Source: an uncultured Pelagibacteraceae bacterium
GTDB lineage: Bacteria; Pseudomonadota; Alphaproteobacteria; Pelagibacterales; Pelagibacteraceae
Direction of reading: 5' to 3'
Length of the DNA: 64,000 bases
NCBI GenBank assembly: GCA_902620585.1
Contig: CACNJC010000003.1
Span: forward strand, 1-64,000
Positions 1 through 64,000 of the stretch are shown piece after piece. The position numbers and the translations under genes were made by a program. How positions within the stretch are numbered: position 1 is the stretch's first letter; the number at the start of each line of letters is the position of its first letter. The notes beneath the pieces were generated by a model. That model made no database searches, was not told where the DNA came from, and saw only the letters and a program-made list of their open reading frames with translations.

Positions 1-126
1 AGGAGTAATAACTTCTTCCGTTTTGATATCTTCCGCTTCAGCTACTTCGTCGTCATTTGGTTTTGGCGTAATTACACCAGTAGCGACTAAAATCGCACCT
101 ATACCAATGACAATAATAAAGTCCAT
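1..126 (-). CDS. Partial small protein with N-terminal hydrophobic segment (MDFIIVIGIGAILVATGVITPKPNDDEVAEAEDIKTEEVITP...), truncated by window edge
   Basis: Manual translation of the minus strand from ATG at 126 stays open to the window edge; hydrophobic N-terminus followed by acidic segment. Confidence 0.5.
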   Translation of the reverse strand, partial: MDFIIVIGIGAILVATGVITPKPNDDEVAEAEDIKTEEVITP

Positions 127-205
127 AGAATCACTATATTTAATTAATTATTAATTGCTATCAGATAATTACAAGATTATGAACGTTTTGGGGTTATGTG
201 GATAT

Positions 206-1132
206 TTAAACTCTTAAAGCAAACAAATGTTCTTTGATGCTCTCAGACAAAGCTAGCAGATCATATCCACCTTCTAAAAAGGATATTATTCTTCCTTTCG
301 AATGTATATTCGCTAAATCCACAATTGATTTTGTTATTTGGAAAAAATCCTCTGATACTAAATTAATATTTGCAAGTGGGTCTCTAAAATGAGCATCAAA
401 ACCAGCAGATATTAAAATTACCTCAGGTTTAAATTTATCTATCGGTTTTAATATTTTGTTTTCAAATATCTTTAAAAATTCCTTGCCTTTTATTCCAGAT
501 TTTAAAGGTGCATTAAATATATTACCTTTTCCTATTTCTTCTTCTAAACCAGTGCCAGGAAATAAAGGAAATTCATGAGATGATCCATAGGCAACTGTAT
601 CATCGTTATAAAATATTTCTTGTGTTCCGTTTCCATGATGAACATCAAAATCTATGATTGCTAATTTGTTCACTTTATATTTGTTCTGTAAATATTTAGC
701 GGTAACTGCAACATTATTAACAAAACAAAAACCCATAGCTTTTTCTGACTCAGCATGATGGCCGGGAGGTCTTACAGCACAAAAAACCCTCTCATTATTT
801 GTCATTAAATCATCAGCAGCAGCTATTCCTGCTCCGCATGATCTTAAAATGGCTTTCTTGCTATTAGGACAAAGCATCGTATCAGCATATGGTTCTTTTT
901 CTACCCCTATTAATCCTGTTTTAGGTATATTAGAAAATATTTTCTCTATATGATTTTTTGGGTGAACCAAAGAAATTATCTTTGTTTCTGCTAATGGTGC
1001 CTTTTTGAAATTAATCTTAAAATCTTTTATTTGTTCAATTGAACTTAAAATACTAATTATTCTCTCTTTTCTTTCAGGATGGTTAAATCCATTATCTTTA
1101 AGCAGACAATCATCGTGGGTATAGACTAACAT
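206..1132 (-). CDS. Histone deacetylase / acetoin utilization (AcuC-like) family protein
   Basis: Motifs RPPGHHAE, DFDVHHGNGTQ, SAGFDAH typical of class II HDAC-like hydrolases. Confidence 0.9.
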   Translation of the reverse strand: MLVYTHDDCLLKDNGFNHPERKERIISILSSIEQIKDFKINFKKAPLAETKIISLVHPKNHIEKIFSNIPKTGLIGVEKEPYADTMLCPNSKKAILRSCGAGIAAADDLMTNNERVFCAVRPPGHHAESEKAMGFCFVNNVAVTAKYLQNKYKVNKLAIIDFDVHHGNGTQEIFYNDDTVAYGSSHEFPLFPGTGLEEEIGKGNIFNAPLKSGIKGKEFLKIFENKILKPIDKFKPEVILISAGFDAHFRDPLANINLVSEDFFQITKSIVDLANIHSKGRIISFLEGGYDLLALSESIKEHLFALRV

Positions 1133-2262
1133 TACAAAAATTTATTGATTGATAAACTTGCTAACTCAGAGGATGATCCATTTATTTTTAATTTGTCCAA
1201 TATTTTTTGAGTTTTATTTACTTGATCTTTCATTTTATCAGTATCTTCTAGAAAATCACTAACATATTTAAATATATCTTTAGAATTACATTTTGATTGA
1301 AGTAACTCAGGTATTATCTCCTCTTGTGCAGCAAAATTAATAATGTTTGCAAACTTAGTTTTAATTAAAATTTTTATTATCAAAAAATTTATAAATCCCA
1401 TTTTATAGAGAATAATTGATGGTATTTTTGAATTGCAAATTTCTAAAGATACAGTCCCAGACTTTGCTACTGCAAAAATCGATTTTTGCAAAATATGGGA
1501 TTTGATTTTGTCATCACTTATTATTTCACAATTAGAGATTTTACTATCGTTCACAAATGTTTGAATTAAATTAGAGTATTCTATTGTTGAGTGAAAAACA
1601 TAAGTCATATCTGAATACTTTTCGTTCATTAATTTAATGAAATCTAATAAAATTGGCATTAATGTAATTATTTCCGATTTTCTACTTCCTGGAAAAATTG
1701 AAATTAAAGCTTTATTTTTTCCTATTACTTGGTTTATATCAATTTTGCTTCTTTCTCTATTTTGTAATAATGGGTGACCAACAAATTCACAGCTTATATT
1801 TTCCTTTTCAAAATATTTCTTTTCAAAGCTAAATAGCAATAAAATATGGTCTATAAATTTCTTGATTTTCTTTACTCTTCCCTCTCTCCACACCCAAACT
1901 TGTGGTGCTACATAATGAATTGTTTTAATTTTAGAATTTATTTTCTTTACTTTTTCCGCTACTCTTAAGGTGAAATCTGGACTGTCAACAGTGAACAAAA
2001 TATCTGGATTGTAGTTTATAACAGCTTTTACTGTCTCATTTATTTTTTTATTAATCTTGAATATGTTAAATATTACATTTGTAAAACCTAAATATGTAAT
2101 TTCTTTTAAATCATATATTGTTTTGATGCCTAAAGATTGAAGATTTTCTCCTCCAACTGACAAATATTCAACATTTCGATTTATTTTTTTTAAATCATTA
2201 ATTACTTTTGAAGCTAGTTTATCTCCAGATGCTTCACCTGTTAGTATAAATATCTTTTTCAC
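1132..2262 (-). CDS. lpxB: Lipid-A-disaccharide synthase
   Basis: GEASGDKLASKVI N-terminus, YVAPQVWVWREGRVKKI, FVGHPL, FPGSRKSEI motifs; lpx operon context. Confidence 0.95.
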   Translation of the reverse strand: MKKIFILTGEASGDKLASKVINDLKKINRNVEYLSVGGENLQSLGIKTIYDLKEITYLGFTNVIFNIFKINKKINETVKAVINYNPDILFTVDSPDFTLRVAEKVKKINSKIKTIHYVAPQVWVWREGRVKKIKKFIDHILLLFSFEKKYFEKENISCEFVGHPLLQNRERSKIDINQVIGKNKALISIFPGSRKSEIITLMPILLDFIKLMNEKYSDMTYVFHSTIEYSNLIQTFVNDSKISNCEIISDDKIKSHILQKSIFAVAKSGTVSLEICNSKIPSIILYKMGFINFLIIKILIKTKFANIINFAAQEEIIPELLQSKCNSKDIFKYVSDFLEDTDKMKDQVNKTQKILDKLKINGSSSELASLSINKFL

Positions 2263-3326
2263 TTATACATTCTCCATAAACTTCCATTATCAGAAATCAT
2301 AAAAATATCACCTGTGCTCTTTTGTATCTTAATATCTCTAATTCTACCTATCTTCCCTTTAAATATAATTTCTTCACTTAAAAATTTATTGTCTTTAAAT
2401 TTTAATTTTCTTAAAGATTGATCTTTAAGTGAGGTAATTAATGCATTTCCATTCCACTCTTTAAATGTATTTCCTTTATAAATAGTCATTGAACTTACCG
2501 CTATTGATGGAACCCAGTATTTAATTGCTTTTGTAAAACCTGGTTTCCATTTCGGACCAATTTTAGTTCCTGAATAATTAGTTCCACCCCAACCTAATAT
2601 TTTCCATCCGTAATTTTCTCCAAAATTTACTGTACCAAACCAATCACCCCCTCTAGCTCCATGATTTGTCATATATATTTTATTGTCGAAAGGAGAAAGA
2701 GCCATACCTTGAGGATTTCTTACTCCTATTTGAAAAATTTCAGGCAGCCAATTTTTTTTATCTTTAAATTTTGGATTGTCTTTTGGAATAGAACCATCAA
2801 GATTGATTCTAATAATACTTCCTGGGTGTTTAGTTGCATCTTGAGCTATCATTCCCTGACCACGTTCTCCAGCAGTTATATAAAGATGGTTGTCTTTAAT
2901 AACCAATCTTGATCCAAAGTGATAACCTGAGTTAATAGGAGGTTCTGCTCTAAAAATATTTTTAAATTCAATATTTTGTTTATCAAAATTACCTTTAGCT
3001 ACAGAAGTGCTAGTTTCTCCTCGATTTCCTCTTTTTTCAGTGTACGATATATATATTTCTTTCTCGTGATACAAAACATCAAGTAAGCCACCTTGCCCAT
3101 CTTCTATAACAAAAAGATTGTGTTTTATTTCAGACTTTTTTTTATTTGCTAAATTTAATGAGAATAATTTCCCAGATTTTTCAGTAATTATAACATTTAA
3201 ATTGTCTAAAAATGACAAACTCCAAGGTTTTTTTAAATCATCTGATATTTTTTCTAATTTAATTTCAGAAGATAATGAATATGAAGGAATTAAAAATAAT
3301 AATATTAAAAAAAAGATTTTTCTCAT
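2259..3326 (-). CDS. Secreted PQQ-dependent-type sugar dehydrogenase (glucose/sorbosone dehydrogenase, YliI-like)
   Basis: Signal peptide-like N-terminus; LKKPWSLSFL, GGLLDV, GSIIRINLDGSIP, GVRNPQGMALSP, NHGARGGDWF, NYGWKILGWG motifs. Confidence 0.88.
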   Translation of the reverse strand: MRKIFFLILLFLIPSYSLSSEIKLEKISDDLKKPWSLSFLDNLNVIITEKSGKLFSLNLANKKKSEIKHNLFVIEDGQGGLLDVLYHEKEIYISYTEKRGNRGETSTSVAKGNFDKQNIEFKNIFRAEPPINSGYHFGSRLVIKDNHLYITAGERGQGMIAQDATKHPGSIIRINLDGSIPKDNPKFKDKKNWLPEIFQIGVRNPQGMALSPFDNKIYMTNHGARGGDWFGTVNFGENYGWKILGWGGTNYSGTKIGPKWKPGFTKAIKYWVPSIAVSSMTIYKGNTFKEWNGNALITSLKDQSLRKLKFKDNKFLSEEIIFKGKIGRIRDIKIQKSTGDIFMISDNGSLWRMYK

Positions 3327-4114
3327 TTTACATGTATGAACATTTTGTTTTTATTAGCAAAATCTATGCATTTTTTTTTGTCTAAAAAAACATTTTGTTT
3401 ACTTTTTAAAACTATGCCTTTTAGGCCAGCGACTTTACATTGATATAAGGTTTTTATACCCACAGTTGGTAAATCAATTCTAAGATCTTGTTTTTTTTTA
3501 GGAAATTTCACTAATACACCTTCATTAATATATTTCTTTTTTTTACACTTACTTAGCATTTTTTGTGTTCCGCCTTTTCCCTCAATGGCTAATACTCTGT
3601 TGTCTCTCACTACAGTTCCTTGACTGAAATTATACTGTTTTAATTTGTTAAGTGTTGTAACGGCTTTTTTGATATTTATATTGTCATCTTTATTAGGTTT
3701 TGTTTTTGTATAATTACCCTTTTTTAAAGCTAATTCAGGATTGAAAAACAAAGAGCTAACTGTTTTAATATTCTCTTTTTTAAAAATTTTTATTATTTCT
3801 TTTAAAATTGCGGCATCACCTAGTTTAGAGCTTTTTATTATGCTCGGCATATAATAAATTCCTTTTAAATCTAATCGTAATTTTGAAAATTTTGGTTTTT
3901 CAACTTTTCCAGCAAATAAAACTTTCTTACATTTTTTTTCTTTTAAGATATTTATGATTTTTCCAAACTGTCCAGGCGATACAGGAAAGCAATTCTTGTC
4001 TTTTTTAAAAACTTTCTTTTTAGTAAGATCAATTATTAAATATTTTTTTTTCTGTTTAATCTTTTTTAATATGTGCTTTGGTAAGTCCGTGCTACCAAAT
4101 ATAAGGCCGATCAT
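3323..4114 (-). CDS. lpxI: UDP-2,3-diacylglucosamine pyrophosphatase, LpxI type (DUF1009)
   Basis: IIFGSTDLPKHILK-like N-terminus, QGTVVRDNRVLAIEGKGGT, DLRIDLPTVGIKT motifs; between lpxA and lpxB. Confidence 0.85.
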   Translation of the reverse strand: MIGLIFGSTDLPKHILKKIKQKKKYLIIDLTKKKVFKKDKNCFPVSPGQFGKIINILKEKKCKKVLFAGKVEKPKFSKLRLDLKGIYYMPSIIKSSKLGDAAILKEIIKIFKKENIKTVSSLFFNPELALKKGNYTKTKPNKDDNINIKKAVTTLNKLKQYNFSQGTVVRDNRVLAIEGKGGTQKMLSKCKKKKYINEGVLVKFPKKKQDLRIDLPTVGIKTLYQCKVAGLKGIVLKSKQNVFLDKKKCIDFANKNKMFIHVK

Positions 4115-4121
4115 AAATATT

Positions 4122-4901
4122 TTAGCTTTGCGGTGAGCAAATGGGTCTTTTTTTATCTTTTTCTATAAAATTAATTACCTCATTTACTAATTCGTTGTCT
4201 TTGTGTTCACCATTAATTTTATTTAAATTTTCAAATAAGTTTTTAGAAGAAAATATTTCTTTATAGGCTTTGCCCAAACCTAAAATTTTTTGGTTTTCAT
4301 ATTTTTGACGTCTTAGGCCAATTAAGTTAAGTCCTTGTAGATAATTTCTATTTCCAATTGACAGACCAAAAGGTATTACATCTTTTAATACACCAGTCAT
4401 TCCACCTATCATCGCTAACCTTCCTATTCTAGTGAACTGTTGTACAGCTGAATTGCCTCCTATTACTACTGAGTCTTCAATAGTAACGTGTCCACCTAAA
4501 GGGACGTTGTTGGCTATAACAACATTATTTCCTATTTTGCAGTCATGTGCAACATGAGATGAAATCATTAGTAAACAGTTGTTACCAATAATTGTTTTTG
4601 AACCACCGCCAACTGTTCCTGGATTAATAGTTACATATTCTCTTATTGTATTGTTTTCTCCTATTTCTAAACTATTTCTTTCCCCTTTGAATTTTAGATC
4701 TTGAGGCTGAGTTCCAATACTTGCAAATGGAAAAATTTTTGTACCTTTTCCAATTTTTGTATTACCTTCTATATGAACATTTGAGATGAGTTTTACATTG
4801 TCATCAAGTATAACATTTGGACCAATATTGCAAAAAGGCCCTACCTCTGCATTTTTTGAAACTTTTGATTTAGGGTCTACTACACTTGTTTTATGTATCA
4901 T
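4122..4901 (-). CDS. lpxA: UDP-N-acetylglucosamine acyltransferase
   Basis: Left-handed beta-helix hexapeptide repeats; IGTQPQDLKFKGE, SSHVAHDCKIGNNVV, GLNLIGLRR. Confidence 0.96.
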   Translation of the reverse strand: MIHKTSVVDPKSKVSKNAEVGPFCNIGPNVILDDNVKLISNVHIEGNTKIGKGTKIFPFASIGTQPQDLKFKGERNSLEIGENNTIREYVTINPGTVGGGSKTIIGNNCLLMISSHVAHDCKIGNNVVIANNVPLGGHVTIEDSVVIGGNSAVQQFTRIGRLAMIGGMTGVLKDVIPFGLSIGNRNYLQGLNLIGLRRQKYENQKILGLGKAYKEIFSSKNLFENLNKINGEHKDNELVNEVINFIEKDKKRPICSPQS

Positions 4902-5353
4902 TTTTTTCTATCGACTATAGTTGCTGACCATTCTGCATCGGCCATTCGCTTCTCACCTACTATGGCTGTACCTTTATATTTCCAAACTCTACCGTGTGAT
5001 CTTACAGCCTCTATTTCTAAGTGTAACTCACAATCAGGTATTACAGGATTTCTAAATCTAGCTTTTTCAACGCTCATTAAGTAGACTAATTTATTTGCAT
5101 ATTCCTTTGGGTCGATACCGTGAGCAGTTAAAGCTGCTGCGGCTTGGCCAAAAGCTTCAACAATCAGAACACCTGGCATCACAGGTTGGCCAGGAAAATG
5201 TCCTTGAACATAAAAACCGTCTTTTTTTACGTGCATGATCGCTGTTGCTGACTTCAATGGAACTATTTTTGTTAGTTTATCAATTAATAACATCGGCTCT
5301 CTGTGAGGTAACAAACTCTCTATTTTTTTTTTATCTATTTCAGTTTCACTCAT
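4898..5353 (-). CDS. fabZ: 3-hydroxyacyl-ACP dehydratase FabZ
   Basis: LLPHREPMLLIDK, GHFPGQPVMPGVLIVEA motifs. ORF track start is 5368; internal ATG at 5353 (MSETEID) avoids overlap with lpxD. Confidence 0.95.
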   Translation of the reverse strand: MSETEIDKKKIESLLPHREPMLLIDKLTKIVPLKSATAIMHVKKDGFYVQGHFPGQPVMPGVLIVEAFGQAAAALTAHGIDPKEYANKLVYLMSVEKARFRNPVIPDCELHLEIEAVRSHGRVWKYKGTAIVGEKRMADAEWSATIVDRKK

Positions 5354-5355
5354 TT

Positions 5356-6321
5356 TTACTTTTTCCAATTTTTTATAAAATCTTTAAAAGGAACTGCTGG
5401 ATAACCCATTACAACTTGATTATCTTCAATATCTTTTATTACTCCACTTCCACCACCTATCTTTACATTATTTCCAATTTTTAGATGACCGGAAATACCT
5501 GCTTGACCTCCAATTGAAACATTATTTCCAATTGTTGAACTTCCTGCAAAACCTACCTGACCAGCTATCATGCAATTCGAACCAATTTTTACATTATGTG
5601 CTAAGTGTACTTGGTTATCTAAATATGTATTCTTACCAATCTCTGTATCATCAACTGAACCTCTATCAATAGTACATCCGGATGCTATTTCGACATTGTC
5701 ATTAATAATCACTCTGCCAATATGAGGGAATTTAAAATTATTGTCATTCAATGGAATAAATCCAAAGCCCTTTAATCCTATTTTGCAACCGTCTTGTATC
5801 ACTATATTATTTCCTAAAATTGAATTTTTTAAAATAACATTCGATCCAATTACGCAATTATTTCCTATAACAACATCATGCTCAATTATCGAATTAGTGC
5901 CAATGATTGTATTTTTACCTATTTTAGCATTTTTACCAACTAAAACATTATTACCAAATTTTACACTTTTAAATTTACTTTTAGAAGCTAATTTTAAGGA
6001 CAAATCAGGGTAATCAACATCTGCTTGAGAATACATCTTTTTTAATACTTTTGCTAATTCAAATAAAACGTTCTTTACGATTATCTTTTTTATTCCTTTT
6101 GGTAGAAACTTCTCTAATTTTTCTGTTGTAATGCAATAACTTGCTTTAGTATTTAAAGCATCTGACTTATACTTTATTGAGTCAAAGAAAGTGAGATCAT
6201 CTTTTTTTGATTTTATTAAAGTTTTTACACTGTTGACTTTAACTTTTTTTTCCGACTTAAAATCTTTAAAAAGATCACCGATTAAAAAAGTTTTTTTTTT
6301 GAAGAAGACAATTGGTAGCAT
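5356..6321 (-). CDS. lpxD: UDP-3-O-(3-hydroxyacyl)glucosamine N-acyltransferase
   Basis: Hexapeptide repeats, DNVEIASGCTIDRGSVDDTEIGKNTYLDNQVHLAHNV, operon context. Confidence 0.95.
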   Translation of the reverse strand: MLPIVFFKKKTFLIGDLFKDFKSEKKVKVNSVKTLIKSKKDDLTFFDSIKYKSDALNTKASYCITTEKLEKFLPKGIKKIIVKNVLFELAKVLKKMYSQADVDYPDLSLKLASKSKFKSVKFGNNVLVGKNAKIGKNTIIGTNSIIEHDVVIGNNCVIGSNVILKNSILGNNIVIQDGCKIGLKGFGFIPLNDNNFKFPHIGRVIINDNVEIASGCTIDRGSVDDTEIGKNTYLDNQVHLAHNVKIGSNCMIAGQVGFAGSSTIGNNVSIGGQAGISGHLKIGNNVKIGGGSGVIKDIEDNQVVMGYPAVPFKDFIKNWKK

Positions 6322-6334
6322 TAAACTTTTTAGT

Positions 6335-6853
6335 TTAATTTATTGATTTTAATTTAGCGTTAAGCAGTTTTAAAATATCTTGAGTAATATCTAAATTTTC
6401 ATCTGCAAGAAGCATATTTTTTTTATCTATTACCATTCTAATATTTTTTTGTTGCATATAATCTTTTATAATTGGGTTTAAATTTTTTAAAAGTTTTGAC
6501 CTCATTTTTGATCTTTCATCAGCAACTGTTTTCAAAAGTGTACTACGCTCTTTTTGAAGAGCAGAAACTTTATTTCTTAATTCGTTTACTTTTTTTTTAT
6601 ATTCTTCCACTGCTATTACTTTTTTTTGTTTTATAATATTCTTTTCTTCTTCCTGAATAGCTTTTTCTTTTTTCTGTAATTTTGCTACTCCACTATCTAG
6701 TTTGTTTTTCAAACTTTTCTGACCTTTTTTGCCTGCCTCACTTTGATTTAAAATATATTTAAAATCAAGATAATGAGGAGTATCTGCTAAAGTATTTCCT
6801 TGGAAAACAAAGAATAATACAGAAATAATTGTTATCTTTTTCAAAAACTTCAT
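6335..6853 (-). CDS. skp: OmpH/Skp family periplasmic chaperone
   Basis: Signal peptide, coiled-coil rich, C-terminal MVIDKKNMLLAD-like OmpH motif; between bamA and lpxD. Confidence 0.85.
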   Translation of the reverse strand: MKFLKKITIISVLFFVFQGNTLADTPHYLDFKYILNQSEAGKKGQKSLKNKLDSGVAKLQKKEKAIQEEEKNIIKQKKVIAVEEYKKKVNELRNKVSALQKERSTLLKTVADERSKMRSKLLKNLNPIIKDYMQQKNIRMVIDKKNMLLADENLDITQDILKLLNAKLKSIN

Positions 6854-6854
6854 A

Positions 6855-9089
6855 TTAAAATGTTGTTCCTAGGTTGAAATTGAAACTTTCAGTTTCATCA
6901 TTTTCATGTTTTGAAAGGTTTGTTGATAAAATAAACGTCATAGGTCCAATAGGTGACATCCAGCTTGCCGCCGCTCCCGCAGATGATCTTATCTTACTTG
7001 CGTCGTCTAAAGTGTCGTCATAATCAACGCCCCAGACATTTCCAAAGTCAAGAAATAATCCAACATCTGTTTTTGTCCCCTCTGGAAGTAATTTAGGTAA
7101 ATTTGCCTCAAAATTTAAGGAAGCAGCGTAATTACCACCCACGTGATCATTTCCATCTTTTGGACCCACCTTACCTCTTTTAAAACCTCTAAGTCTTTTA
7201 GATGGTAAATTTCTTCTTTTACTTATTCGAACGTCGTCATCTCCTAATCCGTTAACAGAAGAAAGATAAAATTTACCAGCGCCAATTACGTTTTCTCCTA
7301 CTGATTTATAAGAACTTAAAGATAATGAATTAGCTATGAAAGATTTGTCTGCATAAATTGGTAGCTGTTGGTCAAATCCAGCTATGTATCCGTCTGTTGG
7401 CATAAAAGATCTATCACGCATATCGTAAGTAAATCCATAATATCCTGATAGCTCAGTGAAATCTCCAGCCTGTTTTTTTAATGAGTCTGAAGCGCTTTCT
7501 TGAGTCCTTAGATCATCATAACTTGCATCAACACCTAATTTTGCAAATAAATTTTTAAATTGCTCAAATGATGTTCCTACGCCTGCATTAACAATAGTAT
7601 TTTCATAACCTTGATCAGGTTTGTCATTTTTCGTACTTCCTAATCTGTAATTAATAGAATTACCAAGAAAATCATAATTTGGGTCAGTATAATTCAAAGT
7701 TCCTCGCAACGACTCTGATGTAACGTCCACATCGAATGAAACATTTTTACCTTCACCAAGCCAATTATTTTCTTTTACAGTGACAGCAAAACTACCTCCA
7801 TGCGTACCAACTCCAGCTCCAGCACTTATTTCACCTGTTGGCTTTTCTTCTACAGAAATATCAATTACTTTTAAATCGGAGGTTGATCCTGCAGAGACTT
7901 TATGTTCAACAGATCCAAAAATATTTCTAGATTTTATTTTTGAGATTGATTTGTTTAACTTTAGATCAGTAAAAGGATCGCCTTCATCTAACAGTAGCTC
8001 TCCTCTTATAACACTTTCGTTAGTTATATTATTGCCAAGAATATTAATTCTTTCAACTAAAACTTTTTTTCCTTCAAATATATTAAATTTAACAATTATA
8101 GAATCTCCTTCTATAGTTTCTTCAACATTATGTTCAACAAATTGGAGGTTTTGTTTTTCAATTACTTCGTCAATATTTTCTAACAATTTTTTTATTTTAA
8201 ATGGTGAGTAATAACTTCCAACGATTTTCTTAAATTTATCATTTAATGAATAAAATAAATTCTTATCGAATACTGGATCAACATTAGTAGAAATCTTTTT
8301 AATTATATACCTATTACCTGCATCTATAGAGTATGTAATTTCTATATCTTGGCTTTTTGATTTCAATTCAGCAGATTGAGAGGAAACATTGACATCATAA
8401 TAACCTAAAGACTTATAATAATTTTCTAACAATCTAATATCAAGTGAGAGTAAGTTCTCGCTAAATTTACTATTTTTTGAAATAACTTTCCAAAATTTAT
8501 GTTCCTCACTCGCGATAATGTCTCTTAATCTTTTTTCTCGAATTTTTTTGTCTCCTATAAAAGATATTTTAGAAATTCTTGTTTCCTTTCCTTTATCTAT
8601 TTCAAAAATCACATCCAAATTATTTTTATCTATTTCTCTAATTTTTGTAGTAACATTTGCAGAATTATAGCCAGCTGAAGCATAAAGCTTTTTAATAATT
8701 TCTACGTCCGATGTTAATTTACTTTTGATAAAAGATTCTTTATTTTTTGAGCTAATTAATTCTGTTATTTGTTTTTTATATCGCTGACTTGGCTCACCAA
8801 GTATAACAAGGTTATTAATTACTGGATATTCTGCTACGTTAACTTTTAAAACTCCATTTGATAAATTAATTTGTACATCTTCGAAAAAATTAGTTGAATA
8901 AAGATCAGTTAATATCTTATTTAAATCTTGTTCTTCATAATTTTTATTAATTTCAATACCACCGTATAATTTAATAGTTTCTGGACTAACCCTTTTATTA
9001 CCAACAATCTCTATCTTTTTAATAGTTTCTGCATGTAAAATGTTAAAATAAAAACTTGATATAAGAAAAAACAAAATTAATTTAGGCAT
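6855..9089 (-). CDS. bamA: Outer membrane assembly factor BamA
   Basis: POTRA repeats, RRNLPSKRLRGFKRGKVGP (VRGF-type motif), C-terminal beta-barrel with terminal F. Confidence 0.95.
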   Translation of the reverse strand: MPKLILFFLISSFYFNILHAETIKKIEIVGNKRVSPETIKLYGGIEINKNYEEQDLNKILTDLYSTNFFEDVQINLSNGVLKVNVAEYPVINNLVILGEPSQRYKKQITELISSKNKESFIKSKLTSDVEIIKKLYASAGYNSANVTTKIREIDKNNLDVIFEIDKGKETRISKISFIGDKKIREKRLRDIIASEEHKFWKVISKNSKFSENLLSLDIRLLENYYKSLGYYDVNVSSQSAELKSKSQDIEITYSIDAGNRYIIKKISTNVDPVFDKNLFYSLNDKFKKIVGSYYSPFKIKKLLENIDEVIEKQNLQFVEHNVEETIEGDSIIVKFNIFEGKKVLVERINILGNNITNESVIRGELLLDEGDPFTDLKLNKSISKIKSRNIFGSVEHKVSAGSTSDLKVIDISVEEKPTGEISAGAGVGTHGGSFAVTVKENNWLGEGKNVSFDVDVTSESLRGTLNYTDPNYDFLGNSINYRLGSTKNDKPDQGYENTIVNAGVGTSFEQFKNLFAKLGVDASYDDLRTQESASDSLKKQAGDFTELSGYYGFTYDMRDRSFMPTDGYIAGFDQQLPIYADKSFIANSLSLSSYKSVGENVIGAGKFYLSSVNGLGDDDVRISKRRNLPSKRLRGFKRGKVGPKDGNDHVGGNYAASLNFEANLPKLLPEGTKTDVGLFLDFGNVWGVDYDDTLDDASKIRSSAGAAASWMSPIGPMTFILSTNLSKHENDETESFNFNLGTTF

Positions 9090-10269
9090 ATTTTCTAGTT
9101 AGTAATTTTTTATAAATAACTCTCCTTGACCATTGATCTATTTGCATTATTTGAACTATATTTTTAGCTTCTTTTATAGCATATTTATTATAATTTCTAT
9201 CATTCAGTACGGTCAGTATATACTTATAAAAGGATGTAAAAGGTATTTTTTTTGCAATAAATTGATCAACTAATATTTCATTAACTGCATTGATTATAAT
9301 TGGTGAAGAATAATGTTCATTTAACCGAGATTTAAGATTAATAATTGGAAATCTTTTTTTATCTACTTTTGAGAAATTTAAACTATTAAAAAAAATTGAT
9401 TTTTTTGAGTTAGATTTAGGTTTTAAATAATTATCAATGTCTATTGTTTTATCAAAAATAGCGTTCGCTAAAGGAACTAACATAGAAGTTTCGTGATAAA
9501 TAAACTTATACAATCCATTTTTAAACTCGATAACGGCATGCACTAAAGACTCTGGGTGTATTACAATTTCGAATTTATTTATATCAACATCAAAAAGTTT
9601 GTGTGCCTCTACAACTTCAAAAAGTTTATTCATTAAAGTAGCAGAATCAATTGAAATTTTTTTTCCCATTTTCCATTTAGGATGCTTGATAGCTTCATGT
9701 GGTTTAACATATTTCAATCTGGAAATTTTAAGGTTTAAAAAAGGACCACCAGATGCAGTTAGATAAATTTTTTTAACGTCATTTAAATTTTGATGTTCTA
9801 ATAGTTTCATAATTGAAAAATGTTCAGAGTCTACTGGTACTATTTTGGTATTGTGTTTTAAAGCAATCTTTTTAATTAATTTCCATCCACATATTACCGA
9901 CTCTTTGTTTGCAATTAAAATTTTTTTACTTTTTTTTATAAGTTCTATCGTTGGTTTCAAACCAGCAATACCCGGTATAGCTGCAATAGTAATATCAGAT
10001 TTTTTAAAATATTTATTTTTAAAGTCAATATTTTGAAATATCTTGACCTTATTTTTTTTGAAACGATTTTTCACTTTTAAGAAAACTTTAGTATCGTTTA
10101 CAATAAATATTTTAGGTTTATATTTAAGAATTTGCTTGCAAATTAATGAATAATTTCTATTTGCAATCAAAATATTTATTTGAAAAAGATTTTTTTTGCT
10201 ACTAAATATTTTTAGACAATTTAAACCAATTGAACCAGTAGAACCTAAAATAGAAACATGTTTTTTCAT
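9082..10269 (-). CDS. dxr: 1-deoxy-D-xylulose 5-phosphate reductoisomerase
   Basis: ILGSTGSIGLNCL, ANKESVICGW, PVDSEHF, SGGPF, HPKWKMGKKISIDSATLMNK motifs. Confidence 0.96.
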   Translation of the reverse strand: MKKHVSILGSTGSIGLNCLKIFSSKKNLFQINILIANRNYSLICKQILKYKPKIFIVNDTKVFLKVKNRFKKNKVKIFQNIDFKNKYFKKSDITIAAIPGIAGLKPTIELIKKSKKILIANKESVICGWKLIKKIALKHNTKIVPVDSEHFSIMKLLEHQNLNDVKKIYLTASGGPFLNLKISRLKYVKPHEAIKHPKWKMGKKISIDSATLMNKLFEVVEAHKLFDVDINKFEIVIHPESLVHAVIEFKNGLYKFIYHETSMLVPLANAIFDKTIDIDNYLKPKSNSKKSIFFNSLNFSKVDKKRFPIINLKSRLNEHYSSPIIINAVNEILVDQFIAKKIPFTSFYKYILTVLNDRNYNKYAIKEAKNIVQIMQIDQWSRRVIYKKLLTRKYA

Positions 10270-10270
10270 A

Positions 10271-10921
10271 TCAGTAAAATAATAATAAAATTAAAAATCC
10301 AATTGGTATTCCTAACAAAAGTCCGTCAACTCTATCTAGCACTCCACCATGGCCAGGTAAAAAATTACCACTATCTTTAATCGAGGATTTTCTTTTTAAA
10401 AATGAAAAAAATAAATCACCAATTTGACAACTTATTGAAATCAAACATCCTATAATTAACATATAAATGTTAAAATTTTCGGTTATCAAATAAAATGATA
10501 ATGATATAACAGAAGATGAGAACAACAATGAACCAATTGCTCCTGAAATAGTTTTATTTGGACTAATCTTTGTTAATTTTGGGCCTTTAAAGATTTTGCC
10601 AAAAATAAATCCTCCAATATCAGAAGCGACACATGTTATTAAAATCAAAAATAAAATAAGTTTTAAGTGTAAAAATAATGATATCGAAAAAAAGTAACTG
10701 CAAAAAGAAAAGATATAAATTGTGAAAATTAAATTAGACAAAAGTTGCTTTAATCTTTTTTTTTTAAAAATTTTAAGACTTATATTAAAAAATTCTAACA
10801 AAGAAAAAATGCCTAATATCATTAAAACAATACCTAAAGCAAAATTATTAATCATTATCAAGAATAATAGGATTAATAACGCAACTGAAGTAAAAATTCT
10901 TTTTATAAAATTTTCTGACAT
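10271..10921 (-). CDS. cdsA: Phosphatidate cytidylyltransferase
   Basis: Multi-TM; DIGGFIFGKIFKGPKLTKISPNKTISGAIGS, PGHGGVLDRVDGLL signature. Start at internal ATG (MSENFIKRI) preferred. Confidence 0.93.
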   Translation of the reverse strand: MSENFIKRIFTSVALLILLFLIMINNFALGIVLMILGIFSLLEFFNISLKIFKKKRLKQLLSNLIFTIYIFSFCSYFFSISLFLHLKLILFLILITCVASDIGGFIFGKIFKGPKLTKISPNKTISGAIGSLLFSSSVISLSFYLITENFNIYMLIIGCLISISCQIGDLFFSFLKRKSSIKDSGNFLPGHGGVLDRVDGLLLGIPIGFLILLLFY

Positions 10922-10922
10922 A

Positions 10923-11597
10923 TCAAATTGAACCAAAATTTCTCTTAACTTTTTTATAGTTAATTACTATTTTTTTTAAATCTTTTTCGCTAAAATCAGG
11001 CCAAAGTTTATCTAGGAAATAAATTTCAGCATAAGCTAGTTGCCATAACATAAAATTACTCAACCTTTTGTGACCACCCGTTCTTATCAATATATCTGGA
11101 TCTGGCAAGTTTTTAGTATAAAGCTCTTTTCTTAAGGACTTAATATCAATTTTTTTTCTGTTTTTTAACTTCTTTAGGGCATTTATAATCTCAGATTTTG
11201 ATCCGTAATTGACAGCCAAATTAACAATAATCTTATCATTATTTCTTGTAAGCTTTATGACTTTTTTTAGTGATGATTTAACCTTTAGAGGTAATTTATT
11301 TAAGTTTCCTATGATATTAATCTTTATTCCGTTCGAAATAACATTATTCAATTCATTATTAAAATAATTTATTATAAGTTTAAAAAGAAAGTTAATTTCA
11401 CCTCTAGGCCTCTTCCAATTTTCTGTTGAAAATACGTAAAATGTTATGACTGGAATATTTAACTTAATTGAGCTTTCTACAATTTTTTTAACGGTCTTTA
11501 CTCCATTTATATGTCCAAAGTTTCTACCTTTGTTTCTTTTTTTTCCCCACCTACCATTACCATCCATAATAAAGGCAACGTGGTCGAGTTTATTCAT
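10923..11597 (-). CDS. uppS: Isoprenyl (undecaprenyl) diphosphate synthase
   Basis: HVAFIMDGNGRWGKKR, STENWKRP, PDILIRTGGHKRLSNFMLWQLAYAEIYF. Confidence 0.96.
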   Translation of the reverse strand: MNKLDHVAFIMDGNGRWGKKRNKGRNFGHINGVKTVKKIVESSIKLNIPVITFYVFSTENWKRPRGEINFLFKLIINYFNNELNNVISNGIKINIIGNLNKLPLKVKSSLKKVIKLTRNNDKIIVNLAVNYGSKSEIINALKKLKNRKKIDIKSLRKELYTKNLPDPDILIRTGGHKRLSNFMLWQLAYAEIYFLDKLWPDFSEKDLKKIVINYKKVKRNFGSI

Positions 11598-12154
11598 ATT
11601 TGTAGTATCTCTTTTTCTTTTTCAGCTAAGATTTTATCAATATTTTCAATATTAGAGTCTGTGAGTTTTTGAATATTTTTTTCAAATTTTTTACTTTCGT
11701 CTTCTGAAATCGTCTTGTTTTTTAGGTTTGCCTTTAAAACTTCATTAGCTTCTCTTCTTATGTTTCTAATGGATATTTTGCTTTTCTCTCCCATTCCCTT
11801 TAAAATTTTGATTAAATCTTTTCTTCTTTCCTCTGTTAAATCTGGAACTCTTAATCTAATAATTTGACCATCTATTTGTGGATTGATTCCAAGTTCTGAT
11901 TTTTGTATTGCCGAGTCAATTGCATTTACATTAGACTTATCCCACACTTGAATGGATATAAGTCTAGCCTCTGGAACACTTACTGTTCCAAGTTGATCGA
12001 TTGGCATCAGTTGTCCGTATACATCGACTTTAATTGTATCCAGCATATTAGGGTTAGCTCTTCCAGTTCTCAGTGTGGATAGGTCTTTTTTAAAAGATTT
12101 TATGCTTTTATCCATCTTGGATGAATAATTATTCTCATTAAAATTTGAACTCAT
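11594..12154 (-). CDS. frr: Ribosome recycling factor
   Basis: LSTLRTGRANPNMLD, DLTEERRKDL, RNIRREAN motifs. Confidence 0.97.
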   Translation of the reverse strand: MSSNFNENNYSSKMDKSIKSFKKDLSTLRTGRANPNMLDTIKVDVYGQLMPIDQLGTVSVPEARLISIQVWDKSNVNAIDSAIQKSELGINPQIDGQIIRLRVPDLTEERRKDLIKILKGMGEKSKISIRNIRREANEVLKANLKNKTISEDESKKFEKNIQKLTDSNIENIDKILAEKEKEILQI

Positions 12155-12156
12155 TC

Positions 12157-13023
12157 CTAAACTCCCTCACCAACTTTGTATCTTGTAAAATTAAGCACTT
12201 TTATATCTTTTTCTATTTTATTTTCTTTAAGTATATCAGATACTTTCTTTTTGGGGTCCATTATCCAAATTTGATTTAAAAGTGTATTATCGTTTATAAA
12301 TTTAGCAATTTTACCCTTAGATATTTTTTCGGCCATCTCAGGAGGCTTTCCTGAATTAGTGATCTCAGCTTTTATAATTTCTAACTCTTTATCTACTGTC
12401 TCTTTTTTTAAACCATCTTTTTCAATTGCTAAAGGATTTGAGGCTGCAATATGCATTGCTATTTTATTTCCGATATCTTCATTTTTACCTTTAACGATAC
12501 CATCTAATTTAACTATTGAAATTATTTTACCTATATTTTTTTCAATTGCCGAGTGAACATAAAAAAAATTAAAACCATTTTTATTATCAAAAAAATTTGA
12601 TCTTCTAATAGTGATTTTTTCTCCAATTTTTGCAATTAAATTCACAAGGTTGTCTTTAACAGATATGCCATTTTTCATCTTAGCTAAGTTTAATTTTTTT
12701 AAATCTCCTAAAAAAGAAAAGTTTATTTCTGATGTTTCTTTACAAAAAGAGATAAAATCTTTGTTTTTTGCAACAAAATCGGTTTCGCTATTAATTTCTA
12801 TTATTGATACTTTATTTTCTTTTTCCGAGACTAAAACTAAACCCTCAGATGCAGTCCTACTCATTTTTTTTGAAGCTTTTGCTATTCCTTTTTTTCGCAA
12901 AAATTCAATTGACTTTTCTATATCACCATTTGTTCCATCTAGTGCCAACTTACAGTCTTTAAATCCTACACCAGTAAGTTCTCTTAGTTTTTTAATATTG
13001 TTTAACAAGTCTTTATCTGACAT
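12157..13023 (-). CDS. tsf: Translation elongation factor Ts
   Basis: KKLRELTGVGFKDCKLAL, INSETDFVAKN motifs. Confidence 0.97.
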   Translation of the reverse strand: MSDKDLLNNIKKLRELTGVGFKDCKLALDGTNGDIEKSIEFLRKKGIAKASKKMSRTASEGLVLVSEKENKVSIIEINSETDFVAKNKDFISFCKETSEINFSFLGDLKKLNLAKMKNGISVKDNLVNLIAKIGEKITIRRSNFFDNKNGFNFFYVHSAIEKNIGKIISIVKLDGIVKGKNEDIGNKIAMHIAASNPLAIEKDGLKKETVDKELEIIKAEITNSGKPPEMAEKISKGKIAKFINDNTLLNQIWIMDPKKKVSDILKENKIEKDIKVLNFTRYKVGEGV

Positions 13024-13045
13024 TTAAAAAATTGATTAGTTTATT

Positions 13046-13789
13046 TTATTTTTTTTCAGATTTTTTTTCTGATTTTTTTTCTTCTTTGAGATTTGGTTCT
13101 TTAATAAATTTTTCTGCGTCTTTAATCGTGTCCTTTAATAAATCACAATAAAGATTTATTGATCTTCTAGCATCATCGTTTCCTGGTATTGGAAAGCTTA
13201 TACCTGTCGGATCAGAGTTGGTATCGAGTACAGCTATAATTGGAATTTTAAGTTTTTTTGCTTCTGCTACTGCTAATGACTCTACATTAGTATCAATTAT
13301 AAATATTAAATCTGGAGTTTTTTTCATTTCTGAAATACCCCCCAAAGATCTTTGAAGCTTTTCTTTCTCTTTAGTAAATTTTAAGATTTCTTTTTTTGTA
13401 AAACCAATATTTTCTTTAGACAATTGCTCGTTTAATTTTTTTAATCTTTTTATTGAATTTTGAATTGTATTCCAATTTGTAAGCATACCACCTAACCATC
13501 TATAATTTACAAAGAACTGACCAGTTTCTTTAGCCAGGTCACTTACTTGTTCTGAGGCTTGTTTTTTTGTGGACACAATAAGAATCTTTCCTCCTCCAGA
13601 TATAGTTTTATGTACTTGCACCAATGCATTTTTTAAAAATTCTACTGTCTGAGTTAGATCGATTATATGTATAGAATTTTTTTCTCCAAAAATGTAATCT
13701 TTCATTTTTGGATTCCACCTTAAGGTTTTGTGACCGAGATGAACACCTGCTTCTAATAATTGTTTAATGTCTATTTTTGGTACGTTCAT
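13046..13789 (-). CDS. rpsB: 30S ribosomal protein S2
   Basis: [58 protein letters not shown]. Confidence 0.97.
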
Positions 13790-13797
13790 AATTTTTT

Positions 13798-13863
13798 CCG
13801 GTTAATCCACCACAGTAACTCCAAATATATGGACCGGGAGGGCTATGCCCTTAAAACTGTGTG
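13798..13863 (-). promoter_or_regulatory. Candidate structured 5' leader of rpsB (ribosomal-protein S2-type autoregulatory leader)
   Basis: On the minus strand CACAGT (13856-13861) pairs with ACTGTG (13811-13816), enclosing hairpins AGGGC-ATA-GCCCT (13839-13851) and TCCA-loop-TGGA (13820-13833); CCGGT (13833-13837) is complementary to ACCGG (13798-13802) next to the start codon. Confidence 0.6.
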
Positions 13864-13870
13864 CGAAATT

Positions 13871-13876
13871 ATTATC
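13871..13876 (-). promoter_or_regulatory. Candidate -10 element (GATAAT) for rpsB
   Basis: GATAAT on the minus strand, placing a transcript start about at the 5' arm of the leader stem; -35 is weak. Confidence 0.3.
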
Positions 13877-13909
13877 TGATATATACAACCGAGCTAAAAA
13901 ATCAACCTT

Positions 13910-16900
13910 CTAAACTGTTATTTTTTTAACGTATTCTTTGCTTTTTATAGCTTTTAAGTGGTTAAAATCGAATTTTCTCGCGTTCTGAAGATTATAATAA
14001 ATTTTTTCATTTTTTTTATGAATAACTAAGTTAATTATTGTTTGACCTTTATTATTTAAAAGTTTCTTGAGATCATTAATATCACAGTTCTCTTTAAGCT
14101 CGATTGTAACTTTTGAATAAGGTTTGTTAATTAGATCTGTTACACTTAAAATCTTTTTGACAGTCACTCTTCTGTTCGAGATATCGCTAATTGATTTATC
14201 TTTTTGTAAAGTTAAAATAAATGACTCTGCTTCCCTAATTTTATCTCTATTTTGAATGAGTATTTCTGCAAACAGAAAAAGTTCAAACTCTCCCTTGTTA
14301 TCACTAAATTTTACAATGGCAAATGGTGTTCCTTTTGCGCTTTTTTTTTCTTGTATGGACATTATGGTCCCAGCAATTAAAGCCTCATTTTCATTGTTTA
14401 ACATAAAGTCTTTATAGGACGTTATTTTTAGTTGCTTAAAAATTTCCTTATATTCGTTAAGCGGATGATCAGAGATATAAAAACCTAAAGACTTAAATTC
14501 TTCAGATAAAAGTTCTTTTTTTGTCCATTTTTTACATTCTACATAATCAAAACTATTTTCAATGTTAGAGTTATCATTAAAAAGACTGGTTTGGTTGTTC
14601 ATTTTATCATCGTTGATATTCTTAATTTGTTGAATTATTTTAGGAATTGAGTTTATAATTTTGTTTCTATCTTCATCAAACTCATCGAATGCTCCTGATT
14701 TAACCAAACCTTCTAACTGTAGTTTATTAACGTCTTTAGCATCCATTCTGTTTATAAAGTCAATTAAAGATTTAAATTTGCCTTTTTTTTCTCTTTCATT
14801 TATTATATTAGATATAGCCTCATACCCAACATTTTTGACTGCACCGAGACCATAAAAAATTTTATTTTTTTCAGTTTTGAAATCCGCGAAAGACTTGTTA
14901 ATAGAAGGTCTTATAATTTCAATATTTAATCTTTTTAATTCCTCTACAAATTCTCTTAGTTTTGAAGTGTTAGTTAATTCTGTTGACATTGTTGCAGCTA
15001 TAAAATCTTCCTTAAAGTAAGTTTTTAAATATGCTGTTTGGTAGGCAATTAATGCATAGGCTGCAGCATGACTTTTATTAAATCCGTATTGAGCAAAAGG
15101 TTCGATTTTTGTAAAAACAAAATTTGCAACTTCTTTTTTTATTCCATTTTTAATAGCCCCACTTATAAATCTTTCTTTTTGTTTATCTAGCTCTGCTTTT
15201 TTCTTCTTACCCATCGCTCTTCTTAAAATGTCTGCTTCGCTTGCAGTAAATCCTGCAAGTGTTTGAGCAATTTGCATAACTTGTTCTTGATAAATGATTA
15301 TTCCATACGTAGATTCTAATATTTTTTCTAGAGTAGGATGAATATAATCAGGTTTTTTATTTCCATTTTTACAATCATTATAAATAGGTATATTGCTCAT
15401 AGGCCCAGGCCTGTATAAAGCAACTAGTGCAATTATGTCATCAAATCTGTTAGGTTTCATCTGTTTGATCGCTTCTCTCATTCCAGTACTTTCAAGCTGA
15501 AATAATCCAATTGTTTCTCCAGTAGAAAGCAAATTGTAAACTTTTTCATCCTCAAGATTTATTTTACTTATATCTAAATCAATTTTTTTTAATTTTAATC
15601 TTTTAAGAGTTTTATTTATTACGGTTAAAGTTTTAAGCCCGAGTAAATCAAATTTAACTAGGCCAGCATTTTCTGATGAATACATGTCATATTGAGTTGA
15701 TGGTAAAATTAAATTGGAACTTTGATCAACATAAAGGGGAAATTGCTCAGCTAATTTATTGCCTGCTATTACTACACCTGCTGCGTGGGTAGCCATGTTA
15801 CGATTTAAACCCTCTAATTTTAAAGAAAGATTAATAAGTTTTTCAACTTTTCTGTTATTTTTGATTTCATCTTTGAATCGCGGCTCTCTATCGATAGACT
15901 CTTGAAGTGTTAAGGGTCTCGAAGGGTCGAAGGGTATCATCTTACATATTTTATCAACATGTCCATAAGACAGACCTAATATCCGTCCGACATCCCTTAA
16001 AGCCATTCTAGCTTTTAGTTTACCAAAAGTAATTATGTGTGCTACCCCATCTTTGTATTTTGTTTTAAGGTATTCAAAAACTTTATCTCTTTGTTCCTCA
16101 CAGAAATCTATATCAAAATCTGGCATAGAAATTCTATCTGGATTTAAAAATCTCTCAAAAATTAAATCAAATTCTATTGGATCAAGATCAGTGATATCTA
16201 AACAGTAAGCAACCAATGAGCCTGCTCCTGACCCTCTTCCAGGACCAACAGGAATAGAATTTTTTTTAGCCCATCTTATGTAATCTGATACGATTAAAAA
16301 ATAACTTGAATAATCCATTGAATTTATAATGTCTAATTCATGGAGTAATCGATCTTCATAAATTTTTTTAACCTCTTCAGATGATTTGTCTTTATTCTTT
16401 TTCAAAATAAAATTTTTAAGTCTTCCTTCCAAACCAAGTTTCGCTTGACTCATTAATTCTTTTTCAGGTGAAATATTTTGATTATTTGAAATTGACGGCA
16501 GAATAGGTTTTGATTTTTTAGGTTTAAAATTAAATTTAAAAGGAAAATTATAATTATTTTCTAAAGCTTCAGGAATATCTTTATATAATTTTTGAATATC
16601 TTCGTTTTTTTTTAAATAATGTTGATCGCTATAACGAAATCGATTTTTATCATCTATAAATTGTTTTTCGCCTATACACATTAATGCGTCATGGGCCTCT
16701 GCCATATCGTGATCTAAATAAAAAACCTCCTGACTAGCTATTATCGGTATATAATTCGTAGATGATAACTTTAGCATATAGTTTTCGTAATTCATTTCCT
16801 GTTCTTCTCCATGCCTTTGAATTTCAATATAAAGGCGATTATGAAAGGAGGTTTTTATATTTTTAATTATCTTTTCAATCAATTTTAATTTATTTGCATA

Positions 16901-17326
16901 AAATAACTTTCCAAAGAAATTTGTATAGTTGCCTGTAAGTATAATTAAATCCTTATTATTCAAAATTAAATCGTCTATTTCGCAATAAGGTTCAGGAAAA
17001 TTTTTATCTTTTAAGTAACTTTTTGAAGATAGTTTAGTTAAATTTTTGTAACCTAGCTCTGAGGTAGCATATAACGTAATTTTTCCATATACATTGTCGC
17101 TAATAATATTTATTTGTGTTCCAATTATTGGTTGAGTTCCAACCTTACTAATTTTTTCTGCAAATTCTAATGCACCACATAAATTATAACTATCAGCAAG
17201 ACCAATGGCTTTGATCTTATTATTTTTACAATAATTTGCTAATTCATCAATTTTGATAGCTCCTTCACAAATTGAGTATTGGGTATGTATTTTAAGATTA
17301 TTAAATTCTTTATGACGCGCGGACAT
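13910..17326 (-). CDS. dnaE: DNA polymerase III alpha subunit
   Basis: PHP domain N-terminus, PVGPGRGSGAGSLVAYCL, MPDFDIDFCE, GVVIA, GLFQLESTGMR, YGFNKSHAAAYALIAYQTAYLK. Confidence 0.97.
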   Translation of the reverse strand: MSARHKEFNNLKIHTQYSICEGAIKIDELANYCKNNKIKAIGLADSYNLCGALEFAEKISKVGTQPIIGTQINIISDNVYGKITLYATSELGYKNLTKLSSKSYLKDKNFPEPYCEIDDLILNNKDLIILTGNYTNFFGKLFYANKLKLIEKIIKNIKTSFHNRLYIEIQRHGEEQEMNYENYMLKLSSTNYIPIIASQEVFYLDHDMAEAHDALMCIGEKQFIDDKNRFRYSDQHYLKKNEDIQKLYKDIPEALENNYNFPFKFNFKPKKSKPILPSISNNQNISPEKELMSQAKLGLEGRLKNFILKKNKDKSSEEVKKIYEDRLLHELDIINSMDYSSYFLIVSDYIRWAKKNSIPVGPGRGSGAGSLVAYCLDITDLDPIEFDLIFERFLNPDRISMPDFDIDFCEEQRDKVFEYLKTKYKDGVAHIITFGKLKARMALRDVGRILGLSYGHVDKICKMIPFDPSRPLTLQESIDREPRFKDEIKNNRKVEKLINLSLKLEGLNRNMATHAAGVVIAGNKLAEQFPLYVDQSSNLILPSTQYDMYSSENAGLVKFDLLGLKTLTVINKTLKRLKLKKIDLDISKINLEDEKVYNLLSTGETIGLFQLESTGMREAIKQMKPNRFDDIIALVALYRPGPMSNIPIYNDCKNGNKKPDYIHPTLEKILESTYGIIIYQEQVMQIAQTLAGFTASEADILRRAMGKKKKAELDKQKERFISGAIKNGIKKEVANFVFTKIEPFAQYGFNKSHAAAYALIAYQTAYLKTYFKEDFIAATMSTELTNTSKLREFVEELKRLNIEIIRPSINKSFADFKTEKNKIFYGLGAVKNVGYEAISNIINEREKKGKFKSLIDFINRMDAKDVNKLQLEGLVKSGAFDEFDEDRNKIINSIPKIIQQIKNINDDKMNNQTSLFNDNSNIENSFDYVECKKWTKKELLSEEFKSLGFYISDHPLNEYKEIFKQLKITSYKDFMLNNENEALIAGTIMSIQEKKSAKGTPFAIVKFSDNKGEFELFLFAEILIQNRDKIREAESFILTLQKDKSISDISNRRVTVKKILSVTDLINKPYSKVTIELKENCDINDLKKLLNNKGQTIINLVIHKKNEKIYYNLQNARKFDFNHLKAIKSKEYVKKITV

Positions 17327-18002
17327 TTACTCGTTTTATATTACCTCTGGAAATACTCAACTTATAATCTGCCTTGTTAGCAAGTTCTCTATTGTGAGTT
17401 GCAAAAATAATGGCTTTATTTAATTTTTTTAATTTCAAAAAGTAAGAAAAAATTTCCGATGAAGTTTTGTAATCTAGATTTCCAGTTGGTTCATCTGCTA
17501 AAATCAAATCAGTTTCTGCTACAAGAGATCTCGCAATAGCAACCCTTTGTTGTTCTCCACCAGACATTTCATTAGGAAAATGATTCATTCTATTTAATAT
17601 TTTTAATTCTCTTAAAATTTTTTTTGTTTTTTCTTTTATATCTTTTGTTTTTTCTCCCTTAATTACTAAAGGCATTATAATGTTTTCATAAGCTGTAAAA
17701 TCGGAAAGTAAGTTATTATCTTGAAAAATAATTGATATTTTTTCTCTTCTTACTTGATCTTTCTTGTTTTCTTTGAAATCTTTTGTGTCCTTGTTGTTTA
17801 ATAAAATTTTTCCACTTGTTGGTTCATCTAAAAGGGCAAGTAAGTGTAAAAAAGATGACTTTCCAGATCCAGAAGGTCCTGTAAGTGCAATTAAATCACC
17901 TTCTTTAATTTTAAGATTTACCTTGTTAAAAAGCTCGATAGTTCCATTTTTATGTTCAAAAATTTTCTTTAAATTTAATACTTCTAATATAGTTTTAGTC
18001 AT
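17310..18002 (-). CDS. lolD: Lipoprotein-releasing ABC transporter ATP-binding protein
   Basis: Walker A GPSGSGKSS, signature EMSGGEQQRVAIARSL, Walker B LILADEPTGNLD; adjacent to LolC/E gene. Confidence 0.93.
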   Translation of the reverse strand: MTKTILEVLNLKKIFEHKNGTIELFNKVNLKIKEGDLIALTGPSGSGKSSFLHLLALLDEPTSGKILLNNKDTKDFKENKKDQVRREKISIIFQDNNLLSDFTAYENIIMPLVIKGEKTKDIKEKTKKILRELKILNRMNHFPNEMSGGEQQRVAIARSLVAETDLILADEPTGNLDYKTSSEIFSYFLKLKKLNKAIIFATHNRELANKADYKLSISRGNIKRVNVRAS

Positions 18003-19227
18003 ATTTTAATGCTCTGAAAGTTTTCATCTTAGATATACTCATAGCTGGTAAGTATGAAGCTAATGCAGATATAAATAGAGAAAAAATAAAAACTACTAAT
18101 ATTGAATAATTGTTTATTTCACTAGGTAATTTTTCTAAAAAATAAACATCAGAGGGAAACAGTTCAAAATTAAATGTATTTGAAATAAAAGCTCTAATCT
18201 TTTCGATATTTAAAGAGAAAATGACACCAACTACAATTCCTGAAATAGTGGCTGTCAATCCTATCAAAAATCCTGTTAAAAAAAATGATTTTTTAATTGA
18301 TCTATTACTTAAACCTAAAGTTTTCAAAATTGCGATTTCTTTTGTCTTGTTTTTTATTAAAATTGTTAATCCAGAAATTATATTAAAAGCAGCTACAATT
18401 AATATTAGTGTTAAGATTACAAACATCACATTTCTTTCTACTTTCAGTGCACTAAAAAGAGATTTATTTAAATCAGTCCATGAATATATAAAATAATTTG
18501 TATTTAATTTTTGTATCTCTTTTTTATAAACTTCTGCTTTCATTGGATCTTTTAAATAAATTTCTAAATTTTGATCGTTTTCTTCTTTGTCAAATATTGA
18601 TAATGCATCTGATAAATTTAAAAAAACAAAATTTTGATCAAATTCATAAAAACCTGTCCTAAAAATACCTGCGATAGTCAGTGTCTCTTGCTTAGGGAAT
18701 CCCCCAAAGGGAGTACTTATAAATGCTGAGGACATTAAGTTAATTTTATCTCCAACTTCTAGATTTAAGTTAAAAGCTAATTCTGCACCAATAAATACCG
18801 TATCCTTAACAAATTTGTTTAAATTACCATTTAAAATATTATTTTTTAAAAAATTAACATTTTGATTTTCTTTTAAACTTATACCTTTAATAATAATACC
18901 TTTAGCGTTATCGTTATTCATCACAACACCTTCGCCTGAAAAAGTTTTTGATATACTAATTTCTTCAAATTTTTTTTTAAGTTTTTCCTCAAAACTTTTT
19001 TCAATTTTAAAACTATTAGACTCAATTACAATATGTGGATTTAAACCTAGAATTTTTTTAGTTAGGTCAGTCTTGAACCCATTCATTACTGACATAACAA
19101 TTATTAAAATTGCTACTCCGAGCATTATGCCAAGAAAAGAAAAGATAGAAATTACCTTTAAAAATCCCTCCTTTTTTTTTGGACGTAAATTTCTTATTGA
19201 AATCAATCTTTCTGCTTGAGTAAACAA
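17995..19227 (-). CDS. LolC/LolE family lipoprotein-releasing permease
   Basis: GIMLGVAILIIVMSVMNGF, FNIISGLTILIKNKTKEIAILKTLG, C-terminal FtsX domain. Confidence 0.92.
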   Translation of the reverse strand: MFTQAERLISIRNLRPKKKEGFLKVISIFSFLGIMLGVAILIIVMSVMNGFKTDLTKKILGLNPHIVIESNSFKIEKSFEEKLKKKFEEISISKTFSGEGVVMNNDNAKGIIIKGISLKENQNVNFLKNNILNGNLNKFVKDTVFIGAELAFNLNLEVGDKINLMSSAFISTPFGGFPKQETLTIAGIFRTGFYEFDQNFVFLNLSDALSIFDKEENDQNLEIYLKDPMKAEVYKKEIQKLNTNYFIYSWTDLNKSLFSALKVERNVMFVILTLILIVAAFNIISGLTILIKNKTKEIAILKTLGLSNRSIKKSFFLTGFLIGLTATISGIVVGVIFSLNIEKIRAFISNTFNFELFPSDVYFLEKLPSEINNYSILVVFIFSLFISALASYLPAMSISKMKTFRALKYD

Positions 19228-19228
19228 T

Positions 19229-20545
19229 TTATTTTTTTTTAAGTTTTAACTTAATGCTTTCCAAACTTAAAACTTCACTCTTTAAGTTGAGTTCTTTAAA
19301 TTCGAACTTATCTTGTTCTGATTTAGAACCTATTATTATTTGATAAGGAATACCTATTAAGTCATGTTTTTTAAATTTATTAGACATATTTTCATCTACA
19401 TCGTCTAACAATACGTCAATATTTTGTTTTTTTAATTCTTTGTAGATTTTTTCAGCTTTTTGAAGGTTTTTTTTATCATTTTTATTAATACTAGGAATGA
19501 TCACTATATCAAACGGTGATATTGGTTTAGGCCATTTCATAACGTTATTATTGTAATTTGCTTCTATTGTCGCTCCCACTAATCGAGAAATTCCTATCCC
19601 ATACGAGCCCATTTTTACGGTAACTTTTTTACCGTCTTGAGTATCGATTAGACAATTTAGTGGTTTAGAGTACTTATCACTAAAATAAAAAATATGGCCC
19701 ACTTCAATTCCTTTTGTCTTTATTCGATTTTCTTTTTTTACTTTTCCATTAAAATCTCTCTCATTATATTTTTCGTCTGTCACTGCGTAAATTGAAGAGA
19801 AGTCTTCTCGCATTTTTTGTAACGATACATCAGAAAAATCGTATTTATCTAAATCTATTTCAAAGATTTTCTTATCTGCGTATATCTGACTTTCACCTGT
19901 TTCTGCTAAAATTACAAATTCGTGAGATAGGTCCCCACCAATTGGGCCCGTATCTGCTGACATAGGAATTGCTTTGAGTCCAAGACGATTAAATGTTCGT
20001 ATGTAAGAGTAAAACATTTTATTATAAGATTTTTTTGCATCTTCATCATTTAAATCAAATGAGTAAGCATCTTTCATAAAAAATTCTCTGCATCTCATAA
20101 CTCCAAATCTTGGTCTTATTTCATCTCTAAATTTCCATTGAATGTGATAGAGAATTTGAGGAAGAGATTTATAGGATTTTACACTAGACCTAAATATGTC
20201 TGTTATCAATTCTTCATTTGTCGGGCCATATAACATCTCTCGCCCTTGCCTATCTTTTATTCTAAGCATTTCTTCACCATAGTCTTCATATCTTCCACTT
20301 TCTTTCCATAGCTCGGATGACTGGATCGTTGGCATGAGCATTTCTTGAGCTCCGATGGCGTTTTGTTCTTCTCTTACGATTTGTTCAATTTTTTTCATAA
20401 CTTTATATCCCATTGGCAACCATGAATAGATTCCAGCTGCAGATTGTTTGATCATTCCTGCTCTTAACATTAGCTGATGAGATTTAATTTTAGCTTCTGA
20501 AGGTAGATCTTTTATAATTGGGATAAATAATTTAGATAAGTACAT
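19229..20545 (-). CDS. proS: Prolyl-tRNA synthetase (short form, no editing-domain insertion)
   Basis: LMLRAGMIKQSAAGIYSWLPMG, GPTNEE, FMKDAYSFD, ESQIYADK, MGSYGIGISRLVGA; 438 aa. Confidence 0.95.
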   Translation of the reverse strand: MYLSKLFIPIIKDLPSEAKIKSHQLMLRAGMIKQSAAGIYSWLPMGYKVMKKIEQIVREEQNAIGAQEMLMPTIQSSELWKESGRYEDYGEEMLRIKDRQGREMLYGPTNEELITDIFRSSVKSYKSLPQILYHIQWKFRDEIRPRFGVMRCREFFMKDAYSFDLNDEDAKKSYNKMFYSYIRTFNRLGLKAIPMSADTGPIGGDLSHEFVILAETGESQIYADKKIFEIDLDKYDFSDVSLQKMREDFSSIYAVTDEKYNERDFNGKVKKENRIKTKGIEVGHIFYFSDKYSKPLNCLIDTQDGKKVTVKMGSYGIGISRLVGATIEANYNNNVMKWPKPISPFDIVIIPSINKNDKKNLQKAEKIYKELKKQNIDVLLDDVDENMSNKFKKHDLIGIPYQIIIGSKSEQDKFEFKELNLKSEVLSLESIKLKLKKK

Positions 20546-20799
20546 TATTGTAAAAAATTCCTTAAATTTAAGAAACCATTGTTTACCAGATAATATATCA
20601 TAATAAATAGTATTGATGTAATTATAGTTGTTATCAAAAATTTTTTACCTATTTTCGGGTTTTTTGGAGCTCCTGGATCATTGCCCCCAAAACTGTCTTT
20701 AAATATTTCTTTGTTAGATTGAATTCCTACAGGCAAAATTGAAAAAAAGACTATCCACCAAATCATAACATAAACTATTATTGAACCAGTTATACCCAT
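20545..20799 (-). CDS. DUF1467 family two-TM membrane protein
   Basis: MGITGSIIVYVMIWWIVFFSILPVG...GNDPGAPKNPKIGKK; conserved position between proS and rnj in alphaproteobacteria. Confidence 0.75.
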   Translation of the reverse strand: MGITGSIIVYVMIWWIVFFSILPVGIQSNKEIFKDSFGGNDPGAPKNPKIGKKFLITTIITSILFIMIYYLVNNGFLNLRNFLQ

Positions 20800-22460
20800 T
20801 AAATTCTAGCAATATTAATATTAGTAAAAGGCTTTTTGCCTGTTTTATCTTTAACAATTTTTCTGCAATTTTGCTTGATCGTTTCAACTAAATTTTTTTC
20901 TTGATTTTTGCTCGATAAAGAAAATGTTTTGCAAATATTAAAAATCTCATCTTCCATATCGAAAATATAATTTTCCATTTCAGCATTTTCTGGAATCCCT
21001 CTTAAAGAAATTATAGGCTTTTTGATTTTGCCATTGTTTGAGATAATTAATGTAATTTCTAAATATCCATTTAAAGCTAAATTTTTTCTATCTTTTATTG
21101 ACCTAGAGTCTGCATCGACTCCGAGATTACCATCTAAATATAATCTTCCGGATGGGGCTTTATCAATTATCTCTGGCTTATCCCCAGGGAGAATTTTAAT
21201 TATATCGCCATTTTCAATTAATAAAGTTTTAGGTATTTGCATTTCTTTTGCAAACGCTACGTGTTCTTTCATGTGTCTATGTTCGCCATGAACAGGAATT
21301 ATACATCTTGGTTTTACCCATTTATACATATCTTTTAAATCATCTCTATTTGGATGGCCCGATACATGAACAAATGCATTTTCTTCAGTTATAATTTCTA
21401 TATCGTTTCGTACAATTAGATTTTGTAATTGATAAAGCTTTTTTTCATTTCCAGGAATAATCTTTGATGAGAATATAACACAATCACCTTCTTCAATAAA
21501 AACTTCTGGGTGAACGCCATTTACAATTCTATTCATTGCTCCCATTGGTTCTCCTTGGCTGCCTGTAGCTAAATATAAGATTTTATCTCTAGACATATTA
21601 TTTGCATCCTTTGGCTCTATTGGTTCAATTAAGTTACCCAAATAACCACATTTTTTTGCTGCTTTATAAATTCTTTGCATTGAGCGTCCTACTAGACATA
21701 ACGATCTGTTAGTTTTTTTTGCACAGAAAAAAATAGATTCCATCCTAGCGACATTAGAAGCAAAAGATGTAACCAAAATTCTTTTGGATTTAGTTTCCAT
21801 TATTTTTAATAAACTATCTCTCACGTCGGACTCTGAACCTGCGCGACCTGGATCAAAAACATTTGTAGAGTCACAAATCATGACGGAAACACCTTTTTGT
21901 CCAATTTTTTTTAATTTTTCTTCATCTATTTTTCCACCTATTAATGGATTCGGATCTATTTTCCAATCACCGGTATGTAGAATTGTCCCTAAAGGGGTAG
22001 TAATGCTCAATCCATTAGGTTCTAATATTGAATGAGTTAAAGTAACAAAATCAATTTCAAACGAACCTAATTTAATTTTAGCATTTAAAGGAACTATGTT
22101 TAGATATTTTGAAATATCAATTTTTTTCTCTTTAAATTTCTCCTGAATTAATACAGCGGTAAAAGGCGTGGCATATATTTTACATTTTAGATCAGGCCAA
22201 ATATGTGCAACTGACCCGATGTGATCTTCGTGTGCATGAGTAAGTATTATACCCAGTAGATCATCTTTTTTTTCAATTATGAATCCAGCGTCTGGAATTA
22301 TTAAATCTATACCTGGTATGGAGTCGTCTGCAAATGTAACACCCATATCAACAATTATCCATTTTTGATTTTTTTCATTTCCATAAGCATAAAGATTCAT
22401 GTTCATGCCTATTTCTCCTGATCCACCCAAAGGGCAAAAAATTAATTCATCTTTTTTCAT
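20799..22460 (-). CDS. rnj: Ribonuclease J
   Basis: Metallo-beta-lactamase LTHAHEDHIGSV, PLGTILHTGDWKID, beta-CASP TGSQGEPMGAMNRI, HVSGHPNRDDLK, PVHGEHRH. Confidence 0.94.
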   Translation of the reverse strand: MKKDELIFCPLGGSGEIGMNMNLYAYGNEKNQKWIIVDMGVTFADDSIPGIDLIIPDAGFIIEKKDDLLGIILTHAHEDHIGSVAHIWPDLKCKIYATPFTAVLIQEKFKEKKIDISKYLNIVPLNAKIKLGSFEIDFVTLTHSILEPNGLSITTPLGTILHTGDWKIDPNPLIGGKIDEEKLKKIGQKGVSVMICDSTNVFDPGRAGSESDVRDSLLKIMETKSKRILVTSFASNVARMESIFFCAKKTNRSLCLVGRSMQRIYKAAKKCGYLGNLIEPIEPKDANNMSRDKILYLATGSQGEPMGAMNRIVNGVHPEVFIEEGDCVIFSSKIIPGNEKKLYQLQNLIVRNDIEIITEENAFVHVSGHPNRDDLKDMYKWVKPRCIIPVHGEHRHMKEHVAFAKEMQIPKTLLIENGDIIKILPGDKPEIIDKAPSGRLYLDGNLGVDADSRSIKDRKNLALNGYLEITLIISNNGKIKKPIISLRGIPENAEMENYIFDMEDEIFNICKTFSLSSKNQEKNLVETIKQNCRKIVKDKTGKKPFTNINIARI

Positions 22461-23203
22461 AATTCTTTAAGAATTTTTGCAATTCCTTTTATTGTAATAT
22501 TTTGGTCAATTAAAACTTTTCTTTTGTGTATATGTCTTTTAAATAACTTAGCATGACCACCTGTTAAAATAATTTTATAATTAATATTAGATTTCAAAGA
22601 TATTTTTTTAATTATGTTATTTATTAAACCCTCATATCCCCAAATAAATCCTGCGTTGAGGGCCTCTTTAGTATTTTTACCGTAATCTTTTTGTGAATTT
22701 TTCAATTTTAACAAAGGTAATAAGGCTGTAGCTTTGTTTAAATTTAAAATAGATAAGTTTATACCAGGAGAAATCACTCCACCCTCATATACGCCATTCT
22801 TAACAATATCAAATGTAGTTGCTGTACCAAAATCAATTATGATACTATTCTTAAAATTTAATGATCCGATAGCGTTTGATATTCTATCCGAACCTAATTG
22901 ATTATAGTTTTTAATATTTATCTTAATTATCTTTCTTATATTAGTTTCCTTGATTTCAATAACTTTAAATTTTTTAATTTGTAAATTTTTTTTTATAATT
23001 TTAAACGCTTTAGGTACAACGCTAGAGAAAATGACTTTATTATTTAAAATTTTTCTATTAAAATTTTTTAAAAAACTAATTTCGAACTTTCTATTAAATA
23101 TCTTTTTTGTTTCCAAATTATATGTCTTTTTGATCTTAAAGCTGCTGCTTAAAATTGATAGTTTAATAAATGTATTTCCTATATCACCAACTAAATAATT
23201 CAT
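22457..23203 (-). CDS. coaX: Type III pantothenate kinase
   Basis: VGDIGNTFIKL, GSDRISNAIG, IIDFGTATTFDIV, GGVISPGINLS. Confidence 0.93.
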   Translation of the reverse strand: MNYLVGDIGNTFIKLSILSSSFKIKKTYNLETKKIFNRKFEISFLKNFNRKILNNKVIFSSVVPKAFKIIKKNLQIKKFKVIEIKETNIRKIIKINIKNYNQLGSDRISNAIGSLNFKNSIIIDFGTATTFDIVKNGVYEGGVISPGINLSILNLNKATALLPLLKLKNSQKDYGKNTKEALNAGFIWGYEGLINNIIKKISLKSNINYKIILTGGHAKLFKRHIHKRKVLIDQNITIKGIAKILKEL

Positions 23204-23763
23204 TTGTATTTTCTTTTTAAATCTAAAAATTTAAATGTTTTCACATCTTTTATAAATTTTTCATACATTTTTTTAAAATCCTTTAAAATTCTTTCATTAT
23301 CTACTTTTTTTTTTGTAAAATCTTGCATAGAGGTTGTTTTATAATTTTTTATGTTGGGAGAAGCGGATGTATTAATGCCAACGCCTATAATTAAAAACTC
23401 TTTATCTTTAAATTTAATGAATTCTTGCAATATTCCACACACCTTTTTTTTTTCAATCAATAAATCGTTTGGCCACTTTATACTTATTCTATTAAGTAAA
23501 TATTTTGACAAAATTTTTCTTATCAAATATGCATTTAATAAAGCATATTGTTTAAAATTAATCTTTTTAGAATCTATTATTAATAAGATTGATAAAAATA
23601 TGTTTCCTTTTAATGAAATCCATTTCTTTCCCATTGTACCTCTTCCTTTTGTCTGTTTTTTTGAAAAAATTAAAGTAGGTGTTGAAATATTTTTTTTTAT
23701 AAGTTTATGAGCTATATCGTTTGTACTTTTAACAGTCTTAAATTTTTCTAATCTTATTTTCAT
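23200..23763 (-). CDS. birA: Biotin-acetyl-CoA-carboxylase ligase
   Basis: KSTNDIAHKLI, KKQTKGRGTMGKKWIS, IKWPNDLLIEKKKVCGIL, GVGINT. Confidence 0.92.
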   Translation of the reverse strand: MKIRLEKFKTVKSTNDIAHKLIKKNISTPTLIFSKKQTKGRGTMGKKWISLKGNIFLSILLIIDSKKINFKQYALLNAYLIRKILSKYLLNRISIKWPNDLLIEKKKVCGILQEFIKFKDKEFLIIGVGINTSASPNIKNYKTTSMQDFTKKKVDNERILKDFKKMYEKFIKDVKTFKFLDLKRKYK

Positions 23764-25175
23764 TGGACAAATAAAGTATTAACTATGTTATTTAAAAAGG
23801 ATGGATATAGAAAAAAAGATATTAAAATACTGCAGCTTATTAAAACAGTAATTTGAGCAATTTTATTTTTTATTGGATCAAAGATGATAGAGCTGTCGTC
23901 AAAATAAATTGTCTTAATAACTTTTAAATAGTAAAAAGCGGATATCACAGTTGTAAGTAATCCAACAATAGCTAAAACATACATTTCTTGCTCAAGCACT
24001 GCAGCAAATATATAAAATTTTGCAAAAAAACCTGCTAATGGTGGAATCCCCGCCAAAGAAAATAAAATGATTAAAAAAGAAAAAGCTAAAATTGGATGTT
24101 TTTTTGAAATTCCGGATAGATCTGAAATATTTTCCCTATATTCTCCATCTTTTTTCATTAAATATAAACAAGAGAATGCTCCGATATTCATTACTACGTA
24201 AATTGTTATATAGACGATTGTGCTTTCATAACCAGGTAAGACTCCTGTTGCTACTCCAGCTAAAGCGTATCCGATATGGCCTATTGAACTGTAAGCTAAA
24301 AGTCTCTTAATATTTTTTTGCACGATTGCGGCAACTGCTCCCAAAATCATTGAAGCGATGGAAATAAAGATAATAATTGATTGCCATTCGAATAAAATAT
24401 TTTTAAAAGGTATAAGCATAAATTTGATTAATAAAGCTAAACCTGCAACTTTTGGAACTACCGCAAAGAAACTGGTTATAGAAGTTGGTGCTCCCTCATA
24501 AACATCTGGTGTCCACATATGAAAAGGAACAGCCGAAACTTTAAATGCTAATCCAACTAATATAAATACCATTGCGAAAATTGAACCTGTGTTTTCTTTA
24601 TTTAGTTGATCTGCAATTTGTTCAAAATTTGTTGTTCCTGTAAATCCATATAGTAAAGAACAACCGTATAGTAAAAGTCCTGAAGATAATGCGCTTAGCA
24701 CAAAGTATTTTAATCCTGACTCAGTTGATCTTGTATTATCTCGATCAATTGAAGCTAAGATGTATAATGCTAATGATTGCATCTCAAGACCTAAGTAAAA
24801 TAAAATTAAGTCATTTGAGCTTAACATAAAAAACATGCCTAAAATTGAAATCAGTATAATTATAGGGTATTCAAATTTATTTATTTTATTGTCAAAAATA
24901 AAAGCTTTTGATGAATTTAAAACAAACAATGTAGAAATAAGAATTAAAACTTTAAAAAAGTTTGAAAAATTATCTCTAATAAAACTTTCTAAAAATATTT
25001 TTTCTGCATTGTTTGGGCTATTTAATATTATCGCGATAGTGATTAATATAATCGCCGTCGTTAAATTAAAAACTAAACTAAAACTATTTCTTACAAAAAC
25101 ACCGATCATTAAAATTCCGAAAATCGATAAAGTTAAGAAAACTTCAGGTAACATTATATTTAAATTCAAAATCAT
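23760..25175 (-). CDS. nuoN: NADH-quinone oxidoreductase subunit N
   Basis: Multi-TM antiporter-like subunit; FHMWTPDVYEGAPTS, AYSSIGHIGYALAG; last gene of nuo operon. Confidence 0.95.
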   Translation of the reverse strand: MILNLNIMLPEVFLTLSIFGILMIGVFVRNSFSLVFNLTTAIILITIAIILNSPNNAEKIFLESFIRDNFSNFFKVLILISTLFVLNSSKAFIFDNKINKFEYPIIILISILGMFFMLSSNDLILFYLGLEMQSLALYILASIDRDNTRSTESGLKYFVLSALSSGLLLYGCSLLYGFTGTTNFEQIADQLNKENTGSIFAMVFILVGLAFKVSAVPFHMWTPDVYEGAPTSITSFFAVVPKVAGLALLIKFMLIPFKNILFEWQSIIIFISIASMILGAVAAIVQKNIKRLLAYSSIGHIGYALAGVATGVLPGYESTIVYITIYVVMNIGAFSCLYLMKKDGEYRENISDLSGISKKHPILAFSFLIILFSLAGIPPLAGFFAKFYIFAAVLEQEMYVLAIVGLLTTVISAFYYLKVIKTIYFDDSSIIFDPIKNKIAQITVLISCSILISFFLYPSFLNNIVNTLFVQ

Positions 25176-26665
25176 TTATTTGCTATACTTATGTTTATAA
25201 TCGATTGCTCATAATTATTTATCAAATTATCAACTGACACATTTAAGGTTTCAATTAAAGGCGTGGGATAAAATCCAAAGAAAACTACAAAAAAAGCAAG
25301 CGAAGTTAACATAAAAATTTCTAATCTATTTGTATCCTTTAAAGATTTTATATCTTCGTTAATTACTTTGCCAAATATAACTCTTTTTGTTAACCAGAGC
25401 ATGTAAGCTGCCCCTAAAACAACACCAACGGTTGCTAAAATTGCAAAAAGATAATTTTTTTGAAAAGCACCAGTCAAAATTAAAAATTCACCTAAAAAGC
25501 CAGTTGTCCCAGGTAGTCCAAGAGCTGCTAAAGCAAAAACTAAGAATAAAAAAGAATACTTTGGTAAATATGTTACCAGCCCTCCATATTTGCTTATCAA
25601 CCTTGAATGTAACCTGTCGTAAACTACTCCTACACATAGAAATAACGCTGCGGATATCAAGCCATGGCTGATCATTTGATAAATGCTACCTTCTATTCCT
25701 TGTTTCGTTAGTGTGAATATTCCTAAAGTAACATAACCCATATGTGCAACAGAAGAATATGCTATTAACTTCTTCATATCGTCTTGCATAAGAGCAACTA
25801 GAGATGTGTAGATAATTGCAATTATACTTAAAGTGAAAACTAACGGTGTAAAAAATTCTGAAGCAAACGGGAACATTGGTATTGAAAATCTCAAAAAACC
25901 GTATCCTGCCATTTTTAAAAGTATAGCAGCTAATATAACAGAGCCAGCCGTGGGAGCTTCAACATGTGCATCTGGAAGCCAAGTGTGAACTGGCCACATA
26001 GGAGTTTTGACAGCAAAAGAACTAAAGAATGCTAACCATAATAAATTTTGATAATCTTTAGGAATTTTTATTTCATAAATCGATGTAATATCAGTAGTCC
26101 CTGTCAACCAGTAAATAACGATGATTGCAACAAGCATGAGAACTGATCCTAATAAAGTAAAAAGAAAAAATTTAAATGCTGAGTAAACTCTTTTTGGTCC
26201 ACCCCATACACCTATTATTAAAAACATAGGTATTAATCCTGCTTCAAAGAATAAGTAGAATATAACTAAATCTAAAGAACAAAAAACTCCTATGATGAAT
26301 GTTTCTAAAACTAATATCGCAATTAGAAATTCTTTAATTCTATCTTTTACACTGTTAATACAAGAGATTATACAAATTGGAGTGATAAAGGTTGTTAAAA
26401 CAATAAAAAGAATTGAGATTCCATCTACACCTAATTTAAATTTAATAAAATTATTTATCCATGATTTTTCTTCAATAAATTGAAATTCTGAGGAACTTAA
26501 GTCCATAGAGTACCAAAGAAATAAAGATAATAATAAAGTTGCAATGCTTCCAAAAAGAGAAATATAGATTGAACTAAAATTATTTTTTTGATCTTTGGAT
26601 AAAAAGATAAATAGAGAGCTAATAATTGGCAGAAATATAAGTGTTGATAATATCGGAAAATTCAT
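25172..26665 (-). CDS. nuoM: NADH-quinone oxidoreductase subunit M
   Basis: PMWPVHTWLPDAHVEAPTAGSVILA, AYSSVAHMGYV, operon position. Confidence 0.96.
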   Translation of the reverse strand: MNFPILSTLIFLPIISSLFIFLSKDQKNNFSSIYISLFGSIATLLLSLFLWYSMDLSSSEFQFIEEKSWINNFIKFKLGVDGISILFIVLTTFITPICIISCINSVKDRIKEFLIAILVLETFIIGVFCSLDLVIFYLFFEAGLIPMFLIIGVWGGPKRVYSAFKFFLFTLLGSVLMLVAIIVIYWLTGTTDITSIYEIKIPKDYQNLLWLAFFSSFAVKTPMWPVHTWLPDAHVEAPTAGSVILAAILLKMAGYGFLRFSIPMFPFASEFFTPLVFTLSIIAIIYTSLVALMQDDMKKLIAYSSVAHMGYVTLGIFTLTKQGIEGSIYQMISHGLISAALFLCVGVVYDRLHSRLISKYGGLVTYLPKYSFLFLVFALAALGLPGTTGFLGEFLILTGAFQKNYLFAILATVGVVLGAAYMLWLTKRVIFGKVINEDIKSLKDTNRLEIFMLTSLAFFVVFFGFYPTPLIETLNVSVDNLINNYEQSIINISIANK

Positions 26666-26666
26666 A

Positions 26667-28574
26667 TTAGTTTATAATTAAATAAGTTAATAAAATAGAT
26701 AGTCCAATTAACATCACAAACGCATAATCATAAATAAAACCAGTTTGAAATTTTCCAGCTTTATTCGAAACAAATTTAACTAATTTTGAAATTCCATCAG
26801 GACCAAATCTATCAATTGTTCCTAAGTCACCTTTTTTCCAAAAGAAAGAGCCAATCTTTTTTAGAGGAGCTACGATAATGACATCATATAGCTCGTCAAT
26901 ATACCATTTGTTTAATAAAAAATTGTATAAAGGTAAGTTGGTATTTTTAAAACTATCTAAAATTTTCGTATTAGAGATGAAATAATAATAAGACAACGGT
27001 ATCGCTAAAACTACTAAACAAGGCGTAAGCAATAAAAACCAAATTGGGATATCATCGTGTTTAATTTCCTCAAGAAAAAATACCGATGTCTTCCAGAAAT
27101 CATTGCTATGGTGACCAATTAAAATTTCTTTAAAAAGGAATCCACAAAAAATAGCACCAATAGCTAAAAAAAATAATGGTAGTAACATAACTAGTGGTGA
27201 CTCGTGAGTTTCTTTTATTGATAAGGTTTTATTATTGTAATCACCATGAAATGTTTTAAAGAATAGTCTCCAAGAATATATAGATGTTAGAAATGCTGTT
27301 GAAATGCCTATGATAGCTGCATAGTTTCCTAACAACGAATTACTCAAATAAGCAAACTCTATAATTGCATCTTTTGAATAAAAACCAGATAAAAAAGGGA
27401 AACCTGTTAATGCCAAAGTTCCAATAAGCATAAAGACATAGGTAAAAGGAAGTTTTTTTCTGACTCCGCCCATGTTCCTTATATCTTGCTCGTCTTTAAA
27501 AGCATGTATCACTGAACCTGATCCTAAAAATAATAATGCTTTAAAAAAAGCATGTGTAAATAAATGAAACATTGCAACATGATAAGCCCCTACACCTGCA
27601 GCAAAAAACATGTAACCTAATTGACTACAAGTTGAGTAAGCAACAATCTTTTTTATATCATTTTGAACAAGCGCTACCGAGGCTGCAAATATTGCTGTAA
27701 TCATCCCAACAATCGTCACTAAATTCAATGCTGTTTGTGAGAACTCAAATAAAGGTGAACATCTTACTACAAGGAATACTCCTGCTGTTACCATTGTGGC
27801 TGCATGGATTAAAGCTGAAACAGGTGTTGGACCTTCCATTGCATCTGGAAGCCAGGTATGTAACAAAAATTGAGCTGATTTTCCCATTGCTCCAATAAAT
27901 AAAAAGATACAAATTAGAGTTATTAAGCTTGATTCAAATCCGAAAAATGAAATTTTTTTATCTATAAATTGAGGTGTTAATTGAAAGACTTCATCGAAAT
28001 TAATTGTACCAAAATAATAAAAAATTATAAAAATACCAATAGCTAACCCAAAATCACCTACTCGATTGACAATAAATGCTTTTATTGCGGCATTGTTCGC
28101 TGTTTCTCTTTTATACCAAAATCCAATTAGTAAATATGAACATAAGCCAACACCTTCCCAGCCAAAAAATAATTGTAAAAAATTATCTGAAACAACAAGA
28201 GCTAACATTGAAAAAGTGAAAAGTGAAAGATAAGACATAAACCGAGGTTTATGAGGATCATGACTCATATAGCCAATGGAATAAATATGCACCAAAGCTG
28301 AAATTAAAGTTACAACAACTAGCATAATTGAACTTAGTGGATCTATATTGATAGACCAATTTGCTTTAAATGCTCCTGAACTTATCCATTCAAAAATTTT
28401 GTAATTTCCATAAATATCATTATTAATTCCTTTGTAAAAAACAAATACTGATAAAACTGCTGATACACTTATAAAAAAACTAGTGATAATTTCTGAAAAA
28501 TACCTTGTAGTCGATCTACCTAGGTAGCCAACTATAGCTCCAAGTAATGGAAGAAAAATTATTGCGTATTCCAT
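26667..28574 (-). CDS. nuoL: NADH-quinone oxidoreductase subunit L
   Basis: GWEGVGLCSYLLIGFW, LLHTWLPDAMEGPTPVSALIHAATMVTAGV. Confidence 0.97.
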   Translation of the reverse strand: MEYAIIFLPLLGAIVGYLGRSTTRYFSEIITSFFISVSAVLSVFVFYKGINNDIYGNYKIFEWISSGAFKANWSINIDPLSSIMLVVVTLISALVHIYSIGYMSHDPHKPRFMSYLSLFTFSMLALVVSDNFLQLFFGWEGVGLCSYLLIGFWYKRETANNAAIKAFIVNRVGDFGLAIGIFIIFYYFGTINFDEVFQLTPQFIDKKISFFGFESSLITLICIFLFIGAMGKSAQFLLHTWLPDAMEGPTPVSALIHAATMVTAGVFLVVRCSPLFEFSQTALNLVTIVGMITAIFAASVALVQNDIKKIVAYSTCSQLGYMFFAAGVGAYHVAMFHLFTHAFFKALLFLGSGSVIHAFKDEQDIRNMGGVRKKLPFTYVFMLIGTLALTGFPFLSGFYSKDAIIEFAYLSNSLLGNYAAIIGISTAFLTSIYSWRLFFKTFHGDYNNKTLSIKETHESPLVMLLPLFFLAIGAIFCGFLFKEILIGHHSNDFWKTSVFFLEEIKHDDIPIWFLLLTPCLVVLAIPLSYYYFISNTKILDSFKNTNLPLYNFLLNKWYIDELYDVIIVAPLKKIGSFFWKKGDLGTIDRFGPDGISKLVKFVSNKAGKFQTGFIYDYAFVMLIGLSILLTYLIIN

Positions 28575-28886
28575 TTATCCTTTCATTCCATGAATATCTT
28601 CAACCCGAATTGATCCTCGATTTCTGTAGTAAACCACTATAATTGCTAGTCCTATAGCTGCTTCTGCTGCTGCAACAGTCAAAATAAGCATAGTAAAAAT
28701 TTGTCCAACAATATCTCCTGAGAAAATAGAAAATGATATTAGATTTATATTTACTGAAAGAAGTATTAGTTCTATTGACATCAATATAACGATAACGTTC
28801 TTTCTATTAAGAAAAATTCCCATGACCCCTAAGAAAAATATAATTGCTCCCAGTGACAAATAGTGACCTAAACCTATTTCAATCAT
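28575..28886 (-). CDS. nuoK: NADH-quinone oxidoreductase subunit K
   Basis: Three-[35 protein letters not shown]. Confidence 0.95.
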
Positions 28887-29505
28887 CTATTTTTACTCCT
28901 TTGTTAGACTCGACTTTTAATAATTGTACAGAGGACTCCGGATCTCTTGATATTTGTTTAAAATAGTTTTGTTTTTTCACCCCTGATCTTTTTCTAAAAG
29001 TAAGCAATATAGCGCCAATCATTGATAAAAGTAGAATAACACCAGCTATTTGAAAATATAAAATATAGTCAGTGTACATAACTAATCCTAATTGATGAGT
29101 ATTAGAAATATTTGAAATCTCAAGCGTGCTACTGTTCATTAAGTTGTCTTTTTGCTTCCATCCTCCTACAACTACAAGTAATTCTAAAAAAATTAATACA
29201 CTTACAATTAATCCCGTGGGAATATGTGTTGATTTTTTTCCAATAAACCAAGATTGTTTTTGTTCTGCTACGTTTAACATCATTACAACAAATAAAAACA
29301 ATACTGCTACGGCACCAACATAAACAATAAGAATAATCATGCCTAAGAATTCAGCACCTACCATTATGAATAAACAACCGACTGAAATAAAATCCAAAAT
29401 TAAAAAAAATACTGAATTTACTGTATTCCTAGATGTAATTACCATTAGGGAGGAAAATATCGCTATTATTGAAAAAAAATAAAAAAATAAAGTATGAGTT
29501 AGCAT
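28879..29505 (-). CDS. nuoJ: NADH-quinone oxidoreductase subunit J
   Basis: [27 protein letters not shown]. Confidence 0.95.
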
Positions 29506-29991
29506 TTATCTGTAGGGTTTATCTAACTTTATATTTTTAGCTAGAACTGACTCCCATCTATCTCCGTTATCTAATAATTTCTGTTTATTATAATAAAGTT
29601 CCTCTCTTGTTTCTGTTGCAAACTCAAAATTTGGACCTTGAACTATCGCATCAACTGGGCAAGACTCTTGGCATAAACCACAATAAATACATTTCAACAT
29701 ATCGATATCATATCTTGTTGTTTTTCTACTGCCATCTGACCTTTCAGTAGACTCTATGGTAATCGCTTGAGCCGGACAGACTGCTTCACATAATTTGCAA
29801 GCGATACATCTCTCTTCACCATTAGGATATCTTCTTAAAGCATGTTCACCCCTCATTCGTGGACTGATTGAACCTTTTTCGAATGGATAGTTTATTGTTT
29901 TTGATTTTTTAAAAATTTCTTTAACGGCCATAATTAAACCTTTGATAAACTCTATTAGAAAAATCGTTTTTAATATTCTGTTAATGCTCAT
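29506..29991 (-). CDS. nuoI: NADH-quinone oxidoreductase subunit I
   Basis: Two 4Fe-4S motifs [12 protein letters not shown] and [27 protein letters not shown]. Confidence 0.97.
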
Positions 29992-30998
29992 TAAAAGTTT
30001 CCATTTGGCAATTTGTTAAAATAAAATAAAAAACTCGCTGTTAAAACCAAATATATTAAAGAAAAAGGTAAAAAGATTTTCCATCCTAATCTCATAAGTT
30101 GGTCATATCTATACCTTGGAACAATGGCTTTGATTAAAGCAAATAGTAAAAATAAAAATAATATTTTTAATATCATCCATAATGGAGCTGGTATTAAATT
30201 AATAGGATAAACGTCTAAAATAGGAAGCCACCCTCCTAAAAATAATATTGAACCCATAGCACACATTAATAAAATATTCGCATATTCACCTAACCAAAAC
30301 ATTGCATACATCATTCCAGAGTACTCTGTTTGGTAGCCAGCAACTAATTCGGCCTCTGCTTCCGGTAAATCAAACGGGGGTCTATTTGTTTCAGCTAATG
30401 CTGATATAAAAAAAATTACAAACATTGGAAATAAAGGAATTACATACCATAAGTCTTTTTGAGCTAATACGATGTCTTTCAAATTTAATGAACCTACGCA
30501 AAGAAGAACGTTAATTATAATTATGCCAATTGAAACTTCGTACGAAACCATTTGAGCTGCGGACCTAATTGCTCCTAAAAATGGATATTTTGAGTTTGAG
30601 GCCCAACCACCCATTATAATTCCGTAAACTCCAAGAGATGATATAGCAAATAAATATAAAATTCCTACATTGATATCTGCTAAAACAATTTGCTCACTTA
30701 TTGGGATAACTGCCCAAGCTACTAGTGCTAAAGTCATTGTGACAATAGGAGCTAAAATGAAAACAACTTTATTCGCACTAGCAGGTATAATTATCTCTTT
30801 AAATATATATTTTAATGCATCAGCTATAGTTTGAAAAAGTCCGAAAGGCCCAACAACATTAGGTCCCTTTCTTTTTTGGACTAAACCCCAAACTCTTCTA
30901 TCAAGCCAAACTATCATTGCTACCGATACTAACATCGGTACCAATAAAAAAACTATTTTATATAACTCGTTTCCTAAAATTTGAAAATATTCTAACAT
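29991..30998 (-). CDS. nuoH: NADH-quinone oxidoreductase subunit H
   Basis: ERRVWG-like [43 protein letters not shown]. Track start 31046; ATG at 30998 (MLEYFQ) overlaps the nuoG stop as TAATG. Confidence 0.96.
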
Positions 30999-33049
30999 TA
31001 ATCTGTAGTTCCAGTCTTTTTTAAATTTTGTCTTATTTGTCTGCACTCGCTCATTGTCTTTGATGAACGTGAAATAGAATTTGAAAAATAATAGTCCAAA
31101 TATTTTATATTGATATCTTCACTAACAAACTCTGTTTTTATTTTATCGTCTAAAACTTTTTTAAATTCAGGAAGTTCATTAATCTTAGAAAAATTTTGGA
31201 TTGAATTTAAAGACTCTTTTCTCAATAAATCAAATTTTAAAAGTTCACTTTTATTTCCTAATTTTTGTATTAGAATATTAAAAATTCTCCAGTCTTCTTT
31301 AGCTTCACCAATAGGGTATGAGGCTTTTTTTGACTCTTGAACTCTGCCCTCTAAATTTTCATAAAGACCATTTTGCTCAGTAAAAGTAGCGCTTGGTAAA
31401 ATCACGTCAGCTATTTCTGCACCTCTATCTCCGTGACTCCCTTGATAAACTATGAATTCATTTTCTTTTTTTATTTGTAAATTATCTGAACCGAGTAAAT
31501 ATAAAAATTTAAATTTATTTGTACTTAATTTTTCAAAAAAAGTGTAATCATCTCCTTTGTTTTTTATGATATTTAGATCGATCAATCCCACTGTTGAAGC
31601 GTTTTGAATTAAGATATTTAAAGCATTCCAATCTTTATTTATGTAATTGTTTGTATTTAAAAAATTTTTTAATTCTTCAAAAATATATTTACCGCTTTTA
31701 GTTTCTAAAGCTGACTCACCAATAATTACTATGGGTTTCTTTGCTGAAAGTAATTTTTTACAAAATTCTCCCTCTTTGTTAATAATTTTTCTAATCTCGT
31801 CAGTTTTAGATCCAATAATCTTATAATTATAAGTAAGGTCTCCTGGATCACCAATTGAATAAATTGGTGTGTTGTTAGTCACTTTTGCTTTTCTTATTCT
31901 TGCATTAAGCATTGTTGCTTCGTGTCTAGGGTTGGTTCCAATTAAAAGTATCAAGTCTGACTCTTCAATACCTTTTATTGAAGAATTAAAAATATAATTC
32001 ATTTTTTCGCTTGGATTAATATAAAATTTTTTTTCTCTAAATTCTAAATTGTCACTTTTTAAAATTTTAAATAGTTTTTTAAAGCCTGTGGTGTTTTCTA
32101 AGCTAACCATATCTCCTATATGTCCAGCTATATCTTCGGATTTAGTATTTTTGATCTTTTCTAGTATGATGTTAATTGCTTCTTCCCAACTTGCTTTTTG
32201 GAATTTATTATTTTTTTTAACGTAAGGAGTATCTAGTCTTTGTTTTAAAAGACCATCGCACGAATATCTTGTTTTATCAGAAATCCATTCTTCGTTTATG
32301 TCATTGTTGAGACGTGGTAATATCCTTTTTACCTCCCAATTATAAGTATCGACTCTAATATTTGATCCAACTGCATCCATCACATCAATGGTTTCGGTTT
32401 TTTTAAGCTCCCATGGTCTAGCTTCAAAAGCGTAAGGCTTTGATGTTAAAGCTCCCACTGGGCAAAGATCGATTACATTAGCAGAAAGCTCTGACTCCAT
32501 AGATTTTTCTAAATAAGTTGTGATTTCCATGTCTTCCCCTCTTCCGATGGCACCAATTTCTGGAACTCCAGCAACCTCAGTCGCAAATCTTACACACCTA
32601 GTGCAGTGAATACATCTAGTCATCTGAGTTTTTATTAAAGGACCCATATATTTTTCTTTAACTGTTCTTTTATTTTCAACAAATCTTGATTTATCTACTC
32701 CATAATACAAAGACTGATCTTGTAGATCGCATTCTCCACCTTGATCACAAACAGGACAATCTAAGGGATGATTAGCTAATAAAAATTCCATAACTCCTTT
32801 TCTTGCTTTTTCTACAAAAGGTGTATTTGTTTTAATATTCATTCCTTCGGTCGCTGGCATGGCACAAGAAGCGATTGGTTTTGCTGATTTTTCCATTTCT
32901 ACAAGACACATCCTGCAATTTCCTGCTATTGATAATTTTTCATGGTAACAAAATCTTGGTATTTCTACATCAGCCAACTCACAAGCTTGAAGAACTGTCA
33001 TTCCTTTTTCAAATTCTATTTCTTTACCATTAATCGTAATTTTAGGCAT
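30998..33049 (-). CDS. nuoG: NADH-quinone oxidoreductase subunit G
   Basis: 2Fe-2S ferredoxin N-terminus, [27 protein letters not shown], molybdopterin-type domain. Confidence 0.96.
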
Positions 33050-34385
33050 TTTTGTTTTCCAATAAGTGTTGATCTACCAAATAAGGATTGTTAATTTTTT
33101 TCTTTATCAAAGGCTCTTCTCTACATCTGCTTTCTATTTCTTTTCTAAAATGTCTTAATAATCCTTGTACTGGCCAAGCTGACCCCTCACCAAAAGCACA
33201 AATTGTATGTCCTTCAATTTGTTTTGTTACGTCAGATAATAAATCTATATCACTTAAAGTTGCTTTTCTTTTTTCTACGCGATCAAGTATTCTCCACATC
33301 CATCCTGCTCCCTCTCTACAAGGAGTGCATTGTCCACAACTTTCATGTTTATAAAATCTTGCAATTCTAGCCATGCATGCAACAATATCTTGTTGTTTAT
33401 TAATTACGACTATTCCAGCCGTCCCTAAACCACTCTTATTTTCAATTAAAGAGTCAAAATCCATAGTAATAGTTTCACATATTTTTTTTGGTAACAATGG
33501 CATAGATGATCCACCTGGAATTACAGCTTGAAGATTATCCCAACCACCGATTACTCCACCAGCATGTTTCTCGATTAATTCTCTCAAAGGTATTCCCATT
33601 TCTTCTTCAACATTACATGGTGAGTTCACATTGCCTGATATACAAAATATTTTTGTACCTGTATTTTTTGGTTTACCGATTGAAGCAAACCATTTTCCAC
33701 CTTTTCTTAAAATTGTAGGAACAACTGCAATAGTTTCAACATTATTAACTATTGTTGGGCAACCATATAATCCTACTAAGGCTGGAAATGGTGGTTTTAA
33801 TCTTGGTTGACCTTTATTTCCTTCTATACTTTCTAATAACGCTGTTTCTTCACCACATATGTATGCTCCAGCTCCGTAGTGTATATGTATATCGAAATCC
33901 CATTCAGAACCGCATGCATTTTTACCTAAATAGTTTTTTTCATAAGCTTGATTTATTGCCTCCTGTAATCTCTGTCCTTCTTTTAGATATTCACCTCTTA
34001 TATATATGTAACAAACATGCGCATTAACCGCGTAGCCAGCAATTAAGCATCCCTCAATTAATTTTTGAGGTTCAAATCGTAAAATATCTCTGTCTTTACA
34101 AGTTCCAGGTTCAGACTCGTCAGCATTTATCACTAAATAATGAGGCCTAGATCCCACTTCTTTCGGAGCAAAAGACCATTTAAGACCAGTTGAAAAACCT
34201 GCTCCACCTCTACCCCTTAATTCAGAAGCTTTAACCTCATTAATTATCCAATCTCTTCCTTTAGAGATAATACTTTTAGTATCTTTCCAGTCATCTCTTT
34301 CAACAGCTTTATCAATTTCCCAACCAAATTGATTATAAAGATTTTTAAAAATTTTATCTTCAGGTTTAAGCATGCTTGTCTCCAT
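33042..34385 (-). CDS. nuoF: NADH-quinone oxidoreductase subunit F
   Basis: [55 protein letters not shown]. Confidence 0.97.
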
Positions 34386-34968
34386 CGTATAATCTTTTTT
34401 CAGGTGCAGTGCTTTTGCGACCTCTAAAAGATTTTGGTTTTAGCGGTTTGTTTTTTATTAATGAGTCTAAAATTTCTATAGTACTTTTTTCATCAAGATC
34501 TTCATAGTAATCGTCATTAATTTGTATCATTGGAGCATTTACACAAGCGCCTAAACATTCTACCTCCATCCATGAGCAATTCCCATTTTGTGAAACTTCA
34601 TTTTCATTAGGTGAAATTTTTTCTTTACATAATTTTACAATTTTATCTGCTCCACGAATTAAACAAGGAGTTGTTGTGCAAACTTGAACAAAGTGTTTTC
34701 CAACTGGCGCCAAATTATACATAGTATAAAATGTTGCTATCTCGTAAACTGAAATATAGGGCATTGATAAATAATTTGCTATATATTTCATTGCCGCTAA
34801 AGGTACCCAATTATTGTTTTGTCTTTGAGCAAGATATAAAAAAGGCATTACGGCGCTTTTTTTATTTTTTTGAGGATATATTTTTAAAATTTCTTCAGCT
34901 TTTTTAATATTTTCATCAGAAAATTTAAAATCTTTTGGCTGATCATCATGAACTTTTTTCAAACTCAT
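34366..34968 (-). CDS. nuoE: NADH-quinone oxidoreductase subunit E
   Basis: [42 protein letters not shown]. Confidence 0.95.
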
Positions 34969-36140
34969 CTGTCCACCTCTCCAAACACAATGTCTAATGA
35001 ACCCAATATAGCTGGAACATCAGCTAGCATATGACCACGAATTAAGTAGTCCATTGCTTGTAAATGTGAAAAACCTGGGGCTCTAATCTTGCATCTATAT
35101 GGCTTATTACTTCCATCTGAAATTAAATAAACACCAAATTCACCTTTTGGAGCCTCAACTGCAGTATAAACGTTGCCTTTAGGAACTCTATATCCTTCGG
35201 TAAACAATTTAAAATGATGTATTAATGCTTCCATTGATTGTTTCAGATCTTCTCTTTTAGGAGGAGTAATTTTTCCATCGATTGATAGCACAGGTCCTTT
35301 AGGTATCCTCTCAATACATTGTAAAATAATTTTAACACTTTCTCTCATTTCTTCTATTCTGCAAAGATACCGATCATAACAATCTCCATTTTTTCCAACT
35401 GGAATTTTAAAATCTAAATCATTGTAAATTTCGTACGGTTGAGATCTTCTCAAGTCCCAAGGTATTCCAGAACCTCGCAGCATGACACCGGAAAAACTAT
35501 GGTCTAAAGCTTCTTGTTTTGATACTATACCAATATCAACATTTCTTTGTTTGAAAATACGGTTATCAGTTAACAAGCCCTCTAAATCATCTATGATTTT
35601 TGGAAAAGATCTACAAAATTTTTCTATGTCTTCAATAAGTTTTAAAGGAATGTCTTGATGAACGCCTCCCGTTCTAAAATAATTAGCATGTAATCTAGAA
35701 CCTGATGCTCTTTCATAAAAAGTCATTAAAGTTTCTCTTTCTTCAAAACCCCATAATGAGGGAGTCAAAGCACCAACATCTAATGCTTGTGTTGTTACAT
35801 TTAGTATATGGCTTAAAATTCTTCCAATTTCACAAAAAATTACTCGAATGTATTTTCCACGGATTGGAACTTCAACTTTGAGTAATTTTTCTGCGGCTAA
35901 AGCAAAAGCATGCTCTTGATTCATTGGAGCAACATAGTCTAACCTATCAAAGTATGGTAAAGCTTGAGTGTAAGTTTTTTGCTCTATTAGTTTTTCTGTT
36001 CCTCTATGAAGTAATCCGATATGTGGATCTGCTTTTTCAACGACTTCACCGTCGAGTTCCAAAATCAGTCTTAAAACTCCATGCGCAGCTGGATGCTGAG
36101 GACCAAAATTTAAGTTCATTGTTTTAGTTTTTTTTTTCAT
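34965..36140 (-). CDS. nuoD: NADH-quinone oxidoreductase subunit D
   Basis: [39 protein letters not shown]-terminal DIVFGEVDR. Confidence 0.97.
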
Positions 36141-36741
36141 TTTTTTTCGTAGCCTTTAAATCTTTAATATAATTAGTTCCCTCCCAAGGACTTTCAAAAT
36201 CAAAATTACGGTAATTCTGTTCTAGTTTGACTGGTTCATAGACAACTTTTTTTTCTTTCTCGCTATACCTAACTTCATTAAATCCAGTTAGCGGAAAATC
36301 TTTTCTAAGGGGGTGTCCTTTAAAACCATAATCTGTCAAAATTCTTCTAAGATCTGGATGATTTTTAAATTTAATTCCATACATATCAAATACTTCTCTC
36401 TCCATCCAATTTGCAGAAGGAAAAATCTTAGTAATAGATTGAATGGTTTGATTCAAACTAAACCTAATTAGTATTTTTATTCTGATATTGTTTTCATGAG
36501 ATAGTAGAAGATAAATTAGATTAAATCTCTTTTCATCTTCTGGATAGTCAACTCCTGCGATATCGATTAACTGCTTAAACTTACATGAATCATTAGATTT
36601 TAGAAATTGTAAAACATCGATTAAATCCGTTTCATTAATTTCAATTAATAATTCATCGTTATCAACTTTTGATTTTTGAACTCTGCTTGCTAACTCTGAA
36701 TTAACAAATTTTTCTAGATTATGAATTTTATTAACTTCCAT
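36124..36741 (-). CDS. nuoC: NADH-quinone oxidoreductase subunit C
   Basis: [40 protein letters not shown]. Confidence 0.96.
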
Positions 36742-36747
36742 TTTAAT

Positions 36748-37284
36748 TTATCTTTGTTTTGATCCTTCCCTTCTAATTTTTTTTTGAAGTTGTAAAATTC
36801 CATAAAGCAATGCTTCTGCCGATGGAGGGCAGCCTGGAACATAAATATCGACAGGTACGATTTTATCACATCCTCTAACAACAGAATATGAATAATGATA
36901 GTAACCACCGCCATTAGCGCAACTTCCCATAGATACGACATATCTTGGTTCTGGCATTTGATCATAAACTTTTCTTAAAGCTGGAGCCATTTTGTTCGTT
37001 AGTGTTCCAGCTACTATCATTACATCTGATTGTCTTGGTGAGGCTCTTGGGGCTGCACCAAATCTTTCTAAATCATATCTTGGCATTGAGGTTTGCATCA
37101 TTTCAACGGCACAACATGCCAGCCCAAAAGTCATCCAATGTAACGATCCTGTTCTAGCCCAATTAATTAAATTATCTGATGAAGTCGTAATAAATCCTTT
37201 TTCAGCAAAATCTTTTGCCAACTGTTTAAATTCTTCTGGAATTTGTTTTTCTTGATTGTTTATTTGATTAATTTTTACTCCCAT
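36748..37284 (-). CDS. nuoB: NADH-quinone oxidoreductase subunit B
   Basis: [50 protein letters not shown]. Start at 37284 (MGVKINQ) or 37305. Confidence 0.97.
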
Positions 37285-37643
37285 TCTAAGGCTCCCTTTT
37301 TCCACTCATAAATAAATCCTATTGTTAATGTTCCTAGAAACACCATCATTGACCAATAACCTAAAGCACCTAAATTTCCTAAAGATATTGCCCATGGGAA
37401 AAGAAATGCAATTTCTAAATCGAAAATTATAAATAAAATAGCTACTAAATAAAATCTAACATCAAATTCCATTCTAGAGTCATCAAAAGCCTCGAAACCA
37501 CATTCATAGGCAGAGAGTTTTTCTGGGTCAGGATTGCTAGGTGAAGCTAAAAAATTTACTAAAATAAATCCTATGCTTAAAAATAAAGCTATAAATAAAA
37601 ATATTATTATAGATAAGTAATCTGATAAAAAGTTATAAATCAT
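37275..37643 (-). CDS. nuoA: NADH-quinone oxidoreductase subunit A
   Basis: [44 protein letters not shown]. Confidence 0.97.
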
Positions 37644-37701
37644 TTTTTTTTATTAATATCTACTTTGATGCTTAAAGCTCAAAGATTCTTATATTAATTG
37701 G

Positions 37702-37707
37702 ATTATA
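37702..37707 (-). promoter_or_regulatory. Candidate -10 element (TATAAT within CTATATATAATCC) upstream of nuoA
   Basis: Consensus TATAAT on minus strand about 60 bp upstream of nuoA; no good -35. Confidence 0.3.
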
Positions 37708-37805
37708 TATAGCACTTAATATCGAAGTGTACAGCACAAGATGGTAGCAGTTTTTTACCAACAATAATGCTAAAAATTTTGAAGATGAAAATCATTATCA
37801 ATTAG

Positions 37806-37883
37806 TGGCGGGAGTGACGGGACTCGAACCCGCGACCTCCTGCGTGACAGGCAGGCGCTCTAACCAAGCTGAGCTACACCCCC
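37806..37883 (-). tRNA. tRNA-Asp (anticodon GTC), CCA encoded
   Basis: Minus-strand GGGGGTGTAGCTCAGCTTGGTTAGAGCGCCTGCCTGTCACGCAGGAGGTCGCGGGTTCGAGTCCCGTCACTCCCGCCA folds as cloverleaf; anticodon loop CTGTCAC. Confidence 0.95.
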
Positions 37884-37894
37884 ACAAAATTTAA

Positions 37895-37970
37895 TGGTGG
37901 GCGGTAAAGGACTCGAACCTATGACCCTCTCGGTGTAAACGAGATGCTCTACCAACTGAGCTAACCGCCC
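37895..37970 (-). tRNA. tRNA-Val (anticodon TAC), CCA encoded
   Basis: Minus-strand GGGCGGTTAGCTCAGTTGGTAGAGCATCTCGTTTACACCGAGAGGGTCATAGGTTCGAGTCCTTTACCGCCCACCA; anticodon loop TTTACAC. Confidence 0.96.
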
Positions 37971-38060
37971 CTCTATTAAATAAATCGACATATACAATAA
38001 ATAATTTATAAAGTAAAAAAGTATTTAAGTTTTAATAAATAGCAGTATTATTGAAATATT

Positions 38061-38606
38061 ATGATTATAACTTGTAATTGCGGTGAAAAGAAATTTACAT
38101 TACCTGACAATTCTATACCTGTTTCCGGCAGGATGGTGCAGTGTGGTTTTTGTGGTTCAAAATGGAAACAATTTCCTGTCGAAGCAATTAGAAAAAAAGA
38201 GACAATCTTATCGCCTGCTGCAAAACAGATAAAAGCAAAACCTATAAGTCCAAGAAAGTCTATAAGCCAAAAAAAACCGATTAAACCGAAAAAAAAAGTT
38301 GTTAAAAAAACAAGAGAAATTAATCTATATTCTCCAGAATATCTCGCCAAAAAACATGGCATCAAAATAAAAGACTCTGAACCAAAAGTTTCTAAAGAAT
38401 CGGTTGATAAAGATAAAGGTTCTTTTGGCTTTTATAGTTCGTTACTTGTTTTTTTTGTATTCGTAATTTTTATTTCTAGAACTTTGTATTTTGCTCAGAG
38501 CTTTATTATAACTCTAATTCCAGGTTCAGAATTTTACCTTAGTTACTTTTTTGAAAATATAAAAAATATTTTCGAAATTTGGAAAAATTTAATTGCTAAT
38601 TATTAA
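38061..38606 (+). CDS. Zinc-ribbon (MJ0042-type) domain protein with one C-terminal-half TM segment
   Basis: CNCGEKKFTLPDN...VQCGFCGSKWKQ zinc-ribbon pattern; hydrophobic FYSSLLVFFVFVIFISRTLYFA. Confidence 0.7.
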   Translation: MIITCNCGEKKFTLPDNSIPVSGRMVQCGFCGSKWKQFPVEAIRKKETILSPAAKQIKAKPISPRKSISQKKPIKPKKKVVKKTREINLYSPEYLAKKHGIKIKDSEPKVSKESVDKDKGSFGFYSSLLVFFVFVIFISRTLYFAQSFIITLIPGSEFYLSYFFENIKNIFEIWKNLIANY

Positions 38607-41148
38607 CTTCTAATTCTTTAATATTTATAAAATTGTCTGAAAGATTAGTATTATTTTTTTTTATATCCTTATAAAAATTCCAAGCTAAAACAATAAGAGC
38701 ATTCTTTTTATCTTTAATATAAGATTTATTTTTAATTGGAATTTTTACACCTGGTATAAACTTTTCATGCTTTAATTTATTGTCTTCTACAATAAAATCT
38801 ATTTCCTTCGAAATTCCGAAAAAGTTCAAAGCGGTGGTAGCTTTCGCTGGCGCTCCATAGCCTATAACTAAATTATTATTATCCCTAATCTTTTTTATAT
38901 TTTTTCTTACATTTTCTCTAATCTTATAAACTTTTTTTCCAAATTCTTGATAGGTTTTGAACTTTTTGATTCCAAATTTTACTTCCTCTTTAAGCATATT
39001 TTTAACACTGTTTTCAATTTTGACTTTTATATCTTTTTTAACGTAAATTCTTATTGAACCACCGTGTGTATCTACTTTTTCAGATTTAAATATTGTTGCT
39101 TTAAATTGATTAAAAAAGTTTATTAATGATGTAAGTGACCAATAATTATAGTGTTCATGATAAATATTATCAAAGGTTAGATCTTTTAAGGTATTCAATA
39201 AATATTGTACTTCAATTATTATTACGCCTTTTTTACTTAATAATTTTAGCATACATTCTGCCATTTCTTTTAATTTATCGGAGTGTGCAAATACATTTGA
39301 AGCCAAAATTAAGTCTGCATTTTTTTTAATTTTTTTAAGATTTTTTATCTCTAAAAAACCATTAAATGTTTTTATTTTATTCTTATTTGCTAATTTAGCT
39401 AAATTCTTTGCTGGTTCTATACCTAGTATATTTTTAAACCCAAAATCCTTGAAAGGTTTTAGTGCCACTCCGTCATTACTTCCAATGTCAATAATATAAG
39501 ATTTTTTTTTGTTTAATCTTAAATCTTTAATGTATTTTTTAGCTGCATTAATAAAGTGACTTCTAAATACTTTTGAAGTTGAAGAAGTGTATAAATAATT
39601 TGAGAACATTTTTTTTGGATCTATGGCAACTGAAAGTTGACAGTTGTGGCATTTTTCACAATAATTCATTTCTAAAGGGTATAATTCACATTCTTCTTTA
39701 GATTTTCTGAGCAAGTTATTTGCTAAAGGTTGGTAACCTAAAGAAATAACTCTTTTCAAATTTGTATTACCGCAAGATCTACAATCGAATTTATAGTATT
39801 TGAGAAGTAAATTTTTTTCTTTTTCGGTTACAAATACATGTTTTATTGTGTGGGTTATTCCGTAATTTTCATGATCTCTCTCTCCTCTTACTAAATTTAA
39901 AAAGGTTGTATCTTTTGTAAATACCATTGTGTGTGCAACATTAGGTTTAATAATTGAAAGTTGACCCTCATTTACCACCTGTGTAATTTTTGGAGAGTTT
40001 GGATTAATAATATCTTGAAAAATTTCTATTATTTGTCCTTTAGTAAACAAGCATTTTTGCTCTTGTTGAGGATGATAATGGTTAGCTCGTATTGTTCCTT
40101 TTTTTGAGTCTATCAAACCTATTAAATTAATAGGTTCAGTTAATTCATGGTTGGTAATTTTTCCTCTATTATCTTTAAACAAATTATCTCCATCTCTAAC
40201 AAGCTCCAAATCTTTAATTAAGTCTTGTTTAGACCATTTTGAAATCATTTCTTTTATACTTTCATCTAATCCATATAAAAACTTAAATCCTGCATTAAGA
40301 ATTTTTTTATTTGAGAGAGAAAAACCTAAGTTAGGGACTTCGTCATTTGTTTCTCTTAATGTAACTTTAGGATTGTGTTTTTTGCATATTTCAGCAACTT
40401 TTTTTACAGTTATAGTATCTTTTGTTAAATTAAATGTTTCAGAAGTTAAATCCTCTCTCTCTTCCATAAATTTAAAGCACCTAGCTACATCTATTAATGG
40501 TACGAGGCTTTTTAATTGTCTGCCTCCTGAAAAGAGTTTAAGAGTACCATTTTGTGATGATATTTTAGAGAATAAATTTGGCATAATATCGATCCTCGCA
40601 GTATCAGTCGAATAACCGTAGACAGAGCCTAATCTAAGAATAATGTAATTTTTTCCAGACTCTTTCAGTTGTTGTTCATTTACTGCTTTCGATGATGAAT
40701 AAGATAAAATTGGCTTAGTATCCTCATGTTCCTTAATGTCAGTTTTAACTTCGTTAACACCTTCGTAGACAACATGAGTTGAAGGAAAAATAATTTTACA
40801 ATCTTTGTTAATGGCATTTAATATGTTTTCTGTTCCTTTTTCTCCAACTAATTTAATCTTATTATTTTTTTCATCTGTTGCTTCACTTTTGGTTCTTGGG
40901 ACATCGGTGATGCCTGCCAAATGATGAACAACATCTGCGTCTTTAAAAATTTTGTTTACAAGTCCCTCGTTTAGAATGTCTCCATGTATAAATTCCATGT
41001 TCCAATTTCTAATTTGGTTAACTCTTTCTGATATAAATCGATTGTCAAAAACAATGATTTTATGATGCCAACTCACTCCTGAATAAATTTTACACAATTC
41101 CGTACCAATGTATCCAAGTCCTCCAGTAATAATGATTTTTTTTACCAT
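38596..41148 (-). CDS. Multidomain sugar-modifying protein: NAD-dependent epimerase/dehydratase (SDR) + cupin + zinc-finger sugar C-methyltransferase
   Basis: aa 1-308 SDR (GGLGYIG, Y150-SSS-K154); aa ~318-440 cupin (HYHPQQEQ, PNVAHTMVF); aa ~456-850 methyltransferase (CRSCG...CEKCHNC, IDIGSNDG, NIYHEHYNYWS, THGGSIRIYV, GYGAPAKATTALNFF). Confidence 0.85.
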   Translation of the reverse strand: MVKKIIITGGLGYIGTELCKIYSGVSWHHKIIVFDNRFISERVNQIRNWNMEFIHGDILNEGLVNKIFKDADVVHHLAGITDVPRTKSEATDEKNNKIKLVGEKGTENILNAINKDCKIIFPSTHVVYEGVNEVKTDIKEHEDTKPILSYSSSKAVNEQQLKESGKNYIILRLGSVYGYSTDTARIDIMPNLFSKISSQNGTLKLFSGGRQLKSLVPLIDVARCFKFMEEREDLTSETFNLTKDTITVKKVAEICKKHNPKVTLRETNDEVPNLGFSLSNKKILNAGFKFLYGLDESIKEMISKWSKQDLIKDLELVRDGDNLFKDNRGKITNHELTEPINLIGLIDSKKGTIRANHYHPQQEQKCLFTKGQIIEIFQDIINPNSPKITQVVNEGQLSIIKPNVAHTMVFTKDTTFLNLVRGERDHENYGITHTIKHVFVTEKEKNLLLKYYKFDCRSCGNTNLKRVISLGYQPLANNLLRKSKEECELYPLEMNYCEKCHNCQLSVAIDPKKMFSNYLYTSSTSKVFRSHFINAAKKYIKDLRLNKKKSYIIDIGSNDGVALKPFKDFGFKNILGIEPAKNLAKLANKNKIKTFNGFLEIKNLKKIKKNADLILASNVFAHSDKLKEMAECMLKLLSKKGVIIIEVQYLLNTLKDLTFDNIYHEHYNYWSLTSLINFFNQFKATIFKSEKVDTHGGSIRIYVKKDIKVKIENSVKNMLKEEVKFGIKKFKTYQEFGKKVYKIRENVRKNIKKIRDNNNLVIGYGAPAKATTALNFFGISKEIDFIVEDNKLKHEKFIPGVKIPIKNKSYIKDKKNALIVLAWNFYKDIKKNNTNLSDNFINIKELEVNN

Positions 41149-41190
41149 AAGACATTTACTTATATTAATTTTTATTATAACTCAATTAAC

Positions 41191-42072
41191 ATGAATATCT
41201 ACGATTGCTTTATGTATTTTGACGAAGACATGATCTTAGATTTAAGGCTCAATTTGCTTGATAAGTACGTAAAAAAATTTGTTATAACTGAGTCAACTTT
41301 CCTGCATAGTGGAAATAAAAAAAAATTGAATTTTAATTATAAAAATTTTTCAAAATTTAAAAATAAAATTGAATATATAGTGATAGATCAACCTCCTGAA
41401 GATTTAAGAATAATTGATAAGAACGATAATCAAGAAATTAAGAATTCTAAAATGCTTGATAACTCGCTTAAAAGAGAGAATCATCAAAGAAATGGTTTAA
41501 TAAAAGGACTTAAAGATGCTTATGATGAAGATCTAGTAATTGTTAGTGATGTTGATGAAATACCAAATCTAAAACTATTTAAATATAAAAATAAAATTTC
41601 TCTATTTGTTCAAAAAATGTTCTACTATAAATTTAATCTTCAACAACCCAATTTTAAATGGTTAGGTAGTCGAGCTTGTAAAAAAAAAGATTTGAAAAGT
41701 TGTCAATGGTTAAGAAATATAAAAGGAAAATCTTATCCATTATGGAGACTTGATACTTTTTTCTCTAAGAAAAAATATATGAATATTGATTTTATTGAGG
41801 ATGGTGGTTGGCATTTCACATGTATAAAAAATCCTAAAGACCTTCATTATAAATTATCAAATTTTCTCCATCATGTAGAATACGAAGAGAGTGGTATTAA
41901 AGTTGATGAAGTGGAAAACTTAGTCAATCAGAAAAAAATTTTGTATGATCATAAAGCAGATATGAGGGCCAAAAAATATACAGGGGGAAGTAGTTTGCAA
42001 AAAGTTCCTTTTGAAGTTTTGCCTGAATATATCACTTCGAATTTAGATATGTATAAAGAATGGTTAGATTAA
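41191..42072 (+). CDS. Glycosyltransferase family 17-like protein
   Basis: MNIYDCFMYFDEDMILDLRLNLLDKYVKKFVITEST, VIVSDVDEIPN (DxD-type), GGWHFTCI motifs as in GT17. Confidence 0.8.
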   Translation: MNIYDCFMYFDEDMILDLRLNLLDKYVKKFVITESTFLHSGNKKKLNFNYKNFSKFKNKIEYIVIDQPPEDLRIIDKNDNQEIKNSKMLDNSLKRENHQRNGLIKGLKDAYDEDLVIVSDVDEIPNLKLFKYKNKISLFVQKMFYYKFNLQQPNFKWLGSRACKKKDLKSCQWLRNIKGKSYPLWRLDTFFSKKKYMNIDFIEDGGWHFTCIKNPKDLHYKLSNFLHHVEYEESGIKVDEVENLVNQKKILYDHKADMRAKKYTGGSSLQKVPFEVLPEYITSNLDMYKEWLD

Positions 42073-42078
42073 AGAACT

Positions 42079-44463
42079 CTATTGTGTCCTAATTTCTTCT
42101 TTTGATTTATCTTTGCCTGTTAATTGATCAACCTCTACCCATTCGACTCTTTTTAGAGGTTTAGTTAGAGCAACTTTTAAAACTTCATCTACGTTTTTAA
42201 CTGGTATTATTTTCATTGTTTCAAGAATAGTTTTTGGAACTTCTGCTAAATCTTTTTTATTTTCCATTGGTATTAAAACTTTTTTTATGCCAGCTCTATG
42301 TGCAGCTAATAATTTTTCTTTTAACCCGCCTATTTGAAGAACCACGCCTCTCAAAGTTATCTCGCCTGTCATTGCGACTGTTTTATCAACTGGAATTTCT
42401 GTTATTGCAGAAATAATAGATGTAACCATTCCTACTCCCGCTGAAGGTCCGTCTTTAGGCGTTGCTCCTTCAGGCACATGGATATGAAAATCTTTTTTAT
42501 CGAAAATAGGTGGTATAATTCCATATTCTAAACTTTTTGATCTTATATAAGACTTAGCAGCTTTAACTGACTCTTGCATTACGTCACCAAGCTTTCCGGT
42601 AATTTGCATTTTTCCTTTACCGGGCATTATAGCAGACTCAATTTTTAAAATCTCTCCTCCAACCTCTGTCCAAGCTAAACCTGTAACGACACCTACTCTG
42701 TTTTCTTCTTCTATCTCACCATAATTAAATTTTTGTACTCCTAATAAATCTTTCATATCTTCTTCTTTAAGAGGATTATTTATTTTTTCATTGTTATCAA
42801 TTTTCTTAACTAGCTTTCTTGCAATTTTTGATATTTCTCTTTCAAGATTTCTCACGCCTGACTCTCTTGTGTAGTTTCTAATAATTTTTCGATTTATTGG
42901 TTCATTAATATTCCACTCTTCTTTTTTTAGTCCATTATTTTCACTTTGTTTTGGAATTAAAAACTTTTGAGATATGTTAACCTTTTCGTCCTCTGTGTAG
43001 CCAGATAATCTAATTACTTCCATTCTATCAAGTAACGGAGGTAATATATTAAGTGTATTTGCAGTAGTAACAAACATTACGTCTGACAAATCATAATCTA
43101 CTTCTAAATAGTGATCATTGAATTCTTTATTTTGTTCTGGATCCAGTGCCTCTAGTAGTGCAGACGAAGGATCGCCTCTATAATCATTGCCAACCTTATC
43201 AATTTCGTCTAACAAAAATAAAGGATTTCTAGTTCCAGCTTTTTTCATCATTTGAATTATTTTTCCTGGCAAAGAACCTATGTAAGTTCTTCTATGACCT
43301 CTAATTTCTGCTTCATCTCTTATACCTCCAAGAGAAATTCTAATAAATTTTCTATTGGTAGCCTTTGCGATAGATTTGCCTAGTGAAGTTTTTCCTACAC
43401 CTGGTGGACCAACTAAGCAAAGTATAGGTCCTTTCATTTTTTGTATTCTTTTTTGTACTGCTAAAAATTCGATTATTCTTTCTTTAACTTTTTCTAGTCC
43501 ATAATGATCCTCATCTAATATTTTTTGCGCATTCTTAAGATCAGTATTAATCTTTGATTTATTAGACCAAGGTAATTCAGTCATCCAATCTAAATAATTT
43601 CTAACCACAGTAGCTTCTGCAGACATAGGACTCATTGATTTAAGTTTTTTTAATTCAGATAAGCACTTTTCTTTAGCCAATTTTGGCATTTTAGCATTAG
43701 AAATGGCTTTTGATAAATTTGTTAATTCATCTTTTCCTTCATCTATCTCGCCTAATTCTTTTTGAATGGCTTTTAGTTGTTCATTTAAATAATACTCTCG
43801 TTGAGTTTTTTCCATTTGATTTTTCACTCTACCTCTTATTTTTTTCTCAACTGATAAGACACTAGTTTCTTTTTCAATGTACGTATGAATTTTTTCTAGT
43901 CTCTTTTTTAAATCAACCATTTCTAATAATTCTTGTTTTTCAAAAATTTGTATATTTAAATTTGAAGATAAATTATTAGCAATTTGCGAGGTATCTTTTA
44001 AATTTTTCAAATTATTTAAACCTTCATTAAAATCTCTTTTATTTAAAATTAATAATTTTTCATATTTTTTTACTAAGCCAGAAGCAAACAGTTCTAAATC
44101 CTTTGAAATGTTTGTATCTTCTATTATTTCTGCCTCACATTTAAGATATTTATCATCTTCATTGTTATATTTTAGAATTTTTACTCTTTTTTCTCCCTCC
44201 ACTAAAACTTTTACAGTGCCATCTGGAAGTTTTAAAAGTTGAAGAACCTTACTTAAACAACCGTATCCATAAAGATCTTTGGATTCAGGATCATCAATTT
44301 CAGAATTTTTTTGAGTAACCAAAACTATTGACTTATCTGATTTCATGACTTCCTGAAGAGCTTTGATTGATTTTTCTCTACCTACAAATAATGGAATTAC
44401 CATTGATGGAAAAATCACAATATCTCTTAACGGTAATAATGGTTTTATATAAGTTGGTTTCAT
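42079..44463 (-). CDS. lon: ATP-dependent protease Lon
   Basis: LPLRDIVIFPSMVIPLFVGR, GPPGVGKTSLGKSIA, catalytic PKDGPSAGVGM. Confidence 0.97.
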   Translation of the reverse strand: MKPTYIKPLLPLRDIVIFPSMVIPLFVGREKSIKALQEVMKSDKSIVLVTQKNSEIDDPESKDLYGYGCLSKVLQLLKLPDGTVKVLVEGEKRVKILKYNNEDDKYLKCEAEIIEDTNISKDLELFASGLVKKYEKLLILNKRDFNEGLNNLKNLKDTSQIANNLSSNLNIQIFEKQELLEMVDLKKRLEKIHTYIEKETSVLSVEKKIRGRVKNQMEKTQREYYLNEQLKAIQKELGEIDEGKDELTNLSKAISNAKMPKLAKEKCLSELKKLKSMSPMSAEATVVRNYLDWMTELPWSNKSKINTDLKNAQKILDEDHYGLEKVKERIIEFLAVQKRIQKMKGPILCLVGPPGVGKTSLGKSIAKATNRKFIRISLGGIRDEAEIRGHRRTYIGSLPGKIIQMMKKAGTRNPLFLLDEIDKVGNDYRGDPSSALLEALDPEQNKEFNDHYLEVDYDLSDVMFVTTANTLNILPPLLDRMEVIRLSGYTEDEKVNISQKFLIPKQSENNGLKKEEWNINEPINRKIIRNYTRESGVRNLEREISKIARKLVKKIDNNEKINNPLKEEDMKDLLGVQKFNYGEIEEENRVGVVTGLAWTEVGGEILKIESAIMPGKGKMQITGKLGDVMQESVKAAKSYIRSKSLEYGIIPPIFDKKDFHIHVPEGATPKDGPSAGVGMVTSIISAITEIPVDKTVAMTGEITLRGVVLQIGGLKEKLLAAHRAGIKKVLIPMENKKDLAEVPKTILETMKIIPVKNVDEVLKVALTKPLKRVEWVEVDQLTGKDKSKEEIRTQ

Positions 44464-44514
44464 AATTAGTTTATATGGTAATTAATATACAAATTTCAAG
44501 AAACAAATCAAAGC

Positions 44515-45768
44515 TTATGCCACAGATGTTGATTGTTTTTTGCCATAAGTAATTATAGGCTCTGATGTGCCTTTGACAGAAGACTTATCAATAGTTACTT
44601 TCATCACATCTTCCATATCAGGTAATTCAAACATTGTTTTTAAAAGAATATTTTCTAAAATAGATCTTAAACCTCTAGCACCTGTTTTTTTAGAAATAGC
44701 CTTTTTTGCAATTTCAATAATAGCGTCGTCATTGAATTCTAAATCTACGTTCTCAAATTCAAAAAGTCTTTGATATTGCTTTATCAGTGAATTTTTTGGC
44801 TCTTTTAAAATTCTAACTAAAGATTTTTCATCAAGATCATCTAGAGTTGCAATAATTGGCATCCTTCCAATGAACTCTGGTATTAAACCGTATTTGATTA
44901 AGTCTTCGGGCTCCAGTTGTTTCATTGTCTCAGACAGAGGTAATTCTTTATAACTTTTTACCTTAGCGCCAAATCCAATTGATGTACCTTTTCCTCTCCT
45001 GTCAATTAGTTTGTCAAGACCAGCGAATGCACCACCACAAATAAACAATATGTTCGTTGTATCAACCTGTAAAAATTCTTGTTGAGGATGTTTTCTGCCC
45101 CCTTGAGGTGGAACACTTGCAATAGTGCCTTCCATAATTTTTAATAAAGCTTGTTGAACACCTTCTCCTGAAACATCTCTCGTAATAGATGGGTTTTCTG
45201 CTTTTCTACTAATCTTATCAACTTCATCGATGTAAACTATTCCTCTTTGCGCTTTCTCAACATTATAATCAGCAGCCTGTAATAATTTAAGAATAATATT
45301 TTCCACATCTTCACCAACGTAGCCGGCTTCTGTCAGCGTAGTTGCATCGGCCATTGTAAAAGGCACATCTAAAATTCTCGCAAGTGTTTGAGCAAGTAAT
45401 GTTTTTCCGCATCCAGTAGGCCCAACCAAAAGAATATTTGATTTAGATAATTCTATATCTTTATTATTTTTAGTTTCATGATTTAGTCTTTTGTAATGGT
45501 TATGCACAGCTACTGATAAAATTTCTTTAGCGAATTTTTGTCCAATTACATATTCATCTAATACGCTACAAATTTCTTTTGGCGTAGGTACACCATCTTG
45601 ATGTTTAACTAGTGAACTTTTATTTTCTTCTTTAATGATGTCCATACAAAGTTCGACACATTCATCGCAAATAAAAACAGTCGGGCCTGCAATAAGTTTT
45701 CTTACTTCGTGTTGGCTTTTTCCACAAAAAGAACAATATAGAATATTTTTAGTATTTTTTTCACTCAT
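44515..45768 (-). CDS. clpX: ATP-dependent Clp protease ATP-binding subunit ClpX
   Basis: Zinc finger CSFCGKSQ...[34 protein letters not shown]. Confidence 0.97.
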
Positions 45769-45847
45769 AACGAATCAATATAAACATAATAAATGTCTGA
45801 ATTATCGTTATCAAGTTGAAGTTGTAAGTAGGCCTATATATTGTGTT

Positions 45848-46459
45848 TTATTTTCTTTTTTCCACAACAGAATCAATTAAACCGAATTTTTTTGCATCCT
45901 CTGCGGTCATGAAATTATCACGCTCTAAAGCTTTGGAAATTTCATCAACTGATTTGCCAGTGTGCTTTGAATAGATCTTATTTAGCCTCTCTTTTAATGA
46001 AAGAATTTCTTTTGCATGAATTTGGATATCTGTTGCTTGACCTTGAAAACCTGCTGACGGCTGATGAACCATAATTCTAGAATTAGGTAACGAGTATCTT
46101 TTACCTTTTTCACCTGCTGCTAATAGAAATGATCCCATAGAGGATGCTTGCCCGATACACAAAGTTGAAACTGGGGAGTTGATATACTGCATAGTATCAT
46201 AAATTCCTAAACCTGCTGTTACTAATCCTCCAGGACTATTAATGTAAAAACTAATTTCTTTATTAGGATTTTCGGACTCTAAGAATAATAGCTGCGCTGT
46301 AACCAATGAAGCAACATTATCATTTACCGGTCCAACTAAGAAAACTATTCTTTCTTTTAACAGTCTTGAATAAATATCATAAGCTCGTTCTCCCTTACTA
46401 GTTTGCTCAACTACCATAGGAATAAGGCTGTTCATTTGTTCTTCGTAATCACGACTCAT
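45848..46459 (-). CDS. clpP: ATP-dependent Clp protease proteolytic subunit
   Basis: [42 protein letters not shown]. Confidence 0.97.
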
Positions 46460-46482
46460 AGTAGGGTTTATACAACTATTGG

Positions 46483-47859
46483 TTACTTTTTACTAATTTT
46501 TTTTGATTTTGCTTTATTTTTAATGCTAGTCTCATCCTTCTTTTTTATATCGCTTTGATCATTATTGGACTTATTGAACTGAGATATAATTTTTTCTGCT
46601 TCTTTTGAATTAACAATTTTAGTTTCAAGTTTAACTTTTGATTTAATCAATGTAATAATTTTTTCTTCGTAGATAGAGCCTTTTAAACTTTGCGAGGCTT
46701 GAGGGTTCTTTTGATAGTAATCGAGTACCATTTTTTCCTGTCCAGGCATTCCTTTAATTTGTTTTTGTATTTCATTTCTCACTTCATCATCTGAAACTTT
46801 TAAGTTATTTTTCTCTCCGTATTCATTAAGAAGTAAACCTAATTTTATTCTAGATTTGGCGATTTTTTCATTGTTGAATTTATGTTTTTCTTTATCCTCT
46901 TGTTTTAAATTTTGTGTCATTATAGAAATTTCTTGATCAATTAAATTTTTTGGAAGATCAATTTGATGATTTTTTTCTATTTGATCTAAAATCTCTTTTT
47001 TTGTAATTGAATTTAAAGCTTGTTTATACTGACTAGAAATTTGATTCTCAATTAATCGTTTTAAATCACTCAAATCTTTTGCTCCCATAATTTTTGCAAA
47101 ATTGTCATCAATTGTGTTCTCTTTAGGTGCTTTTACATTTAAAACTTTACATTCAAATTTAGCTTTTTTGTTCGCAAGTTCTTTTTTTGGGTGATTGGCT
47201 GGCAAAGACGCATCCAAACTTTTTATATCATTTTTTTTAACCCCAACTAATTGCTCATCGAAACCTTGTAAAAATAAATTTTTTCCAAGCTCTAATTGCA
47301 CACCTTTACCTTCGCTACCTTCAAATTTATTTCCATCAACTGTTGCTGAATAATCAAAAGTAACTTGGTCTCCAATTTTTGCCTTATCTTTTTCCTTTTT
47401 ATCTTCAAATTTTTTATTGTGTTTTGAAATTTCTTTTAACTTCTCATCAACTATTTTATCTTCTATTTTCACCTTATATTCAATAGCTGTATATTTTTCA
47501 AAAGATTTAAGTTTTATTTCGGGAAGTGAGTCAATTTGTAATTCATAATTCAAATCTTTACCTTCTCCAAAAGTTTTAAGGTCAATCTTAGGTTGGCCGG
47601 CAATTTTTATTTTTTTTTCTTCTATTGCTTTTGCAGATGTCTCTCTTAAAATTTTATCAATTACTTCTCCATAAATAGATTTTCCAAATTGACTTTTAAT
47701 AACTGATGGAGGAACTTTTCCAGTTCTAAAACCTTTAAGAGATACTTCTTTTTGTAATTCGTTTAACCTTTGACTCATTTTTTCTTGAATAGTTTTTTTG
47801 TCAATTATCACTGACAGAACTGTTCTTAGGCCTTTTTTTGATTGTACTTCTACTTTCAT
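46483..47859 (-). CDS. tig: Trigger factor
   Basis: [30 protein letters not shown] domain, clpP context. Track start at 47910 overlaps tRNA-Leu; ATG at 47859 ([10 protein letters not shown]) is the credible start. Confidence 0.93.
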
Positions 47860-47868
47860 ATTTTTCTT

Positions 47869-47953
47869 TGGTGGGCAAGAAGAGACTCGAACTCTTAAGC
47901 CTTGCGGCACTGGTTTCTAAGACCAGCGCGTATACCAATTCCGCCACTTGCCC
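47869..47953 (-). tRNA. tRNA-Leu (anticodon TAG), CCA encoded
   Basis: Minus-strand GGGCAAGTGGCGGAATTGGTATACGCGCTGGTCTTAGAAACCAGTGCCGCAAGGCTTAAGAGTTCGAGTCTCTTCTTGCCCACCA; anticodon loop CTTAGAA, class II variable arm. Confidence 0.96.
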
Positions 47954-47970
47954 AAATTATTGTTGTTGTT

Positions 47971-49044
47971 TTATATATCAATTTTTTTTTCTGTTAAACG
48001 ATAAAGTCGACCATAAATTAAAGTATAAATAAATATTAAAGAAAAAAACCAGTACTTGCAAACTAGAGTATTCTCGGCAAAATATATGCTAGGTAAAACT
48101 AATATACAATAAACCAAGTTTATAGTTATTGAATTAGTGTAATTACTTTTATCAGGTCCAAAAATCTTGCTTATCTGGATAAAACTTAGCATGTGTAAAT
48201 GTTTGTCATCTGGAAATACAGGAGATTTATTTTGATAAATTTTTCTAAAAAAAGAAAAGAAAACTTCAAAAAATAAGTAGAAAAGTAAAATACATAAAAA
48301 GAATGAGGAGATATTTGAATTTAAGTTATTTGTAATAATAATATTTAATGCAACTAAAGATCCAAATAAATATGATCCGCTATCACCAAGAAACATTTTA
48401 GCTTTTGGAAAGTTAAAAAGTAGAAACGAAATTAAAATAATAATTTGTGATGTTAAAAAGAAAGAGAATTCCATGTGATTATTATTTAAATTTACAAAAA
48501 GTAAAATAGAATTAATAATAATTAGATTGATCGTTAGAAGACCGTTAAAACCATCAATTAAATTTGCCCCATTAATTATAAATAAAAAGCTTAATAATAC
48601 GAAAAAAACTGAAAAGACTTTATTTTCTAACCAAGAGTTCAAAAAAATTAAATCAACATTCTTAATTTCTATAGGAAGAAAGCTTATGAAAAATATTAAA
48701 AAAATTACCATTAATATCAATCTGGTATTTGGACTAATATTCATTTTTATATCGTCAAGAAAACCAATAATAAACAAAGTTGTGCATACTAAAATGTAAT
48801 CGACTGGTAAATTTGAAAATAAAAGATAATAAATACCAAAAAATAAAAATAAAGAAATTATGCTCGCAATTCCTCCACTGCGAGAAATCGGTTCGTTATG
48901 AAATGCTTGAGGTTTAGCAAAATCATTATCTAAAAGTGTACTATCATTAAATTTATAAAAAAATTTACTTATTATTAAGAATATAAAAAACGTTAAAAAT
49001 GCAAAAATTGATAAAAAACTTAATTCAACTGTATTTGGCTGCAT
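47971..49044 (-). CDS. WecA/MraY-family polyprenyl-phosphate phosphoglycosyl transferase
   Basis: Multi-TM; GFLDDIKMNISPNTRL, NGANLIDGFNGL, FLGDSGSYLFG, DDKHLHM. Confidence 0.87.
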   Translation of the reverse strand: MQPNTVELSFLSIFAFLTFFIFLIISKFFYKFNDSTLLDNDFAKPQAFHNEPISRSGGIASIISLFLFFGIYYLLFSNLPVDYILVCTTLFIIGFLDDIKMNISPNTRLILMVIFLIFFISFLPIEIKNVDLIFLNSWLENKVFSVFFVLLSFLFIINGANLIDGFNGLLTINLIIINSILLFVNLNNNHMEFSFFLTSQIIILISFLLFNFPKAKMFLGDSGSYLFGSLVALNIIITNNLNSNISSFFLCILLFYLFFEVFFSFFRKIYQNKSPVFPDDKHLHMLSFIQISKIFGPDKSNYTNSITINLVYCILVLPSIYFAENTLVCKYWFFSLIFIYTLIYGRLYRLTEKKIDI

Positions 49045-49932
49045 TTATCTTTTTAAACCTTTGTTGTTTTTTTTTACTATATAAATCCCTAGAATTATTA
49101 TAAACAATGAGATTATAACTCTCCAAGTAATAATTTCATCCATTAAAAAATATCCAAATAAAACTCCAAAAATCGGAATTAAATATGCCACCTGTGTCTG
49201 AAAAACTAAACCGTTGACTGTTAATATTCTGAATCTGATTAACCAAGCAAGTCCAGTTGCAACTACTCCTAGATATAAAAGAGATAAAGTAGACTCTATT
49301 GATGGATTTAAATTCCAAGGTTCTTCAAATATCATTGCCACAGGAAATAAAAAAATTACTGACCAAAGCGTTGTTGATGTGGTTACATTCTCATTTCCTT
49401 TCGCTTTCAATTTTAATGTTAAAATTCCCCCAATAGAGTAAAAAGTAGAGCCTAGGATAGTTATAAGTACAAATATATAGTTGCTCTCGTTGATTATTAA
49501 TTTATCAAAAAATAGAAACAAAATTCCTAAAAATCCTACTATAATTCCAATTGATTTTAAAAAAGTTATTTTTTCATCCTTTGTAAAAAAATGAGCAAGT
49601 ATTGATCCACTCATTGGAGTAGTGCTCATAAGCATTGCAGCTAGATAACTATTAATTTTAGAGGTTCCAACTGCAATTAAAGTGAAAGGAATAGCAATAT
49701 TACATAAACCAATTACTGCATAGGGTTTCCAATTTTTTGAAAACGCTTGGATCTTAATTTTTTTGTACCAACAAAGCATCAATAGTGGCAGGCTGGCAAA
49801 AATTACTCTTATCAAAGCTAGAGTAAAAGGATCATAAGAGTACGTAGCGATTTTGATATTGAAAAATGATGATCCCCAAATTAACCCGAGAGCCATTAAA
49901 AGTAATATATCAATTGAATTTGCTTCTCTCAT
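49045..49932 (-). CDS. EamA/DMT-family transporter
   Basis: Ten-TM pattern; LGLIWGSSFFNIKIA, LGVVATGLAWLIRFR. Start at internal ATG (MREANSID) preferred over 50022. Confidence 0.85.
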   Translation of the reverse strand: MREANSIDILLLMALGLIWGSSFFNIKIATYSYDPFTLALIRVIFASLPLLMLCWYKKIKIQAFSKNWKPYAVIGLCNIAIPFTLIAVGTSKINSYLAAMLMSTTPMSGSILAHFFTKDEKITFLKSIGIIVGFLGILFLFFDKLIINESNYIFVLITILGSTFYSIGGILTLKLKAKGNENVTTSTTLWSVIFLFPVAMIFEEPWNLNPSIESTLSLLYLGVVATGLAWLIRFRILTVNGLVFQTQVAYLIPIFGVLFGYFLMDEIITWRVIISLFIIILGIYIVKKNNKGLKR

Positions 49933-50054
49933 TTCAAGTAATGATTGTGTTATGAATAAAATGCATAGCTGATATATACTAATTATTATATATTGAAAGC
50001 AATACTTATGTATGTTCAACAAAATTTAAGCATAAATATAGGATACAAAATTAA

Positions 50055-51461
50055 ATGAGTTCAAAAGATATTCTTAAGTTAATCAAAGACAAACAAGTAG
50101 AGTTTGTTGATTTAAGGTTTACAGATCCTAGAGGAAAGCTTCAACACGTAACAATGGATGCTACAATTGTTGATGAAGAATTGTTAAATGACGGTGTGTT
50201 TTTTGACGGGTCTTCAATTGCAGGTTGGAAGGCTATTAATCAGTCAGACATGCTTTTAAAACCTGACTTAACTAGACCTATTATCGATCCATTTAATTCT
50301 CATACAACACTTAATATTTTTTGTGATATTCTTGATGCAGTAAAAAAAGATCCCTACGAGAGAGATCCAAGAGGAACTGCTAAAAAAGCAGAGGCTTATT
50401 TAAAAAAATCTGGAATTGGAGATAAATCTTATTTTGGTCCTGAACCAGAATTTTTCGTGTTCGACGACGTTAGATTTAAAAATGATATGAACGAGACAAG
50501 TTTTAGTATTGATAGCTCTGAAGGTCCATACAATACTGGAAAAAAATATGAAAATGGTAATATGGGTCACAGACCTGGAATTAAAGGAGGGTACTTTCCT
50601 GTTCCTCCTGTAGACAGTGCTCAAGATATGAGAGGAGAGTATTTAAAAGCTCTTAGAGACATGGGTGTTAAAGTAGAAAAACACCACCACGAAGTTGCAC
50701 CTAGTCAACACGAGTTAGGTATGTATTTTGGAACATTAACTAATATGGCTGATAATCTTCAACTTTATAAATATGCAGTTCAAATGGTTACACATTCTTT
50801 TGGTAAGACAGCCACTTTTATGCCTAAACCTGTAAAAGGTGATAATGGATCAGGTATGCACTGTCACCAATCGATTTGGAAAGGAAATACACCAGTATTT
50901 ATGGGTAATGAGTATTCAGGTTTATCAAAAACAGCTTTATACTATATTGGGGGAATCCTAAAACATGCTAAAGCTATCAACGCTTTTTCTAATGCTACTA
51001 CGAATAGCTACAAAAGACTGATACCTGGTTTTGAAGCTCCTGTAATTTTAGCCTACTCGGCAAGGAATAGATCTGCATCATGTAGAATTCCAATCATAAA
51101 TAACCCTAAAGCAGCACGAATGGAAATTAGATTCCCAGATGCAGCTGGAAATCCTTACTTAACATTCGCCTCAATGTTGATGGCGGGAATCGATGGAATT
51201 AAAAATAAAATTGACCCTGGCAAGTCTTTCGATAAAGATTTGTATACTCTATCTGAAGATGAAGTGAAAAAATTACCTACAGTATGTGGGTCGCTAAGAG
51301 AAGCAATGCAAAATTTAGATAAAGATAGAAAATTTTTAATTGAGGGAGGTGTTTTTACTGACGATCAGATCGATGCTTATATAGATTTAAAATTTCAAGA
51401 AATTTATAAATTTGAGCATACTCCACACCCTATAGAATTTGAAATGTATTATAGCGGTTAA
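50055..51461 (+). CDS. glnA: Glutamine synthetase type I
   Basis: FVDLRFTDPRGKLQHVT, FDGSSIAGW, HHHEVAPSQHELG, KPVKGDNGSGMHCHQS, C-terminal KDLYTLSEDE retains the adenylylatable-Tyr context. Confidence 0.97.
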   Translation: MSSKDILKLIKDKQVEFVDLRFTDPRGKLQHVTMDATIVDEELLNDGVFFDGSSIAGWKAINQSDMLLKPDLTRPIIDPFNSHTTLNIFCDILDAVKKDPYERDPRGTAKKAEAYLKKSGIGDKSYFGPEPEFFVFDDVRFKNDMNETSFSIDSSEGPYNTGKKYENGNMGHRPGIKGGYFPVPPVDSAQDMRGEYLKALRDMGVKVEKHHHEVAPSQHELGMYFGTLTNMADNLQLYKYAVQMVTHSFGKTATFMPKPVKGDNGSGMHCHQSIWKGNTPVFMGNEYSGLSKTALYYIGGILKHAKAINAFSNATTNSYKRLIPGFEAPVILAYSARNRSASCRIPIINNPKAARMEIRFPDAAGNPYLTFASMLMAGIDGIKNKIDPGKSFDKDLYTLSEDEVKKLPTVCGSLREAMQNLDKDRKFLIEGGVFTDDQIDAYIDLKFQEIYKFEHTPHPIEFEMYYSG

Positions 51462-51464
51462 TTT

Positions 51465-51800
51465 TTAAATTTTAAAAGACTCGCCGCAACCACATCGTTC
51501 AGTTTCATTTGGATTTTTGAAAATAAATTGTGATGTAAATTTATCTTTTTTATAATCCATTTCTGTTCCTAAAAGATACATTATAGCTTTAGGGTCAATA
51601 AATACTTTAACCCCCTTATCCTCTATTACTTCTTCGTTAGGCCTGATATTTGTTGCGTATTCCATAATATAAGACATTCCGGCACAACCTCCAGACTTTA
51701 CTCCAACTCTAACTCCAATAGTCGAATTTTTTGCTTGGGACATAATTTCTTTTATTCTGCTAACAGCTTTATCGCTTAATTTAATTATTTTTTCGCTCAT
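51465..51800 (-). CDS. sufA: HesB/IscA-type iron-sulfur assembly protein
   Basis: GVRVGVKSGGCAGMSY and C-terminal CGCGESF. Confidence 0.88.
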   Translation of the reverse strand: MSEKIIKLSDKAVSRIKEIMSQAKNSTIGVRVGVKSGGCAGMSYIMEYATNIRPNEEVIEDKGVKVFIDPKAIMYLLGTEMDYKKDKFTSQFIFKNPNETERCGCGESFKI

Positions 51801-52096
51801 AAATTTAATTCCAATTTAGCTGCATCTGACATCTTCTCTTTAGACCAAGGAGGATCCCAAACCAATTTAAGATCAACATCTGAAACACCATCAATAGCTA
51901 GTATATTATTTTTAACCATTTTTGGCAAACTATCTGCAACTGGGCAATTTGGTGAAGTTAATGTCATATCAATATTAACTTTTTTGTCGATAATTTCTAT
52001 TTTGTAAATTAAACCAAGCTCATAAATATTCACTGGAATTTCAGGATCATAGACTTTTTTAATTTCAGAAATTACTTTTTCTTTTAGATCGCACAT
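51797..52096 (-). CDS. SufT / MIP18-family (DUF59) Fe-S assembly protein
   Basis: KKVYDPEIPVNIYELGLIY, TLTSPNCPVADSLP, VWDPPWSKEKMSD. ATG at 52096 preferred over 52132. Confidence 0.9.
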   Translation of the reverse strand: MCDLKEKVISEIKKVYDPEIPVNIYELGLIYKIEIIDKKVNIDMTLTSPNCPVADSLPKMVKNNILAIDGVSDVDLKLVWDPPWSKEKMSDAAKLELNL

Positions 52097-52097
52097 A

Positions 52098-52541
52098 TTA
52101 ATTTTTTTTTTCAATTGCAGATAACAAGGCATGCCAAGCCATTGTAGCGCATTTTATCCTCATTGGAAATTCTTGCACTCCAGACAGAGAATTAATTGTA
52201 GTTATTTGGTCCTCTGAAAGACTATTTAAACTAATCTTACTTTTATTTTTAAGCATATTTAAAAAATTATTTGTTATATTTTTTGTAAAAGTTATGTCCC
52301 TTCCTTTTAATGTGTCAGTTAAAATTGATGCTGAGGCCAATGATATAGCGCATCCTTCTCCTTCAAAACTTAAACCTTTTATGTTTTTATCTTTGTCTAA
52401 ATTTAAGTAAATATGAACCTTGTCACCACATAAAGGATTGTGGGCTTTTGCATCATGATTGTAGTCTTTGCACTTTCCTTTGTTACGAGGATTTTTTGCG
52501 TGGTCTAAAATTATTTCTTGGTATAGTTGTTTTAATTCCAT
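52098..52541 (-). CDS. sufU: SufU/IscU-like Fe-S scaffold/sulfur transfer protein
   Basis: LYQEIILDHAKNPRNKG, NPLCGDKVHIY, GEGCAISLASAS, C-terminal RIKCATMAWHAL. Confidence 0.88.
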   Translation of the reverse strand: MELKQLYQEIILDHAKNPRNKGKCKDYNHDAKAHNPLCGDKVHIYLNLDKDKNIKGLSFEGEGCAISLASASILTDTLKGRDITFTKNITNNFLNMLKNKSKISLNSLSEDQITTINSLSGVQEFPMRIKCATMAWHALLSAIEKKN

Positions 52542-53759
52542 TTAAATATTAAAAACTTTCTTACATTTATTTATCGAGTCACATAAAATATCAATGTCTT
52601 CCTTTGTATTGTAAACTCCAATGGATGCTCTTGCTGTTGCTGATATTCCCATTTTGTCATGAAGAATTTGACAGCAATGATGTCCAGCTCGTATAGCTAC
52701 ACCATCTTCATCCAATATAGTTGCGATATCGTGAGGATGTATTCCTTTCATTGTAAAACTAATTACAGAACCTCTTTCTTTTGGATCTCCAAAGATATTT
52801 ACTGAGTTGTTTCTTTTTAATTTTTCAATACCATATTCAAGAATTTCATTTTCATGTTTGTTGATCTTTTCAATACCTAAGTTTTCAATAAAATTTATGG
52901 CCTCCGAAAAACCAACAACTTCAGCTGTTTGCATGGTTCCAGCTTCAAACTTAGTTGGTGTAGATGCGAAGGTAACGTTATCCTTAAATACCTCGCTTAT
53001 CATTCCACCTCCACCTTGATAGGGTGGAAATTCGTCTAACCATTTCTTTTTAGAATATAAAATTCCTAAGCCATTCGGACCATACATTTTATGACATGAT
53101 ATTGCATAAAAATCACAATCGAGGTCTTGCAAATCTAATTTAATATGTGGAGCTCCTTGGGTTCCGTCTATTAATACAGGAATTTTTTTTTCTTTAGCCA
53201 TATCAATTATTTTTTTAATTGGCATGATGGTGCCTGTCACGTTCGAAATGTGTGTAATAGCTATAATCTTTGTTTTGTTAGTTATTAATTTTTTTATTTC
53301 ATCTAAATCAACTTCTCCTTTTTCATTAACAGATGCAAACTTAATCACTGCTCCTTTTTTCTGTCTAACAAAATGCCACGGCACGTAGTTCGAATGATGT
53401 TCCAACTCAGTAGTTAAAATTTCATCACCTTTATTAATAAACTTTTCGCCAAAAGCTGTTGCTACTAGATTTATTGCCTCTGTAGCGCCTTTTGTAAAAA
53501 TAATTTCTTCTCTATGTTTTGCATTGAGATATGCTTTGACTTTATCTCTTACATCTTCAAATCTATTAGTAGCTTTTACGGCTAAAGTATGAACACTTCT
53601 CCCAACATTAGAAAATTCAGTTTCGTAAAAATTTGAAATTCTATCGATTACTGCTTTTGGTTTTTGAGATGAGTTAGCGCTATCCAAGTATGTTAAAGGT
53701 TTCCCATTTACCTTTTGTTTGAATATTGGAAATTCTGATTTAATGTTTTTTATGTCCAT
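52542..53759 (-). CDS. sufS: Cysteine desulfurase SufS
   Basis: TYLDSANSSQKP, HHSNYVPWH, SCHKMYGPNGLGILY, RAGHHCCQ. Confidence 0.95.
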   Translation of the reverse strand: MDIKNIKSEFPIFKQKVNGKPLTYLDSANSSQKPKAVIDRISNFYETEFSNVGRSVHTLAVKATNRFEDVRDKVKAYLNAKHREEIIFTKGATEAINLVATAFGEKFINKGDEILTTELEHHSNYVPWHFVRQKKGAVIKFASVNEKGEVDLDEIKKLITNKTKIIAITHISNVTGTIMPIKKIIDMAKEKKIPVLIDGTQGAPHIKLDLQDLDCDFYAISCHKMYGPNGLGILYSKKKWLDEFPPYQGGGGMISEVFKDNVTFASTPTKFEAGTMQTAEVVGFSEAINFIENLGIEKINKHENEILEYGIEKLKRNNSVNIFGDPKERGSVISFTMKGIHPHDIATILDEDGVAIRAGHHCCQILHDKMGISATARASIGVYNTKEDIDILCDSINKCKKVFNI

Positions 53760-54999
53760 CTAATTGTATTCTTAACCTATTTATAATGAATGTTTTGATT
53801 TTTTGATTTTTAATCTCGTTAGTTATCTCACTTAAAAAACCATCAATAAGTAAATTAACAGACTCTTTTTTACTTAAACCCCTACTCATTAGGTAAAAAA
53901 CAGAATTTTTATCTATGCTGCCAGATGAGGATCCATGAGAACATTTAACATTATCAGCGTAAATTTCTAACTCTGGTTTCGAATTAAACTCTGAACTATC
54001 GTTTAATAAAATAGCTTTACTTAATTGATATGCGTCTGTTTTTTGAGCTATATCCTTAACAAAAATTTTTCCTTGAAACACACCTTTACTTTCTGAGTCC
54101 AAAACATTCTTAACTTTTTGAAAACTTTTGCAGTCAGATGCAAAATGGTTAATTCTTGTCTTGATTTCTTGGTGATCTTTTTGACTTAAGTATGAAGCAG
54201 CTAATAATTTACATTCAGAATTTTTTCCAGTTAAATCAAATTCTAAATCAAGTTTATTAAACTTAAGCCCTGCCGGAAATACAAAAGATGAGTAGTTAGA
54301 ATTTGTGCCTAATTTGTTATTTGAATATTTGTGAAAATAACCCGAACTTTTATTTTTTTGAATACAAATGTTCTTAAATTTTGCAGAGTCATCTAAAACT
54401 ATGTTTTCGTAAATATTATTAAAGAAATTAGCTTTTGAGTTATTAATCAGATACTCCAATGTATGTAATTCTGAATTCTTTCCAATTTTTATCTTATTTT
54501 TGCAGTTTATAATATTTTCGTTTAATTTATCAGTATACAAACTATAGATGACTAAAATTTTATTAAATTTGTAATTTTCTTCGACCTCTAAGATAAAACC
54601 TTTATTTGCCATAGCATGATTTAAGCTTATTAAAGGATTAAGTTCTGTTTTTTCAGATAAAGGATAGTTCGAATATTTTTGTATCTTTATCTTGTCTTTG
54701 TCTTCGTAACTAAAGTTGCTAGATGTTAGTTCTCCATTTGTTAATACAATAAAGTTATGTTCGAATTCTTTGATTAGATCGATTTTTTGTTCAGTATTAT
54801 TCGTAGAATGAAAATTCAATTTTTTGAAATTTTTTGAAACAATTTCTCTTAAATCTGAAAATTTCCAATCTTCATTTCTTTTATTTGGGAAACCATTTTT
54901 GTTAAAATTTTCTAAGTTTTTAAGTCTAAAATCTTTTTCCTGTTTATTAAAATTTCCAACTTTATCAATTTCAGAAGAATCTATTTTAAAATTAAGCAT
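53740..54999 (-). CDS. sufD: Fe-S cluster assembly protein SufD
   Basis: NEDWKFSDLR, KCSHGSSSGSIDKNSVFYLMSRGLSKKES. Confidence 0.93.
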   Translation of the reverse strand: MLNFKIDSSEIDKVGNFNKQEKDFRLKNLENFNKNGFPNKRNEDWKFSDLREIVSKNFKKLNFHSTNNTEQKIDLIKEFEHNFIVLTNGELTSSNFSYEDKDKIKIQKYSNYPLSEKTELNPLISLNHAMANKGFILEVEENYKFNKILVIYSLYTDKLNENIINCKNKIKIGKNSELHTLEYLINNSKANFFNNIYENIVLDDSAKFKNICIQKNKSSGYFHKYSNNKLGTNSNYSSFVFPAGLKFNKLDLEFDLTGKNSECKLLAASYLSQKDHQEIKTRINHFASDCKSFQKVKNVLDSESKGVFQGKIFVKDIAQKTDAYQLSKAILLNDSSEFNSKPELEIYADNVKCSHGSSSGSIDKNSVFYLMSRGLSKKESVNLLIDGFLSEITNEIKNQKIKTFIINRLRIQLDGHKKH

Positions 55000-55734
55000 T
55001 TAATTAATTCCTTTATATCCAGTTCTTTCTAAATCTTCCGCAAGTTTCATTGTGCCAGATTTTACTATCTTGCCATCCGACAAAATATGAACGTGGTCTG
55101 GATTTATGTAGTTTAGCAATCTTTGGTAGTGCGTTATAACAAGAAACGACTTCTTGTCATTTCTTGAAGAATTTACTCCGTCAGCAACAATCTTTAATGC
55201 ATCAATATCTAAGCCAGAGTCAGTTTCGTCTAAAATAATTAAATTTGGATCTAAAATTTTCATTTGTAATATTTCGTTTTTTTTCTTTTCACCTCCTGAA
55301 AAGCCAACATTAAGCTGTCTAGATAACATTTTTTCATCTATGCCTAGTTCTTTTGATTTGTCTTTAATCATTTTTATAAATTTTAAAGCATCTAATTCTT
55401 CCTTGCCTTGAGATTTTCTAACTTTATTAAGCGATGTTCTTAAAAAATTGCTAGTATTTACACCTGGTATTTCTGTTGGATATTGAAATGCTAAAAAAAT
55501 ACCCTGTTGAGCTCTCTCATCAATTGAAATTTCTTCTAGGTTTTTGCCTTGATATAATAATTCCCCACTAATTTTGTAACCCTCTTTTCCTGACAGCACA
55601 TTAGCAAGTGTACTTTTACCTGATCCGTTAGGACCCATAATTGCATGAAGTTCACCAGGTTTAATTGAAATGTTTAGTCCTTTAAGAATGTCTTTATTGT
55701 TTATAGATGCTTTTAAATTTTTAATTTCTAACAT
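55000..55734 (-). CDS. sufC: Fe-S cluster assembly ATPase SufC
   Basis: GPNGSGKSTLANVL, FLAFQYPTEIPGV, LNVGFSGGEKKKNEILQM, LDETDSGLDIDAL. Confidence 0.96.
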   Translation of the reverse strand: MLEIKNLKASINNKDILKGLNISIKPGELHAIMGPNGSGKSTLANVLSGKEGYKISGELLYQGKNLEEISIDERAQQGIFLAFQYPTEIPGVNTSNFLRTSLNKVRKSQGKEELDALKFIKMIKDKSKELGIDEKMLSRQLNVGFSGGEKKKNEILQMKILDPNLIILDETDSGLDIDALKIVADGVNSSRNDKKSFLVITHYQRLLNYINPDHVHILSDGKIVKSGTMKLAEDLERTGYKGIN

Positions 55735-57170
55735 TACCCAACACTTCCTTCTAAACTGATACCTACTAATTTTTGGGCCTCTACTGCAAATTCCATTGGC
55801 AACTGTTGTAATACTTCCTTACAAAATCCGTTAACAATTAAACTTACTGCCTCCTCTTGGCTCAGGCCTCTTTGATTACAATAAAATAATTGATCCTCAT
55901 TAATTTTAGAAGTTGTTGCCTCATGTTCGATAGTTGAAGATGAATTTTTGTTTTTAATATAAGGAACTGTGTGAGCACCACAAGTATTTCCCATTAATAA
56001 AGAGTCGCACTGAGTGAAATTTCTTGAGTTAATAGCTTTTCTTCCAATATCTACTAATCCTCTGTAGGTGTTGTCTGCTTTACCAGCGGATATACCTTTT
56101 GAAATTATTTTGCTTTTTGTATTTTTTCCAAGGTGAATCATCTTTGTTCCCGTGTCAGCTTTTTGATGATTATTTGTAATTGCAATCGAATAAAATTCAC
56201 CAACTGAATTATCTCCTTGTAAAATACAACTTGGATACTTCCAGGTAATTGCAGATCCAGTTTCAACTTGTGTCCATGAAATTTTTGAATTTTTTCCTCT
56301 ACAAGCTCCTCGTTTCGTTACAAAATTATAAATACCACCTACTCCTTCTTTGTCTCCTGGATACCAGTTTTGAACTGTTGAATATTTTATTTCTGCATCA
56401 TCTAATGCAACAAGTTCAACATTAGCTGCGTGTAATTGATTTTCATCTCTCATTGGGGCGGTGCAACCCTCTAGATAGCTCACGTAGCTTCCTTTATCTG
56501 CAATAATTAAAGTTCTTTCAAACTGTCCAGTTTCTGAAGCATTAATCCTAAAATATGTTGATAATTCCATCGGACACTTTGTATTCGGTGGAACATAAAC
56601 AAATGAACCGTCTGTAAAAACTGCAGAATTCAAAGTTGCAAAATAATGATCGTTTATTGGTATTACCGAACCCAAATATTTTCTAACTAGGTCAGGGTGT
56701 TTTTGTATAGCTTCTGAAATTGGACAAAAAATTATACCCTTTTTTGTAAGTTCATCTTTAAATGTGGTAGCCACAGAGACAGAGTCAAACACTGCATCAA
56801 CTGCAACACCGCTAAGCTTTTTTTGCTCATTTAATGGGATTCCTAGTTTGTTGTAGGTTTCTATAAGTTTCGGATCTACTTCGTCTAAACTTTTAGGTTT
56901 GTCTTGCATGCTTTTTGGAGCTGAATAATAATATAAATCTTGATAATCGATTTTCGGAAATTTTGGTTTTTGCCAATTAGGTTCTTTTGAAACTTTTAAT
57001 CTATTATATGCTTTAAGCCTCCAATCTAACATCCATTTTGGCTCTTTCTTAATCTTTGAAATAAATTTTATTGTTTCTTCTGAAAGACCTTTTGGAGCTT
57101 TAATATTTTCTATATCAGTGGTAAATCCGTATTTATAGTCTTGGTTGTAATTTATATCTTTGCTTTTCAT
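55734..57170 (-). CDS. sufB: Fe-S cluster assembly protein SufB
   Basis: [58 protein letters not shown]. Confidence 0.97.
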
Positions 57171-57172
57171 AT

Positions 57173-57589
57173 TTAATTTAGATTTGATTTGACTAAGTCT
57201 TGTAATTTAACCTTTTCAAAAAAACCATTAATGTGTTTGTCTAATTCGTCCCATAAATTATGAGTAATACATTTTGTCGATTTATTATGACATCCTCTCT
57301 TAGAATTTTTTTTACAATTCAGCACTTTTACCTCTTCATCAACAGCAAATATTATATTTGATAATTTTATTTCAGATGCAGGTCTTTCTAAAAGATATCC
57401 ACCTGATGCTCCTCTTGAACTTGTCACAAGTTTTTTATTCTTTAATTTAATAAAAATTTGTTCCAAGTATGCTAGAGAAATATTTTGCCTTAAAGAAATT
57501 TCCTTTAAGCTTACCGGTCCAGAGATGGCGTTTGAGGCTAAATCCGCCATTGCCATAACTGCGTATCTTCCTTTAGTTGTCAGTTTCAT
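57173..57589 (-). CDS. iscR: Rrf2-family Fe-S sensing transcriptional regulator (IscR type)
   Basis: [30 protein letters not shown]; three-cysteine cluster [20 protein letters not shown]. Confidence 0.9.
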
Positions 57590-57620
57590 AATTTATGTTG
57601 TAATACAATATCTTTAGCAG

Positions 57621-57645
57621 ATTTCCTACTAAAATAGTCGGAATT
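57621..57645 (-). promoter_or_regulatory. Candidate type-1 IscR binding site upstream of iscR-suf
   Basis: Minus strand AATTCCGACTATTTTAGTAGGAAAT fits the core (YYGACTRWWWYAGT) of the type-1 IscR consensus ATASYYGACTRWWWYAGTCRRSTAT; 31 bp upstream of iscR ATG. Confidence 0.65.
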
Positions 57646-57720
57646 AAAAAAAATTATTTGACGCAGAAATTCGTGCTATAAACTTAGTCTTTTTTTGAAA
57701 ATAATAATCATTACTAGTTA

Positions 57721-58377
57721 ATGAAACCAAAAAGTTTAGAAATTTTTATACCAGGGCCTTCAGGTAGACTTGAAGCTAAGTATTATAAAAATCCAAAATT
57801 TGGATCACCAGTAGCTATAGTTTTACATCCACATCCTCAGTATGGAGGAACAATGAATAATAAGATAGTTCAACTAATGTATAATATATTTCAAAAAAAT
57901 GGTTTTTCAGTAATAAAAGTAAATTTTAGGGGTGTCGGAAAAAGTGATGGAGTTTTTGATAATGGTCAAGGCGAATTATCCGATGCAGCAGCAGCTTTAG
58001 ATTGGATTGAAAGACAAAATTTAGATTATAGCCAATGCTGGGTTTCAGGATTTTCTTTTGGTTCATTAATTTGTATGCAGCTTATAATGCGAAGACCAGA
58101 AGTAAATCATTTTGTAGCTGTTTCCCCTCAACCCAATGTTTACGATTTTTCTTTTTTAGCGCCGTGCCCTACATCAGGTCAAATTATATATAGCGAAAAT
58201 GATGAACTTGTTACTAAAGAAAGTATTATTGATTTAAATAATAGAATTAAAAGTCAGAAAGGCGTAGAGGTGCCTTTTTCAAAAATAAAAAACTCCAATC
58301 ATTTTTTTAAAAACAAAGAAAAAGAATTAACCATTGAAATTGAAAAATACATAAAAGAAAAAACTGCTCTTATTTAA
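57721..58377 (+). CDS. Alpha/beta hydrolase
   Basis: VLHPHPQYGGTMNNKIV, NFRGVGKSDG, GFSFGS nucleophile elbow. Confidence 0.85.
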   Translation: MKPKSLEIFIPGPSGRLEAKYYKNPKFGSPVAIVLHPHPQYGGTMNNKIVQLMYNIFQKNGFSVIKVNFRGVGKSDGVFDNGQGELSDAAAALDWIERQNLDYSQCWVSGFSFGSLICMQLIMRRPEVNHFVAVSPQPNVYDFSFLAPCPTSGQIIYSENDELVTKESIIDLNNRIKSQKGVEVPFSKIKNSNHFFKNKEKELTIEIEKYIKEKTALI

Positions 58378-59489
58378 ATTCTTATTATTTTACCACCAGT
58401 TGTTGGTTTTTTACAACCCGTTGTTTCAGGAAAAGAAATTGGTAATTTAAGATAAGATCTTACAGCAAGATAAGCAAAAGCTTGTGACTCAATAAAATCT
58501 CCATCGATACCATATTCATCTATAAGTTTTGTAGGTCCAATAAATTTATTTAAACTTCTAATTAAAAAATTATTTTTTCTTCCTCCACCACAAAAAATAA
58601 ATTTATGGAATTTTGAATGACTACCCAATATACCTAACAAAAAGTCTACTAATATTACAACGGTAAAAGCCGTAAGTGTTGCAGCTCCATTTTTAAGCGT
58701 TAAATTATTTAAAGAATTATTGAAATAAGAGTCCATTTCTTTAATATCTAGTGATTTTTTTGACTTAGTTCTAATACTCTGCCTCCAATTTTTTAAAGCT
58801 GCATCAAAAATTTTTTCATTTACTGTCCCAGATTTTGCTATATTTCCTTTATCGTCATATCTTTTTTTTGAATTTTCTCTTACCCATTTGTCAATTAAAC
58901 ACATGCCAGGTCCGACATCATGTGCGTGCATTTTTCCATCTTTTAGAATACTTGTTTCATTTATAATACCTCCTATATTTAAAAAGGTAACACTCTTTAA
59001 TTTTAATTTTTTTTTAAGGAGCTTATGAAATATCGGTGTTAAAGGAGCACCTTGACCACCATTTCGTAAGTCATTTTGCCTAAAATCATAAACAATATTT
59101 TTTTTAGAAAATTTAGAAAGAAATTTACCATCTCCTAATTGTTTAGAAATTTTCTCTTTAGCGTTATGATAAATTGTCTGGCCATGAAGGCCTATTAAAT
59201 TAACATTTACCTTTGTTTTTTTTAAAATCATTCTAATTACATTGGCATGAAAAAGGGTAATTTCCTCTTCGACCTTTTGAATTTTGTTTGAAAATTTTTT
59301 CAAATCATTAGAGCTTTTAATTTTATCTCTAAGTTGTGTTAAATCTTTGTAGATATCTTTAGGATATGCAAAATATCTGTCTAAAATGGTCCTATATTGA
59401 TGTTTTCCATCAGTTTGAATAACTGATGCATCAATCCCATCCATTGAGGTCCCGCTCATTAAACCTAGACTATAATAGCTTTTACTCAT
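58374..59489 (-). CDS. anmK: Anhydro-N-acetylmuramic acid kinase
   Basis: LGLMSGTSMDGIDASVI, GLHGQTIYHN, NIGGIINET, DVGPGMCLID, CGGGRKN. Confidence 0.95.
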   Translation of the reverse strand: MSKSYYSLGLMSGTSMDGIDASVIQTDGKHQYRTILDRYFAYPKDIYKDLTQLRDKIKSSNDLKKFSNKIQKVEEEITLFHANVIRMILKKTKVNVNLIGLHGQTIYHNAKEKISKQLGDGKFLSKFSKKNIVYDFRQNDLRNGGQGAPLTPIFHKLLKKKLKLKSVTFLNIGGIINETSILKDGKMHAHDVGPGMCLIDKWVRENSKKRYDDKGNIAKSGTVNEKIFDAALKNWRQSIRTKSKKSLDIKEMDSYFNNSLNNLTLKNGAATLTAFTVVILVDFLLGILGSHSKFHKFIFCGGGRKNNFLIRSLNKFIGPTKLIDEYGIDGDFIESQAFAYLAVRSYLKLPISFPETTGCKKPTTGGKIIRI

Positions 59490-59547
59490 ATGTATTTTTT
59501 AATTAATTTAAATCTAGTATATTGATTCTACACTGTTTTTAAAAAAT

Positions 59548-60783
59548 ATGGAAAATTCATTTCTAAAAGAATTCAAAGATAGAGAGTACTTTAATCAATG
59601 TACAAACGCTGATGAATTAGAAAGAATAATGAGCAAAAAGAAAATTAAAGCTTATATCGGTTTTGACTGTACAGCCTCAAGCTTACACGTTGGAAGTTTG
59701 CTGCAAATAATGTGTTTAAGACTTTTGCAAAAACATGGTCATCAACCAATCATTTTATTAGGTGGTGGTACTACTAGAATAGGTGATCCCTCTGGAAAAG
59801 AAGAAACAAGGAAGATTCTTTCAGAAAAAGAAATTGAAAAAAATATAAAAAATATTGAGAAAGTATTTAAAATTTTTCTTAAAACAAAAAACTCTAAATT
59901 AAAACCAATATTTGTAAATAATTATAAATGGTTAGGAAAGTTAAATTATATAAAGTTTTTAAGAGATATTGGAAAACATTTTACAATAAATAAAATGCTG
60001 AGTTTTGATAGTGTTAAATTAAGATTGGAGAGAGAACAGTCTTTAAGTTACATGGAATTTAACTACATGATACTTCAAGCGTATGACTTTCTTGAACTTA
60101 ATAAAAGTAAGAATTGTTTGATGCAAATTGGTGGTTCGGATCAATGGGGTAACATTGTCAATGGTGTTGAATTAGTTAAAAGATACTCTTCTAAACAAGT
60201 GTTTGGTTTAACAACTCCTTTAATAACATTAGCTTCTGGTGCAAAAATGGGTAAAACAGAGAAAGGTGCAGTTTGGCTTGATGCAAAACTTTTGTCTTCT
60301 TATGATTATTGGCAATTTTGGAGGAATACTGATGACAGAGATGTTTTAAAGTTTATGAAAATGTTTACAGATTTGAATTTAGATCAAATTGAAAAACTGA
60401 AAAATGAAGATATTAATAAATTAAAGAAAATCTTAGCAAATGAAACTACTTCAATGTTACATGGCCGACCAGCAGCTTTAAAAGCAGAAAAAACAGCAGA
60501 GAAGACTTTTGTATCTGGTGGATCTGGAGCAGGTCTACCAGAAATTAAGATTGAGGAAAATAGTTTAAAAGAAGGAATTAAGATATTAGATTTGCTATCT
60601 TCAAATAAAATTATGTCTTCTAAAAGTGAGGCCAGAAGAGCTATTAAGGGCAATGCATTAAAAATCGATAACCAAATCTTGAGTGACGAAAACAAAATAG
60701 TTCGATTGGAAGACTTCGGTAATAAAAAAAAACTAAAAATATCTTTTGGTAAAAAGAAACATTATCTGATTAAAATTATTTAG
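59548..60783 (+). CDS. tyrS: Tyrosyl-tRNA synthetase
   Basis: YIGFDCTASSLHVGSLL, GGGTTRIGDPSGK, QIGGSDQWGNI, KMGKTEKGAVWLD, C-terminal S4-like domain. Confidence 0.97.
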   Translation: MENSFLKEFKDREYFNQCTNADELERIMSKKKIKAYIGFDCTASSLHVGSLLQIMCLRLLQKHGHQPIILLGGGTTRIGDPSGKEETRKILSEKEIEKNIKNIEKVFKIFLKTKNSKLKPIFVNNYKWLGKLNYIKFLRDIGKHFTINKMLSFDSVKLRLEREQSLSYMEFNYMILQAYDFLELNKSKNCLMQIGGSDQWGNIVNGVELVKRYSSKQVFGLTTPLITLASGAKMGKTEKGAVWLDAKLLSSYDYWQFWRNTDDRDVLKFMKMFTDLNLDQIEKLKNEDINKLKKILANETTSMLHGRPAALKAEKTAEKTFVSGGSGAGLPEIKIEENSLKEGIKILDLLSSNKIMSSKSEARRAIKGNALKIDNQILSDENKIVRLEDFGNKKKLKISFGKKKHYLIKII

Positions 60784-62968
60784 ACTTTTTTTGTTTTTCT
60801 AACGCTTTTGTAATAAAACGAGGTGTCAGTGTCTTGATTGGATTAATTGTAGTTTTCATTTTACCAGGCATTCCTTTAATCTTAAAGCTAACTCCAAACA
60901 AGCCTTCGCCAATATCTTTTGGAATTATAATTTTTCCAATTAAAGGGATTTTTGATAAAAGTTTATTCAAATTTTTGGCTGGAACCAAAGTTCCTCTCAA
61001 ACTCGTTAGTCCATCTCGTTCTTTATAGCCTTCCATCAATACAGATATGCTTGGACCTACTGCATAAAGTTCTCTCAAGTTTAAAAATCCTTTATTAGTA
61101 TCCATCTTAATTTCCAATTTTTCAAAAGATAAACCCTCTCCTTCAGCTAAATCAGCTAACCCTCCAAAGTCTGCTAAGGATAATAATTTTACTACGCCTG
61201 GAGCGTTTACAACTTTAAAATTATCAATAACTAAAATTGAGGAAGAGGAATTTTGCTCAATTATGGAAGAAAATATCAAAACACCTTCTTTTAAACCTTT
61301 AAAAAAACTATATTCTGTAAGAATCGGTTGAGGCAAATCTGAATAAACTTCTAAAAATTTCCTATTATTTTTTTTATCACGTTTCATTGAAATATCTAAA
61401 AATTTATTGTTTCCAAAATCACCTTTTGAGGAAATTTTGATAAACTTCCCTTTTTCTATTGTTCCTATTAACTTAAAATTTGCTAGTTTTTTAGATAACG
61501 GTGTTTCTATATTTTTAATATCAATCTCAATATCTTTATCTACTCTTTGAAAAATATTGTTATTCGATCTTTGATTTAAATATTTGTTTAAATTTTTAGC
61601 GTCATACTTATTGCCAGAGATAATTATTTTCTTTTTAAATTTTAATGTGAAATCATTTTTTAAATCATTTTTGCTGAAAGTCTTTACCTTAATATTTTTT
61701 AATGAAACAAAACCTTTTTGATTTATTTTTAACTTTTCAATAATAATTAGACTTTTATTTTCTGTATACTTAATTTTTTTGATATTCTTCTCGTCTTTGC
61801 TAGTGTGAATAGTAAGTTCAATATTAGCGATTTTATTCTCTTTTTTTTTGTAATTTATAAAGTCAATGTTAAGTTTTTGGGAAAATTCGAAATTCAAATC
61901 TATTTTTGAATTTTCTTTTAAAAAATCATTTTTAAAATCATATTTTTGATAATTTTTATTGTCAATACTGTACTGTCCATTGGAGAAAATATAGTTATTT
62001 TTGTCTGATGCGTATCTAGTTTCTAAACTAGAATCTTTTAATCTCAAATTATCTATTTCTTTTTCGAGAAAATTACTTTTAAAAGATTTGTCAAACTTGA
62101 AAAAAGATTTATTAATTTTTCCCTTGTTAGAATAATTATACTTTGTAATTTTAAAAGTTTTATCAAAAGTTAAACTTAAAAAATTGTTTAATTCAGCATT
62201 AAAATTTAATTCTTGATTGATAAAATTAAATTTTTTTAAAATTTTTTCATAATATGTAATATTTTTTTTATTAATATCTATTTTTGTTACAAAATCAGAT
62301 TTTAAATCTATTCCTTTATTTCTTTTAATTTGAAAATTACCATTTTTAATTATCAACCCATTCATTTTACTTTTTACGTTTTTAATAAGTACATCAGATG
62401 AATCTGCAAAAAAATTAAAGCTTATATCTTTTAAAACTAAATCATTTATAATATTACCACTCATTTCCTTTACTTCTCCTTTGGCTATAAAATTGTATAT
62501 TTCTAAATTTTCTTTTAAATAAACCTCTAAATTTGCAATTAATTTTCCATCTTTAATCTTGTTTATTATGAGGCTATTTAAATTAGATGGTTTTGTTTTA
62601 ATTATGATTTTTTTTATTTGATCAATATTTATTTCTTTGGATGTTACGTTAATTTTTTCTATTTTTGATTTTGAATCAATTAATGAATAGAAATTTAAAT
62701 AAACTTTTATATTTGAAATTGGAACAATAAGATTTTTAAATGTTAATTGAGGATTTTTTGTTTCTAGAAATAAATTAAAATTTTTTATATCAAGTTTAAA
62801 TTTAACCTTATCTAGCTTTAATGAAATATCTTTGTTATTTTCTTTAGCTTTGTTTGAGATAAGCTCATTAAATCTATTTGTTTCAAAACCAACAGTAGAT
62901 AATATTAAAGCTAATGATACTATTAATAAAAATAAGATTAAAGTTATGGTAAATAATAATTTTTTCAT
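60776..62968 (-). CDS. AsmA/YhdP-like large membrane-anchored protein
   Basis: N-terminal TM anchor, long beta-rich body, C-terminal APGVVKLLSLADFGGLADL...GTLVPAKNLNKLLSKIPLIGKII typical of YhdP/AsmA-like C-termini. Confidence 0.75.
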   Translation of the reverse strand: MKKLLFTITLILFLLIVSLALILSTVGFETNRFNELISNKAKENNKDISLKLDKVKFKLDIKNFNLFLETKNPQLTFKNLIVPISNIKVYLNFYSLIDSKSKIEKINVTSKEINIDQIKKIIIKTKPSNLNSLIINKIKDGKLIANLEVYLKENLEIYNFIAKGEVKEMSGNIINDLVLKDISFNFFADSSDVLIKNVKSKMNGLIIKNGNFQIKRNKGIDLKSDFVTKIDINKKNITYYEKILKKFNFINQELNFNAELNNFLSLTFDKTFKITKYNYSNKGKINKSFFKFDKSFKSNFLEKEIDNLRLKDSSLETRYASDKNNYIFSNGQYSIDNKNYQKYDFKNDFLKENSKIDLNFEFSQKLNIDFINYKKKENKIANIELTIHTSKDEKNIKKIKYTENKSLIIIEKLKINQKGFVSLKNIKVKTFSKNDLKNDFTLKFKKKIIISGNKYDAKNLNKYLNQRSNNNIFQRVDKDIEIDIKNIETPLSKKLANFKLIGTIEKGKFIKISSKGDFGNNKFLDISMKRDKKNNRKFLEVYSDLPQPILTEYSFFKGLKEGVLIFSSIIEQNSSSSILVIDNFKVVNAPGVVKLLSLADFGGLADLAEGEGLSFEKLEIKMDTNKGFLNLRELYAVGPSISVLMEGYKERDGLTSLRGTLVPAKNLNKLLSKIPLIGKIIIPKDIGEGLFGVSFKIKGMPGKMKTTINPIKTLTPRFITKALEKQKKSK

Positions 62969-64000
62969 TATTTGTTTATAATGCCTGCCTCAATAAACTC
63001 ATCGATATTTCCATTTAAAACATCATTTGGATTGGTATTTTCAACTTTATTTCTTAAGTCTTTGACTAATTGATATGGTTGTAAAACATATGATCTAATT
63101 TGATGCCCCCAACCAATATCTGTTTTTGAATTTAATTCTTTTTGGTTCTCTGTCTCTCTTTTTTGTATCTCATATTCGTAAAGTCTTGCTTTCAACATTT
63201 TATAACAAGTTTCTTTGTTTTTATGCTGAGATCTCTCATTTTGACATTGCACAACAATTTTTGTTGGCAAATGAGTTATTCTAACAGCACTATCTGTTGT
63301 ATTGACATGTTGCCCTCCCGCGCCACTGGATCTGTAGGTATCAATTCTTAAATCTTTTTCATCTATTTGAACTTTTATATTATCTTCAACCGCAGGATAA
63401 ACCCAAACACTGGCAAAGCTCGTATGTCTTCGTGCTCCGCTATCAAAAGGTGAAATTCTTACAAGCCTATGAACGCCGGACTCGCTTTTCATTAGTCCAT
63501 AAAGATAATCGCCACTTACTTTTAGCGTAGAAGACTTTATGCCAGCTTCTTCACCTTTGTGCTCACTAATAAACTCATACTTAAATTTTTTTTTATCAAA
63601 CCATTTTAAATACATTCTTCTTAACATATCAGCCCAATCTTGACTTTCAGTACCTCCAGCGCCAGCATGAATCTCAAGATAAATATTGAAGTCATCATTT
63701 TCTCCTGAAAGAAAACAATTAATTTCATTTTTCTTTATTTTTTTAATTAAATTAGTAATTTTTTCAATACAATCTTGAATAATTTCTTCGTTTTTTTCTT
63801 CCAAAGCTAATTTATAAAGATCTCTTAAATTTTTTATTTCGTTAGAACAAATATTAAATGAGTTTAAAATATCCTCGTATATATTTTTTTCTTTTACTGT
63901 TTTTTTGACTTTTGATTTATCTTTCCAGAAGTTTTCACTTAAAAGGGTCTTTTCTAATTCTTTTAATTTAGTTTCAATGTTATTTTTTTCAAAGATACCC
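62968..64000 (-). CDS. prfB: Peptide chain release factor 2 (partial, 5' end beyond the window)
   Basis: [23 protein letters not shown]-like, [22 protein letters not shown] (GGQ). Frame stays open upstream of the track's TTG start ([31 protein letters not shown]...) to the edge. Confidence 0.95.
   Translation of the reverse strand, partial: [343 protein letters not shown]

Follow-up and report, generated by a model that had tools for sequence, protein, structure and literature searches.

The window (i.e., the whole stretch of 64,000 nt that was analyzed, from an uncultured SAR11 bacterium of the order Pelagibacterales) carries the genes dnaE, rpsB, tsf, and frr in this order on the minus strand. 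The dnaE gene ends at position 13910 and rpsB starts at position 13789, leaving a gap of 120 nt between them (13790 to 13909). The two genes that follow this gap are listed below.

13046 to 13789, minus strand: rpsB, ribosomal protein S2, the proposed controlled gene (TIGR01011, 316.5 bits; ATG at 13789 to 13787)
12157 to 13023, minus strand: tsf, elongation factor Ts (TIGR00116, 249.6 bits; 22-nt gap to rpsB)

The tsf gene is presumably co-transcribed with rpsB. A preliminary description had called the gap upstream of rpsB unusually long, and the window contains a single other same-strand gap of at least 100 nt (i.e., 253 nt). The G+C content is 37.5% in the dnaE-rpsB gap and 50% in the leader element described below, versus 29% in the window. 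Gaps between open reading frames of at least 100 amino acids are also long at 20546 to 20798 and at 37644 to 38060, the latter with two tRNA genes.

The leader element spans 13865 to 13798 on the minus strand and comprises three helices (P1, P2, and P3) and a pseudoknot (CCGGU/ACCGG). Its parts, with the fraction of cells paired in the SAR11 alignment where applicable, are as follows.

13856 to 13865, minus strand: P1 5' strand, CGC-A-CACAGU, with A 13862 bulged; partner at 13808 to 13816 (99.4% of cells paired)
13839 to 13851, minus strand: P2 hairpin, AGGGC-AUA-GCCCU (91.1% of cells paired)
13833 to 13837, minus strand: J2-3, CCGGU, 5' strand of the pseudoknot
13821 to 13832, minus strand: P3 hairpin, CCA-N6-UGG (91.7% of cells paired)
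13808 to 13816, minus strand: P1 3' strand, ACUGUG-GUG (SAR11 covariation and cross-class comparison)
13798 to 13802, minus strand: ACCGG, 3' strand of the pseudoknot, 8 nt upstream of the rpsB ATG

Most of this architecture had been proposed in the preliminary description. The outer stem CACAGT (13861 to 13856)/ACTGTG (13816 to 13811), the hairpin AGGGC-ATA-GCCCT (13851 to 13839), and the pseudoknot strands CCGGT (13837 to 13833) and ACCGG (13802 to 13798) near the rpsB start are all present on the minus strand. The letters of its second hairpin, TCCA-N6-TGGA (13833 to 13820), are present as well, but the actual stem is CCA/TGG, as the U is part of the pseudoknot. When folded alone, the sequence gave the nested part of the structure at -21.9 kcal/mol. 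This energy is not significant (z = -1.39; 15 of 200 shuffles were equally good) and was rejected as evidence of structure; since the single-sequence fold is unremarkable, the case for structure rests on comparison.

In 80 distinct SAR11 sequences, P1, P2, P3, and the pseudoknot together kept 96.4% of their pair cells, versus 29 to 47% for slid versions of the same structure, and the covariation score was 0.098, versus 0.055 (standard deviation, 0.004) for shuffles. Changes on both sides of a pair were found at two P1 pairs, three P2 pairs, and one P3 pair in these sequences (counts that ignore kinship), and the inner two P1 pairs vary as GC/AU and UA/CG/AU. Covariation in P1 and P2 thus agrees with the structured rpsB leader that had been proposed, the double changes at two P1 pairs answering the question raised about its outer stem. 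The pseudoknot CCGGU/ACCGG shows no variation in SAR11 (110 of 110 loci). Between classes, its two strands change together: one alphaproteobacterium carries UCGGU/ACCGA where SAR11 carries CCGGU/ACCGG, and gammaproteobacteria carry GGGGU/ACCCC, CGGGU/ACCCG, or UGGGU/ACCCG, class-level changes that represent few events seen in many sequences. Hence, the covariation anticipated for CCGGT/ACCGG exists between alpha- and gammaproteobacteria but not within SAR11. These class-level compensating changes are what the present comparison adds for the rpsB leader pseudoknot.

A sensitive Rfam scan matched RF01815 (rpsB) over its full length at 13865 to 13781 (30.6 bits; E = 1.6e-4). This match is single in the genome and lies directly 5' of rpsB; the other Rfam matches in the region were dismissed as eukaryotic chance matches. 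The Rfam scan suggested in the preliminary description therefore finds the family with sensitive settings only, as a scan of the leader at default settings missed RF01815, whose gathering score is 40 bits. The copy in the window is short compared with the family, with a P3 of three pairs. Among 150 SAR11-rich relatives, the model matches upstream of rpsB in most rpsB-holding SAR11 genomes of the host genus, and none of the 150 reaches the gathering score, whereas across 289 genomes of the class 187 have a match and 75 exceed that score. The low score is therefore a cutoff effect in the very lineage from which the motif was reported, and we take the published structure as defining.

That structure was reported by Meyer et al. 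in 2009 (PMC2704228), who found the rpsB motif in "Ca. P. ubique", in the gap between dnaE and rpsB, and described it as a P1 stem, short P2 and P3 stems, and a pseudoknot between J2-3 and a 3' extension of P1. The copy analyzed here likewise lies directly 5' of rpsB and has a bulged P1 capped by a P2/P3 junction, together with the J2-3/3' pseudoknot. The preliminary description had pointed to a Pelagibacter precedent for structured rpsB leaders, and this is that precedent, pseudoknot included. Since the same motif with its pseudoknot was published from the same gap, the element represents a known rpsB leader in SAR11, and its detection here is a rediscovery of something known since 2009. In the RF01815 consensus line, the published pseudoknot is shown without pairs, and Rfam classes this leader as an sRNA. 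The cutoff is set too high for copies as short as those of SAR11; at default settings, Rfam therefore passes over a published regulatory RNA in the highly abundant marine lineage of its discovery.

A block resembling a promoter is conserved directly upstream of the leader. Two segments, TTGATTTTTT (13905 to 13896) and TATATATC (13885 to 13878), are conserved in 70 close relatives and contain the following candidate elements, assigned by consensus and conservation.

13900 to 13905, minus strand: candidate -35 element, TTGATT (84 to 100% per column in 70 related sequences; overlaps an invariant T tract just past the dnaE stop codon)
13878 to 13883, minus strand: candidate -10 element, TATATC (79 to 96% per column in 70 sequences; 16 nt from the -35 element)

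The exact arrangement TTGNNN-N16-TATATC occurs in 52 of 81 sequences. On this basis, transcription is predicted to start near 13871, approximately 6 nt before P1 and outside it. The candidate -10 element suggested previously, GATAAT (13876 to 13871), was discarded: its bases are mostly variable, the hexamer occurs in 4 of the 70 close relatives, TTGATT-N16-TATATC is conserved instead, and the start that GATAAT implies would lie within P1.

The leader has a counterpart in Escherichia coli, where S2, helped by S1, represses translation of rpsB-tsf through the rpsB 5' untranslated region (review, PMC10931766). This repression is established for E. coli, in line with the earlier statement on S2 autoregulatory leaders in bacteria. 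The E. coli K-12 rpsB leader contains CACACACGUAUC...GAUACGUGGAGG. The E. coli element (t44 [tff], RF00127) shares a CACACAC strand, a bulged A, and the pseudoknot topology with the SAR11 leader, and GGAGG follows P1 in both, while its pseudoknot reads GGGGU/ACCCC instead of CCGGU/ACCGG. The leaders also differ in that the E. coli type has a separate Shine-Dalgarno (SD) sequence 3' of the pseudoknot, whereas the SAR11 leader does not. In SAR11, the distance from ACCGG to ATG is 5 to 10 nt (median, 8 nt; n = 82; 8 nt in the window), and an SD-like tetramer lies between the two in none of the 82 sequences. The corresponding distance has a median of 16 nt in alphaproteobacteria (SD-like tetramer in 45 of 51) and 19 nt in gammaproteobacteria (31 of 31); the start codon was taken as the first one with a long open frame, and single values may be off. 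The missing SD sequence is partly a general trait of the window, since SD-like tetramers are infrequent throughout it (12 of 59 genes, versus 6.4 by shuffling).

In our view, the element very probably represents the proteobacterial rpsB leader (RF01815) in its SAR11 version, corresponds to the E. coli rpsB 5' untranslated region, and acts as an S2 feedback switch on rpsB-tsf translation. The fold, the pseudoknot covariation across classes, the gene context, and the conserved promoter-like block are direct observations, and S2 and S1-domain genes are present; by homology with E. coli, S2 is most likely the ligand of the SAR11 leader and repression its effect. Transcription would begin a few nucleotides 5' of P1, and the leader would fold into P1 with its bulged A, the P2/P3 junction, and the pseudoknot between J2-3 and the stretch preceding the start codon. 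Excess free S2, joined by S1 as it is in E. coli, may then bind and stabilize this fold, such that the 30S subunit could not load and translation of rpsB, then tsf, would decrease. Given the short spacing, the pseudoknot itself may be able to block initiation in SAR11. In E. coli, the ribosome binding site is not part of the S2 operator (PMC10931766), so a steric block of this kind would be peculiar to SAR11 and is conjectural. The comparison points to a form in which operator and start site are fused, whereas in E. coli the operator is set apart from the ribosome binding site. Tentatively, leader and ribosome binding site may have become one in SAR11: the SD sequence is gone, the pseudoknot strand stands in its place, and the pseudoknot would gate initiation directly.

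The absence of the SD sequence in all 82 SAR11 sequences and the position of P1 at the predicted 5' end would also suit a structured leader that acts without S2, either as a standby or stabilizing element aiding an SD-less start or as a protection of the mRNA 5' end. However, the fold and pseudoknot are common to the S2-responsive E. coli leader, and we regard an S2-independent role as unlikely. We give hardly any credence to the idea that the conservation mainly reflects a promoter or DNA-binding site, with the fold incidental: the promoter-like block directly upstream is conserved, but the element lies downstream of it, and compensating double changes occur in P1 and P2 as well as, across classes, in the pseudoknot.

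A two-state switch, in which a long CCGGUCCA/UGGAUUAACCGG helix precludes P3 and the outer pairs of P1, with the choice between the states made by S2 or by the folding order, appears quite improbable. RNAalifold, which cannot draw pseudoknots, picks CCGGUCCA with UGG...AACCGG as the nested SAR11 consensus, and the three extra pairs are kept in 47 of 58 SAR11 sequences, versus 42.4 by shuffling (5 of 1,000 shuffles were as high), a figure inflated by relatedness. However, the five strong pairs of this helix are already accounted for by the pseudoknot, 10 of 80 SAR11 sequences do not form the third extra pair, and shuffling gave no excess of the extra pairs within alpha- or gammaproteobacteria. 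The excess seen when the groups were pooled across was not counted, because it stems from how the groups differ from one another. The competing CCGGTCCA/TGGATTAACCGG pairing suggested earlier thus has the RNAalifold preference and a weak excess in SAR11 in its favor but nothing within the other two groups, and the helix is regarded as putative.

The pyrH gene (UMP kinase) normally sits between tsf and frr; here, frr (11594 to 12154) follows tsf (12157 to 13023) without pyrH between them (12155 to 12156). TIGR02075 (pyrH) had no above-cutoff match in any listed genome of the host SAR11 genus, several of which are approximately 94% complete; the best scores there were approximately 40 to 53 bits, from partial matches in frames of approximately 400 residues. 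Above-cutoff matches to this model were present in 34 genomes from a different family of the same order, mostly near rpsB.
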